64,000 nt of DNA from Sulfurimonas indica (GTDB lineage Bacteria; Campylobacterota; Campylobacteria; Campylobacterales; Sulfurimonadaceae): assembly GCF_009192995.1 (NCBI RefSeq), contig NZ_SDID01000003.1, forward strand, positions 1-64,000. Direction: 5' to 3'. The translations under genes were made by a program, and so were the position numbers. How positions within the stretch are numbered: the first letter of the stretch is position 1; every line of letters begins with the position of its first letter. Below are positions 1 to 64,000 of this stretch, in pieces. The notes under the pieces were generated by a model. That model was not told where the DNA came from and searched no databases. It was given only the letters and a program-made list of their open reading frames with translations.

Positions 1-215
1 TTCTTCAAGAAAATTGCATTTATGATTTGAACTTAGGTGATATAATTTTTTTCTACAAAAGATTCCCATATGAGATTGATGAGATTGCGCTCAAAAACCT
101 TATAAATGACTTAAATTCAGCTTCTTATAAGTTTATACAGATATACTTTCGCCACTTAAACAAATCTCCTTCACAAATGATTTTTGTTATAAAAATTCCT
201 ACGAAAGGTTCATGA
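1..215 (+). CDS. 3' end of an unidentified gene, cut by the window edge
   Basis: The reading frame is open from the left edge (first complete codon at 3) to the TGA at 213-215, giving about 70 C-terminal residues. There is an in-frame TTG at 27, but the frame continues upstream without a stop, so this is most likely the tail of a longer protein. The tail is rich in aromatic and hydrophobic residues (a DIIFFYKRFPYE segment) with no motif I recognise. The last segments could be the closing beta strands of an alpha/beta enzyme such as a methyltransferase, but that is a guess. The stop codon abuts the ATG of rplM, so the two may be cotranscribed. Confidence 0.5.
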   Translation, partial: LQENCIYDLNLGDIIFFYKRFPYEIDEIALKNLINDLNSASYKFIQIYFRHLNKSPSQMIFVIKIPTKGS

Positions 216-638
216 ATGAAATTTACTAAAATTGCAACTCCTGAACAAATCGATCAAAAATGGGTTTTGATTGATGCTGAAGGTAAAACTTTTGGTCGTA
301 TGATCACTGAAGTAGCTACTATACTTCGTGGTAAGAACAAAGCATGTTTTACTCCAAATATTGACTGTGGTGACTATGTAGTTATCATTAACGCTTCTAA
401 AGCAAAATTCAACGGTCTTGGAAAAATCGCTAACAAAGAGTACTTCTCTCACTCTGGTTATTTCGGTTCTACTAAGAGTGTTAAGATGACTGAGCTTTTA
501 GAGAAAAATCCTGAGAAACTATACAAATTAGCAACTCGTGGTATGCTTCCTAAAACTAAGCTTGGTGCTAAAATGCTTAAAAAATTAAAAGTTTACGCTG
601 GTAGTGAGCATCCTCACACAGCGCAACTAGCTAAGTAA
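216..638 (+). CDS. rplM: 50S ribosomal protein L13
   Basis: This is a primary 23S rRNA-binding protein of the large subunit. The protein is 140 residues, close to the usual ~142, and carries the L13 signatures: an N-terminal [15 protein letters not shown] segment, a central LRGK, and the C-terminal [13 protein letters not shown] stretch followed by YAGSEHPH. The ATG follows the preceding stop directly and has a GAAAGG Shine-Dalgarno sequence at about 203-208. rpsI follows 11 nt later, the near-universal bacterial L13-S9 pair. No copies of the dispersed CTCACGCA motif fall in it. Confidence 0.97.
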
Positions 639-649
639 GGAGTAATTAC

Positions 650-1042
650 ATGGCAGAAAAAATCTACGCAACTGGTCGTCGTAAAGCGTCTGTAGCAAAA
701 GTATGGTTAACTCCAGGAACTGGTAAAATCACGATTAATGGTCTTTCATTAGACGCATGGTTAGGTGGACTTGAAGCGAAAAAACTTCGTGTAAAACAAC
801 CACTTGTTTTAACAAAACAAAATGAGAGCGTTGATATCGTTGCTACTACTTTAGGTGGTGGTTTCGGTGGTCAAGCTGATGCACTTCGTCATGGTATTTC
901 TCGTGCGCTTGTAGCTTTTAACCCAGAGTTAAAAACTATCTTAAAACCTGAAGGTATGATGACTCGTGATTCACGTGTTGTTGAGCGTAAGAAACCAGGT
1001 AAACGTAAAGCACGTCGTTCTCGTCAGTTCTCAAAACGTTAG
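650..1042 (+). CDS. rpsI: 30S ribosomal protein S9
   Basis: This small-subunit protein has a C-terminal tail that reaches the ribosomal P site. It is 130 residues long, starts [18 protein letters not shown] and ends in the conserved RRSRQFSKR tail. The [18 protein letters not shown] segment in the middle is typical of S9. An AAGGAG ribosome binding site overlaps the rplM stop codon, so the two genes are cotranscribed. A strong hairpin at 1107-1135 follows and probably ends the operon. Confidence 0.97.
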
Positions 1043-1106
1043 TATTCTTGTGGAATTTTATGTTCTACTAAGGTTTCTTTAGAAAACGTTAATCGTTTCA
1101 CAACTT

Positions 1107-1135
1107 TTTTATCAAGAGATTTTCTCTTGGTAAAA
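1107..1135 (+). terminator. Hairpin terminator after rplM-rpsI
   Basis: A 13-bp stem (1107-1119 pairs with 1123-1135, one G-U pair) encloses a 3-nt TTT loop. The T-run CTCTTTTTT starts about 5 nt beyond the stem. It lies between rpsI and the separately promoted peptide-binding gene, which fits intrinsic termination. Confidence 0.6.
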
Positions 1136-1178
1136 CCTCTCTTTTTTATAAACTCACGCAACTTACAACTTTTTATAC

Positions 1179-1184
1179 TATAAT
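1179..1184 (+). promoter_or_regulatory. -10 box ahead of the peptide-binding protein gene
   Basis: A perfect TATAAT ends 10 nt before the ATG at 1195, with no recognisable -35 box, as is common in Campylobacterota. The resulting 5' leader would be only a few nucleotides and no Shine-Dalgarno sequence is visible. Confidence 0.45.
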
Positions 1185-1194
1185 TTCAAGCATT

Positions 1195-2697
1195 ATGAGA
1201 TTATTACTATTTTTATCCCTATTTTTTACACATATTTTTGCATCGACACTGCAGCTTGCAACTTCTGCCAATCCATCAAGGCTCAACCCTATCTTGGCAA
1301 CGGACTCCTCCTCTTCGGAAATTACTGGCTTTTTATTTAATGGACTTGTAAAGTATGATAAAGACAACAGAGAGATAATTGGAGATTTGGCAAAAAAGTT
1401 TTACTTTAAAGATGATACAACACTTGTCTTTGAGTTGCGTGAGGGAGTGAAGTGGCATGATGGCAAGCCTTTTTCTGCAAAAGATGTTCTTTTTACCTAC
1501 CAAACACTCATCTCAGATAAAATAGCTTCCCCATACTCTTCAGGATTTCGTTTTGTAAAAGATGTAAAAGTTTTGGATGATTATACTGTTGAAGTTGATT
1601 ATAAACAGCCTTATTTTAAAGCGCTAGAGACTTGGATGATGGGCATCCTTCCAGAGCATATCTTAAAAGATGAACAAAATCTGATGAACTCTTCGTTTAA
1701 TACCCATCCAATCGGTACAGGACCTTACAGGCTCACGCAGTTGGAATTTTCTCAAAACATTGAACTCTCAGCATTTGATGACTATTTTGAAGGACGTCCC
1801 AAGATTGATAAAATTGCTTTTCATGTTATAGCAGACCCGATGACACGCCTTTTAATGCTAAAAAACGGGGAACTTGACATGGGAAGTATAGAGCCGCTTG
1901 TCATGGAGAGGCAACTCAAACGTGATTTTTTTGAAAAGTTTAATATCTATGAGCAGATTTCACTCTCCTACACATACTTAGGATTTAACCTACGTAAAGA
2001 AAAGTTTGCTGACCCTCGTGTGCGTGAGGCACTCTCTTTGGCGATTAACAGAGAAGAGTTGGTTGATATTTTGTTTTTCAAACATGCAAAAGTATGTACC
2101 GGTCCCTTTCTTCCGGGAAGCAGTGCGTTCAATCCGGATATAAAAGCGCCAAAACAAAATATAAAGCGCGCACGTGAGCTGCTACGTGAGGCTGGATATG
2201 ATGAAGAGCACCCTTTTACATTCGAGATAGCAACATCAAACTCAAGTTCGATTCGTCCCTATGCAGCAGAGATATTGCAGTACCAACTGCAAAAAGCAGG
2301 TGTAGTTGTAAAACTTCGTGTGATGGAGTGGCAGGCCTTTTTAAATATGATGGTTTTCCCGCATAAGTTTGATACTGTACTTTTAGGTTGGGGACTCTCT
2401 CCAACACCGGACCCATATCTTTTTTGGCATAGTGATAGTGATAAAAAAGGAGGCTTTAATCTGGTAGGGTATCATAACAAAAAGATAGATAGACTCATAG
2501 AGGAGTCCCAGTCCCTAATTGATAAAGAGAAGTTGGCAAAAATTTGGCGTGAGATGTTTACTATTATCACTCAGGATAATCCTTACCTTTTTCTCTATAT
2601 TCCAAACTCCATTACCGCAGTAAATAAAGATATCAAAAATATTGAACCGGCCCTTGGCGGTATCTGGCATAACTATATTTCATGGGAGAAAAATTGA
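1195..2697 (+). CDS. Periplasmic peptide-binding protein of an ABC transporter (family 5 solute-binding protein)
   Basis: The 500-residue protein starts with a cleavable signal peptide (residues 1-16, ending HIFA) and continues with the family 5 solute-binding fold found in DppA/OppA. Typical segments are the PSRLNPILATDSSS region, LREGVKWHDGKPFSAKDVLFTY, GTGPYRL, and the later DPRVREALSLAINREEL and GYHNKKIDRLIEE. It would bind peptides or similar solutes and deliver them to an inner-membrane permease. No permease gene is nearby; the only related component in the window is the lone ATPase at 52988. The exact substrate cannot be read from the sequence. It overlaps the next gene by up to 16 nt. 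Confidence 0.85.
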   Translation: MRLLLFLSLFFTHIFASTLQLATSANPSRLNPILATDSSSSEITGFLFNGLVKYDKDNREIIGDLAKKFYFKDDTTLVFELREGVKWHDGKPFSAKDVLFTYQTLISDKIASPYSSGFRFVKDVKVLDDYTVEVDYKQPYFKALETWMMGILPEHILKDEQNLMNSSFNTHPIGTGPYRLTQLEFSQNIELSAFDDYFEGRPKIDKIAFHVIADPMTRLLMLKNGELDMGSIEPLVMERQLKRDFFEKFNIYEQISLSYTYLGFNLRKEKFADPRVREALSLAINREELVDILFFKHAKVCTGPFLPGSSAFNPDIKAPKQNIKRARELLREAGYDEEHPFTFEIATSNSSSIRPYAAEILQYQLQKAGVVVKLRVMEWQAFLNMMVFPHKFDTVLLGWGLSPTPDPYLFWHSDSDKKGGFNLVGYHNKKIDRLIEESQSLIDKEKLAKIWREMFTIITQDNPYLFLYIPNSITAVNKDIKNIEPALGGIWHNYISWEKN

Positions 2698-3344
2698 TTA
2701 TACTATTTGATTTAGACGGAACACTTATAGACTCAACGGAGGCTATTTTAGAGAGTTTTCATAATGCATTTGATTTTTATGGGTACCCGCATCCAAGTGA
2801 TGATGCTATTAAAGCCTTGATAGGACATCCACTAGATATTATGTTTGGGCACCTTGGAGTAGAGGAAGATAAAGTGTGGGATTTTGTAACAGTTTATAAA
2901 GAACATTACAGAGACATATCAACACAAAAAACAGTGCTTTTACCTCACGCAAAAGAGGCAGTAGAACTTGCAGGCTCTTTTGCAGAACTAGGTATCGTTA
3001 CGACAAAAACCGGAAAATATTCACGTATTCTAATGGAGTATTTTGGTCTGATGGATAGCTTTAAAGTGCTTATCGGGCGTGAACATGTAGAACATCCAAA
3101 ACCTCACGCAGAACCTATACTTAAGGCATTGGAAGCTGTTGACATAGAAGAAAAGTCTCATGTCTGGATAATTGGAGATACTGAACTAGACATTATAGCA
3201 GCAGATGCGGCTGGTATAAACAGCATTGGAGTGCTGAGTGGATATGGTACGGAAGAGACACTGAAAAAATTCACAAATGTTATTTTTAGTGATGCATATG
3301 AAGCTGTGATGTGGTTAAAAAGTGGAAATTTATCACACAATTAA
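2682..3344 (+). CDS. HAD-family phosphatase, phosphoglycolate phosphatase-like
   Basis: This 220-residue HAD hydrolase has motif I DLDGTL near the N-terminus (residues 10-15), motif II in GIVTTKTG, a later Lys in HPKPHAEPI, and motif IV GDTELDI. The cap is the helical type seen in Gph and PpaX. It probably removes phosphate from a small metabolite such as 2-phosphoglycolate, but specificity is not provable here. Two starts are possible. The ATG at 2682 has no visible ribosome binding site, whereas a TTG at 2694 sits just after GGGAG and would overlap the upstream stop by 4 nt, so the later start may be the real one. Confidence 0.8.
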   Translation: MGEKLIILFDLDGTLIDSTEAILESFHNAFDFYGYPHPSDDAIKALIGHPLDIMFGHLGVEEDKVWDFVTVYKEHYRDISTQKTVLLPHAKEAVELAGSFAELGIVTTKTGKYSRILMEYFGLMDSFKVLIGREHVEHPKPHAEPILKALEAVDIEEKSHVWIIGDTELDIIAADAAGINSIGVLSGYGTEETLKKFTNVIFSDAYEAVMWLKSGNLSHN

Positions 3345-3397
3345 CTGACATTATAATCTACACTATATCATCAAGCTATATTTAAGTGCCGGTTGCC

Positions 3398-3403
3398 TAA
3401 AAT
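3398..3403 (+). promoter_or_regulatory. Possible -10 box of the por operon
   Basis: TAAAAT preceded by TGCC lies 62 nt upstream of the first por gene. The 120-nt gap between the HAD gene and porC holds no other clear signal, and no -35 box is seen. Confidence 0.3.
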
Positions 3404-3465
3404 ACAGATAAATTGAATTGATAGAGAATACTTAAATATTTCTTGACAAAATAGAAGGAGAATTT

Positions 3466-4023
3466 ATGCTAGAAATTAGATGGCATAGTCGTGCTGGTCA
3501 AGGGGCTGTAACAGGTGCTAAAGGTTTAGCAGACGTTATTTCTACAACTGGAAAGCACGTTCAAGCGTTTGCATTCTATGGTTCAGCAAAGCGTGGAGCT
3601 GCTATGACAGCATACAACCGTGTTGATGATAAAATGATAATGAATCATGAAAAGTATATGGAGCCTGACTATGTCTTTGTAATTGACCCTGCGTTAGTAT
3701 ATACATCAGATGTGACTATTAACCACAAAGATACTACAAAGTATATTATCACAACGCATATGACTACAGATGAACTTATTGCTTCTCAACCGAAACTTGA
3801 AGGCAAAGAAGTATATACTGTGGACTGTATCCAGATTGCGCAAGATACTATTGGTCGTCCTATTCCAAATACACCGATGCTTGGTGCATTTATGAAAGTA
3901 TCTGGAATGTATGATATAGAGTTCTTTAAAGAGAGTATGCAGAGAATTCTTGCGAAATTACCACAAAAAATCATTGATGCAAATATGATCGCTATTCAGC
4001 GTGCATATGATGAAGTGAAATAA
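3466..4023 (+). CDS. porC: Pyruvate:ferredoxin (flavodoxin) oxidoreductase, gamma subunit
   Basis: This 185-residue subunit of the four-part pyruvate synthase starts MLEIRWHSRAGQGAVTGAK, the glycine-rich signature of the gamma domain. It carries the GSAKRGAAMTAYNR segment and a late PNTPMLGAF motif. The enzyme interconverts pyruvate + CoA with acetyl-CoA + CO2 and in autotrophic Campylobacterota runs in the carboxylating direction to feed the reductive TCA cycle. A strong AGAAGGAG ribosome binding site precedes it. The gene order gamma-delta-alpha-beta matches porCDAB of Helicobacter and relatives. Confidence 0.93.
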   Translation: MLEIRWHSRAGQGAVTGAKGLADVISTTGKHVQAFAFYGSAKRGAAMTAYNRVDDKMIMNHEKYMEPDYVFVIDPALVYTSDVTINHKDTTKYIITTHMTTDELIASQPKLEGKEVYTVDCIQIAQDTIGRPIPNTPMLGAFMKVSGMYDIEFFKESMQRILAKLPQKIIDANMIAIQRAYDEVK

Positions 4024-4030
4024 GGAGCTG

Positions 4031-4429
4031 ATGATGGCAAACACAGGTTGGGATGAATTTGAAATTGGAGCAATGCTTCGTACTTTTGATGGAGCGATAG
4101 AAGATATCGCCGGAACACTTCAAGAAGACCGTAATTACTCACCAAACAGCTCTTTTACTGCAAGTGTAGCTGACTGGAGAATTGAAAAGCCGGTTTTTAA
4201 TAAAGACTATTGTATTGATTGTCAATTTTGTTGGGTATATTGTCCAGATATTTCTATCATTTCAAGAGATAAAAAGATGATTGGTGTAGATATGGATCAC
4301 TGTAAAGGGTGTGGTATTTGTGTTGAGGTTTGTCCAACAAATCCTAAATCACTTTTAATGTTCCCTGAAAAAGCAGACGAAGAGACAGAAATAGCAAATT
4401 GGCCTGCTAAAGAAGATAAGGAGAAATAG
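4031..4429 (+). CDS. porD: Pyruvate:ferredoxin oxidoreductase, delta (ferredoxin-like) subunit
   Basis: The 132-residue protein carries two [4Fe-4S] motifs, CxxCxxCxxxC at residues 61-71 and again at 91-101, which pass electrons between the TPP site and ferredoxin or flavodoxin. There are tandem ATGs at 4031 and 4034. The AAGGAG site at 4021-4026 is better spaced (7 nt) from the second, so residue 1 may be the second Met. It sits 7 nt after porC and abuts porA. Confidence 0.94.
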   Translation: MMANTGWDEFEIGAMLRTFDGAIEDIAGTLQEDRNYSPNSSFTASVADWRIEKPVFNKDYCIDCQFCWVYCPDISIISRDKKMIGVDMDHCKGCGICVEVCPTNPKSLLMFPEKADEETEIANWPAKEDKEK

Positions 4430-5653
4430 ATGGCATTTGATAAAATGGAATTAAGAGATATCGAAGTATGGGATGGAAACTTCGCTGCAGCTCAAGCGAT
4501 GAGACAGTGTCAAATCGATGTTGTTGCTGCATACCCAATTACTCCATCAACTCCTATTGTTGAAGGTTATGCAAAATTTTTAGCAGATGGTTATGTTGAA
4601 GGTGAATTCGTAATGGTTGAGTCTGAGCATGCTGCAATGTCAGGATGTATCGGTGCTGCTGCTGCTGGTGGACGTGTTGCAACTGCAACATCTTCACAAG
4701 GTTTCGCACTTATGGTTGAAACACTGTATCAGGCATCTGGTATGCGTTTACCGATTGTTCTTAACGTTGTAAACCGTGCACTTGCTGCACCATTAAACGT
4801 TAATGGTGACCACTCTGATATGTATCTTGGACGTGACTCTGGTTGGATTCAGTTTGATGCATACTGTCCACAAGATGCGTATGACTTAAACTTCATCGCA
4901 TTCCGTGTTGCAGAAGACCATGATGTAAGATTGCCAGCAATGGTTCACCAAGATGGTTTCATGACTTCACATACTGCACAGGGTGTACATACTATGGATG
5001 ATGATACAGCATATAGCTTTGTTGGTGATTTCAAACCTATGAATGATATGCTTGATTTTGAGCATCCGGTAACGCATGGTGTACAAACAGAAGAGGATTG
5101 GCACTTTGAGCATAAAGCTCGTCAACACAATGACCTTATGACAAAAGTTTTTCCAAAAATCGAAGCTGCTTTTGATGATTTTGAGAAACTTACAGGTCGT
5201 CGTTACAACCTTGTAGAGAAGTATGACCTAGATGATGCAGATGTTGCTGTAGTTTGTATGGGTACTTCAGTTGAGACTGCTCGTGAAGTTGCAAAAGAGA
5301 TGAGAGAAAAAGGAATCAAAGCAGGTGTTTTGGGACTCCGTGTTATTCGTCCATTCCCATTCTTCCAAATTCAAGAAGCACTCAAAGATGTAAAAGCTAT
5401 CGCTGCACTTGACAGATCTTCACCAAACGGTGCTCCGGGAATGCTCTTTAATGAGTTGGCTGGATGTCTGTTTAACACAGATACAAAAGCTATGCTAAGT
5501 GGTTATGTATATGGTCTTGGTGGTCGTGATTTAACGAAGAAACATTTAACAGATCTTTACACTGAACTACAGGCAAATGTAGATGCAGGAAAAATCACTA
5601 CTCCATTACAGCAATTTATCGGTGTTCGTGGACCGAAATTAGCATTTTTATAG
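4430..5653 (+). CDS. porA: Pyruvate:ferredoxin oxidoreductase, alpha subunit
   Basis: This 407-residue subunit opens with the AYPITPSTP motif (residues 34-42) of the pyruvate-binding domain and contains the VESEHAAMSGCIGAAAAGGR and TATSSQGFALM segments typical of the family. Domain II follows (GVLGLRVIRPFPF). It forms the catalytic core with PorB. The ATG follows the porD stop directly, with AAGGAGAAA upstream. Codon use is clean and no dispersed octamer is present, consistent with a highly expressed core gene. Confidence 0.95.
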   Translation: MAFDKMELRDIEVWDGNFAAAQAMRQCQIDVVAAYPITPSTPIVEGYAKFLADGYVEGEFVMVESEHAAMSGCIGAAAAGGRVATATSSQGFALMVETLYQASGMRLPIVLNVVNRALAAPLNVNGDHSDMYLGRDSGWIQFDAYCPQDAYDLNFIAFRVAEDHDVRLPAMVHQDGFMTSHTAQGVHTMDDDTAYSFVGDFKPMNDMLDFEHPVTHGVQTEEDWHFEHKARQHNDLMTKVFPKIEAAFDDFEKLTGRRYNLVEKYDLDDADVAVVCMGTSVETAREVAKEMREKGIKAGVLGLRVIRPFPFFQIQEALKDVKAIAALDRSSPNGAPGMLFNELAGCLFNTDTKAMLSGYVYGLGGRDLTKKHLTDLYTELQANVDAGKITTPLQQFIGVRGPKLAFL

Positions 5654-5662
5654 GAAGATATT

Positions 5663-6619
5663 ATGAGCGAAATGAAAAAAATTAAAAACTTAAAAGAGTT
5701 TTCAACATCGGCTGACCGTTTTGAGGGTGCAAACCTTCTTTGTCCTGGTTGTGCTCACTCTATCATTGTTCGTGAAGTTTTAAATGCTACTAATGATGAT
5801 TTAGTACTTTCAGCATCTACTGGATGTCTTGAAGTTTGTACGGCAGTTTATCCATATACTTCATGGGATGCTTCTTGGATCCACATCGGCTTTGAGAATG
5901 GTTCTACTGCGGTTGCAGGTGCTGAGGCAATGTACAATGCACTCAAGCGTAAAGGTCGTCTAAAGCAGCCTGACCGTAACCCTAAGTTTGTATCATTTGC
6001 AGGTGATGGTGCTTCTTACGATATTGGTTTCCAGTGGATCTCTGGTTGTATGGAACGTGGTCATAATATCATGCACGTTGTTCTTGACAATGAAGTATAT
6101 GCAAATACTGGTGGTCAGCGTTCATCTTCAACACCTATCGGTTCATCTTCCACAACAGCACCAGCTGGTCGTGTAAGTTACGGTGAGAAGAAAAACAAGA
6201 AAGATATGGTAGCTATTATGGCAAGCCATGGTATCCCATATTCTGCACAAGTTGCACCAAACAAATGGAAAGATATGGTAAAGAAAATCCAACACGGTAT
6301 GGCAGTAGATGGTCCTGTATTTATCAATGCAGTATCTCCTTGTACAACTGAGTGGAAATTCGATCCTAAAGATACTATGATGCTTACAGACTTAGCAACA
6401 GATTCATTAGTGTTCCCACTCTATGAAATCATTGATGGTCATGAGTTAAATATCACTTACAGACCTAAAAATGTTGTGCCTGTTGAAGAGTATCTTGCAG
6501 CACAAGGGCGTTTCAAGCACCTCTTTAAAGATGAGTACAAGTATCTCATTAAAGAGTGGCAAGAGCGTGTAGATGCGAACTGGGCGTACTTAAACCGTCG
6601 CGAAGAAGCTCGCGTATAG
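5663..6619 (+). CDS. porB: Pyruvate:ferredoxin oxidoreductase, beta (TPP-binding) subunit
   Basis: This 318-residue subunit binds thiamine diphosphate through GDGASYD (residues 114-120) and the downstream LDNEVYANTGGQ segment. Cysteines in CPGC (27, 30) and in TGCLEVC (55, 59) are placed as expected for the proximal [4Fe-4S] cluster. The GGQRSSSTP segment is typical of the family. It is the last gene of the por operon, 9 nt after porA, and is followed by a long hairpin at 6651-6699. Confidence 0.95.
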   Translation: MSEMKKIKNLKEFSTSADRFEGANLLCPGCAHSIIVREVLNATNDDLVLSASTGCLEVCTAVYPYTSWDASWIHIGFENGSTAVAGAEAMYNALKRKGRLKQPDRNPKFVSFAGDGASYDIGFQWISGCMERGHNIMHVVLDNEVYANTGGQRSSSTPIGSSSTTAPAGRVSYGEKKNKKDMVAIMASHGIPYSAQVAPNKWKDMVKKIQHGMAVDGPVFINAVSPCTTEWKFDPKDTMMLTDLATDSLVFPLYEIIDGHELNITYRPKNVVPVEEYLAAQGRFKHLFKDEYKYLIKEWQERVDANWAYLNRREEARV

Positions 6620-6650
6620 TCGCGAACTTTTAGCTTCACAGCATCTTGCA

Positions 6651-6699
6651 CTTTTCTCAGTTACGGCAGGCTATAAGCCTAGCCTTAAACTGAGGAAAG
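6651..6699 (+). terminator. Long hairpin after the por operon
   Basis: Outer arms CTTTTCTCAGTT (6651-6662) and AACTGAGGAAAG (6688-6699) pair almost fully, and an inner imperfect GGCAGGCT/AGCCTAGCC pairing extends the stem. There is no T-run immediately after it, so it may protect the 3' end or be a weak terminator. Confidence 0.45.
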
Positions 6700-6787
6700 C
6701 ACAATCTACTATAAATCTAAAACTTCTTTATCCCTTATATTTCAATAGTAAATTTTCTTATTTCAATTAATCATTAAACTTTTTTGC

Positions 6788-6793
6788 TAAAAT
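6788..6793 (+). promoter_or_regulatory. -10 box of luxS
   Basis: TGCTAAAAT at 6785-6793 is an extended -10 element placed 29 nt before the luxS ATG, downstream of a T-rich tract that is common in Campylobacterota promoters. An AAGGA ribosome binding site follows. Confidence 0.45.
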
Positions 6794-6822
6794 ACTTCTA
6801 ATTAAATTGAAGGACTTACACA

Positions 6823-7347
6823 ATGCCATTATTAGACTCTTTTACAGTTGACCATACAATCATGCCGGCACCTGCAGTGCGTAAAGCAAAAACAATGAAA
6901 ACACCACGCGGAGATAAAATCACTGTTTATGATCTGCGTTTTTACAAACCGAACAAAGACAAAATGGATGGACGTGGCATCCACACCTTAGAGCACCTTT
7001 TCGCAGGTTTTATGCGTGATTATCTCAACTCTAAAAATGTAGAGATAATTGACCTCTCTCCAATGGGTTGTCGTACAGGTTTTTATATGTCAGTTATCGG
7101 TACACCCGATGAAAAAAGAGTGGCTAAAGCTTGGAAAAAAGCGATGAAAGATGTGCTTAAAGTAAAAAGCAAAAAAGATATTCCTGAGTTAAATATCTAT
7201 CAGTGTGGTACCTACAAAATGCATTCATTGAAAAATGCAAAGAAAATTGCTTCTGATGTACTTTCTCATAAGATTGGTGTAATGGATAATGAGAAACTGA
7301 AACTCTCAAAGAAAAAACTAAAAGAGATAAGCACATCATGCTCGTAG
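6823..7347 (+). CDS. luxS: S-ribosylhomocysteine lyase (LuxS)
   Basis: LuxS splits S-ribosylhomocysteine into homocysteine and the autoinducer-2 precursor DPD as part of the activated methyl cycle. The 174-residue protein has the HTLEH metal-binding motif (His54, Glu57, His58) and the [10 protein letters not shown] segment supplying the third metal ligand, Cys. Length matches the family. Its last 10 nt overlap the next gene, so luxS and the following small gene are translated from one message. Confidence 0.96.
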
Positions 7348-7640
7348 TTGTTCCAATGGACAGTACGGATGTACAAGAAGCAAAGATTACACCGGTACTA
7401 GAAGCAAAAACATGGGCCGAGTTACGCATAGAAGAGGGTGAACTTGTTGAAGTACTGCATGCAGATGCGTTTGATGCCTTTGAAGCATGGCCAGAGGCTG
7501 TTGTAGTGTGCAGTGACGGGGAGCCTGTTATGGATTTTATCAATATGTCCATGATGGTGCTTGTTGCACATGCACAAAAGACAATTGATGAGATTGTTGA
7601 AGCTTTTCTTTTCCGTGAGTTACACGATCTAGCTTATTAG
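7338..7640 (+). CDS. Small protein, possibly NifX-like fold
   Basis: This 100-residue protein starts [11 protein letters not shown] and continues with [16 protein letters not shown], which resembles the opening of the NifX/NifB-type iron-molybdenum cofactor-binding family (COG1433-like). That is a weak, remembered resemblance rather than a proven match. It has no cysteines in a cluster motif. It overlaps luxS by 10 nt and ends 2 nt before the next gene, so it is part of a luxS transcription unit. Function is unknown. Confidence 0.6.
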
Positions 7641-7642
7641 CG

Positions 7643-8134
7643 ATGCAGTTAGAGCAATTCTTAGAGCTTTTCAATCCGCTTCCGGGGAATCATTACATCC
7701 AAGTAACAACAAAACCGGATGCTACAACAAAGGCTCTTTTAAATATGATAAAAGAGGTAGATGGTGAGTTTCGACTTGCCATCTACGCTGAAGATGAGTT
7801 TGAACTTGATAACTCTTTAGCTGATGCAAAAGTACAGTTTGTGCAAAAATTCAATGTTCCTTTTCGAACGCTTCCACGTGACAATGATATTGTCATTTTT
7901 AAAGATATCCTCACGCAGCATAGCAATCCAAAACTCCTTTTAAAAATTGCCTATACAACTCTTGCAAATACAGCAGATATTGTCATTATGGAAGCAAAAG
8001 GAAAAATGGATATAGAAGCGACAAAACAGCTCTTAGAAGATTTTGAATTTCGTGCACCTAACTATATAGATGTATTAGATGAATATGACCTGGTTATGGC
8101 AAAAAAGATGCATATGTGGGGCAATGGTTTATAA
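7643..8134 (+). CDS. Conserved-looking hypothetical protein
   Basis: This 163-residue soluble protein has no signal peptide or membrane segment. It alternates short hydrophobic strands with acidic helices (EFRLAIYAED, NDIVIFKDIL, NTADIVIMEAKG), giving an alpha/beta look that could be a shortened Rossmann-type or methyltransferase-like domain without a clear cofactor loop. I do not recognise it. It follows the NifX-like gene by 2 nt and lies just ahead of glnS. A weak TAAAAT box at about 8146-8151 may separate it from glnS. Confidence 0.6.
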   Translation: MQLEQFLELFNPLPGNHYIQVTTKPDATTKALLNMIKEVDGEFRLAIYAEDEFELDNSLADAKVQFVQKFNVPFRTLPRDNDIVIFKDILTQHSNPKLLLKIAYTTLANTADIVIMEAKGKMDIEATKQLLEDFEFRAPNYIDVLDEYDLVMAKKMHMWGNGL

Positions 8135-8194
8135 GCTCTAATTAGATAAAATACAATACAAAAAAGTTTTAAGGCAAAAAAGGTTTAAACAAGT

Positions 8195-10450
8195 ATGAAT
8201 GAGAGCAAAAATTTTTTACGTACAATAGTTGAAGAGGATCTAAAATCGGGTAAATATAAAGAGATAGTTACAAGATTTCCTCCTGAGCCAAATGGTTTTC
8301 CTCATATTGGACATGCGAAGTCTATCTTTATTAACTTTGGTATTGCACGTGATTATAATGGTCGCTGTCACTTACGCATGGATGATACAAATCCAACAAA
8401 AGAAGATACAAAATATGTAGAGGCACTTGAAGATGCTGTGAAGTGGCTTGGATATGAATGGGACGGGAGTATTCGTTTTACATCTGATTATTTTCCTAAG
8501 CTCTATGATTATGCGATTGAGCTTATTAAAATGGGTAAAGCTTATGTTGACTCACTTACAGAAGATGAGATCCGTGAGTATCGCGGAAGCGTAACAGAGC
8601 CTGGAAAACGCAGTAAGTATGCCGATCGTAGTGTAGAAGAGAACCTAGACCTGTTTGCGCGAATGAAAAAAGGCGAATTTGCCGAGGGTGAGCATGTTTT
8701 AAGAGCCAAAATTGATATGGCAGCACCAAATATGAAGATGAGAGACCCTCTTCTTTACCGCATCAGACATGCACATCACTTTAGAACAGGGGATGAGTGG
8801 TCAATTTATCCTATGTATGATTTTGCACACTGTCTTTCTGACTATATCGAAGGTGTAACTCACTCTATCTGTACTTTAGAGTTTGAAAATAACCGTGATA
8901 TCTATGACTGGGTATTAGATACACTAGAGCTTAAACCACCACGACCTTATCAGCATGAGTTTGCACGTCTGAACATAAACTATACGGTTATGAGTAAAAG
9001 AAAGCTTCTAGAGCTCGTTGAGGGTGGCTACGTGAGTGGCTGGGATGATCCTCGTCTGCCAACAATTGCCGGCTACAGAAGAAAAGGCTACACGCCAGAG
9101 TCAATTTTAACTTTTTGTGATCAGATAGGGATTGCTAAAGCAAATTCAGTAGTAGATGTTTCACAGTTAGAGTTTTGTATCAGAGATGATCTGAACAAAA
9201 AAGTGCCACGTGTTTTATGTGTACTCAATCCGCTCAAAGTTACAATAGAAAATTATGAAGGAAGTGAAGAGATTGATGCTCCATACTATCCGCATGATGT
9301 ACCAAAAGAGGGAAGTCGAAAACTGCCTTTCTCACGTGAGATTTACATTGAACGTGAGGATTTTGAAGAAAATCCTCCAAAAGGTTACTATCGCCTTACA
9401 CCAGAGCAACCAGTACGACTTAGACATGGCTATATCATTGCATGTAAGGAAGTTGTCAAAGACGCTGATGGTAATATCACAGAGATAAAAGCAGAGTACT
9501 ATCCTGACTCTAAGAGTGGACGTGATACAAGTGGCATTAAAGTAAAAAGTGCAATTCAGTGGGTAAGTGCAGCAGATGCTAAAGCCATAGAAGTAAGACT
9601 TTATGACAGACTCTATGCTACTGAATTTCCAGAGGGTGTAGAAGATATAAATCCAAATTCTCTAAAAGTTGTCAAAAATGCTCTGATCGAGCCTGCTGTT
9701 ATTACAGAAAAGCCAGATGTGAGATTTCAGTTTGAGCGTGAGGGCTATTTTTATGCTGATCCAGTTGATTACAGTGATGAAAAACCGGTTTTTAATAAGA
9801 TTGTAGGACTGAAAGACTCTTGGGGTAAAAAGAAGAAAAAAACAACAACAGATAATAGAGCAAAACCACAAGAGAAAAAAGTTCAAATTGACGGTGAAGT
9901 CGCTCCAATGACTCCAGAGCAGCAAGCTCTTTTTGACAAGTACACAGCAGATTTAAAACTCAATAGTGAAGTGGCAAATACACTTGCACGTGATGCATAT
10001 CTTTCAAAGTTTTATGAAGAGGCATTATCTTCACTAAAGAGTCCTGTAAATCTGGCAAATATGGTTGCAAATGAAGTTGCACGTGAGATAAAAGAGCAAC
10101 AGTCAACTGAGCTGAAATTTACTCCCAAGCAGATAGCCGAGCTTGTAAAGATGCTTGATGAAGAGACAATTTCAAGTAAAATTGCAAAACAGGTCTTTGA
10201 GGAGATGGCAAAATCTGGAGAAAATCCAGCTAAAATAGTTGAAGAGAAAGGACTGGTGCAGATAAGTGACCCTGCTCAAATCGCACCTATTATAGATGAA
10301 GTCATTGCAAAAAATCCGGATAATGTTGCAAAATTCAAAGCAGGAAACAAAAAACTCTTAGGCTTTTTTGTCGGTCAGGTACTCAAAGCTACAGGGGGTA
10401 AAGCAAACCCTAAAATAGTCAATGAACTAGTTGCAAAAAAGTTACAATAG
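8195..10450 (+). CDS. glnS: Glutaminyl-tRNA synthetase with C-terminal YqeY/GatB-type domain
   Basis: The enzyme charges tRNA-Gln directly with glutamine. Class I signatures are PPEPNGFPHIGH (residues 29-40) and VMSKR (265-269), and the ENNRDIYDWV segment is typical of GlnRS rather than GluRS. At 751 residues it is about 200 longer than E. coli GlnRS. The extra part (from about residue 588) has the alternating helices and ANMVANEVAREI/ GKANPKIVNELVAKKL pattern of the GatB/YqeY tRNA-binding domain, as known for Deinococcus GlnRS. A Lys-rich linker (KKKKKTTTDN) precedes it. Many Campylobacterota lack GlnRS and use GatCAB amidation, so this gene suggests acquisition by transfer. Confidence 0.93.
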   Translation: MNESKNFLRTIVEEDLKSGKYKEIVTRFPPEPNGFPHIGHAKSIFINFGIARDYNGRCHLRMDDTNPTKEDTKYVEALEDAVKWLGYEWDGSIRFTSDYFPKLYDYAIELIKMGKAYVDSLTEDEIREYRGSVTEPGKRSKYADRSVEENLDLFARMKKGEFAEGEHVLRAKIDMAAPNMKMRDPLLYRIRHAHHFRTGDEWSIYPMYDFAHCLSDYIEGVTHSICTLEFENNRDIYDWVLDTLELKPPRPYQHEFARLNINYTVMSKRKLLELVEGGYVSGWDDPRLPTIAGYRRKGYTPESILTFCDQIGIAKANSVVDVSQLEFCIRDDLNKKVPRVLCVLNPLKVTIENYEGSEEIDAPYYPHDVPKEGSRKLPFSREIYIEREDFEENPPKGYYRLTPEQPVRLRHGYIIACKEVVKDADGNITEIKAEYYPDSKSGRDTSGIKVKSAIQWVSAADAKAIEVRLYDRLYATEFPEGVEDINPNSLKVVKNALIEPAVITEKPDVRFQFEREGYFYADPVDYSDEKPVFNKIVGLKDSWGKKKKKTTTDNRAKPQEKKVQIDGEVAPMTPEQQALFDKYTADLKLNSEVANTLARDAYLSKFYEEALSSLKSPVNLANMVANEVAREIKEQQSTELKFTPKQIAELVKMLDEETISSKIAKQVFEEMAKSGENPAKIVEEKGLVQISDPAQIAPIIDEVIAKNPDNVAKFKAGNKKLLGFFVGQVLKATGGKANPKIVNELVAKKLQ

Positions 10451-10465
10451 AAGTAGAGACTTGTG

Positions 10466-11227
10466 ATGAATAGTTTTGATGATGTGCAGCACTCTATAGC
10501 GCTGAGTGAAGATGGCAGTTATACTGCCTACTCAAAAGAGTATGATGAGCATTATCACTCTACAAAAGATGGGGCACTTTCCGAGTCACTCTACAAACAT
10601 ATCATTCCTGCATACAAGCTCACGCAGGGAAAAGATGAACTCCATATTTTAGATATTTGCTATGGCTTAGGGTTTAATACCTTAGCCACTGTTTTATATT
10701 ATAAAGAACATGCTCCAGAGAAAAAACTCTTTATCTACTCTCCTGAACTTGACAGCTCTTTGGTACAATCACTTACAAATTTCAATTATCCGCAAGAGTT
10801 TGCATCTTTACGTGAAATAATAGAAGCAATATCTAGAGATGGGGTCTATAGAGATGAGACTTTAACTATAGAAGTTTTTTTAGGAGATGCGAGAGAGTAT
10901 ATAAAACAATTTCAAAAGAAGTTTGATATTGTCTATCAGGATGCTTTTTCTCCAAGTGCGAATCCTATGCTTTGGACAAAAGAGTATTTTGCAGATATTA
11001 AAAATGCCATGAAAAGTGATGGGGTAGTAACGACCTATTCGACTGCACTCAAAACTCGACTCGCTCTTTATGAAAATGGATTTTTAGTATATTTGAACAA
11101 AGGTGAGCACTTTCGTAATGCTACACTTGCTTCACTCAAAGAACTTGGAGATTATGAACTCGTTGATATGCAACATAAAATCAGCTGTAACCCTGGTGTA
11201 GAACCTCTAAGTGATGCTAGTGTGTAG
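10466..11227 (+). CDS. MnmC-type tRNA wobble-uridine methyltransferase domain protein
   Basis: This protein of about 253 residues matches the SAM-dependent methyltransferase half of MnmC (DUF752): the DICYGLGFNTL glycine loop, then YQDAFSPSANPMLWT, which is characteristic of that family. In E. coli this domain makes the final methylation to mnm5(s2)U in tRNA anticodons. The FAD-dependent oxidase half is absent, so it is a stand-alone methyltransferase form. MnmG, which acts upstream in the same pathway, is encoded at 14828. An ATG at 10466 follows a GTG at 10463, and the ATG is preferred. The gene overlaps convergent recQ by 11 nt. Confidence 0.8.
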   Translation: MNSFDDVQHSIALSEDGSYTAYSKEYDEHYHSTKDGALSESLYKHIIPAYKLTQGKDELHILDICYGLGFNTLATVLYYKEHAPEKKLFIYSPELDSSLVQSLTNFNYPQEFASLREIIEAISRDGVYRDETLTIEVFLGDAREYIKQFQKKFDIVYQDAFSPSANPMLWTKEYFADIKNAMKSDGVVTTYSTALKTRLALYENGFLVYLNKGEHFRNATLASLKELGDYELVDMQHKISCNPGVEPLSDASV

Positions 11228-12995
11228 CTATCACATCTAAAAACTCTTCACCAAACTGCTCATATTTTTTCATCCCGACACCATTGACTTCTAGCATCTC
11301 TTCTTTGTTTGTCGGCATATCATTGGCTAGATGTTTGAGTGTTTTATCGCTAAAGATGATATACGCTGGTACACCCATTTCACTTGCAAGTTCTGTTCGC
11401 TTTTCTCGCAGCTTTTCAAATAGTTCTCTGTCAAAATCAAACGCTTCAACTTGGCGTACTGCTTTTGCCTTTTTATCTACTTGTAGACGTGAAGATTTGA
11501 TATCTACAAGCTTTTGAGACTTTAATATGCTAATGGCATCTTGCGTGAGCTTGAGCGTTGAAAAATCTCCAACCGTTAAAATTTTGAGTTCCAAAAGCCG
11601 CTCCACAATGACAAACCACTCTTTCTTGCTTAGGTGTCCTCCAATGTCATAAACAGAGAGTCTGTCTGCAGCATTGGCTAAAATTTTCTGTTCACTTGAA
11701 CCCCGCAGGATATCGATGATGTAGTTTTTTCCAAAGTTTTGTTCTGTCTTATAGATGGCGGAGAGCAACATTTGCGCCTCTTTGGTAATATCTTGGCGTT
11801 TGTCATCAGACTCCAAGCAGTTGTCACAGCGACTTTCACAAGGCTCTAGTGTCTCATGAAAATATTCGGCTAACTGTTTATGAAAACAGATCTCACTTGT
11901 AGCATACTTGTAGATGGTATCGATCTTTAGACCAAGGTGCTCTTTGTAAGCTGCATCATCAATATCATGCAAAAAGTGTTTATGTTGTACCATGTCCCCT
12001 GCATTAAAGAGCAGCAGTGCTTCACTGTCCTCTCCATCACGTCCACCACGTCCAATCTCTTGGTAATAATTCTCCAAAGACTTTGGCAGACTCATATGCA
12101 CTACAAAACGGATATCACTCTTGTCTATTCCCATCCCAAAAGCAATTGTTGCAACCATAATGTCCACTTTATCATTGACAAAGATTTTAAAGTTTTGCTC
12201 TCGTATATGTTGTGGCAAACCTGCATGATATGCAAGTGACTTATAACCTGCATGATTTAAAAAACTGCTGAGCTCTTCAGCTTTTTTGCGTGAGCTTACA
12301 TAGATAATGCCGCTCTCATCTTTATGACGAAGTAGAAAGTTTTTCAGCTGAGCTTGACCATTACCTATACGTCTCTCAGCAGAGATAAAGATGTTTTTAC
12401 GAAAGACACTTCCTTTTAAAAGCAGAGGATTTTGTAATCGTAGCTCACGCAGAATATCATCAGTGACATTCTGTGTTGAGGTTGCAGTAAAGGCTGCTAT
12501 GGAAGTCTCTGGAAAGTTTGATTTTAAATTACCAAGCAGACGATAATCGTTCCGAAACTCATGTCCCCATTGACTGATACAGTGTGCTTCATCAATAACA
12601 AAGAAGTTAATAGGAAGTTGGCGTAGCATCTCAATAGTATTGCCGCTGCTGAGACGCTCAGGAGAGAGGTAAAGAAACTTTAGTGAGCCGTTAAATGCCT
12701 GCGTGAGTGTATCATCAATCTCTTCAAAACTTTGTGCCGAGCTTATCATAGCCGCTTCGATATTTTGTGCTTTGAGTGCTGCAACCTGATCTTGCATCAA
12801 AGCAATAAGTGGGGAGATCACAATGGTAATGCCATCCATCATCATTGTAGGAAGCTGATAAACAAGGGATTTTCCACCACCAGTTGGGAGTATCATTAAT
12901 AGGTCTCTGCCATCTAGGATAGCATTCACTCCCTCTTCTTGAAGTTCTCTGAAACTGTTATGACCAAAGATGTCTTTTAAAACTTGATTTTTGAT
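11217..12995 (-). CDS. recQ: ATP-dependent DNA helicase RecQ, with apparent non-standard start codon
   Basis: RecQ unwinds DNA during recombination and fork repair. From the RQC end to the N-terminus the frame shows Walker A PTGGGKS (residues 37-43), DEAH (135-138), a motif VI QEIGRGGRDG, a zinc-binding region with CESRCDNC, and a C-terminal HRDC domain. The first GTG (12929) is too late: recognisable RecQ N-terminal sequence (KNQVLKDIFGHNSFRELQEE) continues upstream to an in-frame TAA at 12999-13001 without any ATG, GTG or TTG. The best-placed start is an ATC at 12993-12995, exactly 7 nt after an AGAGG Shine-Dalgarno sequence (13003-13007), giving 592 residues. This is either AUC initiation, a start-codon mutation or a sequencing error. 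Confidence 0.85.
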   Translation of the reverse strand: MKNQVLKDIFGHNSFRELQEEGVNAILDGRDLLMILPTGGGKSLVYQLPTMMMDGITIVISPLIALMQDQVAALKAQNIEAAMISSAQSFEEIDDTLTQAFNGSLKFLYLSPERLSSGNTIEMLRQLPINFFVIDEAHCISQWGHEFRNDYRLLGNLKSNFPETSIAAFTATSTQNVTDDILRELRLQNPLLLKGSVFRKNIFISAERRIGNGQAQLKNFLLRHKDESGIIYVSSRKKAEELSSFLNHAGYKSLAYHAGLPQHIREQNFKIFVNDKVDIMVATIAFGMGIDKSDIRFVVHMSLPKSLENYYQEIGRGGRDGEDSEALLLFNAGDMVQHKHFLHDIDDAAYKEHLGLKIDTIYKYATSEICFHKQLAEYFHETLEPCESRCDNCLESDDKRQDITKEAQMLLSAIYKTEQNFGKNYIIDILRGSSEQKILANAADRLSVYDIGGHLSKKEWFVIVERLLELKILTVGDFSTLKLTQDAISILKSQKLVDIKSSRLQVDKKAKAVRQVEAFDFDRELFEKLREKRTELASEMGVPAYIIFSDKTLKHLANDMPTNKEEMLEVNGVGMKKYEQFGEEFLDVIATH

Positions 12996-13077
12996 TTTTT
13001 ATCCTCTAGTTGGTGCAGTATTATTTTATAGTATTTATGGTGTGTATTTGAAAAATATGACAAAGTGTCAATGATTT

Positions 13078-13698
13078 TTAAAAACTACTCTGAATAGCAT
13101 CAACTTCATCCCATGTGAGAGAGTTTTTTGTAGTCTGTTGATGTTTGAGTATATGAGCAATATAACGTGCAAACATATCGGTTTCTACATTGACATGCGA
13201 GCCTTTTTTATAGTTCTTAAAGAGTGTCTCTTTCATTGTATGGGGAATGATTGTTAGGCGAAAACTATCATCGGCTATATCATTTACTGTAAGGCTCACA
13301 CCATCGATGGTAATGGAGCCTTTTGGTACGATGTAAGGGATGAACTTTTTATCTACCTTGATAAAAATATCATAGGAATTGCCATTGTTTTTAATGGCTT
13401 CAATTTCTCCGATAGTATCAACATGCCCTTGGACGATGTGCCCTTCAAATCTATCACCCATAGCCATAGCAGGCTCGATATGAACTTCATTTTTATAGTT
13501 CTCTATGGCTAAGAGCTTTTGACTCTCTGGGCTAAGTTCCACTGCAAAGCCGTCATGATTTACTTCAATGACGGTCAGACAGGCACCATTGATGGCGATA
13601 GAGTCACCCAAAGCAGCTTTATGTTTTGATTTGATTGTCAGTTTTGAACCGACAAAGCTTTTAACAGTTGCTACTTCTCTTATAAGTCCTGTGAACAA
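13078..13698 (-). CDS. ribE: Riboflavin synthase, alpha chain
   Basis: The enzyme dismutates two lumazine molecules into riboflavin. The 206-residue protein shows the two-fold repeated barrel: MFTGLIREVATV at the start, GDSIAINGACLTV in the first half and KGSITIDGVSLTVND in the second, plus HIVQGHVD. The start is TTG at 13698, supported by AAAGGA 7 nt upstream and by alignment to the invariant MFTG start. It follows the Sel1-repeat gene by 33 nt, with a small GAAA-loop hairpin in between. Confidence 0.95.
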   Translation of the reverse strand: MFTGLIREVATVKSFVGSKLTIKSKHKAALGDSIAINGACLTVIEVNHDGFAVELSPESQKLLAIENYKNEVHIEPAMAMGDRFEGHIVQGHVDTIGEIEAIKNNGNSYDIFIKVDKKFIPYIVPKGSITIDGVSLTVNDIADDSFRLTIIPHTMKETLFKNYKKGSHVNVETDMFARYIAHILKHQQTTKNSLTWDEVDAIQSSF

Positions 13699-13712
13699 GG
13701 TTTTTCCTTTCT

Positions 13713-13726
13713 GCCTCGAAAGAGGC
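13713..13726 (-). promoter_or_regulatory. Short hairpin between the Sel1-repeat gene and ribE
   Basis: A 5-bp GC-rich stem (GCCTC/GAGGC) with a 4-nt loop lies just upstream of the ribE Shine-Dalgarno sequence on the transcribed strand. There is no T-run, so it is more likely an RNA-stability or translation element than a terminator. Confidence 0.3.
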
Positions 13727-13731
13727 TGGCT

Positions 13732-14418
13732 TTAGAATACTATCTTTCCATCTTCTTGCAGATCACGAATGATTTTTTTTGCTTTTTCATGCCCTGCATA
13801 AGCAGCTTTACGACAGTAATCAAGTGCTTTGTCATTATCCTGCTCGCATCCTATGCCCTGGTCATAAAGTAGTCCAAGGTTGTAAAGCCCCTCTGGAAGT
13901 CCTGCTTCAGCAGCACGTGAGAAGCAGATAAAACAGCGTGCATCATCTTGAACCACACCGTGACCCTCTTTGTAGAGTGTTCCAAGGTTGTTAAATGCTG
14001 CTGCGTGACCACGTTTTGCAGCCTCTTCATACCAAAAAGCAGCCTCAGAGTAGTTTTGGATACAGCCAAGTCCACGCTCAAGCATAAGTGCGACTTCATA
14101 CATTGCCGGTGGTACTTCACGTACTGCTGCTTCCATATGCAATTCATGTGCTTTGAACATATCATGTTCTACCCCGCCGATGCCATTCTCATAAAGGATG
14201 GCAAGATTAAAAAGTGCATAGGGCTGTTTTGCTTCTGCTGCTTTTGTATAGAGCTCAAGTGTTTTGGCCTCATCAACCTCACATCCTTGTCCCATTTGAT
14301 GCATATAGCCCAAAGATGTCATAGCATCAACGTTGCCTTGCTCGGCTAGTTCACTGTAAAGTTTATAGGCTTTTTCATAATCTTTTGCATTATATGCAGC
14401 ATTTGCTTCTTGAATCAT
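13732..14418 (-). CDS. Sel1-like (tetratricopeptide-type) repeat protein
   Basis: The 228-residue protein is built from about six Sel1-like repeats of roughly 36 residues, each with the A..LG.LY..G.G pattern (for example SLGYMHQMGQGCEVD, NLAILYENGIGGVEHD, NLGTLYKEGHGVVQDD, NLGLLYDQGIGCEQDN). Such repeats form a superhelical scaffold for protein binding. Unlike the exported Hcp proteins of Helicobacter it has no signal peptide, so a cytoplasmic location is expected. The start overlaps the stop of the upstream 68-residue gene by 4 nt. Confidence 0.88.
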   Translation of the reverse strand: MIQEANAAYNAKDYEKAYKLYSELAEQGNVDAMTSLGYMHQMGQGCEVDEAKTLELYTKAAEAKQPYALFNLAILYENGIGGVEHDMFKAHELHMEAAVREVPPAMYEVALMLERGLGCIQNYSEAAFWYEEAAKRGHAAAFNNLGTLYKEGHGVVQDDARCFICFSRAAEAGLPEGLYNLGLLYDQGIGCEQDNDKALDYCRKAAYAGHEKAKKIIRDLQEDGKIVF

Positions 14419-14621
14419 TTTTCCTCATTTTCTGTGCGAATATTTTGTCTAAAAACTGTTTTATTGCCTTTTGCCGCAGCTTTTGCCTTGCGTATTTTTT
14501 CAAGCAGATTTTCTTTGGTACTTAAGTGTTCATCGCGAATTTTATACTCACCGCTTCCATCAACTGCTTCATCATAAACAAGTATTTCTGGTACATAATC
14601 TTTAAACAACTCTTTGCTCAC
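14415..14621 (-). CDS. Small hypothetical protein, 68 residues
   Basis: The short frame starts with ATG behind an AAGGTGAG ribosome binding site and overlaps the Sel1-repeat gene in the ATGA fashion, which argues that it is translated. It is charged, with a C-terminal basic stretch (KIRKAKAAAKGNK), and has no membrane segment. Function is unknown; the coupling suggests it works with, or is regulated with, the repeat protein. Confidence 0.6.
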   Translation of the reverse strand: MSKELFKDYVPEILVYDEAVDGSGEYKIRDEHLSTKENLLEKIRKAKAAAKGNKTVFRQNIRTENEEK

Positions 14622-14703
14622 CTTAAAAACCTTAATTAATTGAGTTTATATTATGCAAATGATACTGAAAAATGATAAAATTCCATTTAAAATTTCGGTT
14701 TAC

Positions 14704-14809
14704 ATACAATTCAGAACTAATATTTCATACAGGCAAATTTGATTTTCTTAACGTTTGAAAAATATTAAAAATGCAAAAGCCTTGCTTCAATATCAGTTCT
14801 GAATTGTAT
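14704..14809. repeat. 21-bp inverted repeat enclosing 64 nt, upstream of mnmG
   Basis: Left arm 14704-14724 and right arm 14789-14809 are reverse complements at 20 of 21 positions. The arms flank an AT-rich 64-nt centre. The element lies between divergent genes and ends 18 nt before the mnmG start. It could be a small palindromic insertion (MITE-like), a regulator binding pair, or an RNA structure in the mnmG leader. Confidence 0.6.
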
Positions 14810-14827
14810 TTGATTGTGAGGGTACAG

Positions 14828-16702
14828 ATGAATTATGATGTAATAGTAGTAGGTGGTGGTCATGCAGGTGTTGAGGCCTCTTTAGCAGCAGCGCGCATGG
14901 GAAATAAAACGCTTTTAGTCTCTATGCTTGCTGAAAACGTGGGAGCGACTTCGTGTAATCCTGCGGTGGGTGGTCTTGCAAAAGGACACTTGGTACGTGA
15001 GATAGATGCTCTTGGTGGCGAAATGGGACTCATTACCGATGAAGCCGGAATACAGTTTCGCATACTCAATCAGACAAAAGGGCCTGCAGTTCGTGGAAGC
15101 CGTGCGCAGATAGATATGGACAAGTACCGTGTCATAGCCCGAAATAAAATACTCACAACGCCAAATCTAGATCTTGCTCAAGATACGGTTGAGTCTTTAA
15201 TCATTGAAGATGGTGAAGTAAAAGGGGTAAAGACAGCGCTTTTAAATGAGTACTTCGCACCAAAAGTCATCATCACAAGTGGAACATTTTTAAACGGTAT
15301 CATTCATATCGGTGAGGTGCAACAAGAGGGAGGACGTTTTGGTGAACAAAGAAGTGTAGGGCTCTCGGCATCGCTTAAAAATGATGCAGGGCTTGACATG
15401 GCACGTCTAAAGACGGGAACATGTGCTCGTATTGACAGCTCTACGATCAATTTTTCTGTAATGGAAGAGCAAGGTGGAGATGAATTGCCAAATCCATTTT
15501 CATTTAGAACAGATAGAGAGGAGTTTCGCAGAACCAAAAAACAACTGCCATGTTATATCGCTTATACAAATGAAGAGACACACAACATCATCGAGTCAAA
15601 TTTTTACCGTGCTCCGCTTTTTACAGGTCAAATTGCCGGAAAATCGCCACGCTACTGTCCATCCATTGAAGATAAAATCGATAAATTTCCAGACAAAGAG
15701 AGACATCATCTCTTCATTGAACCACAAACAATGGACAATACCGAGTGTTACATCAATGGTCTTTCAACTTCTCTGCCACCGGAAGTGCAGCGTGATATGA
15801 TTCGCTCAGTCAAGGGGCTTGAAAATGCAAAGATTGTCCGTTATGGATATGCCATAGAGTATGACTTTGTGGACCCACGTGAGTTGAAGCACTCGTTAGA
15901 GACGAAAAAAGTAAAAGGGCTTTATCTTGCTGGACAGATAAATGGTACAACAGGATATGAAGAGGCAGCTGCGCAAGGGCTTATGGCAGGGATTAATGCT
16001 TCGCTTGCATTGCAAGGTAAAGAGCCTCTGATTCTTCGTCGTGATGAGGCTTATATCGGTGTTTTAATTGATGACCTTGTTACAAAAGGGACAAACGAGC
16101 CGTATCGTATGTTTACCTCACGTGCAGAGTACAGACTGCTTCTGCGTGAGGAGAGTGCGGATACTCGTCTGGCTCATTATGGAAATGAACTTGGTCTTAT
16201 AAATGATGAGTTTTATGAAAAAGTCAAGGAAAAAGATACACAAATCCGTTATGGTGCACAGCTTTTAGAAGAGACAAAGTTCACACCAAACAAAGAGTTC
16301 AATGCCCTTTTAGAGTCAATGGATGAAGCACCTATTAAAGATGTCTCAACCGTACAACAACTTGTAGCTCGTAAAAGTTTTACGGTAGAGAAGATGCTTA
16401 AACTTGTGCCGGAGTTGGAGAAATTTGATGAGTATATCAAAGAGGAGATCTTGGTAGAAGGGAAATATGCTCGTTATATTGATAAACAGACCCTAGAGAT
16501 AGAGCGTATGAAAAAGTACCTTAAAGTAAAAATCCCGGAAGGTTTTGACTTTACAGGGGTGAGTGGTCTTTCAAAAGAGGTTCAAGAAAAGCTTGCAGCC
16601 TTTAATCCACCGACACTCCAAGCGGCTATGAATATCTCGGGAATTACACCTGCGGCCATCGAGATTTTACACATATATATTAGAATGGCGGCAAAAAAAT
16701 AA
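14828..16702 (+). CDS. mnmG: tRNA uridine 5-carboxymethylaminomethyl modification enzyme MnmG (GidA)
   Basis: MnmG with MnmE adds the cmnm5 group to the wobble uridine of several tRNAs, using FAD and NADH. The protein is 624 residues, with the dinucleotide-binding [12 protein letters not shown] at the N-terminus, the [11 protein letters not shown] signature, and LFLAGQING-like FAD segment ([16 protein letters not shown]). An upstream frame extends to 14771 but runs through an inverted repeat; the ATG at 14828 gives the standard [11 protein letters not shown] start and has GAGGG upstream. The stop overlaps the next ATG by 1 nt. Confidence 0.96.
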
Positions 16703-17568
16703 TGCGTACATTTTATTATGTCCATACGGGACACCGTATCGGTTTAGACAGGTTCCGTAGAGCTGCTGCAATACTGAGCACTTTACAAAATGAAGATATT
16801 ACCTTACTTACATCTGATTATAGAATTGCACAGGTTGCAAGAGATTTTGGCATAGAGAAGAGTGTTGGCATTGATGTAGTTCGTAATATCCCACAGATAT
16901 CACATAATGGTGATAAACTAATCTTTGACTCTAGTGAAGCAAACCCAATTATGCTCGATGACATGCGAACGTATTTCTCAAAATTTATTCGTATCAGCGA
17001 TGATATCTATGATATAAAAGCCCAAGAAGAGTTTTTGATCTCGCCTTACTTAGAAGGTGAGGGAATTTGTAATGCAGTAGCAGTAAGTGATGCATTTTTC
17101 GGAGATTTTGAAAAAGATGTGGAGCTGACTTATTTTTTCGGTGATGATGATTATGAGAAAGATTTAGAGAAGCATTTTGACTTCATCGAAGATCTGAATC
17201 CTCACTTGCAATTAGGATTTTACTATTTTCTGGATTATGAAGATATGCTTAAAGAAAAATTTAAAAATAGTTTTGAGTTTGAAGAGTATGAGACAATGAT
17301 ACAAAGAAGTAAAATTCTGCTCACTACATCACCGCAGGCAGTTTTGGATTCCCTCGCATCAGGCGGCAGACCGGTTTATTTCCAAAGAGAAGATTATCCA
17401 AGAGATTTCGTGCCTTTTTTTGATACTTTGAATGTTCCGATTCTTAAGAATTATGATAAGAATCACTTATCTGTGATTTTAGAAACGATAAATGATAGAA
17501 AATATGAGAAAATAGAACAAAATAGTAACAAAATTGCTCAATTTATAAAAGATAGCTTAAATTTATAA
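16702..17568 (+). CDS. GT-B-like protein of unknown function
   Basis: This 288-residue soluble protein starts [17 protein letters not shown], which resembles the N-terminal glycine loop of GT-B sugar-binding proteins such as PseG or MurG-like enzymes. A late TTSPQAVLDSLASGGRPVYF segment resembles their nucleotide-sugar-binding C-terminal loop. The middle is unusually acidic (GDDDYEKDLEKHFDF). I infer a glycosyltransferase-like fold without knowing the substrate. It is translationally coupled to mnmG by a 1-nt overlap. Confidence 0.6.
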   Translation: MRTFYYVHTGHRIGLDRFRRAAAILSTLQNEDITLLTSDYRIAQVARDFGIEKSVGIDVVRNIPQISHNGDKLIFDSSEANPIMLDDMRTYFSKFIRISDDIYDIKAQEEFLISPYLEGEGICNAVAVSDAFFGDFEKDVELTYFFGDDDYEKDLEKHFDFIEDLNPHLQLGFYYFLDYEDMLKEKFKNSFEFEEYETMIQRSKILLTTSPQAVLDSLASGGRPVYFQREDYPRDFVPFFDTLNVPILKNYDKNHLSVILETINDRKYEKIEQNSNKIAQFIKDSLNL

Positions 17569-17589
17569 ATAATTAAAACTTATTTGGTA

Positions 17590-17595
17590 TATAAT
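17590..17595 (+). promoter_or_regulatory. -10 box of the petABC operon
   Basis: A perfect TATAAT lies 42 nt before the petA ATG at 17638, in an AT-rich 70-nt gap. No -35 box is evident. Confidence 0.5.
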
Positions 17596-17637
17596 AAGGC
17601 TTTAAGACTAAAAAATTTCACAAATAAGTGAGTGAAC

Positions 17638-18174
17638 ATGAAAAACAGTAGCCGTAGAGGTTTTATGGGTAAAGCATTTGGTGCCGTTGCAGGCGTTGGT
17701 GCAGTAGCTTCCTTATACGCGATGAAGAGATCTTGGGATCCTTTACCGAGTGTAAAAGCAGCTGGATTCACTACTCTTGATATGTCAGCATATAAAGAGA
17801 ATGAATTAGTAACAGAAAAATGGAGAGGGAAGCCTATCTTCGTTTTAAAGCAAACTGCAGAGATGGTTAAAAAAGCAAAAAGTAATCCTAAAGATATAGA
17901 GAGACTTATTAAAGTAGGAAATGACTACTTTATGGTTTGTCTTGGTCTTTGTACACACCTTGGTTGTATTCCAGGATATAATCCGGAAGAGAAAAGTTTC
18001 TTATGTGCATGCCATGGTGGTATGTATGATTTTACAGGTGATGTGACAAAAGCTCCACCACCACGTGGTCTTGATATTCCTCCATTTAAAATTGACGGGA
18101 ACAAGCTGGTTTTAGGTGAAGAAGGACCTGAATATAAAAAGATGCTAGAAAATGGCACAACACTAAGAGCATAG
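17638..18174 (+). CDS. petA: Ubiquinol:cytochrome c reductase, Rieske iron-sulfur subunit
   Basis: This subunit takes one quinol electron through a [2Fe-2S] cluster on the outer face of the inner membrane. The N-terminus has a twin-arginine export signal (SRRGFMG, Arg6-Arg7) and an uncleaved hydrophobic anchor. Rieske box I is CTHLGC (Cys105, His107, Cys110) and box II CACHGG (Cys123, Cys125, His126). A GTG at 17632 is in frame, but the ATG at 17638 is the likelier start. First gene of petABC, 15 nt ahead of petB. Confidence 0.94.
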   Translation: MKNSSRRGFMGKAFGAVAGVGAVASLYAMKRSWDPLPSVKAAGFTTLDMSAYKENELVTEKWRGKPIFVLKQTAEMVKKAKSNPKDIERLIKVGNDYFMVCLGLCTHLGCIPGYNPEEKSFLCACHGGMYDFTGDVTKAPPPRGLDIPPFKIDGNKLVLGEEGPEYKKMLENGTTLRA

Positions 18175-18189
18175 GCGAAAGGAAGATAA

Positions 18190-19404
18190 ATGGCACATTT
18201 TACAAAAGCTACAAGCCTGCACGATTGGTTAAACCAACGTTTAGGTATTGATACTGTTCGCCGTGTTATGGCAACAGAGTATTGGATTCCTAAGAATATC
18301 AACTTCTTATGGGCGATGGGTATGGTTCTTGCAATCACATTTGGTCTCTTATTGATTTCGGGAATCTTTTTATTAATGTATTATCAGCCAAATGTTGCAA
18401 CAGCATTTGACAGTGTAAACTATACAATCATGCAAGAAGTTGGGTATGGATGGTTATGGAGACATATTCACGGTGTAGCTGCATCGGTAGTATTCTTGAT
18501 TATTTACATTCACATGTTTACGGGTATCTACTATGGTTCATATAAAAAGGGCCGTGAGATGATCTGGCTCTCAGGTATGCTTCTTTTCGTTGCATTTTCA
18601 GCTGAGGCTTTCTCTGGGTATATGCTTCCATGGGGGCAAATGTCTTATTGGGCTGGTATGGTTATTACTAACCTTTTTGCTGGTGGTAGCTTACATGCTG
18701 ATGGTTTAGTTGAATGGATCCGTGGGGATTATGTTCCTGCTCAAGCATTCTTAAACCGTTTCTTTATGCTGCATGTACTTCTTATTCCGTTGGCGATTTT
18801 AGGGCTTATCGGTTTACACTTTGGTGCACTTCGTATTCCACACGTAAATAACCAAGATGGTGAAGAGATTGATTTTGAAGCAGAAGCTGCAAAATATAAA
18901 GCTGGTGATAAAGCAAATTCAAAAGTTATTGCATTCGTAAATGACTTTATGTCAAAAGATATGATGGTTGTTGGAATCTACTTGATTTTCTTCTTCTATC
19001 TTGTTTTCTATCATTATGATTTTGCAATGGATCCGGTTAACTTTGACCCTGCAAATGGTCTTAAGACTCCAGCACACATCTACCCTGAGTGGTACTTCTT
19101 ATGGTCTTATGAGATCCTACGTCCGTTCTCTACTGATGTTGGTCTGATCGCATTTGCATTTGCACAGGTTATTTTCTTTGCACTTCCGTTCTTAGACAAG
19201 TCACCAAATGCAGTACCTGCATCACGCCGTGGTCTGTTTAAATTCTGGTTCTGGGCAATGTTGATCGATATGATTATTCTGACTGCTATGGGTAAAGTTC
19301 CACCTGAAGGCCTCTTCAGTACTATCGGTCTTTATGCAGCACTTACATTTATTGGTCTATGGATAGCACTTCCATTTATCACTAAATTCGAAAAAAAAGT
19401 TTAA
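18190..19404 (+). CDS. petB: Cytochrome b of the bc1 complex
   Basis: The 404-residue membrane protein holds the two b hemes and the quinone sites. Likely heme ligands are His94/His108 and a second pair spaced 15 residues apart in FFMLHVLLIPLAILGLIGLHF, the spacing known from b6f-type cytochromes rather than the 14 of mitochondrial cytochrome b. The PEWYFLW quinol-site motif is present, so both b6-like and subunit-IV-like parts are in one chain. GAAAGGAAG precedes the ATG, and petC follows 10 nt downstream. Confidence 0.95.
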   Translation: MAHFTKATSLHDWLNQRLGIDTVRRVMATEYWIPKNINFLWAMGMVLAITFGLLLISGIFLLMYYQPNVATAFDSVNYTIMQEVGYGWLWRHIHGVAASVVFLIIYIHMFTGIYYGSYKKGREMIWLSGMLLFVAFSAEAFSGYMLPWGQMSYWAGMVITNLFAGGSLHADGLVEWIRGDYVPAQAFLNRFFMLHVLLIPLAILGLIGLHFGALRIPHVNNQDGEEIDFEAEAAKYKAGDKANSKVIAFVNDFMSKDMMVVGIYLIFFFYLVFYHYDFAMDPVNFDPANGLKTPAHIYPEWYFLWSYEILRPFSTDVGLIAFAFAQVIFFALPFLDKSPNAVPASRRGLFKFWFWAMLIDMIILTAMGKVPPEGLFSTIGLYAALTFIGLWIALPFITKFEKKV

Positions 19405-19414
19405 GGAGTAAAAA

Positions 19415-20383
19415 GTGAAAGAATTATTTATATTAGCGGTTGTAACTGTTTTTACTCTTTTAACGTACTATTTAGTTGAGCCTTTTGCACACTCTCAAAT
19501 GCATAAGCATGTAGAGAGTGAAGGTTTTGCATATAAAGATCTTCCGGCACTCACGAAAAAAGGTGATGCTGCTCGTGGTAAAGACTTAGTAATGGGTGCT
19601 GGTGCTTGTGCTGGTTGTCACGGTATCGAAGTTGAAGGCATGCCAGCTCCAATGGACCCTGTAACTGCAGCGCAGTCTTATGGTGTTAATCCACCAGATT
19701 TATCAAATGCAGGTGCTGTTTTTGATCCTAAGTTTTTAGCAGCACTTATTAAAAATCCTGCACATGCTTTAATGGTTGAGCATAAGTTTGATGCGAACAA
19801 AGGTCAAATGCATCCTATGACATCATTCTATGGTGCTGGTGGAGATTTAGACCAAGAAGTTGCTGATATGGTTGCATATTTACAATCAATTGCTCCAAAA
19901 GCTGAAGAGTTGACTCCTAAAATGGCATTTGAGACTGCTTGTGGTAGATGTCATGCAATTCACTATCCGTATGTAAAAGATGGTGAAGCACATCCAGCTT
20001 GGACTCAAATTGGTGAGAAGCCAACATTTAAGAAAAAACAAGATGCGTTGGCATTTGAGACAAAAGTTCTTGATTACCAAGATGCACTTACAAAATATAT
20101 GGGTACACTACCACCAGATTTAAGTATGTACATCCGTTCACGTGGTGAGCACTACATCAAAACATTTGTTGAAAATCCTCAGAACTACCTAAAAGGTACT
20201 GCAATGCCACGTGTTGGTGTAAGTGCTGAAAGTGCTGAGAAAATCATCGAACATTTAGAAGATGTTGGTGACTCTAAACGTCATATGCGTGAAGAGATTG
20301 GTAAAAATGTAATGATCTATATCATCATCTTTGCAATCTTTGCAATCCTTTGGAAAAAAGAGGTATGGAAAGAGCTTCACTAA
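19415..20383 (+). CDS. petC: Diheme cytochrome c1-type subunit of the bc1 complex
   Basis: This 322-residue c-type cytochrome is anchored at both ends: an N-terminal helix (residues 4-20) and a C-terminal helix (about 298-314). Two heme-binding motifs are present, CAGCH (65-69) and CGRCH (176-180), the diheme form known in epsilonproteobacterial bc1 complexes. It passes electrons from the Rieske protein to periplasmic cytochrome c. The start is GTG at 19415 behind AAGGAG. A GC-rich hairpin follows at 20401-20425. Confidence 0.93.
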   Translation: MKELFILAVVTVFTLLTYYLVEPFAHSQMHKHVESEGFAYKDLPALTKKGDAARGKDLVMGAGACAGCHGIEVEGMPAPMDPVTAAQSYGVNPPDLSNAGAVFDPKFLAALIKNPAHALMVEHKFDANKGQMHPMTSFYGAGGDLDQEVADMVAYLQSIAPKAEELTPKMAFETACGRCHAIHYPYVKDGEAHPAWTQIGEKPTFKKKQDALAFETKVLDYQDALTKYMGTLPPDLSMYIRSRGEHYIKTFVENPQNYLKGTAMPRVGVSAESAEKIIEHLEDVGDSKRHMREEIGKNVMIYIIIFAIFAILWKKEVWKELH

Positions 20384-20400
20384 GCTTTCTTCCTCTTTTT

Positions 20401-20425
20401 GTCTCCATACCTTTGGTATGGGGAC
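20401..20425 (+). terminator. Hairpin after petABC
   Basis: An 11-bp stem with one G-U pair (20401-20411 with 20415-20425) encloses a TTT loop. The downstream sequence is pyrimidine-rich without a clear T-run. Placement between petC and a separately promoted gene supports a terminator. Confidence 0.55.
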
Positions 20426-20462
20426 ACCCTCCTTTATTACCCTTCTTAAAGTATAGCTTCGA

Positions 20463-20468
20463 TATAAT
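20463..20468 (+). promoter_or_regulatory. -10 box exactly 6 nt before the RDD gene ATG
   Basis: TATAAT is followed by 6 nt and then the ATG at 20475. Transcription would start at or next to the start codon, giving a leaderless mRNA. No Shine-Dalgarno sequence is present. Confidence 0.5.
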
Positions 20469-20474
20469 CACTCT

Positions 20475-20954
20475 ATGAGATTTAGAGATATTAAAAAACG
20501 ACAAAAAAACTCCCAAAAATTAAAAGAAAAAATAAGTGTCAGATATGCATCCTATCCAGATAGAATAAAAGCACTTATTACTGATATGTTTATGATATAT
20601 GCACCTATTTTGTATCTGATTACCTATGTTGTTATGGGTGGCAAAGATGCCTTTCAATCTTCACAGATGGCACCACTTTTAGGAGTAACATTATATGGGG
20701 TCATTTACGCATTTTTACTTGCTAAGTTTGGTCAGACTCCAGGGAAAAAAGCGTATGAGATAAAAGTTGTTGATGATACTACGTATGAAAATATTGGCTT
20801 TTTTAGAGCATTGTTGCGTTTCATTGCTTTTTTATTTTCAGCAACAATTCTTTTTGGTTTACTGACACCTTTTTACAGAAAAGATAAAAAAGCACTCCAT
20901 GACATTATCTGCTCTACTGTAGAAATCTACGTAGATAACAAACATAGCATTTAA
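20475..20954 (+). CDS. RDD-family membrane protein
   Basis: The 159-residue protein has a basic N-terminus, then RYASYPDRIKALITDMFMIY (the R..D..D pattern that names the RDD family), followed by three hydrophobic segments and the conserved GQTPGKKAYEIKVVD loop. RDD proteins are small inner-membrane proteins, some linked to ion or sodium transport; the role here is unknown. It lacks a ribosome binding site and sits 6 nt after a TATAAT, so its mRNA may be leaderless. Confidence 0.82.
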   Translation: MRFRDIKKRQKNSQKLKEKISVRYASYPDRIKALITDMFMIYAPILYLITYVVMGGKDAFQSSQMAPLLGVTLYGVIYAFLLAKFGQTPGKKAYEIKVVDDTTYENIGFFRALLRFIAFLFSATILFGLLTPFYRKDKKALHDIICSTVEIYVDNKHSI

Positions 20955-20971
20955 TATTTCTGATATTTCTG

Positions 20972-20977
20972 TATAAT
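20972..20977 (+). promoter_or_regulatory. -10 box of the lipoprotein gene
   Basis: TATAAT lies 25 nt before the ATG at 21003, with an AAGGGAG ribosome binding site between. It starts a separate transcript after the RDD gene. Confidence 0.5.
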
Positions 20978-21002
20978 GGCTCTATAAAAAAGGGAGTTTT
21001 AT

Positions 21003-21599
21003 ATGAAAAAATTATATCTGTTGTTTATGGCACTCTTTTCGATGAGCTTTGTTGCTTGTTCGAATATGGAAATCGGTTTTGAGGAAGAGAGTATCTTTTA
21101 TCGTGGTGGTGTGGTCTATATCTATCTTGATGAAGATATGAAAAGTGATGCAAAGTATCGCGTCTATATCAATAATGAAGATACGGAAATCTCGTTGATA
21201 CCGGGATATAAAACACGATTTGGAATCAAGCCGGGTGACACACATATAGAGATAGTTCATGGGCGTGAGAGTGCTGCTATAAATATGCATTTAGAGGGAT
21301 CTAAAAATTATTATCTCCGTGTACAAAAAGCACAAGATGGGCAAATGGAAATTGCAGAGGTAAAAAAAGATAGTATCGACAGTTCTGTACAAAGTACTCC
21401 GTTGTATGTAGATGAAAATGAAGAAAAGTCTGAAAAAACAGAAGCTAAAGTAGAGAAGTCTGCAGATACAACAGAATCTATAGAGAAAAAAGAGACTCCG
21501 CAGAAAAAAACTGAACAAGAGTCTATTGATGAGAAGTCTGTAGATAAGCCCAAAGAGGGTGAGACAACCTTTTATTATGATCCGCTTGAAGGTGAGTAA
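21003..21599 (+). CDS. Lipoprotein with low-complexity acidic/basic C-terminus
   Basis: The 198-residue protein has a lipoprotein signal (MKKLYLLFMALFSMSFVAC, lipobox FVAC with Cys19). Residues ~25-115 form a beta-rich domain (YIYLDEDMKSDAKYRVYIN, RFGIKPGDTHIEIVHG) of the DUF2846-like type, here only a suggestion. The rest is a charged Glu/Lys/Ser/Thr-rich tail (about 135-195), probably disordered and spanning part of the periplasm. It has no clear operon partner. Function is unknown. Confidence 0.75.
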   Translation: MKKLYLLFMALFSMSFVACSNMEIGFEEESIFYRGGVVYIYLDEDMKSDAKYRVYINNEDTEISLIPGYKTRFGIKPGDTHIEIVHGRESAAINMHLEGSKNYYLRVQKAQDGQMEIAEVKKDSIDSSVQSTPLYVDENEEKSEKTEAKVEKSADTTESIEKKETPQKKTEQESIDEKSVDKPKEGETTFYYDPLEGE

Positions 21600-21621
21600 A
21601 GCTAAATTCAACTACGCAGGC

Positions 21622-21627
21622 TATAAT
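21622..21627 (+). promoter_or_regulatory. -10 box of moaA-queE-queD
   Basis: TATAAT lies 28 nt before the moaA ATG. The leader would be only about 20 nt, too short to hold a molybdenum-cofactor riboswitch. Confidence 0.45.
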
Positions 21628-21655
21628 ACATTTAATATAAAAGATAGGAAAATAG

Positions 21656-22621
21656 ATGCTAATAGACAGCTATGATAGAGTTGTTGATTATCTCCGTATT
21701 TCAGTAACTGAGAGATGTAACTTTAGATGTCAATACTGTATGCCTGAGAAACCTTTTTCTTGGGTTCCAAAAGAGAATTTACTCTCTTTTGAAGAGCTTT
21801 TTGAGTTTGTCAAAGTCTGTATAGATGAGGGTATCCGTAAGATACGCATTACAGGTGGAGAACCACTTTTGCGTGAGGATATAGACAAATTCATTAAGAT
21901 GATTTATGATTATGAGCCTTCTATTGACCTTGCGATGACAACGAATGCCTTTTTACTTAAAGGTGTGGCACAAAAACTCAAAGATGCAGGACTGAAGCGT
22001 ATCAATGTAAGTATAGATACATTGAAGCCGGAAATTGCACAAAAGATAGCCCAAAAAGATGTTTTGGCAAATGTTCTTGATGGTGTTGATGAAGCACTTC
22101 AAGTCGGTCTGAAGGTCAAGGTTAATATGGTGCCTATGAAAAATATGAATGCCGATGAGATTGTAGATGTCTTGGAGTATGCAAAAGAGCGTGGTATGAC
22201 GATTCGTTTCATAGAGTATATGGAAAATGCCTATGCAAAAGCCGGTATTTCAAGAGTAACAGCAAAAGAGGTCCTGGAGATTTTGTCTCAAAAGTACAAC
22301 TTTGTAGATGAAGGGTTTGAGAAGGCTTCACCATCAAGGTATTATAAGATGGATGATGGGTATCGCTTTGGAATTATTGAACCGTATGGTGATGATTTTT
22401 GTAAAGAGTGTAACCGTATCAGACTTACTGCTGAAGGACATCTCATACCGTGTTTGTATTTTGATGAGGCGATGAGTATCGCAGAGTCTGTCAAAAAAGG
22501 TGACATTAAAACAGCAGCTTTGGTTTTAAAAGAGGTTGTCAGAAACAAACCTGAAAAGAATCGTTGGGGTGGAGATGATGATGAGGTCTCCCAACGTGCT
22601 TTCTATGAAACCGGTGGATGA
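21656..22621 (+). CDS. moaA: GTP 3',8-cyclase (molybdopterin precursor synthesis)
   Basis: This radical-SAM enzyme starts molybdenum-cofactor synthesis from GTP. The 321-residue protein has the radical-SAM CNFRCQYC motif near residue 20, GGEPLLR, and a C-terminal cluster CKECNR...C (LIPCLYF). It ends in the -GG tail typical of MoaA. The product is needed by the formate dehydrogenase at 33615. It is followed 9 nt later by queE. Confidence 0.95.
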
Positions 22622-22630
22622 TAGAGATAG

Positions 22631-23389
22631 ATGATATATCTTGTTGAACACTTCTACTCTATTCAAGGTGAGGGAAAGTTTGTAGGAAGCCCGAGTCTCT
22701 TTTTCCGTTTTGGTGGTTGCAATATGCGCTGTGAGGGCTTTGGATGCAGCGAAGTAGCTCCTGATGGAGTAGAGGTTGTAGGGTGTGATACTGTTTATGC
22801 AGTGAACAAAGAGCATTTTGCAAATACATGGATACCGATCAAAGACCATCAACAACTCTTAAATGTTTTAGAGCAGTATGAACTGCCTCACGCAGTCGAT
22901 ATAGTCCTCACTGGTGGTGAGCCGCTTATCTATGCAAATGATGCAGTGTTTGTAAAGTTTTTAGAGGCTTTGGTAGCAAAGGGGCATCGCATAACATTTG
23001 AGACAAATGGCTCTTTGGATGTTGATTTTGAGAAATATCCGGTATATAAGAGTTGTGTTTTTGCACTCTCTGTAAAACTCTCAAACTCGAATGAACCTCT
23101 TGCAAAACGTCTGCGTGGAGATGTGATTTTTAACATTGCATCTCACGCAGAGGAGGCTTTTTTTAAATTCTCCATCGACAGAGATTCCATTAATATGGCT
23201 TTAGAAGATGAGATAGAGAGCATCACTATGCATGCACCAAAGCTCCAAGTATATTGTATGCCGCTTGGTGGAAACAAAGCAGATGTGGAGGCAAATACAG
23301 AGCCTCTGATCGAGTTTTGTAAAGCAAAAGGGTATAACTTTAGTGACAGACTTCACATCAGAATCTGGGATGAAAATAAAGGAGTGTAA
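22631..23389 (+). CDS. queE: 7-carboxy-7-deazaguanine synthase
   Basis: QueE is a small radical-SAM enzyme that rearranges carboxytetrahydropterin into carboxy-deazaguanine in queuosine synthesis. The 252-residue protein starts MIYLVEHFYSIQGEGKFVGSP-like, with the FGGCNMRCEGFGC cluster motif in place of the usual CxxxCxxC, and LTGGEPL. Its partner queD follows 2 nt downstream, so the pair supplies the queuosine pathway alongside the other tRNA-modification genes of the window. Confidence 0.93.
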   Translation: MIYLVEHFYSIQGEGKFVGSPSLFFRFGGCNMRCEGFGCSEVAPDGVEVVGCDTVYAVNKEHFANTWIPIKDHQQLLNVLEQYELPHAVDIVLTGGEPLIYANDAVFVKFLEALVAKGHRITFETNGSLDVDFEKYPVYKSCVFALSVKLSNSNEPLAKRLRGDVIFNIASHAEEAFFKFSIDRDSINMALEDEIESITMHAPKLQVYCMPLGGNKADVEANTEPLIEFCKAKGYNFSDRLHIRIWDENKGV

Positions 23390-23391
23390 GC

Positions 23392-23973
23392 ATGATAATA
23401 CGAAAACTGTTTAAATTTGAAAACGCTCATGTTGTGCGGGGGTGTTCTACTGTAAAATGCCGCAGCTCCGTACACGGGCACTCCTACAAAGTAGAGCTTC
23501 TTTTTGAATCAAATTTCTTAGACAATGGGCAGATGGTTTACGATTTTGGTCTTATGAAGCAAAACATGAAAGATTTGGTTGAGAGCTTTGATCATGCTAT
23601 TGCGCTTTGGAGCGGAGATGATAAAGAGTACCTTGAAGCTATGAAAAAACACTCTGCACGTTGGGTAGAGTTACCAGTCTCTCCTTCAGCTGAACAATTT
23701 TCTCGTGTGATATTTGTAATGATAGATAAGCTTCTCTCTCTGACATCAAAAGTAAATGGAGAACGTGAAGTAAAACTTCATTCTGTAATAGTGCATGAAA
23801 CAGATACCGGATATGCACAATGTTTTAAAGATGATGCGTACTCTAAAGAGATGGGTAATATTGACCTGCATGAGATATCTTTCTCCAAGCAGATACATAC
23901 AGATTTTAAAGATGCAAGACTCTGGGAGAAAATTTTACAAGAAGAGAGCTTTCTTAATCCCTCTTCAGTTTAA
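23392..23973 (+). CDS. queD: 6-carboxy-5,6,7,8-tetrahydropterin synthase
   Basis: QueD converts dihydroneopterin triphosphate to carboxytetrahydropterin, the substrate of QueE. The 193-residue protein has zinc-ligand histidines in FENAHVV and VHGHSYKV, a catalytic Cys in the C-rich region between them (GCSTVKC), and FDHAIAL. It is longer than the ~120-residue E. coli enzyme and matches the long form. It ends 9 nt before the stop of the convergent moeA. Confidence 0.93.
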   Translation: MIIRKLFKFENAHVVRGCSTVKCRSSVHGHSYKVELLFESNFLDNGQMVYDFGLMKQNMKDLVESFDHAIALWSGDDKEYLEAMKKHSARWVELPVSPSAEQFSRVIFVMIDKLLSLTSKVNGEREVKLHSVIVHETDTGYAQCFKDDAYSKEMGNIDLHEISFSKQIHTDFKDARLWEKILQEESFLNPSSV

Positions 23974-23981
23974 GTCGGCAC

Positions 23982-25199
23982 TTAAAAACTGACAAAATCT
24001 TTAAAAGTATCACTTGTAAAACTAAACTTCGTACTGATAACTTTTACGTCACTTCCCTCTTCTATAAATCCACATGATTCGCTGATAATTATGAAACTGT
24101 TTGCCTCGGCAAGAGGTGATATCATTCCTGGTGAGAACTGCTCACATACGGTAAAAAATTTTCCGTCAAAATATCCTGGAGTCACAGAGCGTCTGCCAGC
24201 ACGCAGTTTATAGTTATTTTTCATTTTTGCAGTGATGGGTTGGATGAATTTCTCACGTGCTCCACTCATAGCGTAGATGATAGCACGGCCAAAAAGTTCA
24301 AAGTTCAGTGCAGCTGCCAATGGATTTCCCGGAAGATTGAGAATGACCTTATCACCAATTTTTCCAAATGTTGTCGGTTTTCCCGGTTTTATCTCTACCT
24401 TATCAAAGAGTATCTCGTACCCAAAAGTACCGAAAGCCTCTTTTGTAAAGTCTGCATCACCGACACTTACCCCACCACTTGTAATGATGATGTCACAATC
24501 AAGTGCACTCTTTATATGTGCATGAATATCTTCTAAGGTGTCGTGCGCTGTACCGATAAATTCGACTTCACACCCAAGTTCTTTGGCACGAGAGAGCAGA
24601 GTAGGTGTGTTAGTATTGTAGAGTTGATACTCTGTTACTTGCTCAAAGTGCATTTTCAGCTCATTTCCTGAAGCAAAAAGGGCAATACGAGGTTTTTTAT
24701 GTACCTTTATATGACTAATGCCCTGAGAAGCAAGAAGTGTGATCTGGTGGGCATCAAGCTTTTGTCCTTTGTGTAAAAGAGCTTGTTCTTTTTTGATGTC
24801 CTCTCCTGCAAAACGGATATGTTTGGACATGGTCAGATTGTGGGGCAATTCTATACCACCCTCGCACTCTTTTGTATCTTCAACAGGAACGATACACTGC
24901 GTTCCCAAAGGGATACGGGCCCCTGTCATTATTTTGATCGCTTCTCCATGAGAGAGCTCACCTTCAAAGTTGTCTCCCGCAAAGATAGTACATTTTACTT
25001 TGACACACTTCCCACTGTCTTCTATCTTTACTGCATATCCATCCATTGCTGAATTGTCATAAGGCGGAAGATTATGCGATGCTGTGATATCTTCTGCCAA
25101 GATGTATCCTAGAGCCTCTTCGATAGGGATGATTTTTAATGATTTTGGTTTTATATTTGTATAGATTAGTTCAAGTGCTTTTTCAATTGTAACTGCCAT
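23982..25199 (-). CDS. moeA: Molybdopterin molybdenumtransferase
   Basis: MoeA inserts molybdate into adenylylated molybdopterin. The 405-residue protein shows LPPYDNSAMDGYAVK near the N-terminus, GARIPLGTQCIVPVED, and the MoeA/MogA-type ITSGGVSVGDADF and LPGNPLAAALNF segments. It is transcribed towards queD and diverges from the small membrane protein at 25249. With moaA it gives the window two cofactor genes for the formate dehydrogenase. Confidence 0.95.
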   Translation of the reverse strand: MAVTIEKALELIYTNIKPKSLKIIPIEEALGYILAEDITASHNLPPYDNSAMDGYAVKIEDSGKCVKVKCTIFAGDNFEGELSHGEAIKIMTGARIPLGTQCIVPVEDTKECEGGIELPHNLTMSKHIRFAGEDIKKEQALLHKGQKLDAHQITLLASQGISHIKVHKKPRIALFASGNELKMHFEQVTEYQLYNTNTPTLLSRAKELGCEVEFIGTAHDTLEDIHAHIKSALDCDIIITSGGVSVGDADFTKEAFGTFGYEILFDKVEIKPGKPTTFGKIGDKVILNLPGNPLAAALNFELFGRAIIYAMSGAREKFIQPITAKMKNNYKLRAGRRSVTPGYFDGKFFTVCEQFSPGMISPLAEANSFIIISESCGFIEEGSDVKVISTKFSFTSDTFKDFVSF

Positions 25200-25236
25200 A
25201 ATGGGACTACCCCTTTTTTAAATTGACATATTATAA

Positions 25237-25242
25237 TATAAT
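25237..25242 (+). promoter_or_regulatory. -10 box exactly 6 nt before the 25249 ATG
   Basis: TATAAT (the second of two overlapping copies, 25232-25237 and 25237-25242) is followed by 6 nt and the ATG. A TTGACA at 25223-25228 is too close to be a normal -35 for it. No Shine-Dalgarno sequence is present, so a leaderless mRNA is likely. Confidence 0.5.
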
Positions 25243-25248
25243 TTCGCT

Positions 25249-25662
25249 ATGAATGAAATGTATAACATGGGTTTAGACCTACACTCTTGGAGTGCGGTAG
25301 CAGTTTTAGGTATGATTTTTTTAAATCTTTTTATATTGATCAGTGCAAAAGATCTTGCAAAGTACAAAAGAGCCAACTCTTTGTACTGGATGCCTTTGGA
25401 GATAACAGTGCTTGGTTCACTGCTTTTTACAGGTATCGTGATGATGGCGGCAAAGCATCTTGACTTTAGTCTAGAAAATATAGCGATGATACTACTTGGT
25501 ATCATTTTAATCGTTTTAGAAGCAAAACGTCTCAAAGCTCTAAAATATCTCAGCACAAAAAAAGAGCATGCGTTTAATGCTTACAAGCCGTTTGCGCGAA
25601 CGATTTTGCAAGTAGAGTTTGTACTGGTTTTTCTAATGAGTCTATGGATGTGGTTGGTATAA
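25249..25662 (+). CDS. Small integral membrane protein, unknown function
   Basis: The 137-residue protein has four hydrophobic segments (about residues 15-33, 49-68, 73-91 and 118-136) joined by short basic loops, so it is an inner-membrane protein. The N-terminal LDLHSWSA contains a membrane-edge histidine. I do not recognise the family. In-frame Mets at residues 1, 4 and 7 make the start ambiguous, but the -10 box 6 nt ahead of the first favours leaderless initiation there. rsmE begins 1 nt after its stop. Confidence 0.7.
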   Translation: MNEMYNMGLDLHSWSAVAVLGMIFLNLFILISAKDLAKYKRANSLYWMPLEITVLGSLLFTGIVMMAAKHLDFSLENIAMILLGIILIVLEAKRLKALKYLSTKKEHAFNAYKPFARTILQVEFVLVFLMSLWMWLV

Positions 25663-25663
25663 G

Positions 25664-26335
25664 ATGATCTACCTCTTACATGCAGATGCCGGTAAGGAGC
25701 AGCTCCGCATCAAAGGAGAAGATTTTAAGTATCTCATCAAAGTACGCCGTCACGCTGTAGGAGATGTGATTGCATTTCGCAATAAAGAAAATCTCCAAAT
25801 GCTCTCTCGTTATAAGCTGAAAGATATTGCACCGCGTGAGGCTCTTTTTGAATTGCAATCTTGTGAAATTGTTATGGTCCAAGCAGAGAAAAGTCTGCAT
25901 ATTGGCTGGTGTGTTATCGATAACAAATCCGTTGAAAAGGTACTCGCTTCACTCAATGAGATAGGTGTGGCAAAGATCACTTTTATTTACTGTGAGCGTA
26001 GTCAAAAGAACTTCAAACCTGACTTTAAACGATATGAACGTATCATCGAGGCATCCAATCAGCAGTGTGGACGAACAGAGCTTATGGAGTTTGATAGCTG
26101 TAAAAATATAGAGAGTTTTATAGAACTCTATCCTGATACAAAAGTATTTGATTTCACTGAGAAAACCTTAGAGTGTGAGAGTGATTTCCAAACAGTACTT
26201 ATCGGCTGTGAAGGTGGCTTTTCGCCACGTGAAAAAGAGTTCTTGAAAAATCAGGAAGTTTTTCGGCTTGATACTCCAATGGTACTGCGTTCAGAGTCTG
26301 CAACGCTTGCCGTAGCATCAAAGATTTTACTTTAG
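25664..26335 (+). CDS. rsmE: 16S rRNA m3U1498 methyltransferase
   Basis: RsmE methylates N3 of U1498 in 16S rRNA. The 223-residue protein has an N-terminal PUA-like part (FKYLIKVRRHAVGD) and the C-terminal SPOUT knot: IGCEGGFSPREKEF and DTPMVLRSESATLAVASKILL. Length is slightly below the usual 240. It is coupled to the preceding membrane protein and precedes rpmE, in a cluster of translation genes. Confidence 0.93.
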   Translation: MIYLLHADAGKEQLRIKGEDFKYLIKVRRHAVGDVIAFRNKENLQMLSRYKLKDIAPREALFELQSCEIVMVQAEKSLHIGWCVIDNKSVEKVLASLNEIGVAKITFIYCERSQKNFKPDFKRYERIIEASNQQCGRTELMEFDSCKNIESFIELYPDTKVFDFTEKTLECESDFQTVLIGCEGGFSPREKEFLKNQEVFRLDTPMVLRSESATLAVASKILL

Positions 26336-26358
26336 GTTAATTTTAAAAAATATTTAGG

Positions 26359-26364
26359 TATAAT
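26359..26364 (+). promoter_or_regulatory. -10 box of rpmE
   Basis: TATAAT lies 82 nt before the rpmE ATG. The transcript leader of about 75 nt contains the two hairpins described separately. Confidence 0.5.
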
Positions 26365-26375
26365 TCGCTCCATAA

Positions 26376-26433
26376 AATTCCGCACCCATACGGAATTAAA
26401 AAATATATCGATATTCGCACACAAACGAGTATC
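26376..26433 (+). promoter_or_regulatory. Two tandem hairpins in the rpmE (L31) mRNA leader
   Basis: Hairpin 1 has a perfect 7-bp stem (26376-26382 with 26391-26397) and an 8-nt loop CACCCATA. Hairpin 2 has an 8-bp stem with one G-U (26410-26417 with 26426-26433) and an 8-nt loop CACACAAA. They lie between the -10 box and the AAAAGG ribosome binding site. This layout fits a ribosomal-protein leader giving autogenous control by L31. Confidence 0.45.
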
Positions 26434-26446
26434 AAAAGGTAAAAGT

Positions 26447-26647
26447 ATGAAAAAAGGTATCCACCCAGAATTAGTAGACTGTACAGTTACATGTGCATGT
26501 GGTAACAGCTTTGTTACAAAGAGTCAAAAACCAGAGATGAGAATCGACATCTGTAATGAGTGTCACCCATTCTTCACAGGTGAAGAGCGTATGGTTGATA
26601 CTGCTGGTCGTATCGAGAAGTTTAGAGCTCGTTACGGAAAAAAATAG
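26447..26647 (+). CDS. rpmE: 50S ribosomal protein L31, zinc-binding type
   Basis: The 66-residue protein keeps the cysteines of the C+ (zinc-containing) L31: CTVTCACGN near the N-terminus and [10 protein letters not shown] in the middle. It ends [13 protein letters not shown]. Zinc-bound L31 is the form replaced under zinc starvation in many bacteria. Tandem hairpins precede it, and rsmI starts just after its stop. Confidence 0.96.
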
Positions 26648-26660
26648 TCAAGAAACTCTC

Positions 26661-27476
26661 TTGCTAAGTCTAGTTCCAACTCCCATTGGAAACATAGGCG
26701 ACATCTCACTCAGAGCCATTGAGCTTCTGCGTGAGGCTGATATACTTCTTTGCGAAGATACTCGCGTTACAAAAAAACTTCTCCATATATTACAAGAACG
26801 TTATGATTTTACTCCTAAAGAAAATCAAGAATTTATCTCGCTGCACTCGCATAATGAGTCAGCTTTTGTTGAAAAACTCTCTCCCTCTTTTTTTGAGCAA
26901 AATATTGTCTATGTAAGTGATGCAGGGATGCCGGGAGTGAGTGATCCTGGTCAGACACTGATTCGTTACTGTATAGAAAACGAAGTAGAGTATGATGTAC
27001 TTCCGGGTGCAAATGCTGTGCTTACCGCTTTTGTGGCAAGCGGATTTTGCGAGACACAGATGCTCTTTTTTGGTTTTTTGGACCATAAAGGCAGCTCACG
27101 CGAAAAGCAGTTGCAAGAAGCGATGCAAAATGGTTATACAACAGTTCTGTATGAATCACCACACCGCCTTGAAAAACTTCTGCGTGAGATAAGTAAAGTT
27201 GATGCAAGTCGAGAACTTTTTGTAGCAAAAGAGCTGACGAAAAAATATCAAAGATATCTTCATGGATCAGCAGAAGAGATTTTACAAAAGCTTGATGGAA
27301 ACTTCAGAGGTGAATGGGTTGTTGTCATTCAAGCAGGTGAGTCTCACGCAAGTTCTGCAATCAGTGAAAGGGACATCTTGGCACTTGATCTGCCTAAAAA
27401 AGTGCAGGCAAAGCTTATATCAAAAATAACAGGAGAAAACACAAAATCCTGTTATCAACGCTTACTTGAAAATTAA
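26661..27476 (+). CDS. rsmI: 16S rRNA (cytidine1402-2'-O)-methyltransferase
   Basis: RsmI 2'-O-methylates C1402 in the 16S decoding centre. The 271-residue protein opens LVPTPIGNIGDISLRA and continues with CEDTRVTKKLL, VSDAGMPGVSDPG and PGANAVLTAFVASG, all hallmarks of the tetrapyrrole-methylase fold of RsmI. A longer frame runs back into rpmE, but the family alignment places the start at the TTG at 26661, 13 nt after the rpmE stop. Confidence 0.93.
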   Translation: MLSLVPTPIGNIGDISLRAIELLREADILLCEDTRVTKKLLHILQERYDFTPKENQEFISLHSHNESAFVEKLSPSFFEQNIVYVSDAGMPGVSDPGQTLIRYCIENEVEYDVLPGANAVLTAFVASGFCETQMLFFGFLDHKGSSREKQLQEAMQNGYTTVLYESPHRLEKLLREISKVDASRELFVAKELTKKYQRYLHGSAEEILQKLDGNFRGEWVVVIQAGESHASSAISERDILALDLPKKVQAKLISKITGENTKSCYQRLLEN

Positions 27477-27533
27477 AAATCAGTTTTTATAAAAATATTT
27501 ATCTAAGATTTACATTTTGACGTTTTTTTTGGA

Positions 27534-27539
27534 TAAAAT
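27534..27539 (+). promoter_or_regulatory. -10 box exactly 6 nt before the rlmB ATG
   Basis: TAAAAT is followed by 6 nt and the ATG at 27546, with a T-run upstream and no Shine-Dalgarno sequence. It has the same geometry as at 20463 and 25237. Confidence 0.45.
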
Positions 27540-27545
27540 ACCTAC

Positions 27546-28229
27546 ATGTTAATTTATGCCAAACAACCAATATACTATCTTATCAATCATTATCCGCAAA
27601 AGATAAAAACACTTTATTTGGCGAAAGAACTTGATAAAAAAGAGTATTCACGTCTGATGAAAATGGGTTTTCCTATAAAACGCATACCTAATGAAGCAGC
27701 TGTGAAGATGAGTAAAAATGCAAACCATCAGGGTTTTTTGGCAGAAGTTGAAGAGTATACACTGCATGAGTTTAAAAGCTTTTTAGATAAAGATTTTGTA
27801 CTTGTATTAGCAGGTTTAACGGATGTTGGAAATATCGGTGCGATTGTGCGAAGTGCGTATGCTTTGGGTGTTGATGCTATTGTTGCATGTGGTGTGAAAA
27901 AGCTCAATCTTGAGCCACTACTGCGAACAAGTACGGGTGCACTTTTTGATATGCCTTTTGCTTTGGAGCATAATATTCATAATGTACTTAATGATTTAAA
28001 AATGTCGGGTTTTAGATCATATGGTGCAGATATGGGAGGCATAGATATTCGCCAAGCAGAGATTGTGAAAAAGAGAGTGTTGGTTTTAGGTAATGAGGGA
28101 GAGGGACTTACATCACGTGTGAGTTCAAAACTAGACACCATTGTAAGCATAAAGATGGCACATGATTTTGACTCGTTGAATGTAAGTGTAGCAGGTGCTA
28201 TTTTAATGGATAGGATGAGATATGAGTGA
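27546..28229 (+). CDS. rlmB: SpoU-family rRNA 2'-O-methyltransferase, RlmB-like
   Basis: The likely role is Gm2251 methylation in 23S rRNA. The 227-residue protein has an N-terminal L30e-like part with NANHQGFLAEV, then the SPOUT motifs LTDVGNIGAIVRSAYALG (motif 1), VLVLGNEGEGL (motif 2) and DSLNVSVAGAILM (motif 3). It starts MLIYAKQPI immediately after a promoter and may be translated from a leaderless mRNA. The stop overlaps the next gene by 8 nt. Confidence 0.9.
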   Translation: MLIYAKQPIYYLINHYPQKIKTLYLAKELDKKEYSRLMKMGFPIKRIPNEAAVKMSKNANHQGFLAEVEEYTLHEFKSFLDKDFVLVLAGLTDVGNIGAIVRSAYALGVDAIVACGVKKLNLEPLLRTSTGALFDMPFALEHNIHNVLNDLKMSGFRSYGADMGGIDIRQAEIVKKRVLVLGNEGEGLTSRVSSKLDTIVSIKMAHDFDSLNVSVAGAILMDRMRYE

Positions 28230-29022
28230 AGCGTTAGATAGATTAAAAGATATTGGTGCACAGAAGATTTATGAAGATACACATATCCCGATAGGACATG
28301 TACAAGCTATACTCTATGAGAGTTTTGACGGGTTGAACAAGATTCAGTTTGTCGGATTTATCTCTATACTTGAGCGAGAGTATGGAGAGGATTTAAGTGC
28401 AGTTCGTTCTCGTGGAGTTGGCTATTTTGATGAAAAAAATGCACCTGATGAAGCCATCACGGATGATGCCATATTTAAATCTTCAAGTAATAAAAAAAAT
28501 CTTACAATCCTTTACATCATTTTAGCGATCATACTTTTTATCATTGCCATCTCTTTTTCTATGCAATCAGCGAACGATACACTGGACAATGCCATCAAAG
28601 AGAATAAAATCATCGAAGATGCAAAGAAAAACATTGTTGTAGATGCAAACATAAGTGATAATAACAGTAGTGATGAAAATGCTTCACTGACAAATGATGA
28701 AAAGACTACAGTTGCTCCCGTAAAAGAAGAAAAAGCTCTTCCTCAGAGCTTGAAGATCATAGCAAGAACAAAAGTGTGGCTTGGTTACATTGATGCCGCG
28801 ACAAATAAAAAGTACCAAAAGATTTTTGAGGGGGAGTTGGATTTAGACCCTACAAAAGAGTGGTTGCTTTATTTTGGACATGGTTATATTGATGTGATTA
28901 TTAATGGAGAAGAGATAAAGTATAATGAAAAAAATACTTTGAGACTGCACTATGAAAATGGTGAGATCAAACAAATTTCCATCAATGAATTTAGAAGATT
29001 AAACAGAGGTAATACATGGTAA
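28222..29022 (+). CDS. RodZ-like membrane protein with N-terminal helical domain
   Basis: The 266-residue protein has a cytoplasmic helical N-terminus (residues 1-55) resembling a degenerate helix-turn-helix (KIYEDTHIPIGHVQAILYESF), one membrane helix (about 93-113), an Asn/Asp-rich linker, and a periplasmic beta domain (residues ~170-266) with WLGYIDAATNKKYQKIFEG. This layout matches RodZ, the cell-shape protein that links MreB to the wall machinery, although the identification is inferred from layout. It overlaps both rlmB and the next gene by 7-8 nt. Confidence 0.6.
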   Translation: MSEALDRLKDIGAQKIYEDTHIPIGHVQAILYESFDGLNKIQFVGFISILEREYGEDLSAVRSRGVGYFDEKNAPDEAITDDAIFKSSSNKKNLTILYIILAIILFIIAISFSMQSANDTLDNAIKENKIIEDAKKNIVVDANISDNNSSDENASLTNDEKTTVAPVKEEKALPQSLKIIARTKVWLGYIDAATNKKYQKIFEGELDLDPTKEWLLYFGHGYIDVIINGEEIKYNEKNTLRLHYENGEIKQISINEFRRLNRGNTW

Positions 29023-29873
29023 AACTTTTACTTTCTCTCCTTTTTCTCTACAGTTTTGCTTTTGCGCAGGATGTAGAGCCTTTGGAGGATGTAAGTGTTC
29101 AAGAAGATCCTCTGACGGTTAAAATCAAGAGCTTTTTGAATGAAAAAACCTATGAAGAGAACAAAGGTTTTATCGATGCTATTTTTGATCCCCAAAGTGC
29201 ATTTTATTATAATGACAGAGTTGATGCGGTAAAGGTTGTACAAACCTTAAAAGAAAATGGCCTTTTAAAGCTTTTTTTTAACTCTCCACAAGAGTTTCAA
29301 CTCAATTTCAAAACAAACGGTTCACCACTCTTTTTTGTTAAACTGATGAGTGATACACTCAGAAGCATAGGATACTACCGTTATGTAACAACAGCTTCAA
29401 ATCTTGATGCTTCAGAGTTTACATGGAGTATAAACCTTACTTCAGAGTATGCAACGGATCCACTGGTACTACAAAATCAGCTTCATAAAAGTTCCTGTGA
29501 GATTATAGATATAGAAAGAAATGCCCCAAAAGAGTGGACATATATCATAGATATCTCCAATGCAAAGCTCAATGTTAAGACCCTGCATGATAAAGAAGAG
29601 ATTAAACTCAAACGCTCACTCTATGCACATTGGCTCAATGTCTCAAAGATAAGAACACTCAAAATCAAAAGTTCAAGACGTAACAGTTGGTACCCTAATA
29701 TTGCTTATTATGACAGCTCTTTGCATCTTGTAAAGATTATAAAAAGAGATAAAATCTACAGAGAGATTCTACTTAACATTCCAAAAAATGCAACATATAT
29801 CAAAATCTCTGACCTCTATACACTCAAAAATGTAAGGGATGAACTCACGCTAATGCCAAAGGGAAGACGCTAG
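29016..29873 (+). CDS. Exported protein of unknown function
   Basis: The 285-residue protein carries a signal peptide (MVKLLLSLLFLYSFAFA, cleavage after residue 17) and a mature part with mixed charge and no membrane segment. It mentions no cysteine pair or known catalytic motif. Translational coupling to the RodZ-like gene suggests a cell-envelope role. It is followed by the MITE-like element at 29933. Confidence 0.6.
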   Translation: MVKLLLSLLFLYSFAFAQDVEPLEDVSVQEDPLTVKIKSFLNEKTYEENKGFIDAIFDPQSAFYYNDRVDAVKVVQTLKENGLLKLFFNSPQEFQLNFKTNGSPLFFVKLMSDTLRSIGYYRYVTTASNLDASEFTWSINLTSEYATDPLVLQNQLHKSSCEIIDIERNAPKEWTYIIDISNAKLNVKTLHDKEEIKLKRSLYAHWLNVSKIRTLKIKSSRRNSWYPNIAYYDSSLHLVKIIKRDKIYREILLNIPKNATYIKISDLYTLKNVRDELTLMPKGRR

Positions 29874-29932
29874 TTTCTCAAGAATGTTATCTTATTCTAA
29901 ATATTTTTCGCTAAAATAGCATCAATAATTTT

Positions 29933-30201
29933 AGGGCACCTCTAAAAACTCTAACAACTCCCAGAGGGATAAAACAAAGATGAAGTTGTGAAGAACTTTT
30001 TTTGAGCCATAGCTAAAGCTACGGTGATGAAAAATTCTTTGCAACTTCGCTTTGTTTTATCCTCCCTGCGGGCATAAGAGAAAAGTCCATACTCTGCGTT
30101 AAAAGTTATTGCTTTAGCTACGGCTAGAGCTTTAAACTTTTGCCTTGATTATGAAATTTTCTCTTATGCTGAGAATTGTTAGGGTTTTTAGAGGTGCCCT
30201 T
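29933..30201. mobile_element. MITE-like element with terminal inverted repeats and two internal hairpins
   Basis: This about 270-bp non-coding element is bounded by imperfect inverted repeats of about 30 bp (29933-29962 and 30171-30201), both starting AGGGCACCTCTAAAAA in inward orientation. A TTA occurs immediately outside each GGGCACC end, a possible 3-bp target duplication. Inside are two further large palindromes, 29957-30072 and 30072-30169. There is no transposase frame. It fills the 341-nt gap 29874-30214 almost completely and ends 13 nt before the alaC start. A TAAAAT promoter-like box at about 29922 lies just outside its left end, so the element may sit in the alaC leader. Confidence 0.7.
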
Positions 30202-30214
30202 AAGAGGGCTAAAT

Positions 30215-31447
30215 ATGTTTGATGAGTTTACATTTAATAGAGTTGAGAGACTTCCGAAGTATGTCTTTGCAGAGGTAAATGACATAAAAATGGCGGAACG
30301 CCGTGCTGGTAAAGATGTCATAGATTTTTCTATGGGTAATCCTGATGGACCAACCCCAGAACACATAAGAGACAAACTTGTCGAATCTGCCCAAAAAACA
30401 AAAACTCATGGATATTCTACATCCAAAGGTATTCCAAAACTCCTCAAAGCGATTGCGGACTGGTATGAACGTCGTTATGACTGTCAGCTTGATCCAGAAA
30501 CTGAGTGTGTGGCTACAATGGGTTCTAAAGAGGGATATGCCCATTTAACATATGCTATCACAAACCCTGGTGATGTGGCAGTGGTTCCAGACCCGACCTA
30601 TCCAATTCATGAGTACTCTTTTATCTTGGCAGGTGGGAATGTTATCAAGTTTGGTATCGAGTTTGATGAGCACTATCGTTTGGATGAAGACAAATTTTTT
30701 GAAAACTTAGACAAGGTTTTCAAAGAGAGCTCTCCAAAACCAAAGTATGTACTTGTAAACTTTCCACACAATCCGACAACAGCTACGGTAACTCCTGAGT
30801 TTTATGAGAGACTTGTTGCGATGGCAAAAGAGAAGCGTTTTTATGTCATCTCTGATATTGCTTATGGTGATATCACTTTTGATGGGTATAAAACACCGTC
30901 AATTATGCAGGTAAAAGGTGCAAAAGATGTAGCAGTTGAGTCATTCACACTCTCAAAAAGCTACAATATGGCAGGTTGGCGTGTTGGTTTCTTTGTAGGA
31001 AACAAAAAGCTCATCGGTGCACTACAAAAGATTAAGTCATGGCTTGATTACGGAATGTTTACTCCTATCCAAGTTGCTGCAACAGTTGCTCTTAACGGTG
31101 ATCAGCAGTGTGTACGTGATATCACAGAGAAGTACAATCACCGTCAAGAGGTCCTTATTGAGGCATTTGGTCGTGCAGGTTGGCATATCGAGAAAAATGA
31201 AGCGACAATGTTTAGCTGGGCGAAGATTCCTGACTGTGTGGCACATTTGGGCTCACTGGAGTTTTCAAAGCGCCTCCTAACAGAAGCCGGCGTTGCTGTG
31301 GCACCGGGAATTGGTTTTGGTGAGTATGGTGAGGGGTATGTGCGTATCGCATTAATAGAAAATGATAACCGTATCCGTCAGGCAGCAAGAAATATAAAAG
31401 AGTTTTTAAAACAGTTTGACGGCTGTAATCAAGAGAGCAAAAAGTAA
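30215..31447 (+). CDS. alaC: AlaC-type aminotransferase (class I/II, PLP)
   Basis: The 410-residue aminotransferase is closely similar in wording to E. coli AlaC: the N-terminal RVERLPKYVF, VIDFSMGNPDGPTPEHI, HGYSTSKGIPKL, the PLP-lysine segment TLSKSYNMAGWRVGF, and GDQQCVRDI. It probably interconverts alanine or a related amino acid with its 2-oxo acid. An upstream frame starts in the MITE at 30176, but the ATG at 30215 has AAGAGGG upstream. The gene overlaps hom by 1 nt, so it may supply amino-acid metabolism together with it. Confidence 0.87.
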   Translation: MFDEFTFNRVERLPKYVFAEVNDIKMAERRAGKDVIDFSMGNPDGPTPEHIRDKLVESAQKTKTHGYSTSKGIPKLLKAIADWYERRYDCQLDPETECVATMGSKEGYAHLTYAITNPGDVAVVPDPTYPIHEYSFILAGGNVIKFGIEFDEHYRLDEDKFFENLDKVFKESSPKPKYVLVNFPHNPTTATVTPEFYERLVAMAKEKRFYVISDIAYGDITFDGYKTPSIMQVKGAKDVAVESFTLSKSYNMAGWRVGFFVGNKKLIGALQKIKSWLDYGMFTPIQVAATVALNGDQQCVRDITEKYNHRQEVLIEAFGRAGWHIEKNEATMFSWAKIPDCVAHLGSLEFSKRLLTEAGVAVAPGIGFGEYGEGYVRIALIENDNRIRQAARNIKEFLKQFDGCNQESKK

Positions 31448-32709
31448 TGATAAAAGTTGGAATAATCGGTGTAGGAACTGTTGGGACTAGTGTTGTAAAT
31501 ATCTTAAAAGAGAATGCTGATGTCATCTCAGCACGTGCTGGTCGTGATATAGTGGTCAAGAGCGGTGTTGTCAAAAATCTTGCAAAAGATAGAGGGCTTG
31601 ATATTACGCTTACAGATAATGTTGATGATATCTTAAATGATAAAGAGATTGATATTGTAGTTGAGCTTATGGGTGGTGTTGAGGAGCCTTTTGAAGTTGT
31701 AAAACGTGCGCTTGAATCTGGTAAAGCAGTTGTTACTGCGAACAAAGCACTTCTAGCATACCACAGATATGAGCTTCAGGAAATTGCCAAGGATATAGCA
31801 TTTGAATTTGAAGCTTCGGTGGCTGGCGGTATTCCAATCATCAATGCATTGCGTGATGGTCTTTCTGCAAATCATATAGAATCAATCATGGGTATCATGA
31901 ACGGTACGTGTAACTATATGATGACGAAGATGACAAATGAGGGTGTGGCATATGATGTGATACTCAAAGAAGCTCAAGATCTAGGATATGCAGAAGCTGA
32001 TCCAACTTTTGATGTGGGTGGTTATGATACTGCACATAAATTGCTTATCTTAGCATCTATTGCGTATGGGATTGATGCAAAACCTGAAGATATCCTCATT
32101 GAGGGTATTGAAAATGTTACCCAAGATGATATCGCTTTTGCAAAAGAATTTGGTTATGCAATTAAACTTTTAGGAATTGCGAAAAAAGACAAGAATGAAG
32201 TAGAGCTTCGTGTACATGCCTGTCTTATCAAGCAAGATGAGATGATTGCAAAGATTGACGGTGTAATGAATGGTATCAGCGTTGTTGGTGACAAAGTGGG
32301 TGAGACACTTTACTATGGACCGGGTGCCGGTGGCGATGCGACAGCATCAGCTGTAGTGGCAAATATCATCGATATTGCAAGAAGTGGAAAATCTACACCG
32401 ATGCTTGGATTTAACCGTCCGATGGAAGGCAATACGCTGACACTCAAACCAAGTGAAGATATTGAGAGCAAATATTACCTGCGTATCAATGTTTCAGACA
32501 AAACAGGCGTGTTAGCAAAGCTGACAAAAATCTTTGAGACACACAATATCTCTATAGAGACAATGTTACAGCGTCCGAGTGAAAATGAGCGTGCAAATTT
32601 ACTTATCTCTACACATATAGCAGTTGAAAAAGATATTCAGGCGATGATGTCTGAGCTTGAAGCTCTTGATTTTGTACATACTAAGCCTATGATGATCAGG
32701 ATAGTATAA
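31447..32709 (+). CDS. hom: Homoserine dehydrogenase
   Basis: This NAD(P)-dependent enzyme reduces aspartate semialdehyde to homoserine for threonine and methionine. The 420-residue protein has the GIIGVGTVGTSVV nucleotide loop, VTANKALLAYH, ASVAGGIPII, NGTCNYMMTKM and GYAEADPTFDVGGYD, and a C-terminal ACT domain (YYLRINVSDKTGVLAKLTKIF) for feedback control. It is coupled to alaC through a TAATG overlap. Confidence 0.95.
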   Translation: MIKVGIIGVGTVGTSVVNILKENADVISARAGRDIVVKSGVVKNLAKDRGLDITLTDNVDDILNDKEIDIVVELMGGVEEPFEVVKRALESGKAVVTANKALLAYHRYELQEIAKDIAFEFEASVAGGIPIINALRDGLSANHIESIMGIMNGTCNYMMTKMTNEGVAYDVILKEAQDLGYAEADPTFDVGGYDTAHKLLILASIAYGIDAKPEDILIEGIENVTQDDIAFAKEFGYAIKLLGIAKKDKNEVELRVHACLIKQDEMIAKIDGVMNGISVVGDKVGETLYYGPGAGGDATASAVVANIIDIARSGKSTPMLGFNRPMEGNTLTLKPSEDIESKYYLRINVSDKTGVLAKLTKIFETHNISIETMLQRPSENERANLLISTHIAVEKDIQAMMSELEALDFVHTKPMMIRIV

Positions 32710-32716
32710 AAAAGAG

Positions 32717-33451
32717 ATGAAAATCTTAATTACTGGTGCGAGCAGCGGTCTTGGGGCTGAGTTTGCACGCCAGTATGCCTCGTCAGAAAATGAACTCTAT
32801 CTTCTTGCACGAAGAGAAGAGAAACTCCTCCAACTTAAAAATGAACTTTTCGATAAATGTAAAAAAATCAGACTGATTGTAGTTGATGTAAGAGATTTTG
32901 AACTACTGCAAAATAAGCTGCATGAGATAGAGGCTCTCGATATGGTCATCCTTAATGCCGGTATATCCTTAGGGCATTCCCATACAGAGATGCCAACGAT
33001 AGCAGAGTTTAAAAATCTCTATGATGTTAATGTCCTCTCGCAACACGCAGTTTTAGAGGTACTTTTACCAAAGATGCAAGCACAAAAAAGTGGCAAAGTT
33101 ATCTTTATCTCTTCTCTCTCCTCTCTGTTTACCATGCCAAGTGCAAAGGTTTATGCTTCATCAAAACGTGCACTCAATGCTTATGCGGAAGGTATTCGAT
33201 ATAAATATGCTTCGTACGGTATCAAAGTAGTAACAATTTTGCCTGGATTTATTAAGAGTGAACTTACCGATAAAAATGATTTTAACATGCCTTTTTTACT
33301 TGAAACAGATGAGGGTGTGAGACGGATGAAACAGGCGATAGATAGAGGTAGAGAGCTTTATGCTTTTCCGCTTAGATTTTATTTAATCATTCGGATTTTG
33401 AGTTGGCTTCCATCTGCCTTAAGGCAAAGAATTGTAAACTATCTTGCTTGA
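32717..33451 (+). CDS. Short-chain dehydrogenase/reductase
   Basis: The 244-residue SDR has the TGASSGLGAEFARQ cofactor loop at residues 6-19, NAGIS, the catalytic Ser in ISSLSSL, and YxxxK in VYASSKRALNAY. The C-terminal part is hydrophobic and may be membrane-associated (LRFYLIIRILSWLPSAL). Substrate is unknown. It lies 7 nt after hom and is followed by the large palindrome at 33463. Confidence 0.85.
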   Translation: MKILITGASSGLGAEFARQYASSENELYLLARREEKLLQLKNELFDKCKKIRLIVVDVRDFELLQNKLHEIEALDMVILNAGISLGHSHTEMPTIAEFKNLYDVNVLSQHAVLEVLLPKMQAQKSGKVIFISSLSSLFTMPSAKVYASSKRALNAYAEGIRYKYASYGIKVVTILPGFIKSELTDKNDFNMPFLLETDEGVRRMKQAIDRGRELYAFPLRFYLIIRILSWLPSALRQRIVNYLA

Positions 33452-33462
33452 TTATTGACTGC

Positions 33463-33575
33463 AGATTTTTTAACAATATTTTATAAAGATAAAAGTAGCC
33501 GAGGCGATTGCGAAGTAAACTTTCGCTGAAATCCTCCCTTGCTCACGAGCTTCATAAAACATTGTTAAAAAATCT
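33463..33575. repeat. 113-bp near-palindrome between the SDR gene and formate dehydrogenase
   Basis: The arms 33463-33488 and 33550-33575 are inverted repeats of 26 nt that match at nearly all positions. Inside, GAGG/CCTC and GCGAA/TTCGC pairings continue the structure to a small loop around 33517. It ends 9 nt before the upstream ATG (33585) and 39 nt before the likely formate-dehydrogenase start. Possible roles are a terminator for the hom transcript, a leader structure, or a small palindromic element. Confidence 0.65.
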
Positions 33576-33614
33576 TATTGGACTATGAAGATAGTTATAG
33601 GGAGAGCGGGAAAA

Positions 33615-35684
33615 ATGGAAAATATAGAGACGATAGACAGTGTATGTACCTACTGTGGTGTTGGGTGTGATATAGCAGCACATGTTGATATAAAAGAGAA
33701 CAAAATCAAAAAGATTTTTGCGCATCCTGATGGTGTGGTTTCACAGGGGAAGCTCTGTATCAAGGGTAAGTATGGTTTTGACTTTGTAGATGCAGATGAC
33801 AGATTAAGAATTCCACGAATTCGTAAAAGCTTTTTAGAGAAAAACCCTGCTATTAAAGAGGCTGTTGCTTCTGCTTTGGTTGATTTCGATGATACATGGT
33901 ATGAGTGTGATTTAGATGCCGCAACTACTGCCTGTGCGATGAAGCTGGGAGAGATTCAAACGAACTATGGTCGTAAGGCTGTGGCTTCCATCGGTGGAGC
34001 GCGTACTTCTTGTGAATCTTCTTACTTTTTCCAAAAATTTACCCGTCATACACTGAACTCTCCTCACGTAGACAACTGTGCGCGTGTTTGTCACTCTCCA
34101 TCACTTAAAGGTATGCGTGCAACTATTGGTGAAGGTGCTGCAACAAATCCTTACAATGATATCTACAATGTCGAGTTTATGATAGTTATTGGTTCCAATA
34201 CAACAGAAGCACACCCAATCATTGCCAATAGAATCCTTGATGTGGCACGTGAGCATGATAATTTGGCTGTTTTTGATGTACGTGAGATAAAACTGCACCG
34301 TTTTGCAAAATACAAAGCAATTATGCCGCATGAAGCAAATCTGTTGATACTCAATATGCTCGCTTATGTCATCATCGATGAAGAGCTTTATGATGAGAGT
34401 TTTATAGAGGACAGAACAAAAGGTTTTGCAGAGTTTAAAGAGAAGATCTTAAATGACCCGTATGCAAATCCGGACTATTTTAATGAAATAGAGGGCTATG
34501 AATACCTCTCAAAACTTGTGCGTAAAGTAGCGCGTGAGTATGCTCTGAAGAAGTCAATGATTTTCTGGGGACTTGGGATTACTGAGCATTTAGATGGTTC
34601 ATATGCTGTAATGGCTATAACACACCTTGCTCTTATGACAGGTAACATCGGTAAGGCAGGAGCAGGACTTATGCCGCTTCGTGGTCAGAACAATGTTCAA
34701 GGTACTTGTGATATGGGAATGCTTCCATATTATGACCCTGATTATCAGGAGCCAAAAGAAGTTGGTCTGATGACACCACAGCTTGTCGATGAGATGCTTG
34801 AAGGCAGACTCAAGGCAGTACTGAATATTGGTGAAGATCTCACGCACATCCATCCAAATCTCAATAAAATCGACCGCGCATTTGAAGAACTGGAGCTTCT
34901 TTTTGTACAAGAGCTCTTTATGACAGATGTAGCAAACCGTGCGGATATTGTTGTGGGTGTCAAATCTGCATATGAAAAAACAGGTGTCTATGTCAATGCT
35001 ATGCGTCGTTTGCATCTCTCTCAGCCACTTGTTAAATCAGATCTGCCGGATGACTGGGAAGTACTTCAAATTTTAGATAATAAAATGGGAGGTGATGCCA
35101 ACTATAAAAGTTCACAAGATGTTTGGCAAGAGGTGCAACGTGTAGCGTATCGCCGTTTTAGTGGAGCAGATTATCACAGACTTGAGAAGCATCGCAAACG
35201 TGGACTGCAGTGGCCGGTTCATACCGAAGATACACCAATTTTGCATCAACTGGACTTTAGAACAGATGATGGTTATGGATACTTTAAGTATCATCAGTAC
35301 AAACTGCGTGGAATGATAGAGGAGATAACAAACAAAAATCTTCAGGGCTACCATCTTACAACAGGACGAACACTAGCACATTACAATAATGCAGCACAAA
35401 CAAAGCGCAGTGACAAGCTCAATGACAGATATGATGAAGATATCTTACTTGTATGTGAAGAGGATGCTGCTGACTTTACGAGTGAAAAAGTGATACTCAG
35501 AAGTGAGTTTGGAGAGACAAATCCGCTTAGAGTAAAGATTACAAATAAAGTGCGTCCTAAGACACTCTTTGCAACCTTTCATCATGCCAAAAGTCGTATC
35601 AATGCATTGTTTGGTGATGCAAGGGATGAATTGATTCTTACGGCTGCTTTTAAAACCATAAAAGTTGAAGTAATTAACTGCTAG
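33615..35684 (+). CDS. Formate dehydrogenase-type molybdopterin oxidoreductase, cysteine form
   Basis: The 689-residue protein binds one [4Fe-4S] cluster (Cys11, 14, 18 and 48) and the molybdo-bis(MGD) cofactor. The segment DNCARVCHSPS aligns with the active-site region of E. coli FdhF, where selenocysteine stands; here it is Cys159 encoded by TGT. It lacks the NuoG-like ferredoxin extension of NAD-linked enzymes, and it has no Tat signal, so it is cytoplasmic. It could oxidise formate or reduce CO2. A longer frame begins at 33585, but the ATG at 33615 follows GGAGAG and is preferred. No other fdh subunits lie nearby; yraN follows without a gap. Confidence 0.85.
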   Translation: MENIETIDSVCTYCGVGCDIAAHVDIKENKIKKIFAHPDGVVSQGKLCIKGKYGFDFVDADDRLRIPRIRKSFLEKNPAIKEAVASALVDFDDTWYECDLDAATTACAMKLGEIQTNYGRKAVASIGGARTSCESSYFFQKFTRHTLNSPHVDNCARVCHSPSLKGMRATIGEGAATNPYNDIYNVEFMIVIGSNTTEAHPIIANRILDVAREHDNLAVFDVREIKLHRFAKYKAIMPHEANLLILNMLAYVIIDEELYDESFIEDRTKGFAEFKEKILNDPYANPDYFNEIEGYEYLSKLVRKVAREYALKKSMIFWGLGITEHLDGSYAVMAITHLALMTGNIGKAGAGLMPLRGQNNVQGTCDMGMLPYYDPDYQEPKEVGLMTPQLVDEMLEGRLKAVLNIGEDLTHIHPNLNKIDRAFEELELLFVQELFMTDVANRADIVVGVKSAYEKTGVYVNAMRRLHLSQPLVKSDLPDDWEVLQILDNKMGGDANYKSSQDVWQEVQRVAYRRFSGADYHRLEKHRKRGLQWPVHTEDTPILHQLDFRTDDGYGYFKYHQYKLRGMIEEITNKNLQGYHLTTGRTLAHYNNAAQTKRSDKLNDRYDEDILLVCEEDAADFTSEKVILRSEFGETNPLRVKITNKVRPKTLFATFHHAKSRINALFGDARDELILTAAFKTIKVEVINC

Positions 35685-36014
35685 ATGAGCAGAGCAAAAG
35701 GCAATATAGCCGAAGATAAGGCTTGTTCCTATCTGCTTGAAAATGGTTATGAGATAGTTGAGAGAAACGTCTACTCCCGTTTTGGAGAGATTGATATCAT
35801 TGCATCAAAAGATGAAGTTCTTCATTTTGTTGAGGTAAAAAGTGGTGAAAGTTATGAGCTTGCCATTCAAAACATCACTCCCTCAAAACTCTCCAAGCTC
35901 ATTAAAACCGCAAATGTCTATATGAAGAAAAACGGCTACAGTGGTGACTACAGTTTTGATGCTGTAGTTGTTCTGCCTCAAACTATAGAGATAGTAGAGA
36001 ATATTACGCTCTAG
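35685..36014 (+). CDS. YraN-family (UPF0102) nuclease-like protein
   Basis: This 109-residue protein has the restriction-endonuclease-like core: GNIAEDKACSYLLENGYEIVERN, then FGEIDIIASKDEVLHFVEVK, in which the D...E-x-K residues match a PD-(D/E)XK site. The family is widespread and its function still poorly defined. The ATG follows the formate dehydrogenase stop directly (TAG-ATG). Its stop overlaps the convergent thioredoxin-like gene by 4 nt. Confidence 0.87.
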   Translation: MSRAKGNIAEDKACSYLLENGYEIVERNVYSRFGEIDIIASKDEVLHFVEVKSGESYELAIQNITPSKLSKLIKTANVYMKKNGYSGDYSFDAVVVLPQTIEIVENITL

Positions 36015-36409
36015 TCCTCTTTGCTTAGATCTGCTTCATCCAAGATAGTAAAAAACCCTGCAGGTTCCAGTACTCCAAAGGTTGCAAATAAAATCTTGCC
36101 GTTTTGGTCTAAAAAGTAGTGACGTGGTGCACCAAACTTTTCAAACTTGTCAGGAATAGCATGCTGGTCACGTGAGAGATAAATGACCACATAATCTTTT
36201 TTAAGTCTATCCATTACACTCTTTTGAGAAAGTGTTTTTTCTTTAAATATCTTACAAAACTTACATGCATCGGCACCGATAAAGAGGTAAATATTTTTAT
36301 GCTCTTTTTGTGCAAGTTTAACTCCAGCCTTATAGTTATGAATCCAAGAATCAGTTTCATAAGAAAGAAGTGAAGTGATAAATAATAAGCTTAGCAGTAG
36401 TGTTTTCAT
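36011..36409 (-). CDS. Exported thioredoxin-fold protein
   Basis: The 132-residue protein has a signal peptide (MKTLLLSLLFITSLLS) and a thioredoxin-like domain with the redox motif CKFC in GADACKFCKIF, plus a cis-Pro segment (GAPRHYFLDQNGK). It resembles SoxW-like and thioredoxin_7 proteins that keep periplasmic cysteines reduced. It diverges from the YeeE/YedE pair across a short promoter region, which suggests a shared sulfur-related role. Confidence 0.8.
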   Translation of the reverse strand: MKTLLLSLLFITSLLSYETDSWIHNYKAGVKLAQKEHKNIYLFIGADACKFCKIFKEKTLSQKSVMDRLKKDYVVIYLSRDQHAIPDKFEKFGAPRHYFLDQNGKILFATFGVLEPAGFFTILDEADLSKED

Positions 36410-36484
36410 GGCGTAATTATAATGCAGTAGATTTAAGATGAGATTATTTTTAAAAGTGTTGCCATTTGTTAATAGTACGGGTAG

Positions 36485-36490
36485 TATAAT
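36485..36490 (+). promoter_or_regulatory. -10 box of the YeeE/YedE operon
   Basis: TATAAT lies 36 nt before the ATG at 36526. The leader is AT-only between it and the AAGGAA ribosome binding site. Confidence 0.45.
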
Positions 36491-36525
36491 TTCACATATT
36501 ATTATATATATTATAAGGAAATATT

Positions 36526-37035
36526 ATGAAAAGAAGATTACCTTGGTGGTTGGGTGGTATTTTAATGTCCCTGCTGCTTCTTTTTACTTTTTCAGTATTT
36601 GGTGCTGATCGTCCTATTGGGGCATCAACATATGTGCCGTATTATGCTGGTATTTTGTTTGGAATGGATCCAGAACATTATACATATCTCAAAGAGATAG
36701 AAAAAGCCGGTGCATGGGAAGGTGTAATGCTTTTAGGAGTTTTTGTGGGTGGATTTATTACATCTGTATTTATAACAAAATCGTTTCGTTTTAGTGTTCG
36801 TCCGACAGCATGGAAAGTATATAAAAACACTTCTGTCAAATCTCGTCTTATTTGGAGCTTTTTTTCCGGATTTTTACTTATTATCGGTGCACGTCTGGCA
36901 GGTGGATGTACTTCAGGACACTTTCTCTCAGGGATGAGCCAAACTGCTTTTAGTTCTATGATATTTGGCGGCGTAGTCTTAGCGACACTGCTTGTAACTG
37001 GAAAACTATTTTATAACACAGGAGAGCCAAAATGA
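36526..37035 (+). CDS. YeeE/YedE (DUF395) family membrane protein, first half
   Basis: The 169-residue protein has about four membrane helices and the signature GARLAGGCTSGHFLSGM (Cys in GGC), found in thiosulfate and other sulfur-compound transporters of the YeeE/YedE family. The family often occurs as a fused protein or as two half-length genes, as here. It overlaps the second gene by 4 nt. Substrate (thiosulfate, polysulfide or other sulfur species) is inferred from the family. Confidence 0.85.
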   Translation: MKRRLPWWLGGILMSLLLLFTFSVFGADRPIGASTYVPYYAGILFGMDPEHYTYLKEIEKAGAWEGVMLLGVFVGGFITSVFITKSFRFSVRPTAWKVYKNTSVKSRLIWSFFSGFLLIIGARLAGGCTSGHFLSGMSQTAFSSMIFGGVVLATLLVTGKLFYNTGEPK

Positions 37036-37721
37036 GTATAGGCGAATATTTTGATTTTGTACTCACTCGAACGGAAGCAATGTATAACATTGTACAGTTT
37101 GAAGGACATGGCTCTTTTTGGCTTGTTTTTGTTATAGGTATCTTCTTTGGTGGTATTATCCAGTATACACGCGTTGACAAGTTTGAAAAAATTGCAGGTT
37201 TTGCAATGGGAAAAGATACCATCATCCCAAAAATGCTTTTTTTGGCTATAGGTATTACTAGTATTGCTCTTTATTTTGAGATACAAATGGGTTATGCATC
37301 ATACCACCCGAAACCGATCATATTGCAAGGTCTTATTATGGGAGGTATTATCTTTGGTGTTGGTATGGCAATCATGGGAAAATGTCCGGGAACTGGACCT
37401 ATTTCAATCGCGGAAGGTCGTATAGATGTTTTAGTCGGAGCTTTCGGTGGTATTTTAGGCGGCTGGCTCTTTACGAAATATTATGATGATTTCTTTAAAC
37501 CTTTGATGGGGCATGATTATGGCAAATCTACACTTGTGAGCGTGGGTGGAGATTATGCAACGTTTTTTGTATTTGTCTTTGGAATCGCTTTGATCTTAAT
37601 TGCAATCTTGATACCAAAAATGGAACTTTTTGATGATGCTGACCTCTCTTTACTGGAGCACGATGAAAGACCGGATGTCAAAGCCGAAAAAGAGCATGAA
37701 GAGTTTGAACTCGTTAAGTAA
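37032..37721 (+). CDS. YeeE/YedE (DUF395) family membrane protein, second half
   Basis: The 229-residue protein has about five hydrophobic helices and a matching MGKCPGTGPISIAEGRIDV motif. A charged tail (ERPDVKAEKEHEEFELVK) lies in the cytoplasm or periplasm. Together with the upstream half it should form one sulfur-compound channel. The overlap of 4 nt argues for coupled translation and equal production. Confidence 0.85.
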   Translation: MSIGEYFDFVLTRTEAMYNIVQFEGHGSFWLVFVIGIFFGGIIQYTRVDKFEKIAGFAMGKDTIIPKMLFLAIGITSIALYFEIQMGYASYHPKPIILQGLIMGGIIFGVGMAIMGKCPGTGPISIAEGRIDVLVGAFGGILGGWLFTKYYDDFFKPLMGHDYGKSTLVSVGGDYATFFVFVFGIALILIAILIPKMELFDDADLSLLEHDERPDVKAEKEHEEFELVK

Positions 37722-37740
37722 GAAATGGACATAAGCGTGA

Positions 37741-37746
37741 TATAAT
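37741..37746 (+). promoter_or_regulatory. -10 box of the aldehyde dehydrogenase gene
   Basis: TATAAT lies 29 nt before the ATG at 37776. The start of the transcript coincides with the hairpin at 37751-37766. Confidence 0.5.
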
Positions 37747-37750
37747 TTTT

Positions 37751-37766
37751 CCAATATTAGTATTGG
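37751..37766 (+). promoter_or_regulatory. Leader hairpin covering the ribosome binding site of the aldehyde dehydrogenase gene
   Basis: A perfect 6-bp stem (CCAATA/TATTGG) with a TTAG loop starts at about the transcription start. The Shine-Dalgarno sequence GGAG (37765-37768) overlaps its 3' arm and a T6 run (37770-37775) follows up to the ATG. It could act as a weak attenuator or hide the ribosome binding site. Confidence 0.35.
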
Positions 37767-37775
37767 AGATTTTTT

Positions 37776-39191
37776 ATGGATGCAAAGATATTTTTTGGCT
37801 CAAACGAGGCCACAAAAGAGGAGTGGAGTGAAAGATGTTCTCCATACAGTGGAGATGTAGTTTCACGGGCTCCAATTTGTAATGAAGAAGATGCAAAAAA
37901 AGCACTGCAAATAGCACAAGATGCTGCAAAATTTGCCAAGAAATCCACACTTGCACAGCGTTGTTCTTGGTTGCTCGATGTAGCACAAAAACTGCGTGAA
38001 CAAAAAGAAGATATCGCAAAAACTATCACTGATGAAGTAGGTAAACCTATTACCTATGCACGTATTGAAGTAGAGCGTTGTATTGAGACCATTACGCTCT
38101 CTGCTGAGACGATGCGAACAATGGCTGGAGAGACGATTAATACAGATGCAATGGCAAGTGGTAAAAAGACGATGGCATTTTTCCGTCGTGAGCCTGTAGG
38201 TGTTGTTGTTGCCATTACTCCTTTTAACTTTCCGCTCAATCTTGTAGCACACAAGCTTGGCCCTGCTTTAGTAGCAGGAAATGCAGTGGTGCTCAAACCT
38301 ACTCCGGAAGCTCCACTTACTGCGTATAAGTTTGCAAAACTTTTCATTGCGAGTGAGTATGCTATTGCTGATGCACTCTCTGTTGTCTATGGCGATGCAG
38401 AAGTAGGTTCTGCGCTTATCACTTCGGATATTCCTCGTGTTATCTCTTTTACCGGAAGTGTACCGGTCGGTAATATCATTACAAAAAGCGCAGGCATTAA
38501 AAAAGTAGGACTGGAGCTTGGCGGTAATGCTGCAACTTTCATTGAAAAATCGGCTGATTTGGCAATGGCCGCTACAAAATGTGCACTTGGTGCTTTTGTG
38601 AACTCCGGTCAGGTTTGTATATCTTTGCAGCGTATCTATGTTGAAGCAGATATTTATGATGAGTTTGCAGAACTCATGGCGCACGCTACAAAAAAACTCA
38701 AAGTTGGTAGCCCTTATGATGATGAAACATTTATGGGACCGCTTATCGATGATGAGGCTTGTGCAAGAGCCCTTCATTGGGTTGAATCTGCCATAGAAGA
38801 GGGTGCCATTCCACTGCTTGTTCCTCATGTTGAGGGACGAATCTTTCATCCGTGTGTCATGGCAAATGTTCGTGATGATATGGCGATTGTCTGTGAAGAG
38901 GTCTTTGCTCCTATTGTCTCACTTGTAAAAGTTGAGAGTTTTGATGATGCAGTTGATCGAATGAATAACTCTCCGTACGGACTACAATTTTCAGTATTTA
39001 CCAATGATTTGAGTCTGATGAATCGCGCTGTTGATGAGCTTGATGCGGGTGGCATTGTCATTAATGATATGCCGACACTGCGTTTTGATATTCAACCGTA
39101 TGGAGGTGTGAAACTCTCAGGTGTCGGACGTGAGGGTCCACGCTTTGCCATCGAGGAAATGACGGAGATAAAAAGCATTGTCATCTGCTAA
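37776..39191 (+). CDS. NAD(P)-dependent aldehyde dehydrogenase
   Basis: The 471-residue ALDH has TPFNFPLNL, the FTGSVPVG cofactor loop, the general-base Glu in LELGGNA and the nucleophile Cys in FVNSGQVCISLQR. It belongs with the lactaldehyde/non-phosphorylating glyceraldehyde-3-phosphate group; the substrate cannot be fixed from sequence. It ends by overlapping the tudS-like gene by 14 nt. Confidence 0.9.
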   Translation: MDAKIFFGSNEATKEEWSERCSPYSGDVVSRAPICNEEDAKKALQIAQDAAKFAKKSTLAQRCSWLLDVAQKLREQKEDIAKTITDEVGKPITYARIEVERCIETITLSAETMRTMAGETINTDAMASGKKTMAFFRREPVGVVVAITPFNFPLNLVAHKLGPALVAGNAVVLKPTPEAPLTAYKFAKLFIASEYAIADALSVVYGDAEVGSALITSDIPRVISFTGSVPVGNIITKSAGIKKVGLELGGNAATFIEKSADLAMAATKCALGAFVNSGQVCISLQRIYVEADIYDEFAELMAHATKKLKVGSPYDDETFMGPLIDDEACARALHWVESAIEEGAIPLLVPHVEGRIFHPCVMANVRDDMAIVCEEVFAPIVSLVKVESFDDAVDRMNNSPYGLQFSVFTNDLSLMNRAVDELDAGGIVINDMPTLRFDIQPYGGVKLSGVGREGPRFAIEEMTEIKSIVIC

Positions 39192-39633
39192 AAAGAGAGT
39201 CATCATATCTGCTTGTATTTTGGGTGAATATTGCCGTTATGATGGTAAAACGAAAAAAATCTCTGCAGTTGAAGAGGCTTATAGAGGATGGGAAATTATC
39301 CCTTTTTGTCCTGAAGCACCGCTCTTTGGTACGCCACGTGAGCGTATCAATGTAGTTGATGTTAATGGTGAACATAGAATTATCACTGATGAGACAAATG
39401 TTGATGTGACAAAGAAGCTGCGTGAGGAGATAGAGAGATTTTGTAAAGAGCATCCTCACGCAGATGCTATTGTGCTCAAATCCAAATCACCATCATGTGG
39501 TTATGGAACAACTCCCATTTTAGATAAAGATAAAAATGAGCTAGCAAAGGGTAATGGCATTGCTGCTGATATTTTTAACCTATTTTACAAAAATGTGCAG
39601 ATTCAAGATGAGAATCAGTTTATATCCGAGTGA
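39178..39633 (+). CDS. DUF523 protein, related to 2-thiouracil desulfurase TudS
   Basis: The 151-residue protein has the DUF523 pattern: SACILGEYCRYDGK near the N-terminus, FCPE in the middle and KSKSPSCGYG at the end. In characterised TudS these cysteines bind a [4Fe-4S] cluster that removes sulfur from thiouracil. The start is TTG at 39178, 10 nt after GGAG, inside the end of the aldehyde dehydrogenase gene. It overlaps convergent rnz by 14 nt. A link to salvage of thiolated RNA bases is an inference. Confidence 0.8.
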   Translation: MSSAKKRVIISACILGEYCRYDGKTKKISAVEEAYRGWEIIPFCPEAPLFGTPRERINVVDVNGEHRIITDETNVDVTKKLREEIERFCKEHPHADAIVLKSKSPSCGYGTTPILDKDKNELAKGNGIAADIFNLFYKNVQIQDENQFISE

Positions 39634-40570
39634 GTTCTCTGTCATGAGAGAGATAAAAACGGTCAAAATCATTGGCAATGAAGCAGTTGTTTTTGTATGA
39701 ATTTTGTATCTCATCACAAATATCCTGTGCAGTATAGTCACTATTTTTTGAGTATCTTGCACTTATGTGTGTGGCTATAAGATTTTTTACTTGATGTTTT
39801 TGAACCGATAAACCTAATGCTTTTGCCGTAGTGTGTAAAAACTTTGTTGGCAGAGCATCATAAACTTCTTGCGTGTATGTACTCTCATGAACTAAAAGGT
39901 CAAGCTTGTCAAGATAAGAGCTTAGTACTTCCGGATCACTGTTATCCCCCGCTATAATGATTCTGCGTCCTTTTATTGGTTCAAGCATATACTCACGTGA
40001 GATAAACTCTTTTCCTTCAAAAACAATGTCGTTTCCACGTTTTAGTTCACCATAGAGTTGGGATGGTTCTAGTCCATTATTACGTAGTTTTTCTTCATCG
40101 AGCTTGTTTGTTATATCTTGCTCTTTTATATAATAGGCAAAGCTCTCGATGGAGTGTACAAGTGGTAAAACCTTGAGAGAGAATTTGTCAAAATGAAAGC
40201 TTGCACCTGCTTCTATCTCAATGATAGTTAGTTCGTAGCCAAGATGCTCATGCGAAATGTCCAGAATACAGGGGAGAAATTTATTGAGGCCTTTTGGACC
40301 ATATATTGTAAGTGGTGCGAGTGATTTGTCAAGTGTTTTAGAAGAGAGAAGACCCGGCAGTCCAAAGTAGTGATCGCCATGCAGATGTGTGATAAATATG
40401 GCTGCAAGTTTACCGATAGAGAGAGATGTTTTTAAAAGTTGGTGCTGGGTAGCCTCTCCACAGTCAAAAAGATACCATTTGTTGTCTTGGTCAAACTCAA
40501 GTGCAAGTGCTGAAACATTTCTCTCTTTTGTCGGTTTACCGGCACTTGTACCTAAAAATGTCAATCGCAA
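39620..40570 (-). CDS. rnz: Ribonuclease Z
   Basis: RNase Z cuts the 3' trailer from tRNA precursors. The 316-residue metallo-beta-lactamase-fold protein starts MRLTFLGTSAGKPTKERN and has the zinc motif THLHGDH, later LVHEST and the terminal ATHISARYS. The AAGGAG ribosome binding site lies inside the end of the upstream lipoprotein gene, so the two are cotranscribed. Confidence 0.94.
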   Translation of the reverse strand: MRLTFLGTSAGKPTKERNVSALALEFDQDNKWYLFDCGEATQHQLLKTSLSIGKLAAIFITHLHGDHYFGLPGLLSSKTLDKSLAPLTIYGPKGLNKFLPCILDISHEHLGYELTIIEIEAGASFHFDKFSLKVLPLVHSIESFAYYIKEQDITNKLDEEKLRNNGLEPSQLYGELKRGNDIVFEGKEFISREYMLEPIKGRRIIIAGDNSDPEVLSSYLDKLDLLVHESTYTQEVYDALPTKFLHTTAKALGLSVQKHQVKNLIATHISARYSKNSDYTAQDICDEIQNSYKNNCFIANDFDRFYLSHDRELTRI

Positions 40571-40573
40571 ACT

Positions 40574-40987
40574 TTACTCCTTGAGCATATCACTTTTCAA
40601 TCGTTTAAATGCATCTTCTATAATATCTTTGGATACTTTACAGTTTAAGTCCTTATAATAACTGTAAACCGGTTTACGATTTTTGTAGATATCCATTCTT
40701 ATATAACCTGATGGGAAGTTTGAAAGCGCTTTTTTGTCTGCATTTTGATTTGAATTACATGCAATGGCGCTCTTACGTGAGACCTGTAGTTCATAGGGAC
40801 AGTTTTCATCAAAATCATAGAGATTTACGAGGGTGTCTGAGATGAGTTTATCAGCGGGGAATACGACTAAGCGAAGACACGCTAAATGTGTCAAAGATTT
40901 GTCATATTTTATGACAGTAGCATTGTCACTGCAGGCATTGAACAACAGCAAAAAAGAAAGAGTGATAACGAGTTTTCGTATATACAT
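40574..40987 (-). CDS. Small lipoprotein of unknown function
   Basis: The 137-residue protein has a lipoprotein signal with lipobox FNAC (Cys19). The mature part carries five further cysteines, probably pairing as disulfides in the periplasm. No family was recognised. It lies 3 nt before rnz and 5 nt after the flavin-reductase gene, in a run of minus-strand genes. Confidence 0.7.
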   Translation of the reverse strand: MYIRKLVITLSFLLLFNACSDNATVIKYDKSLTHLACLRLVVFPADKLISDTLVNLYDFDENCPYELQVSRKSAIACNSNQNADKKALSNFPSGYIRMDIYKNRKPVYSYYKDLNCKVSKDIIEDAFKRLKSDMLKE

Positions 40988-40992
40988 AATGA

Positions 40993-41589
40993 TTATGGAA
41001 TTTTAGGTGCTGGTATCTTCTTTCCTAAGAGAGCATAGCTCTTACCGACACGGGCAACAGGTTCATAATCAAGTGTGATTTTTTCTTTGTCTGTAATTAT
41101 GGATTCGTCAATATATTGTGCTTTTATCTCTACGACCAAGGGGATTGTTTTTGAATTTTTCAGGTCAATCTCTTGATAGAGTTCGCAAAAAAATGCACTT
41201 GGTGTTCCTTCTACTATTGGTGGAAAATCTTCTGCTATTGTTTTTGTTTTGATATGAAAAAGTTCTGCTTCACTCTGTGAGCTTGCAAGCTCTTTGGAGC
41301 TAAAATGCATCTGTTGGAGAAGAGACTCATTGACCATACAGATAGTGCATTTTTTGTGCTCTCTTAGATTTTTGAGTGTATCTTTTTGACTGCCGTCACT
41401 TTTGTGTCCAATACTTACAACCATTGTAGGAGGCTCAGAACTAAGCCCCATAAAGTAACTAAAAGGAGCAATGTTAAGAGTCCCTTTTGCATCTTGCGTA
41501 CAAATCCAAGCAATCGGTCTTGGGATGATGGTCTGTGCCATAAGTTGATATCGCTGTGTGAGTGTTTTTTCTGCATAGTCTACTACCAT
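40993..41589 (-). CDS. Flavin reductase-like FMN-binding protein
   Basis: The 198-residue protein has the split-barrel flavin-binding pattern: TIIPRPIAWICTQDAKGTLNIAPFSYFMGLSSEPP-type start (given here as IPRPIAWI and APFSYF), VSIGHKSDG, and KDTLKNLREHKKCTI. It probably binds FMN and reduces it or a metal substrate with NAD(P)H. Its start is 1 nt after the stop of the NifU-like gene. Confidence 0.85.
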   Translation of the reverse strand: MVVDYAEKTLTQRYQLMAQTIIPRPIAWICTQDAKGTLNIAPFSYFMGLSSEPPTMVVSIGHKSDGSQKDTLKNLREHKKCTICMVNESLLQQMHFSSKELASSQSEAELFHIKTKTIAEDFPPIVEGTPSAFFCELYQEIDLKNSKTIPLVVEIKAQYIDESIITDKEKITLDYEPVARVGKSYALLGKKIPAPKIP

Positions 41590-41590
41590 G

Positions 41591-41941
41591 TTAAAGTCCT
41601 ACGATATGTTTGAGATTATCTAACATACCATGTTTTTCTTTAGGGGTTTCTTCTTGTGGACCTTTGTAAGCATCATCTGGCATAACATTTTCAGGTGTAC
41701 CATCAACATTGACAACTTCAAGTACCGGATGGATAAGCTCACGCAGCTTTTTCTGTACAACCATTTTTGTTGTCATCAAGCTCATAGAACATCCTCCACA
41801 AGCACCTGTTAAAGTGATGTATACAACACCGTTTTTTACACCTAAAAGCTCGATGCCACCACCGTGAGAATTAACATACTCACTTACTTTTGGAATATAA
41901 TTTTTGAGTGCTTCATATAAATCTTCATCTAAAAACTGCAT
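41591..41941 (-). CDS. NifU C-terminal domain protein (iron-sulfur carrier, Nfu type)
   Basis: The 116-residue protein has the Nfu-type motif GACGGCSMS (CxxC) that holds a transferable [4Fe-4S] cluster, then a hydrophilic C-terminal tail. The start at 41941 (MQFLDEDLYEAL) follows AGAAGG by 7 nt; an earlier TTG at 41947 has poorer spacing. It lies back-to-back with the TonB receptor, and the putative Fur site is in the shared gap. Confidence 0.88.
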   Translation of the reverse strand: MQFLDEDLYEALKNYIPKVSEYVNSHGGGIELLGVKNGVVYITLTGACGGCSMSLMTTKMVVQKKLRELIHPVLEVVNVDGTPENVMPDDAYKGPQEETPKEKHGMLDNLKHIVGL

Positions 41942-41988
41942 GAACAAACCTTCTCTCTTTTTTTATAATTATAGTTTACAATATTTAA

Positions 41989-42016
41989 GATAATCTTATC
42001 TAATGATAATAATCAT
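41989..42016. promoter_or_regulatory. Putative Fur box
   Basis: The stretch contains overlapping GATAAT-type hexamers: GATAATCTTATC followed by AATGATAATAATCAT. This resembles the bacterial Fur consensus built on GATAAT repeats. It lies in the divergent gap between the NifU-like gene and the TonB receptor, 70-97 nt before the receptor ATG, so both sides could be iron-regulated. Confidence 0.55.
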
Positions 42017-42085
42017 AAAAACTTATTAATACTTTTGTAACATTTTTTTTCTAAACTTCTATAAAATAAATTTCTGGGAGAAATA

Positions 42086-44146
42086 ATGAGAAAAATTGCG
42101 ATATCGATTTCACTATTCGCTGCTTCTCTTTTAGCAGAGTCAGTAGTAGAGATTAATCCAATCAGTGTTACTGCAACAGGGGTCGAAGAGAATGTTTTGG
42201 AGCAGCCGCTAAGTATTGCTACAAAAGCCGAAGATGAGATAAAACTTGACCAGGTTGTTTTTCAAAAAGATCTGTTAAACTCGCTCTCTGGTGTGAGAAT
42301 CGAGCAGACAGGTTCTGTTATCGGGCATATGACAGCTATTCGTATGCCAATTAATACTGGTCCATACTATCTTTTTATGCAAGATGGGATTCCCGTACAG
42401 TCAGGAGGGTTTTTTAATCACAATGGCTTGGCATATACGACTTTTCAATCAGCAACGTCTGTTGAGGTTTTAAAAGGAGCTGGAACTGCACTCTATGGTT
42501 CGGATGCTGTTGCGGCAGTTGTCAATGTACAATCAGCAAAGGCCCCTTCAAAAACAAAAGAGATAATTATTAAAGGTATGGGTGGAAGTAATGGGTATGG
42601 TTCTGCTTCTATTGAGATGAGTGACTCAATTGATAAAGAGAGTGGATATAGAGCAAATGCATCTTATATGCACAGCGATGGTTGGAGACAACACACAAAA
42701 ACAGATAGAGCTGAAGCAAATATTCGTTATGATAAAACACTTAACAGTGATAATGATATGAAAGTTGTTTTCAACTTTTCAAAAACAGAGGCTGATCAGG
42801 CAGATACCTTTAATGATTATGAAAACATAACAAATGGTTCGACTGCTGCAAGTGATGACAGTAAATATTTTGATGCTTTAGAGCAGACAAATGTTCAAAG
42901 AAAATTTGATTATGCACGCCTCTCTTTAGAGTGGAGTAATTACTCTTATGAGGGTTTAGAGATTAGCACAACACCATATATAAGGTACAATCGAAATCGT
43001 TATGTTGCTACATGGGAACCAAACCTTCCAAGTAATGACAATGAAATGGTAACGTTAGGCTTATTACAAAAGAATACACTTGATGCTTCATGGGGACGTT
43101 TTATTGCAGGGTTTGATGCAGAATATACACAATCATCTCTGAAATATAATCAAGACTTTGATAACAATGTTACATCGTGGAGTGGTTCAACCTTTTATCC
43201 TGCAGGACCAATTTATGATTATGATGTAGATTATATGGCAATAGCTCCGTATATGCATGCTGATTATAATGTTAACAAAGAAATAATCTTAACAGCAGGT
43301 TTGCGTTATGACTATAATAGATTTGATTATAACAATAATTTGAGTGATGGTGCTGATGCCTCTGGTAAATATTATCGTCCTGCTGACAGAACAGACAGTT
43401 TTAACCATGTAAGTCCTAAGTTATCACTGAGTTTTAGACCAAATAAAAGTATAAATGCATATATCCGCTATGCAAATGGTTTTAGAATCCCACAGGCAAC
43501 ACGACTCTATTCAATGAAAGCAGGGTATGAGAATATAACACTTGATCCAGAAAAAACAAATACTTATGAAGTTGGTCTCAAAAACAGACTCAATGATAAA
43601 GTATTAACGGAGATAGCACTTTATTATATGACGATAGATGATACGATTACAGAGTATAGACCAACTGTTGGGGATAGATATTATGATAATGGTGGAACAA
43701 CGATTCATAAAGGTATTGAATTGACACTTGATGCAAAAATGAGTCAGGATTTTGCAACACATATCGCCTATTCATATTCAAAACATAATTATGATAATGA
43801 TATAAATTATGGTGATAATGAGATGGCAAAAGCACCAAATAATTTGGCAAATGTTCGTCTGATTTATACACCAAGTGAGATAAATGGTTTAACTCTAATG
43901 GGTGAATGGCAGTATGTTGGTTCATACTGGATGGATGATGACCATACTGTTGATAGATATAAAGGTTATAATATTGGCAATTTAAAAGCAGATTATGTTC
44001 TTAATAAACATTTAACATTTTATGGAAAAATTACCAATATTACAGATGAAAAATACTCTGTGAACTCTTATTACGCTTATGGAAAAGAGAACTACACACC
44101 AGGTGATCCAAGACAATTTTATGCAGGATTGAGCTATAAATGGTAA
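42086..44146 (+). CDS. TonB-dependent outer-membrane receptor
   Basis: The 686-residue protein has a signal peptide (residues 1-17), a plug domain with PISVTATGV as probable TonB box region, GVRIEQTGSVIGHM and LYGSDAVAAVVNVQSAK, and a beta-barrel with alternating aromatic residues ending in YKW, a typical terminal aromatic. It should import an iron complex, heme or similar. A Fur box lies upstream and GGGAG precedes the ATG. It overlaps the membrane protein downstream by 7 nt. Its codon use is more AT-rich and it contains no CTCACGCA copies, unlike its neighbour. Confidence 0.9.
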   Translation: MRKIAISISLFAASLLAESVVEINPISVTATGVEENVLEQPLSIATKAEDEIKLDQVVFQKDLLNSLSGVRIEQTGSVIGHMTAIRMPINTGPYYLFMQDGIPVQSGGFFNHNGLAYTTFQSATSVEVLKGAGTALYGSDAVAAVVNVQSAKAPSKTKEIIIKGMGGSNGYGSASIEMSDSIDKESGYRANASYMHSDGWRQHTKTDRAEANIRYDKTLNSDNDMKVVFNFSKTEADQADTFNDYENITNGSTAASDDSKYFDALEQTNVQRKFDYARLSLEWSNYSYEGLEISTTPYIRYNRNRYVATWEPNLPSNDNEMVTLGLLQKNTLDASWGRFIAGFDAEYTQSSLKYNQDFDNNVTSWSGSTFYPAGPIYDYDVDYMAIAPYMHADYNVNKEIILTAGLRYDYNRFDYNNNLSDGADASGKYYRPADRTDSFNHVSPKLSLSFRPNKSINAYIRYANGFRIPQATRLYSMKAGYENITLDPEKTNTYEVGLKNRLNDKVLTEIALYYMTIDDTITEYRPTVGDRYYDNGGTTIHKGIELTLDAKMSQDFATHIAYSYSKHNYDNDINYGDNEMAKAPNNLANVRLIYTPSEINGLTLMGEWQYVGSYWMDDDHTVDRYKGYNIGNLKADYVLNKHLTFYGKITNITDEKYSVNSYYAYGKENYTPGDPRQFYAGLSYKW

Positions 44147-45474
44147 AAAGTTACAAACTACATAAGTTCTTTGGACTCTCTGCAGGGCTTGTGGTGCTTA
44201 TTTTAAGTGTCACAGGTTTTTTTCTTGACCATGATAACTGGAACTTTCTCTATACAACAACGATAAAACACTACCCAGACTCACTCAATGATGTCGATAA
44301 AAGACTCTTTACTTCTTACAATGTAGATTCACAGAACCATGAACATATTTTAGTCGGATCAAAACGTGGACTCTATGAAAGTTATGATGGTGGAAAAACT
44401 TTTCAAAATATTTTAGCTTTACAGATCAATGCCATCAAAAAAGCAGATAATGATAAAATTTTTTTAGCAACATCAGAGGGTATTTACACTATAAACAATG
44501 ATAAAATTCAAGCATATATGCTTGGGGGAAAATATATCAATGCAATGAGTATTTGGGGAAATACTTTAGCAGCTGTAGAGGATAAAACGACAATTTATCT
44601 TATCGATATAAAGAACAAAAGAATTGAACAAAACCTACATGTATATCTGCCGAAAAATGCTTTGCGTGAGGATATCAAACTCTCTCGTTTTGTAAGAGAC
44701 CTGCATTATGGAAGAGGGCTTTTTGATGGAGATATTTCACTCTATATCAATGATTTTGGAGCGATTGTTTTAACATTGTTGGGAGTGAGTGGGTTTTTTA
44801 TCTGGTACTTTATTTATAAAAAGAGAGCTGCAAAAAGCTCACGCAAGTGGATTAAGTATCATGCAAACATTGTAACGATTATGTCCGCTGTACCCGTACT
44901 TATTCTCTTGGTAACAGGTATCTTTTTGGACCATGGTGAGGGGCTTGGAGAGTTTATGAAACGTACAGCAATTCCTCACGCAGTGCTTCCTCCTGTTTAT
45001 GATAGCCTAGAGCATGATATATGGTCGATTGACTATGATGGAAAAAACTTACGAATCGGTAACAGATATGGAGTGTACAAGAGTGATGATTTAAAGCATT
45101 GGAGTTTAGAGAGTAGAGGGTTTGGCTACTCTTTAACACGAGATGGCAATTTGCTCTATGTTGGCGGTATGGGAGCGGCAAACAGAGTTTATGACAAAGA
45201 GTGGAAACTTCTTCCAAATACACCGCATATGTTTAAAGATATAGTAAAAGAAGATGACAAAAAAGTCTTTTTCTCTGCACATATGACAGATCTAGCTCTG
45301 CCAAAATTTCAAGATATTACGCTATATTCTCTTCTTTTAACATTGCATGATGGGACATTTTTTGCATCATGGTGGGTATGGATAAATGATTACGCGGCAT
45401 TTGCAACGCTGTTGCTTTTTATAACGGGAATATTACGTTGGTGGAAGAAAAAGAGGCTCACGCAAAGAGCTTGA
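44140..45474 (+). CDS. PepSY-type membrane protein with duplicated halves
   Basis: The 444-residue inner-membrane protein has four hydrophobic helices in two similar halves. Helices 1 and 3 read VLILSVTGFFLDHD and VLILLVTGIFLDHG; helices 2 and 4 follow INDFGA and INDYAA and end with WYF/RWW and a basic loop. Between them lie beta-rich periplasmic segments (GSKRGLYESYDGGKTF). This is the PepSY-associated TM pattern of proteins that sit beside TonB receptors and may reduce or move iron; the histidines at helix edges could bind heme. Coupled to the receptor by a 7-nt overlap. Confidence 0.75.
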   Translation: MVKSYKLHKFFGLSAGLVVLILSVTGFFLDHDNWNFLYTTTIKHYPDSLNDVDKRLFTSYNVDSQNHEHILVGSKRGLYESYDGGKTFQNILALQINAIKKADNDKIFLATSEGIYTINNDKIQAYMLGGKYINAMSIWGNTLAAVEDKTTIYLIDIKNKRIEQNLHVYLPKNALREDIKLSRFVRDLHYGRGLFDGDISLYINDFGAIVLTLLGVSGFFIWYFIYKKRAAKSSRKWIKYHANIVTIMSAVPVLILLVTGIFLDHGEGLGEFMKRTAIPHAVLPPVYDSLEHDIWSIDYDGKNLRIGNRYGVYKSDDLKHWSLESRGFGYSLTRDGNLLYVGGMGAANRVYDKEWKLLPNTPHMFKDIVKEDDKKVFFSAHMTDLALPKFQDITLYSLLLTLHDGTFFASWWVWINDYAAFATLLLFITGILRWWKKKRLTQRA

Positions 45475-45486
45475 CTCCTGCGTGAG
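45457..45486 (-). terminator. Hairpin made of two inverted CTCACGCA copies, between convergent genes
   Basis: CTCACGCA at 45457-45464 and TGCGTGAG at 45479-45486 form an 8-bp stem around a 14-nt loop that contains the stop codon of the plus-strand gene. Read on the minus strand the stem is followed by CCTCTTTTTC, a T-run, so it could end transcription of the DUF302-like gene. This use of inverted uptake-signal pairs as terminators is known from Neisseria and Haemophilus. Confidence 0.6.
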
Positions 45487-45493
45487 ATAGCAG

Positions 45494-46303
45494 TTATTTA
45501 AAGAGTCCTGCCATATACTCTTCGATATCTCCAGGTGTACCAGAGATTGACATGAAGTTACCCATGCTGAGGTTTGGATACGAGATAGCAAGATAGTATT
45601 TTGGGTGTAAAATCTTTGCTTCATCACCTTCTATCATCACCATATATGGTAAAAATGCAGTATGCTTTTGGCCTTTTATTTCAGGAACATAATACTTTTC
45701 ACCTTTTTCAGTCGGCATTGCGATACCATAAAGTGTAGCCTTGCCTGCCTGAATTTTAAAGGCAATATTGTCAGCTGCATTTTTCTCGAGCTTCTGTACT
45801 AAATTATCCCCTTTTGCAACTTCTATCATATCTTCATAGTAAGGCATACCCATCATAAAGTGGTATCCTGCGATATCATCATCGTCAAGACCGTCTTGTG
45901 AACCTTTGAGTGTTCCAAAAGCATTTGCAAGTTTAGCATTTACCTTTTTAGCATGCTCCTCTTTGAAGTCATCCTGCATAAAAGCATGCAGAAAATATTC
46001 AGGATTTGTAAGGACAAGCTCATTATCACTACTGTTTACAAGCACTTTTTGTACAGCTGCAAAAGCTCTGTCCTCTTTTGAAGCATCATTTGTCAATGTC
46101 GGACATGTATAGGCAATAACATGATAAGAAGGATCTCCCATTACATCATACTCTCCAATTACTTTTAAGCCATTATCATGTAATGCACTTTTGACATCAT
46201 TGACACTTTTAAATGAAGCATACTCATAACTACTGACATTGTCAGCGACTAGGCTTGCTCCCAATAGCATTGTAACCAAGCCACTTAATAGAATTTTTTT
46301 CAT
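45494..46303 (-). CDS. Exported DUF302-like protein
   Basis: The 269-residue protein has a signal peptide (MKKILLSGLVTMLLGASLVA) and two similar-sized alpha/beta parts. The C-terminal KILHPKYYLAISYPNLS region and the FMSISGTPGDIEEYM end recall DUF302 proteins, which are periplasmic and often found next to sulfur or c-type cytochrome genes. Function is unknown. It faces the PepSY gene across the paired octamer hairpin. Confidence 0.65.
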   Translation of the reverse strand: MKKILLSGLVTMLLGASLVADNVSSYEYASFKSVNDVKSALHDNGLKVIGEYDVMGDPSYHVIAYTCPTLTNDASKEDRAFAAVQKVLVNSSDNELVLTNPEYFLHAFMQDDFKEEHAKKVNAKLANAFGTLKGSQDGLDDDDIAGYHFMMGMPYYEDMIEVAKGDNLVQKLEKNAADNIAFKIQAGKATLYGIAMPTEKGEKYYVPEIKGQKHTAFLPYMVMIEGDEAKILHPKYYLAISYPNLSMGNFMSISGTPGDIEEYMAGLFK

Positions 46304-46430
46304 TTTCTCTCCAGAATATAAATTTTAAATTATTATAATTCATTATAGTTAATAAGAAGAAAAGTATTTTCAAAATTTTGTGATTTAAAGAAAAAGGAGA
46401 AAAAAATCCCAAAATTTAGCACATTTTAGA

Positions 46431-46436
46431 TATAAT
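46431..46436 (+). promoter_or_regulatory. -10 box of the alaS operon
   Basis: TATAAT lies 29 nt before the alaS ATG at the end of a 160-nt AT-rich gap. An AAAAGAGAAA ribosome binding site follows. No -35 box is clear. Confidence 0.5.
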
Positions 46437-46465
46437 CGCGTAATTTTATAAAAGAGAAAAACATA

Positions 46466-49021
46466 ATGAACGTCAGAGAAGAATTTTTAAAATTTTTTGA
46501 ATCAAAAAACCATACAAGAGTGGCTTCTGCACCTTTGGTACCAGATGATGCAACACTCCTTTTTAACAATGCGGGGATGGTCCCTTTTAAATCAATCTTT
46601 ACAGGAGAAGTCCCACGTCCTGCAAATCCTCGTGCAACTTCGTGCCAGACATGTATCCGTGCGGGTGGAAAGCATAATGACCTTGAAAATGTTGGACATA
46701 CTGCTCGTCACCATACATTTTTTGAGATGCTTGGGAACTTTAGTTTTGGAGATTATTTCAAAGAAGATGCTATTGCCTATGCATGGGAGTTTATCACAGA
46801 GGTACTCAAACTTGACAAAGATAAGCTTTGGGTAACAGTACATGAGAGTGATGATGAGGCAGAAGAGCTTTGGAAGAAACATATTGCAGCTGATCGCATC
46901 ATGCGTTTGGGTGATAAAGACAACTTCTGGTCTATGGGTGATACTGGACCGTGTGGACCATGTTCTGAGATCTTTTATGATCAGGGTGCTGAACACTTTA
47001 ACGGTCCTGAAGATTACATGGGTGGTGAGGGTGACAGATTTTTAGAGATCTGGAATCTGGTTTTCATGCAGTATGAGGTAAAAGAGAAAGGTGGTGAGAG
47101 AATTCCGCTTGCAAAGCCTTCTATCGATACTGGAATGGGACTTGAACGTGTTGTAGCGATCAAAGAGGGAGCACTTTCTAATTATGGTTCAAGCCTCTTT
47201 ATGCCTATTATCCGTAAAGTGGAAGACCTTATAGGTAAAGAGTATGTTTATGCAAGCGGTGCATCATACCGTGTTATTGCAGATCACATCAGAACAGCTG
47301 TTTTTCTTCTTGCACAGGGTGTGAACTTTTCAAATGAGGGACGTGGATATGTTCTTCGAAGAATCTTGCGTCGTGCTGTTCGTCATGGTTATCTTCTAGG
47401 TTTCCGTGAGCCTTTTATGCATAAGATAGTGGATACTTTGGTAGATATCATGGGTGAAGAGTATGACTACTTGGCAAAAAAATCAGCAGCTGTTAAAGAG
47501 CAGATAGAGCTTGAAGAGGCACGTTTCTTTAAAACGATTGAGTCTGGAATTGCTCTGTTTAATATGGAACTGCAAAATACAAAAGAGGTATTTAGTGGGG
47601 AAGTTGCGTTTAAACTCTATGATACATACGGATTCCCACTTGATTTGACAGAAGATATGTTGCGTGAAAAAGGGCTTGGTCTTGACTCTGTAAAATTTGA
47701 AGCGCTTATGAGTGAGCAGAGAAGTCGTGCAAAAGCTGCATGGAAAGGCAGTGGTGATGATGCTGTTCAGGGTGATTTTAAAGAGCTCTTAGAGGAGTTC
47801 GGTGAGAATGAGTTTGTAGGGTATGAGACAACACACCAAGCAAGTAAGATTCAAGCACTTCTTGATGAGGAGTTTTTACGTGTAGAGGCACTGCTTCCTG
47901 GTCAAAAAGGATGGGTATTTTTAGATGTAACACCTTTTTATGCTGAGAGTGGTGGTCAGTGTGGCGATATCGGCGAGCTCGAAGGCAAAGCAAAAGTTTT
48001 TGATACAAAGAAGTTCTTTGGTCTGAATCTCTCACAAATCGAGGCAACAGCAGAACTGAAAGTCGGTGAGAGTGTTGATGCAAAAGTAGATATCTCACGT
48101 AATGAGATCACAAAACACCACTCTGCAACACACCTCCTTCACGCAGTACTTTATGATGTTCTTGGTGAACATATTTCGCAAGCAGGTTCCCTTGTTGAAG
48201 CAAATAGATTGCGTTTTGACTTTTCACACCCTAAAGCGGTAAGTGAAGCAGAACTTGCTGAGATTGAGGAGCGTGTAAACACAGAGATTATGCGTGCCAT
48301 TTCTGCAAAGACAGAGGTTATGAGCATAGAAGATGCGAAAAAGTCAGGTGCAAAAGCACAGTTTGGTGAGAAGTATGGTGATGAAGTTAGAGTTGTCAGT
48401 TTTGCGGATGCTTCCATAGAGTTTTGTGGTGGTGTGCATGTTGACAACACTGCAAATATTGGCTCATTTATCATTACAAAAGAGTCTGGGGTGAGTGCAG
48501 GTGTGCGAAGAATTGAAGCGGTTTGTGGTAATGCCGCATACAACTACTTTAAAGAGCAACGCTTACTTCTAAAATCTGCTCAGAGTGAAGTGAAAAATCT
48601 TGATATCATTGCCGGTATCAACAGACTCAAAACAAACATCACTGAGCTAAGAACAGAGTTAAAAGAGGCTCAGGAATCTGCAAAAGTAGAGATAAAAGCA
48701 GAAGATATCAATGGAGTGGCCGTTGTCATTGATGAGTTGCCAAATGGAGACATCAAAGAGAAAATCGATGAGCTGAAAAACCAAAACGAAAAACTCTGTG
48801 CAATGCTTTTTCAAGTAAAAGGGGAGAAGGTTCTTATAGCTGCCGGCGTAAAAGGCTGTGATGCAAAAGCGGGTGAGTGGATCAAAAAAATCGCACCGAT
48901 TCTAGGTGGAGGTGGCGGAGGTCGTCCTGATTTTGCACAAGCTGGCGGAAAAGATAAGTCTAAACTTCCTGAAGCAAAAACAGAGGCACGTAACTTTATA
49001 GAGGGAGTTCTCTCATCATGA
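46466..49021 (+). CDS. alaS: Alanyl-tRNA synthetase
   Basis: The 851-residue class II enzyme has motif 1-3 residues in the N-terminal catalytic part ([36 protein letters not shown]), the editing site [10 protein letters not shown] and [13 protein letters not shown], and the C-terminal [15 protein letters not shown] oligomerisation domain. Length is normal. It starts a compact run of seven plus-strand genes to mrcA, most of them overlapping by a few nucleotides. Confidence 0.97.
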
Positions 49022-49554
49022 AAGAGTATATGATTGAACTTTTTGCTGACTACAGAACACAGATAGTATTTTTACATGTACTCTCTGCTGTTGTTTGGGT
49101 TGGGGGTATGATAGCTATGCGTTTTGCAGCACACCACTCTTTTGTGCAGATTGAATCACCACTGCACAGGCTTGAAAGAATATCTCAAGCACTCAAGCGT
49201 CTTTTTACGATTGTCTCACCTTTTGTAATACTACTTATCATTACCGCGGTCATTATGGCTGTCGGTCTTGGTTTTCGTTCGGCTGCAGTTGATACAAACG
49301 GTAATGTGATTGATGAGTATGCGATGCATATTTATAATCTTGTCCATGTCAAAGAAGTTATCTGGATGATTATGGCAACAAATCTTACAGCCATGATTTT
49401 ACGTCGTAACAAAGCACAAAAACTTTTAGATAAAGGTGATACGGCAGGTGCGAAAAAAGCACTCGAACTTATCGGAAAGTATATGGTCCCAGTAAACATC
49501 GTTCTTGGAATCATTGCAATTTACCTTGGAGTAACGCTTCGTAATGCCTATTAG
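49018..49554 (+). CDS. Integral membrane protein, four helices
   Basis: The 178-residue protein has four membrane helices with [17 protein letters not shown] (residues 16-32) at the start, [11 protein letters not shown] being the pattern of CopD/DUF2269-type proteins, and two further histidines near membrane edges (AHH, HVKE). A heme or copper role is possible but unproven. It overlaps alaS by 4 nt and the next gene by 11 nt. Confidence 0.65.
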
Positions 49555-50092
49555 ATTATGCTCCTCTTCAGAGACTCGGGCCCAGTTGCTGCGTGAGGCA
49601 GGGATTGCATTTATTCAAGAGAGTGTAGAGTTCGATGAAGAGAGTATAGCCGCATCAAGCCCGAAAAATTTTGTCTATCAGGCAACAGTAGGAAAATACG
49701 AGGCAAATCTCAAGGCTTATGGCTTTGAAGATTATCCGCTTCTTGTTGCTGATACTGTTGTAACCTCCCAAAATCAAATCCTTCGAAAAGCAAAATGTAA
49801 AGATGATGCTCGTAATATTTTAATGACACAGAGTGGAAATATTACCAGCATTATCACCTGTTTGATTTATCATGCGAAAGATAAAAAGATTGTAGATATC
49901 TCTAAAACTGATTATCTTTTTGCAGATTTTGATGCAGATGATTTAGAATCGTATCTAGAGAGTGGCAGGTGGCGAGGTAAAGCCGGAGCTTGTATGGTTG
50001 AGGGTTTTTGTAAGTCATATATTAAAGAAGTGCGCGGCTATGAGAGTACTGCTATGGGTCTGAGCGTGGAAGTGCTTCAAAGGTTTATGTGA
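49544..50092 (+). CDS. maf: Maf-family nucleotide pyrophosphatase
   Basis: Maf proteins hydrolyse (modified) nucleoside triphosphates. The 182-residue protein starts [16 protein letters not shown] (the S.S..R..LL start of the family) and has VADTVVTSQ, and GRWRGKAGACMVEGF late in the chain. The middle is divergent, so the substrate may differ from the classic enzyme. It overlaps the membrane protein by 11 nt and the GGDEF gene by 1 nt. Confidence 0.8.
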   Translation: MPIRLCSSSETRAQLLREAGIAFIQESVEFDEESIAASSPKNFVYQATVGKYEANLKAYGFEDYPLLVADTVVTSQNQILRKAKCKDDARNILMTQSGNITSIITCLIYHAKDKKIVDISKTDYLFADFDADDLESYLESGRWRGKAGACMVEGFCKSYIKEVRGYESTAMGLSVEVLQRFM

Positions 50093-51900
50093 TGCAGAAA
50101 AAATCTTTTATTCTTATTTTTCTTATCGTCATGGTCGCTTTTTTTATGCTTTGGCACTATATGGATTATATAAAGCATGAGAAGAAAGATTTAGAGTATC
50201 GTATTTATAAAGAAGAAGCACTCTTTATGCAAAAAAATTTAGCTTCTATGATTGATGAGAAGAAAAAGTCAACTACAGCAATCGCTCTTACTTTGGCTTC
50301 CAATGAGATGTTGCCGATACTGATTAAAAACAAAAAAGAGCTCCATAAAAAAATCAACAGCTTGATTTTCAATTTTGAACATTACACAAATTATAAAAAT
50401 ATCTGGGTACATATCATAGATAAAGATGCAAACTCAATCTATCGAAGCTGGACAACACTCAAAGGTGATACTTTTTGTCAGACAAGAGAGGATTTGCAGT
50501 ATGCCATAAAAAAACGAGAGACCGTCTCCCTAATCAGTGTTGATATCTTTAGTATCAACATAAAAGCAATCGTTCCTTTTTATAACAAAAAAAATGAGCT
50601 TATTGGTCTTGTAGAAGTTGTTTCACACTTCAACTCAATCTCGAAAAAATTAAAAAAACTGGGTGTCGATTCGGTCGTTGTAGTAAATGAAGAGTACTCA
50701 AAATATATAAAATACCCATTTACCAACATGTATATTCAAAAATGTTATATTGCAAATTTCGATGCACCGCAATCTCTACAGGAGTATCTTAAAAACAATA
50801 ATATCAAGCAATATTGTAAAGATATGACAAGAGTTGAAAACGGTTACATTGTCTCAGCTTACCCATTAAAAGATTATGATGGGCATAAACTTGGTTTCTA
50901 TATAATGTTTAAAAAAACAGAGACCATTTCCACAGAGGGGTTGGACTTCTTTGTTTTTCGATGGTCTGTTTTTGCCATTTTATTGTTGATGGCGCTTGCT
51001 GGAGTAGTGAATATTACACTTTATTATATGATGCGAAAACAGAAGAGCTATTATAAAAATATTATTGATACTTCTAGTAATATTATGCTTGTCAATGACA
51101 AAAAGAAGATTATCGATGCAAATAAGACATTTTTCGAATACTTTAAGAAGTATAAAACCGTAGATGAATTTCGTAAGGAAAATACCTGTATATGTAACTA
51201 TTATGTAGAAGAAGAGGGGTATCTAGACAAAGGCTCTGTAGCATATGGCTGGTTGGATTTTGTCTTAGCCAACAAAGATAAAATAAACAAAGTCAAGATG
51301 GAAATTGATGGAGAGATATACTATTTTCTGGTTAATGCTTCATTGATTTCACAAGAGAAAGAGCATTATAGTGTTATTTTTTCCGATATTACAAAAGAAG
51401 AAGAGTATAAAAAAGAGCTAGAGATACTTAACGTTAAAGATACTTTGACAAATGTTTATAATCGAAGATATTATGAGCAGGCAATCGAAAAAGAGATGTA
51501 TAATGCAAAACGTTATGGATATAATCTCGCTGTAATTATGTTAGATATTGACTTTTTTAAAAAGATTAATGATGAGCATGGACATAGTGTTGGTGATGAA
51601 GTTCTTGTATTTTATGCAAAACTTATAGAACACTCTTTACGTGAGAGTGATTCTTTATGTAGAATAGGAGGAGAAGAATTTATAATTATTCTTCCGCATA
51701 CAAATCGAGATGATGCATATAAGATTGCTGAAAAATTGAGAATTTTTATACAAAAAAGTAAAAAAATTGTTCCGATAACGATAAGTTTTGGTGTAACAGA
51801 GTACATTAGTGGTGAGAGTAAAGATTATCTCTATAAAAGAGTAGATGAAGCACTCTATGAAGCAAAAGAGAGTGGACGAAACAGAGTTGTTGCCAAATGA
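50092..51900 (+). CDS. Membrane-bound diguanylate cyclase with periplasmic sensor
   Basis: The 602-residue protein has an N-terminal helix (about 5-22), a large periplasmic domain of Cache-like type, a second helix (about 283-305), a PAS-like part, and a C-terminal GGDEF domain with GGEEF at 526-530. It probably makes cyclic-di-GMP in response to an external ligand. The ATG at 50092 follows the maf stop as TGATG; a GTG at 50089 is in frame but unnecessary. bioF-like follows with a 4-nt overlap. Confidence 0.87.
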   Translation: MQKKSFILIFLIVMVAFFMLWHYMDYIKHEKKDLEYRIYKEEALFMQKNLASMIDEKKKSTTAIALTLASNEMLPILIKNKKELHKKINSLIFNFEHYTNYKNIWVHIIDKDANSIYRSWTTLKGDTFCQTREDLQYAIKKRETVSLISVDIFSINIKAIVPFYNKKNELIGLVEVVSHFNSISKKLKKLGVDSVVVVNEEYSKYIKYPFTNMYIQKCYIANFDAPQSLQEYLKNNNIKQYCKDMTRVENGYIVSAYPLKDYDGHKLGFYIMFKKTETISTEGLDFFVFRWSVFAILLLMALAGVVNITLYYMMRKQKSYYKNIIDTSSNIMLVNDKKKIIDANKTFFEYFKKYKTVDEFRKENTCICNYYVEEEGYLDKGSVAYGWLDFVLANKDKINKVKMEIDGEIYYFLVNASLISQEKEHYSVIFSDITKEEEYKKELEILNVKDTLTNVYNRRYYEQAIEKEMYNAKRYGYNLAVIMLDIDFFKKINDEHGHSVGDEVLVFYAKLIEHSLRESDSLCRIGGEEFIIILPHTNRDDAYKIAEKLRIFIQKSKKIVPITISFGVTEYISGESKDYLYKRVDEALYEAKESGRNRVVAK

Positions 51901-52991
51901 TGTTTTATAAAAAAGAGTTAGATGCTCTCAAGCGTGCTGGACGATATAGAAAACGTGAAGTAGTACAAAAGAGTTTAAAAGATTTCGCATCAAATGACTA
52001 TTTGGGTTTAGCGCACCATAAAGAGCTACATACGCTAACGTGTAATCTCTTACAAAAGAATGATGTACATGCCACAAAAGCCTCCATGCTTGTGAATGGC
52101 TATCATCAAATCCATAAAGATTTTGAAGATGCTTTGTGTGAGGCAAATGGTTTTGAAGCAGGCATTGTGCTTGGAAGTGGTTTTAATGCGAACATTGCTC
52201 TTATTGAATCACTTGTCCGTAAGGGTGACAGGCTTTTTATGGATGAGTTGTATCATGCTTCGGGAGTTCTTGCTTCACAACTTCACAACATTGATGTAAC
52301 ATTTTTCAAACATAATGATATGCATGAACTGCGTGAGCTTTTAAAAAGCTCTGGGGCAAAGAGAAACATTATAGCTGTTGAGGGCATCTACTCTATGGAT
52401 GGAGATCTCTGCTCACGTGAGGTATTTACTATTGCAGATACGTTTGAAGCGATTTTGATTGTTGATGAGGCACACAGTAGTGGAGTTCTTGGAAAGCGGC
52501 TTATGGGTGTCTATGAGCATTATGGCATTGATATAAAAGCAAATCATATCAAGATGGGAACCCTTGGAAAAGCGTATGGAAGTTTTGGTGCTTTTATTTT
52601 GGCATCAGAGCATATTGCCCTGTATCTGCTCAATCGTGCCAAGCCGATTATCTATGCGACCTCACTTTCTCTTTATGATACACTTTTAGCACACCAATCA
52701 CTCAACTATATTCTATCTCATGCCCAACAGTTAAAAGAAGAGGTACAAAAGAGACAAGAGATAATCTCTAAAGAGCTTGGCATTAGTGTTGAGGGTCTAA
52801 TTGTCCCAGTGGAAATTGGTGACAATAAAAAAGTCATAGAGATAAAAGATAAACTACAAGAGCTTGGATATGCCGTTGGTGGTATTAGACAGCCTACAGT
52901 CCAGAGTGCTATCATCCGTTTAATCGCTCGACTTGGTCAGAGTAGTGAAGATCTGCGAGAGCTTTGCAGGGAGCTAAAAAAAGTATTATGA
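51897..52991 (+). CDS. bioF: 8-amino-7-oxononanoate synthase-like PLP enzyme
   Basis: BioF condenses pimeloyl thioester with alanine in biotin synthesis. The 364-residue protein has DFASNDYLGLA, FNANIALIESL, DELYHASG, VDEAHSSGVLG and the PLP-lysine segment MGTLGKAYGSFGAF. Length is slightly shorter than the usual 384. Other family members (KBL, SPT) cannot be excluded. Tandem ATGs at 51897 and 51900 make the start uncertain by one residue. It overlaps the ABC gene by 4 nt. Confidence 0.85.
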   Translation: MMFYKKELDALKRAGRYRKREVVQKSLKDFASNDYLGLAHHKELHTLTCNLLQKNDVHATKASMLVNGYHQIHKDFEDALCEANGFEAGIVLGSGFNANIALIESLVRKGDRLFMDELYHASGVLASQLHNIDVTFFKHNDMHELRELLKSSGAKRNIIAVEGIYSMDGDLCSREVFTIADTFEAILIVDEAHSSGVLGKRLMGVYEHYGIDIKANHIKMGTLGKAYGSFGAFILASEHIALYLLNRAKPIIYATSLSLYDTLLAHQSLNYILSHAQQLKEEVQKRQEIISKELGISVEGLIVPVEIGDNKKVIEIKDKLQELGYAVGGIRQPTVQSAIIRLIARLGQSSEDLRELCRELKKVL

Positions 52992-53680
52992 TTACGATAA
53001 AAAAACTCCAAATTTCACTTGATGATGCCAAGCTTGTTGATATTGCTTTTACTATTCAATCATCGCTTGCCCTTATTGGTCAGAGTGGTAGTGGTAAAAG
53101 TCTTACACTCAAAGCGCTTTTGGGTATGTTACCAAAAAGTATGAACTCTACGCTAGAATATGATAGTGATTTTAGTTTTGTAGCAGGAGAGAGCATAGGT
53201 TTTGTACCGCAAAATCCTTTTACAGCACTCTCTCCACTTACTAAAATAAAAAAGCAGTTTTTTGTGGATGAGAGCAGAATAGAAGAACTTTTTAATGAAG
53301 TAGGTCTCTCTTTGGAGCTTTTGGAACGATTTCCTCCAGAGCTCTCAGGTGGACAGTTGCAGCGAGTTGTTATTGCTATGGCTTTAGAAAAACGTCCTAA
53401 ACTGCTTTTGTTGGATGAGCCAACGACAGCATTGGACCCTGATACAAAGATAAAGATACTTGAGCTTCTTCGTAACTTACAGCAAAAAGAGGGTTTTACT
53501 ATGCTTTTTGTAACACATGATATGCTTTCAGCGAAAGAGCTGTGTGAAGAGGTCTGTGTTATTAAAGATGGTCTTTTAGTTGAACGTGGCAGTATGCAAG
53601 AAGTTATCACATCGCCAAAAGAAGCATATACAAAAGTATTAATTGAAGCAAATTTTGCAAACAGGAATTTTAGAGAATGA
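52988..53680 (+). CDS. ABC transporter ATP-binding protein, Opp/Dpp type
   Basis: The 230-residue ATPase has Walker A GQSGSGKS, the Q-loop segment FVPQNPFTALSPL, signature LSGGQLQRV, Walker B LLLLDEPTTALD and the switch His in VTHDM. The spacing and QNP sequence fit the peptide/nickel (Opp/Dpp) ATPases. It lacks the C-terminal oligopeptide extension and a second ATPase or permease is not adjacent. An upstream in-frame TTG at 52964 exists but the ATG at 52988 overlaps the bioF stop by 4 nt and is preferred. mrcA begins 4 nt before its end. Confidence 0.87.
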   Translation: MITIKKLQISLDDAKLVDIAFTIQSSLALIGQSGSGKSLTLKALLGMLPKSMNSTLEYDSDFSFVAGESIGFVPQNPFTALSPLTKIKKQFFVDESRIEELFNEVGLSLELLERFPPELSGGQLQRVVIAMALEKRPKLLLLDEPTTALDPDTKIKILELLRNLQQKEGFTMLFVTHDMLSAKELCEEVCVIKDGLLVERGSMQEVITSPKEAYTKVLIEANFANRNFRE

Positions 53681-55683
53681 TAAAAAAGATATTTATTACA
53701 CTTATATTATTGGGGTTTTTATCGCCATTTGCGATACTTGCCTATTACTATTTTAATTATGATTATGATATCTCTTCACTTACAGAATATCACCCGGCAC
53801 AGACAAGTCGTATCTATGATAAAAATGGAGAAAAAATAGCTAATATCTTTGATAAACAGCACCGTTATTATGCTCCTTTTGAAGAGATACCACCACGTAT
53901 CATAGAAGCGCTTGTAGCCATTGAAGATACAACATTTTTCGAACACCCTGGTGTAAACTTCGATGCGATTTTTCGTGCGATCATTAAAGATATCAAAGCA
54001 AGAAAGATGGTTGAGGGTGCGAGTACGATTACACAGCAGCTTGTAAAAAACAAACTTCTAACAAGAGAGAAAAAACTCTCACGTAAGATAAAAGAACTTA
54101 TCTACTCTTTTAAATTAGAGAATGCATTAACAAAAGAGCAGATTTTAGAGCGTTACTTGAATGAGATCTATTTTGGACATGGATATTATGGAGTAAAGAC
54201 AGCAGCAGATGGTTATTTTCATAAAAAGCTTGCAGATTTGACACTCAAAGAGATGGCTATCTTAGTAGGGCTTCCAAAGGCACCAAGTACCTATGCTCCG
54301 ACAAAAAATTATGAGATTTCGATGGGAAGAGCCAATCGTGTAATTACAAGAATGTATACACTTGGCTGGATAGACGATACTACATTTGAGAGTGCACTTG
54401 CTGAGAGTCCGACTGTATATGATGATACATTGACACAAAACAGAGCGCCTTTTATCGTAGATGAAGTAGCCCGTCGATTTAAAAAGATGGGACTTGATGA
54501 TCTGAAAACAGGAGGTTATGAGATCTATACAACGGTTGACCTCCGCTTGCAGCAAGCAGGCCGTGAGTCACTGCAGTATGCTTATAACCTGGCGTTAAAG
54601 AGAATTGAAAAGTATAAAGTAAAAGAGCAAGAAGAGCTCAAAAAAGCTCAAGAGAGAGGGGATACAGAGTTTCAACTCCAAGATGTCAATGTCTCTCAAC
54701 TCAATGGTGCTTTGGTCTCACTCGATAGCAAAACGGGAGATATCTTAGCCCTTGTAGGCTCTGTTGATTATAAGAAGAGCTCGTACAACCGTGCCACACA
54801 GGGAAAACGCCAACCTGGTTCTGCTTTTAAACCTTTTATCTATCAAGTAGCCATAGATTTGGGTTACAGTGGTGCGACACAGCTTGTTGATATTGCCAAA
54901 ACATATGAGTATGAAAAGAATGGTGAAGAGATGAAGTGGCGTCCGAAAAACTATGAAAAAAACTATAAAGGACTCATTACCCTGCGTGAGGCATTGATTC
55001 ACTCACGTAACCTTGCTACTATCAACCTTGTCAATGATATCGGACTCGCCGAACTACTCAGAGATTTGAAAAAATTCCATATCAAAAATATTCCGAATGA
55101 TCTCTCTATCTCACTGGGGACTATGTCTATGTCTCCATTGGAGCTGGCACAGTACTATACCTCTTTTTCAAACTATGGCACGCAAGTCGTTCCTCATCTT
55201 ATACTCTCAATCGATAAGAACAATGAGACGGTGTATGAGAAAGAAGAGCTCTCTTACTTTATTGCAAAACCTACGCAGTCTTTTATTATGACGACAATTT
55301 TACGTGATGTAGTTAATCGTGGTACGGGGCGTAGAGCTAGAGTAAAAGGGATAGAACTTGCTGGTAAAACAGGAACGACAAATAACAATATCGACGGATG
55401 GTTTGCAGGGTATTCACCAACGATTGAGACAGTTGTATGGTTTGGTAATGATGATAACTCACCAATGTACAAAAGAGAGACAGGTGGACGCATTGCTGGT
55501 CCTGCTTTTGCCAATTATTTTAGAAATGTGTTAAGACTCTACCCACAGGTAAAGAGAAAGTTTGATGTGCCAGAGGGTATCATTGAAGTAAATATGGGTG
55601 GACGAAAAGAGTACTTTAGTGATATCTCAAAACCACCGAGATCAGAACAGATCTCTGATCCCCAAGAGGAGTTGGTTTTTTAG
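53677..55683 (+). CDS. mrcA: Penicillin-binding protein 1A (bifunctional transglycosylase/transpeptidase)
   Basis: The 668-residue class A PBP has one N-terminal membrane helix, a GT51 glycosyltransferase with EDTTFFEHPGVNFDAI and GASTITQQLVKN, and a transpeptidase with SAFK in RQPGSAFKPF, SRN in HSRNL and KTG in LAGKTGTTNN. It polymerises and cross-links peptidoglycan. It overlaps the ABC gene by 4 nt and faces the sensor kinase 9 nt downstream. Confidence 0.93.
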   Translation: MIKKIFITLILLGFLSPFAILAYYYFNYDYDISSLTEYHPAQTSRIYDKNGEKIANIFDKQHRYYAPFEEIPPRIIEALVAIEDTTFFEHPGVNFDAIFRAIIKDIKARKMVEGASTITQQLVKNKLLTREKKLSRKIKELIYSFKLENALTKEQILERYLNEIYFGHGYYGVKTAADGYFHKKLADLTLKEMAILVGLPKAPSTYAPTKNYEISMGRANRVITRMYTLGWIDDTTFESALAESPTVYDDTLTQNRAPFIVDEVARRFKKMGLDDLKTGGYEIYTTVDLRLQQAGRESLQYAYNLALKRIEKYKVKEQEELKKAQERGDTEFQLQDVNVSQLNGALVSLDSKTGDILALVGSVDYKKSSYNRATQGKRQPGSAFKPFIYQVAIDLGYSGATQLVDIAKTYEYEKNGEEMKWRPKNYEKNYKGLITLREALIHSRNLATINLVNDIGLAELLRDLKKFHIKNIPNDLSISLGTMSMSPLELAQYYTSFSNYGTQVVPHLILSIDKNNETVYEKEELSYFIAKPTQSFIMTTILRDVVNRGTGRRARVKGIELAGKTGTTNNNIDGWFAGYSPTIETVVWFGNDDNSPMYKRETGGRIAGPAFANYFRNVLRLYPQVKRKFDVPEGIIEVNMGGRKEYFSDISKPPRSEQISDPQEELVF

Positions 55684-55692
55684 TGTTTACAT

Positions 55693-56631
55693 CTAGAGTT
55701 TTAAAGAGATAGTAAACATCGCTCCCTCGTTTACATTTTTGACAGTGATGGAGCCACTGTGTTTTTGGACTATCTGTGAGCTCATATAAAGACCGATTCC
55801 TGTCCCTTTCCCATCTGCTTTGGTTGTGACATTTGGTTTAAAAATTGAGCTAATAACAGCAGATGGGATACCCCCTGCATTATCTTCAAACTCAATGATT
55901 CCAGCGTTTTCATTTTTATAGGTACGAATGCTAATGAAGCGATTTTGAATAGCTTTTTCATTAAAAGCATCTATGGTATTGCTGATAAGATTTAAAAAGA
56001 GATGTTTAAACTCATTGACCTGTCCACGAAGCACAATATCTTCTTGCGTCTCTACATTGACAGTAATGGTATTTTTGAGCAGTTCATCTTTCATAAGAAC
56101 CTGTACGCTCTCCAAACACTCTGTAACTGAGAAATCCTGTGCATCTTTGGATGGTCTGAAAAATGTTCGAAATTCATTGAGGGTATTTATCATATGTGTT
56201 ATTTGCATATGTGTCATCTCTGTTACTTCTTTGATGTAAGCTTCATCAACAAGCCCATTTTTAAAATCATTGAGTAGCATATCATTCATCATACTGAGTG
56301 AATTAAGCGGCTGCTTCCATTGGTGTGCCACAGCGTCCATCATCTCCCCCATAGCTGCCATCTTAGACTGTTGACGAAGCATCATATCTTTTTTTGAGAG
56401 CGAAGCATTTTGGGCTACGTTGCGTTTGTCTATCTGTTTTAAAAAGTAGGTGTGATTTTTAACAAGTTTGGCATTTTTTTTCTTTTGGTTGTAGTAGAGC
56501 CCAATCAGTTCTTGGGTCTTTTCATAGAGTTTATCACAAGAGCTCTCATGGAGCTCTTTGATCTTTGAACGTTTGAAAAGTAAGTTTATCTCATCTATGA
56601 GCTTTTTACTTTCATCATCTTCTTGCTGCAT
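55693..56631 (-). CDS. Soluble sensor histidine kinase
   Basis: The 312-residue protein lacks membrane helices. Residues 1-80 are charged and helical and probably form a coiled coil; the H-box is AHQWKQPLN (His103), followed by the N-box NLISNTIDAF, the G1 FEDNAGGIP and G2 GKGTGIGLYMS. Upstream sensing must come from a partner or the coiled coil. No response regulator gene is adjacent. It starts 9 nt after the leuA stop, so the two are cotranscribed. Confidence 0.86.
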   Translation of the reverse strand: MQQEDDESKKLIDEINLLFKRSKIKELHESSCDKLYEKTQELIGLYYNQKKKNAKLVKNHTYFLKQIDKRNVAQNASLSKKDMMLRQQSKMAAMGEMMDAVAHQWKQPLNSLSMMNDMLLNDFKNGLVDEAYIKEVTEMTHMQITHMINTLNEFRTFFRPSKDAQDFSVTECLESVQVLMKDELLKNTITVNVETQEDIVLRGQVNEFKHLFLNLISNTIDAFNEKAIQNRFISIRTYKNENAGIIEFEDNAGGIPSAVISSIFKPNVTTKADGKGTGIGLYMSSQIVQKHSGSITVKNVNEGAMFTISLKL

Positions 56632-56640
56632 AGTAGCTCT

Positions 56641-58299
56641 TTAAGAAAAAGCCCTGTTAAGCGCACAGAACATCGCTTTTATCGATGCAACAGTGATATC
56701 ATTATCTGCTCCGACTCCAAAGCAAGAGAGGATCTCTTTGTTTTGGATTTCGATGTATGCGACTGCTTTTGCAGAGCTTTTGTCTCCACATGAGTGTTCA
56801 GCATATGATTTGATTGTAAAATCATTCTGATACTCTTTCATGAGTGCATTTTTGCATGCATCAATTGGGCCATTGCCTTGACCTTCAGATGTAATCTCTT
56901 TGCCTTCATAGAGATACTTAAGCGTACATTTTGACACACCGTTATCGGTAGTCAGTGAGACATCTTTAAAAGTGATATGCTCTTTGACTCTAAAGTAAGT
57001 ATCTTTAAATACTTCCAAAATCTCTTCAGGACTTAACTCTCTACCTTTTTCATCACTGAGTGCTTGCACAGCTCGACCAATCTCAGGATGCATTGCTTTT
57101 GGAAGCTGGTAACCGTAGTTTTTCTCTAAAATGTATGCTACACCACCTTTACCTGATTGAGAGTTGATACGGATGATGGACTCATAAGTCCTTCCAACAT
57201 CAGCAGGGTCAATTGGCAAGTATGGAACCTCCCAGAAAGGGTCTTCTTTAGCATTTTGGTAGGCAAGACCTTTATTAATAGCATCTTGGTGTGAACCAGA
57301 AAATGCTGTGTATACAAGTTCTCCAACATATGGATGACGTGGGTGCGTTGGAAGTTCTGTAACACGCTCAACTATCTCGACTACTTCATTAACATCAGAA
57401 AAATCAAGTCCACTGTCAATGCCTTGTGTTGTCATGTTGAGTGCCAATGTGATGATGTCAACATTTCCTGTACGCTCACCATTGCTTAAAAGTGTTCCCT
57501 CAACTCTGTCAGCTCCTGCTAAAAGTGCAAGCTCAGTTGCTGCGATGGAAGTGCCTCTGTCATTGTGTGTATGCGTTGAGATGATGACATTTTCTCTATT
57601 GTCCAAATGTCTGCTCATCCACTCGATCTGGTCTGCATAGATATTTGGTGTAGCCATCTCGACAGTTGCCGGTAAGTTGATGATAACCTGACGTGTGTCA
57701 CTGATACCCCAGCGAGCAGTTACTTCATTAGAGATGCGTGCAGCAAACTCCAACTCTGTCCCCGTGAAACTCTCTGGAGAGTACTCCAAGAAGATTTCCC
57801 CGTCATGTTCAGCTTCATACTTTTTCACCAAATCAACACCTTCAAGTGCCAAAGCGATAATCTCTTCTTGTGTTTTAGAAAAGACTATTTTCCTTTGTGC
57901 AACTGAAGTTGAGTTGTAAAGATGCACCGTTGCTTTTTTTACACCGCGAAGTGCTTCAAATGTTTTGGCAATCAAATGCTCACGTGCCTGAACAAGTACT
58001 TGAACCGTTACATCATCAGGAATTAGGTTGTCATCTACAAGTTTACGTAAAAAGTCAAATTCTACTTTAGAAGCAGAAGGAAATCCCACCTCTATCTCTT
58101 TAAATCCGAGTTTGAGTAAGAGTGTAAAAAGTTCAAGTTTTTTATCCATGTCCATAGGGTTTATAAGTGCTTGATTACCATCACGTAAATCTACACTACA
58201 CCAACGAGGCGCTTTTGTAATTGTATTATCTGGCCATTTTCTGTCTGGCAAATCTATTTTTGGATAAGGCTTATATTTGCCTTTTGGAATGTGATTCAT
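56641..58299 (-). CDS. leuA: 2-isopropylmalate synthase
   Basis: LeuA condenses acetyl-CoA with 2-oxoisovalerate as the first step of leucine synthesis. The 552-residue protein starts MNHIPKGKYKPYP and has the DLRDGNQALINPM metal motif and HTHNDRGTS, then a regulatory domain with YLYEGKEITSEGQGNGPIDACKNAL. This is the longer LeuA type seen in actinobacteria and some proteobacteria. An upstream ATG at 58314 is in frame, but AAAGGA spaced 6 nt before 58299 supports the later start. A promoter and leader hairpin lie upstream. Confidence 0.93.
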   Translation of the reverse strand: MNHIPKGKYKPYPKIDLPDRKWPDNTITKAPRWCSVDLRDGNQALINPMDMDKKLELFTLLLKLGFKEIEVGFPSASKVEFDFLRKLVDDNLIPDDVTVQVLVQAREHLIAKTFEALRGVKKATVHLYNSTSVAQRKIVFSKTQEEIIALALEGVDLVKKYEAEHDGEIFLEYSPESFTGTELEFAARISNEVTARWGISDTRQVIINLPATVEMATPNIYADQIEWMSRHLDNRENVIISTHTHNDRGTSIAATELALLAGADRVEGTLLSNGERTGNVDIITLALNMTTQGIDSGLDFSDVNEVVEIVERVTELPTHPRHPYVGELVYTAFSGSHQDAINKGLAYQNAKEDPFWEVPYLPIDPADVGRTYESIIRINSQSGKGGVAYILEKNYGYQLPKAMHPEIGRAVQALSDEKGRELSPEEILEVFKDTYFRVKEHITFKDVSLTTDNGVSKCTLKYLYEGKEITSEGQGNGPIDACKNALMKEYQNDFTIKSYAEHSCGDKSSAKAVAYIEIQNKEILSCFGVGADNDITVASIKAMFCALNRAFS

Positions 58300-58324
58300 T
58301 ATGAATCCTTTCACTTGAAGTTTT

Positions 58325-58354
58325 TTAATAACACACTCTTACATTTGTTATTAA
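58325..58354 (-). promoter_or_regulatory. Hairpin at the 5' end of the leuA transcript
   Basis: A perfect 9-bp stem (TTAATAACA/TGTTATTAA) with a 12-nt loop begins right where transcription should start, 8 nt after the -10 box. It could stabilise the mRNA or help regulate leuA. Confidence 0.4.
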
Positions 58355-58361
58355 TGACGGA

Positions 58362-58367
58362 ATTATA
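58362..58367 (-). promoter_or_regulatory. -10 box of leuA
   Basis: TATAAT on the minus strand lies 62 nt before the leuA ATG at 58299. No -35 box is clear. Confidence 0.45.
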
Positions 58368-58440
58368 GCGAATTTGGAAGTTTTTAAAAAGAATTTTTGA
58401 AGTTAGTTTTTATTTTAAAGGATAATTTTTATTGTTTAAG

Positions 58441-58475
58441 GTGCTTTTCTCCCAAAAAGGGAGAAATATTAGCAC
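58441..58475 (-). terminator. Hairpin terminator of glnA
   Basis: The 8-bp stem TTTCTCCC/GGGAGAAA (58446-58453 with 58459-58466, A5 loop on the plus strand) is extended by GTGCT/AGCAC with a 4-nt bulge. It overlaps the glnA stop codon (58469-58471). No T-run follows. Confidence 0.5.
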
Positions 58476-59899
58476 TGGTAAGTAGTTTTAAACTCGTAAG
58501 CAGTTGGACGACCCTCATCTGGGAATACGTCACGCTCGAATTTGTAACCTTGGTATGTATTGATCATTTCATCAGTAAATACTGGTTTTAGGAAGTCATG
58601 ATCTGCAATAAGACCCTCTAATGCTTCACGTAGTGTGTGTGGCATTTGTTGGATTCCTCTTTCACGAATCTCATCAAGAGTAAGTTCAAACAGATCTTCA
58701 TCCATTGGACCAACAGGAGTCAGTTTGTGTTTGATTCCATCAAGTCCAGCCATCATCATTACAGCGAATGCAAGGTAAGGACAAGCAGTAGAATCTGGGA
58801 ATCTCATCTCAATACGAGTAGCTTTTTCACCTGCACCATAAGGGATACGACAAGCAGCTGAACGGTTTTGTGAAGAGTAAGTAAGAATACTTGGAGCTTC
58901 AAAACCAGGGATAAGACGCTTGTAAGAGTTTGTTGAAGCATTTGTAAATGCAGCAACAGCTTTAGCGTGTTTGAAGATACCAGCAGCATAGTTAAGTGCT
59001 AACTCTGAAAGGTTACCGTAGTTTCCTTCTGTATAGAAAAGGTTTTTACCATCTTTCCAAAGTGATTGGTGAACGTGCATACCGTTACCATTGTCACCAT
59101 AAAGTGGTTTAGGCATAAATGTAGCAGTTTTACCATTGAGGTGAGCGATCATTTTTACAACATATTTGTATTTTTGAACATTATCTGCAGCAGTGATGAT
59201 ATCACCAAAAACGATACCGATTTCACCTTGACCCTGTGCAACTTCGTGGTGACCAAGAACAACTTCAAGACCAACTTGCTCTAAAACTTGCATCATCTCA
59301 GCACGCATATCTACCATAGAGTCTGTTGGTGCAACTGGGAAGTAACCACCTTTAGTACCTGGACGGTGTGCAGTATTGTACATATCTTCATAGTGTGTAT
59401 TAGAGTTCCACTCACCCTCTTCAGAATCTACTCTGTATCCTGCTTCATTGATGTTATCAACAAACTTCACATCATCGAAGATAAAAAATTCATTCTCTGG
59501 TCCAAAGTATGCAGCATCAGCAATACCGATCTCTTCAGCATGTTTCAATGCTTTTTTAGCGATTGAACGTGGACATTTTTCATAAAGCTCACCTTTGTAG
59601 ATATCAAAAATATCACAAATAAGGATTACTGTCGGATCAGCAGTAAAAGGATCTAAGAAAGCTGTTGGAACGTCTGGTTTTAAAATCATATCTGATTTGT
59701 TGATTGGTTGCCACGCTTCGATTGAAGAGCCGTCAAATGGAAAACCATTCTCTAAGTTCTCAGCATTTACTGCAGAGTAGCGGTAAGTAAGGTGATGCCA
59801 TGCACCTTTTATGTCTGTAAATCTTAAATCTACGAATTGAACATCATTATCTTCACAAAATGTAAAGAATTCTTCTATACTATTAACGAATTTTCCCAT
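58469..59899 (-). CDS. glnA: Glutamine synthetase, type I
   Basis: GlnA makes glutamine from glutamate and ammonia. The 476-residue protein has [49 protein letters not shown], and the adenylylation-type loop region near the end ([34 protein letters not shown], given as motif PDSTACPY). An in-frame upstream frame reaches 59926, but the ATG at 59899 with CAGGAGAAA upstream is the standard start ([12 protein letters not shown]). Confidence 0.95.
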
Positions 59900-59928
59900 T
59901 AATTTTCTCCTGATTTTTATCTGCACAT

Positions 59929-59934
59929 AGTATA
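59929..59934 (-). promoter_or_regulatory. -10 box of glnA
   Basis: TATACT on the minus strand lies about 29 nt before the glnA ATG. The 176-nt gap to the next gene upstream holds no other clear signal; no NtrC-type or sigma-54 box was seen. Confidence 0.35.
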
Positions 59935-60075
59935 TCTCATAAATTAATAATGGCAGGTTTAATTTTGATTAAAAAATAGTCATCTTGTTGATTTGTTTCG
60001 TAAAGTTATAGTTTTATATGTTTGTGGTCATTACGCAAGAAATTAAATTTAGCGAAAAGAAACAAAGTAGTAACT

Positions 60076-61830
60076 TTATTCTTTTAAGATACTGCAACCA
60101 ATAGGAGTTTGATGTTTTTTAGACTCTTTTTTTATTTCTCCCATAATTACATCGAAATTTTCTAACAGACTTTGTGCTTGTATTTCTAGAATAGCAGCAG
60201 AGACACTTAAAAGATTGAAATTTCTTTGAATCCCAAATCTATCTTGAGTACTAATATAACCTCTTTGTCTGTCATCTCGAGAATATATGGATGATACCTC
60301 TTCTTTAAATTTTTTTTGAATGCTCCCAACAGACCGATATACAGTTGGGTAGTCTATATTTTTAAAGCCGACAAAAAAATCATCACCTCCAATATGTGCT
60401 ATAAAACTCTTACTGCTAAACTCTTTTTTTAGAATTTCACTAAAGAGTAAGATTACCCGATCACCAGTACGAAAACCATAACTGTCATTAAAAGGTTTAA
60501 AGTCATTGAAGTCAAAATATACAAATGTATGAAAAGACGATTTATCAGTGTGGAAGGACTCTTTTATAAACTTTTTTATACTGTCATTACCAGGAAGCTT
60601 TGTCAATGGATTTTTTTGTGTTGCTAAGGCAACATTTCTTTTATAAGAGATACTTAAGAGGTTGTTTGAGTTGATAAACCCCAGATATTTGCCATTATTC
60701 GTTACAAATAGGCCTTGCAGGTCACCTTTTGCATTATGATACACTTCTAAAATTTTATCAACGCTCCAACTGATTTCAACACGAACAATATTTTTATCTT
60801 TGATATATTTGCTTAATTTCTTTCCATTGTCATCATTCTGTACCAAAGACATACCATATTGGGAATATGATAAATCTCTTATCTCATTTTCACAGATTAT
60901 ACCTTTGACAATACTGTGTTTGTCAATGACAGGTATAAAATGAAGCTCTTTATTCTGTTTAAAGTATTGGAAAATTTTTTTAAAATTTAGATCTTCTATG
61001 AATAAAGGAACCATATATGTTATTTGTTTAGAGTCAATACTATTAGCAGTATGGGTTCTAGAGTCATCTTCATAGATTTTTTTGATATTGAGATAATTTT
61101 TTTGAATATTTGCTATATCTAATGTCGGTTTTTGAACAAAATAACCTTGTAGCAGATTGGCACCTATCTCTTTACAGATATAATATTCTTCTTTTGTTTC
61201 TACACCTTCGGCTATAACAGTTATACCCATTGTATGAGCGATATTGATAATATGCTGACAAAAAAGTCTCTTTTTATTGTCATTTTGTATATTTTCTATA
61301 AAAAATCTATCGATTTTGATAAAGTCTGCTTCTGCGTAGTAAAGCATTTGAAATCCTGCTATACCTGTACCGAAATCATCAATGGCAATAGCAAAACCAC
61401 TCTGTTTGTATCGTCGTACAAGATTTGTTACAGAGCTTGGATCACTAAGGGTACCTCGTTCACTTAATTCAAAACAGGCACACTCTTTATCGAGTTTGTA
61501 TTTTTGTAAAATTTTTTCGGTATTTCCAAGTTTAAAATCAGGCATATAAAGAATACGGTTATCAAGATTATAAAATATTTTTAGATTTTTAATATCTATG
61601 TTTGAAAACTTCTCGAAAGCTTTGAGTCGTAGTTCAATATCTAACTGATATAAGATACCATCATGAAATGCTTCATCAAAAAGAGCGAAAATAGAATGAA
61701 AACCACCTGCTTTGTCAACATTTCTCAAAAGAGCCTCTACAGCGAAAATTTCTCCACTTTGAATATGTACTATTGGTTGAAATGCAAAATCAAGTTCTGC
61801 AGTAATTGTTTTCCATCGGTTACTTAGCAA
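60076..61830 (-). CDS. Cyclic-di-GMP protein with EAL, CBS and GGDEF-like domains
   Basis: The 584-residue soluble protein has an N-terminal EAL domain (EALLRNVDKAG with Leu after EAL, then DDFGTG and EGVET), a middle pair of CBS-like repeats (residues ~265-400), and a C-terminal GGDEF domain with GGDDF in place of GGDEF. The order EAL-CBS-GGDEF is the reverse of the usual GGDEF-EAL layout. The EAL may break down cyclic-di-GMP and CBS could sense adenosine nucleotides. Start is TTG at 61830 behind AAAGAGATA. Confidence 0.85.
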   Translation of the reverse strand: MLSNRWKTITAELDFAFQPIVHIQSGEIFAVEALLRNVDKAGGFHSIFALFDEAFHDGILYQLDIELRLKAFEKFSNIDIKNLKIFYNLDNRILYMPDFKLGNTEKILQKYKLDKECACFELSERGTLSDPSSVTNLVRRYKQSGFAIAIDDFGTGIAGFQMLYYAEADFIKIDRFFIENIQNDNKKRLFCQHIINIAHTMGITVIAEGVETKEEYYICKEIGANLLQGYFVQKPTLDIANIQKNYLNIKKIYEDDSRTHTANSIDSKQITYMVPLFIEDLNFKKIFQYFKQNKELHFIPVIDKHSIVKGIICENEIRDLSYSQYGMSLVQNDDNGKKLSKYIKDKNIVRVEISWSVDKILEVYHNAKGDLQGLFVTNNGKYLGFINSNNLLSISYKRNVALATQKNPLTKLPGNDSIKKFIKESFHTDKSSFHTFVYFDFNDFKPFNDSYGFRTGDRVILLFSEILKKEFSSKSFIAHIGGDDFFVGFKNIDYPTVYRSVGSIQKKFKEEVSSIYSRDDRQRGYISTQDRFGIQRNFNLLSVSAAILEIQAQSLLENFDVIMGEIKKESKKHQTPIGCSILKE

Positions 61831-61893
61831 TATATCTCTTTCTTTGGTGTTGAAAAATTATAGTGTAGCTATATTACGAAGTGATTACAGAGT

Positions 61894-63273
61894 TTAAAAC
61901 TTTATTCTAAAAGTTGAGCCTTCATTCTCAATACTCTCAACTTCAAGTTTAAAACCGTGAAGATTGACAATGTTGTTGACTAAAAAGAGCCCAAGTCCGA
62001 GGGAGTTGTTCCATTTGTTTGTATGGGCTCTGTAGAATTTTTGTGTGATGTTCTCTAAGTCTTTTTTAGAGATTCCTATACCGGTATCGACAACTTCAAA
62101 GCTATCTTTAGTGATGTTGATGTGTACTTCATCTTCAGAGTATTTAAAAGCATTCTCAATTAAGTTACATGCAACGATACCAAAGAGTGTCTCATCCGCT
62201 TCTATTGTGATATCTTTATCTCCACTGATGATTGTCTCTCTGTTATGGTAGTTGATTTTTATATTGTCAACACATTCACTGAGTAGCTCATAGAGGTTTA
62301 TTTTTCGTTTTTTGAGGTTTTGCTGCCCGCTGTCAAGTTTGATAGAAAGGCGGAGTGTATCTATGAGCTCACTAAGCTTTACACCGTTTTTATGGATTTT
62401 TTCCAAGAATTTTTTACGTATATTTGGATTGATATCTGCATCATCAAGCAGTGTTTGTGAGTAGCCGTTCACAACGGCAATAGGGTTTTTAAACTCATGA
62501 GAGATTGCAGAGATGATATCATCTTTTTGTTTGTTGGACTCTTGAAGTCTTTGGGTGTATTTTGATTTTTGCTTCTCTTTTTTTACGATGATTTGTGAGA
62601 CTTTTGTTAAAAGATTGGTAATGTATGCAAACTCTTGAGAGTAATCAGAAGAGATGTAGGTAGATTTTTTCTTTTTTGTCAAAGATTTTAAAAAGTCAAC
62701 TATCTTATTGGTTTCATACTCTATCTCTTTATTGACTTTGTAGCTTGCCATCAAAACAGCTATAAAGAAGATAATGATAGCTGCAAGGATTTTCAGACCA
62801 AGGCTGAATATTTCATTCTGGATGCCATTGATCTCCTGTGCCAGACGGATATAGATTATTTTATTGTGGATGGTGAACTTTTTAACAACATAAAGCAGGT
62901 CTTTATCAAGTGTTTTGGAGTGTCGGATTTTATAACCGATGCCATCTTCCCTTGCCTGCATAATCTCATCACGATATTTGTGATTATCCATCGTTGTTTT
63001 ATCTTTATGTGATTCTGCAAGAATATTACCGTTTTCATCAATAAGTGTCAGTCTCAGATTGAGTCTCTTTTTGACATCAAGAGCAAGTTTATCAAGGTTA
63101 GTATCATTGTTGATAGTAAGTGAGAGAAGTTCAATGTCCTGCGTGAGAGCATCTTTACTACTCGCAATATAGAACTCATAGGTCCAGTAGTAAACGATAC
63201 CACCGACAATGAGAAAGAGGCTGAGAAAAAGTGTTAAAAATTTTCTAAGAACTATTTGATGAAACTTTAACAA
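61894..63273 (-). CDS. Membrane sensor histidine kinase, PhoR-like
   Basis: The 459-residue kinase has two membrane helices (about 11-30 and 157-176) bracketing a periplasmic sensor, then HisKA with SAISHEFKNPIAVV and an ATPase domain with NLIENAFKYS, DTGIGISKKD and GLGLFLVNNIV. It lies 42 nt after phoU on the same strand, so it is probably the phosphate sensor PhoR; the response regulator is not inside the window. Start is TTG at 63273 behind a G-rich GGGGGTAGAAG. Confidence 0.85.
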   Translation of the reverse strand: MLKFHQIVLRKFLTLFLSLFLIVGGIVYYWTYEFYIASSKDALTQDIELLSLTINNDTNLDKLALDVKKRLNLRLTLIDENGNILAESHKDKTTMDNHKYRDEIMQAREDGIGYKIRHSKTLDKDLLYVVKKFTIHNKIIYIRLAQEINGIQNEIFSLGLKILAAIIIFFIAVLMASYKVNKEIEYETNKIVDFLKSLTKKKKSTYISSDYSQEFAYITNLLTKVSQIIVKKEKQKSKYTQRLQESNKQKDDIISAISHEFKNPIAVVNGYSQTLLDDADINPNIRKKFLEKIHKNGVKLSELIDTLRLSIKLDSGQQNLKKRKINLYELLSECVDNIKINYHNRETIISGDKDITIEADETLFGIVACNLIENAFKYSEDEVHINITKDSFEVVDTGIGISKKDLENITQKFYRAHTNKWNNSLGLGLFLVNNIVNLHGFKLEVESIENEGSTFRIKF

Positions 63274-63315
63274 CTTCTACCCCCTTATTGTATTTATAGA
63301 TACAATTTTAACAAA

Positions 63316-63975
63316 TTAGTTGTGAAAGTTCCCACCTATTTTGATATAAACTAAAAGATTTGCAACGGCAATGGCACGAGAAGCGATTTTTTCACTTTTT
63401 CTCAGTGCACGAAGCATTTTGTGATACTTTTTAAAAGAGTTTGACCCTTCAGCCTGTTCAACAAGGTTTCTCTCTATCATTTCATAAAGATCATCCGCTT
63501 TGTTCTCTTCGATAAGTACCTCTTCATACATCTCCTGTAACTCGTCAACATCATCAATGTTGATCATGGTTACTGTAGTTTTAATCGCTGTTACAGTTGA
63601 AGCTTGCATAGGGAGTGCATACTCATTAATCGTCTTTACATCCAAGTCGTTACATACATCTGTAAACCCACGGATGAAACTGCGTGTATTCGCACAGGCA
63701 CGTGAAAGCTCATTTGTGATTTTAAGGTATGCCACAACCTGACGAAGATCTCTTGCCTCTGGAGTATAAAGTGCTAAAATCTTAATGATGGCATTATCTA
63801 TCTCATCAGTTTTAGAACTTACATTTTTAATGTGACTCTTTGCATCATTGAATTTTTGTGTATCACAATCTTTGAGCGCTTCTAAAATAAGCTCATTGGC
63901 TTTTACAAGCCCTTCACCTATTTTTGTTATTTTTGTTTTAACATCATTTAAATTAGTTTGAAATGTCTGTAGCAT
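63316..63975 (-). CDS. phoU: Phosphate-specific transport system regulator PhoU
   Basis: PhoU links the Pst phosphate transporter to the PhoR sensor. The 219-residue all-helical protein has two PhoU repeats, the E/D-x-x-x-D signatures IDNAIIKILALYTPEARDLRQVVAYLKITNELSR (first, given as IDNAIIKI) and the matching second half near VEQAEGSNSFKKYHKMLRALRKSEKIASRA (as YHKMLRA). Length matches the family. ATG at 63975 follows AGGGAGA. Upstream pst genes probably lie beyond the right edge. Confidence 0.92.
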   Translation of the reverse strand: MLQTFQTNLNDVKTKITKIGEGLVKANELILEALKDCDTQKFNDAKSHIKNVSSKTDEIDNAIIKILALYTPEARDLRQVVAYLKITNELSRACANTRSFIRGFTDVCNDLDVKTINEYALPMQASTVTAIKTTVTMINIDDVDELQEMYEEVLIEENKADDLYEMIERNLVEQAEGSNSFKKYHKMLRALRKSEKIASRAIAVANLLVYIKIGGNFHN

Positions 63976-64000
63976 TATCCGAATCTCCCTGTAATATAAT

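Follow-up and report, generated by a model that had tools for sequence, protein, structure and literature searches.

A candidate DNA uptake word in one Sulfurimonas group and a head-to-head pair of its copies in a probable local terminator

Introduction

Among the described systems closest to the motif analyzed here are the DUS dialects of Neisseriaceae, whose copies number from hundreds to thousands and are evenly divided between the two strands, and whose sister-lineage words share a common core, CTG (PMC3630211). Such words can also lie in inverted pairs. In Neisseria meningitidis, 226 head-to-head pairs and 0 direct pairs lie within 10 nt of each other, and the word is found in 57% of predicted terminators (PMC1852404, Table 5). 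At the same spacing, Haemophilus influenzae has 50 head-to-head pairs versus 1 direct pair, or 50 + 25 inverted pairs when both configurations are counted (PMC1852404, Table 5), and its word is found in 23% of terminators (PMC1852404). Campylobacter jejuni limits import to DNA that has been methylated at RAATTY by CtsM (PMC10046745). In the open-licence literature, we found no relevant report that Sulfurimonas or other Campylobacterota have an uptake sequence.

We analyzed a 64-kb stretch of Sulfurimonas DNA (the window) in which an octamer, CTCACGCA, occurs 32 times against 1.35 expected and a shuffle maximum of 5, and in which two copies face each other at 45457-45486. The word resembles the Neisseriaceae dialects in its hundreds to thousands of copies, in its balance between strands, and in the existence of sister-lineage words with a common core (ACGCAR here, CTG there), and its enriched overlapping dyad, CTCACGTGAG, is akin to the overlapping DUS dyads of Simonsiella. 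It differs from them in that inverted pairs are not in excess and copies lie in genes rather than being concentrated between them. Its copy density is of the same order as that of the Pasteurellaceae USS; however, direct pairs outnumber head-to-head pairs here, opposite to the H. influenzae counts (PMC1852404). With C. jejuni, it shares the phylum and, as a candidate word, discrimination of self-DNA via a short word, although RAATTY is palindromic and methylated, whereas CTCACGCA is non-palindromic. The joint explanation that we judge best, with a probability of roughly 0.6, is that CTCACGCA is an uptake tag and that, separately, two of its copies have been co-opted locally as a terminator at 45457-45486.

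Results

The head-to-head pair lies where two genes converge. The plus-strand gene (44140-45474) encodes a 444-aa PepSY_TM protein (PF03929, E 1e-22) and carries further single copies of the word at 44663, 44838, and 44975; facing it on the minus strand is a gene for a 269-aa protein without a Pfam match (45494-46303). The left arm, CTCACGCA on the plus strand (45457-45464), is coding (..L-T-Q..) and belongs to the end of the PepSY gene, and the right arm, CTCACGCA on the minus strand (TGCGTGAG on the plus strand, 45479-45486), is located between the two genes. We confirmed the description given in an earlier note, namely that the two octamers are 14 nt apart and form an 8-bp stem around the PepSY stop codon at the convergent gene ends. 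Because the PepSY gene ends at 45474, its stop codon falls inside the hairpin loop, and the stem begins 7 nt past the stop codon of the minus-strand gene.

Folded as minus-strand RNA, the stem-loop (45457-45486) gained a further 4-5 bp of inner pairing (GGAG/CUCU) on top of the 8-bp outer stem, giving CUCACGCA-GGAG...CUCU-UGCGUGAG, then CCUCUUUUUCUU, with an energy of -16.7 to -17.2 kcal/mol and a z score of -3.2 to -4.6. A T-run after the stem on the minus strand, also claimed previously, was indeed present: the U-rich tail CCTCTTTTTCTT (45445-45456, minus strand) contains 8/12 T, and the run starts 3 nt past the stem. We did not observe a T-run or U-run beside this stem on the plus strand. 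Among stems with at least five G/C and a loop of 3-20 nt, this was the sole perfect 8-bp stem in the window. Another inverted pair, TGCGTGAG...CTCACGCA (39419-39462), has the opposite configuration with 28 nt in between and sits within coding sequence. If the 32 copies were placed and oriented at random, the window would contain one or more head-to-head pairs spaced by no more than 30 nt with P ~0.11; the existence of the pair is therefore, by itself, only mildly surprising.

Gene ends were ranked by a simple home-made score that combines stem energy with U count, and the 45457-45486 hairpin ranked first among 138 gene ends sampled in its own genome (G000). A stable hairpin just past the stop codon is followed here by a U-run, as in intrinsic terminators, and the GC-containing stem, the U-rich tail, and the convergent gene pair add to the likeness. 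The site differs from them in that a genomic word supplies both of its arms, its loop pairs internally, and its U-run starts 3 nt past the stem, slightly farther away than in a textbook terminator. A standard terminator scan, which has a loop limit of 8 and a T window that opens 0-2 nt past the stem, did not list 45457-45486. Most probably, the hairpin is a local intrinsic terminator of the 45494-46303 gene, and we infer termination itself from these sequence features. The proposal that a hairpin at the convergent gene ends acts as a terminator is thus plausible for the minus-strand gene, given its energy, tail, and rank, but not obviously so for the plus-strand PepSY gene, on whose side the U-tract is missing.

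We also compared the ends of 12 intact minus-strand genes, i.e., the gene itself and 11 orthologs. In most of the 12, a strong hairpin (-12 kcal/mol or stronger) starts within ~15 nt of the stop codon; the energies in the orthologs are -15.4 (G016), -13.5 (G325), -14.8 (G365), -15.6 (G358), -15.0 (G372), -12.5 (G379), -14.4 (G331), -14.4 (G306), and -20.4 kcal/mol (G311), and those without a strong hairpin are G359 (-7.8 kcal/mol) and G328 (-0.8 kcal/mol). The position of the hairpin is conserved, but its sequence is not. None of the 11 orthologs has a hairpin made of a motif pair, and in the G016 ortholog a single copy of the word overlaps the edge of the stem. Since orthologs mostly keep a hairpin, but one of unrelated sequence, the motif pair looks like a local, opportunistic co-option rather than a system. 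A good U-tail is absent from some of the ortholog hairpins, so we regard these as hairpins first and terminator candidates second. In G063, seemingly only the last ~20 codons of the minus-strand gene are left.

The earlier note had further suggested that inverted pairs are reused as terminators in the manner of Neisseria and Haemophilus, and had called for a genome-wide search; this search did not bear the suggestion out. At spacers of 30 nt or less, G000 contains four pairs in head-to-head orientation (~2 expected) and four of the opposite configuration (~2 expected). Three of the four head-to-head pairs are intragenic and only 45457-45486 lies at a gene end, which is no excess there. Across eight motif-bearing genomes, we counted 36 head-to-head versus 82 direct pairs, a head-to-head share of 31% against the one-third that random orientation would give (excess test p = 0.77), with the counts not fully independent because some pairs are orthologous between genomes. 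Both kinds of pair were ~2-fold above uniform placement in these genomes, indicating that copies cluster mildly regardless of their orientation. For pairs within 10 nt, a count by hand in the same eight Sulfurimonas genomes gave 12 head-to-head versus 36 direct, and where loci of other genomes were sampled, almost every pair was within a gene. The pair counts, together with the mostly coding location of the copies, led us to reject a systematic reuse of the word in terminators.

The word itself is strongly enriched. Its own genome (2.09 Mb), whose contig 23 carries the window, has 757 copies of CTCACGCA versus 23 of the reversed control, a ~30-fold over-representation, and the copies are split 388/369 between the strands. 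Relative to GC skew, there was no strand bias either (87/99 in G016 and 84/89 in G000). The consensus reads [CTG]CTCACGCA[GA], or BCTCACGCAR. Positions 1-5 are strict, while positions 0, 6, and 7 are tolerant; single-mismatch versions at positions 1-5 were not in excess, unlike the H. influenzae USS, for which a decay cloud of near-matches is expected. The palindromic dyad CTCACGTGAG, formed by two overlapping cores, was found 13 times versus 0.3 in G000 and 5 times versus 0.2 in G016 (samples L119-L138 and L188-L207).

While pattern searches covered the whole genome, coding statistics were taken from a 458-kb sample of G000 with a home-made gene caller. In this sample, which has a coding fraction of 92.7%, 198 of the 205 copies were fully coding, 6 were intergenic, and 1 was at an edge. 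Copies on the coding strand used the frames 34/34/32, whereas 95 of the 98 copies on the opposite strand were in one frame, which reads x-R-E, another frame being closed by an in-frame TGA. The equal use of three frames by the coding-strand copies makes it less likely that the word stems from a codon or peptide bias. One 20-kb restriction-modification/defense island in G016 (L199, C1:1155001-1175000) had 0 copies.

Next to this dialect, other words mark other lineages. In a survey of 135 Sulfurimonas genomes, seven (G000, G016, G063, G325, G365, G367, and G380) were loaded with CTCACGCA, at 621-962 copies each; G374 was intermediate with 99 copies, and the other Sulfurimonas genomes were at background for this word. 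Outside the genus, no loaded genome was found among 282 sampled from the order. Instead of CTCACGCA, about 30 further Sulfurimonas genomes are loaded with AAACGCAG, at up to 2331 copies (consensus HAAACGCAR, or (Y)AAACGCAR). In most CTCACGCA genomes, the count of AAACGCAG lies close to background, with a slight excess in G365 and G367; the 141 copies in G016 are mostly on one strand and are probably a local repeat. Over the 135 genomes, CTCACGCAR and YAAACGCAR were essentially exclusive of each other, and they share the core ACGCAR. Further words were TTACATGTAA in lineage samples G306, G311, and G114, CTACATGTAGA in G309 and more weakly in G301 and G304, and AGATGC-type words in G416, G399, and G305.

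ComEC (PF03772) was present in 30/30 genomes tested, which makes competence possible but does not prove it; the protein also occurs in many control organisms and hence does not discriminate. The ComEC copies of G016 and G325 have one internal stop each. A second ComEC tree was built without G328 (wrong protein) and G325 (partial). In ComEC, a branch with weak support (71/97) separates the CTCACGCA group from the other genomes; those with AAACGCAG do not form a single clade, and the TTACATGTAA genomes are nested among them. AlaS disagrees with ComEC on the unity of the CTCACGCA group: its tree divides the group, and one clade was rejected at p 0.01.

A 1.3-Mb motif-bearing genome (G063, with L277 on its C31, and L040) carries the word at 0.48 copies per kb. 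In the close relative G374 (L327-L330), the word is down to 0.06 copies per kb, and no other word has obviously taken its place; G374 is possibly a lineage that is losing its word.

Discussion

Copy numbers far above chance, equality between strands, and dialects with a common core are the marks of an uptake sequence, and CTCACGCA most probably serves one Sulfurimonas group as a DNA uptake (self-recognition) sequence. The uptake-like nature that had been suggested for the word gained strength from the same copy number, strand balance, and lineage dialects, and the one restriction island without the word is in keeping with it. We envisage that a receptor would recognize the word, that DNA carrying CTCACGCA would be taken up preferentially by the competence machinery, and that, once taken up, such DNA would recombine and thereby both multiply and preserve the copies in core genes. 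Other words (YAAACGCAR, TTACATGTAA, etc.) would be used by sister lineages in the manner of dialects. At 45457-45486, two copies simply happen to stand head to head and form a strong hairpin with a U-rich tail just past the minus-strand gene.

The hairpin could also be read in two other ways. It might have no function, the stem being incidental to two copies of an abundant word that landed close by. The random-placement probability of ~0.11 is compatible with such an accident, and the remaining head-to-head pairs sit inside genes; we nevertheless consider it unlikely, as the inner stem and the U-rich tail are on the right strand, the site tops the 138 gene ends, and most orthologs have a hairpin at the same place. 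Alternatively, 45457-45486 might be one case among many if, on the model of Neisseria and Haemophilus, inverted word pairs systematically doubled as terminators. The hairpin is an excellent terminator candidate, head-to-head pairs of the core CTCACG are in slight surplus in G000 (11/25 pairs), and ten genomes with the AAACGCAG dialect contain 124 head-to-head pairs of it versus 73 expected. Against this, G000 holds just four head-to-head pairs, three of them intragenic; eight genomes show no excess; more than 96% of sampled copies are coding, and the pairs at loci sampled in other genomes are nearly all intragenic, a pattern far from that of N. meningitidis, with its word in 57% of predicted terminators (PMC1852404). 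We find systematic reuse very hard to credit.

For the word, the main rival is a methylation-marked self-recognition site, where an orphan methyltransferase would modify the word and the modified word would license uptake or block restriction. A precedent exists in the same phylum, with C. jejuni importing only CtsM-methylated RAATTY DNA (PMC10046745); AGAATTCY is strongly over-represented at Campylobacter locus L061, and the strictness of positions 1-5 would suit an enzyme. The graded tolerance at positions 0, 6, and 7 suits an enzyme less well, and we hold this account to be improbable, at about the level of a functionless hairpin. Far less probable is a Chi-like recombination hotspot or other replication-oriented motif. 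An abundant, strict, non-palindromic octamer that lies mostly in coding DNA is in keeping with one; however, strand bias relative to GC skew is absent in both G016 and G000, and words switch within one genus faster than would be expected of a recombinase site. Strand balance rules out a Chi-like orientation, and a word without orientation disfavors Chi.

Returning to the uptake-sequence reading, we lean, with little more than even confidence, toward a broader proposal: Sulfurimonas, and perhaps much of Campylobacterota, may have a new family of uptake-sequence dialects (CTCACGCAR, YAAACGCAR, TTACATGTAA, and others) that splits the genus by its own DNA tag, possibly with methylation, and that is independent of the Neisseriaceae and Pasteurellaceae systems. 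If true, word-specific natural transformation would reach a third major bacterial group, and the clear dialects within one genus would make it possible to compare lineages directly for shifts in uptake specificity and for the receptor behind it. Terminators made of inverted words would then be a feature of Neisseria and Pasteurellaceae, not an inevitable by-product of such words.

Other short words were seen along the way. TTACATGTAA was abundant at L041, L053, and L056, including a Sulfurospirillum and a Helicobacteraceae MAG, and may be shared between genera. In other Campylobacterota (L061, L072, L073, and L077), strong over-representation was seen for AGAATTCY in a Campylobacter, for AGATTCTA in two Helicobacteraceae, and for ACCTCATC in Thiovulum; these may be further uptake or methylation words. 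Finally, at L131:5960-6010 (G000 C49, ~45974), a perfect 11-bp hairpin, TTTAAATACCC-TCACGCA-GGGTATTTAAA, lies just past a gene stop with a copy of the word as its loop, possibly another motif-containing terminator of different geometry.
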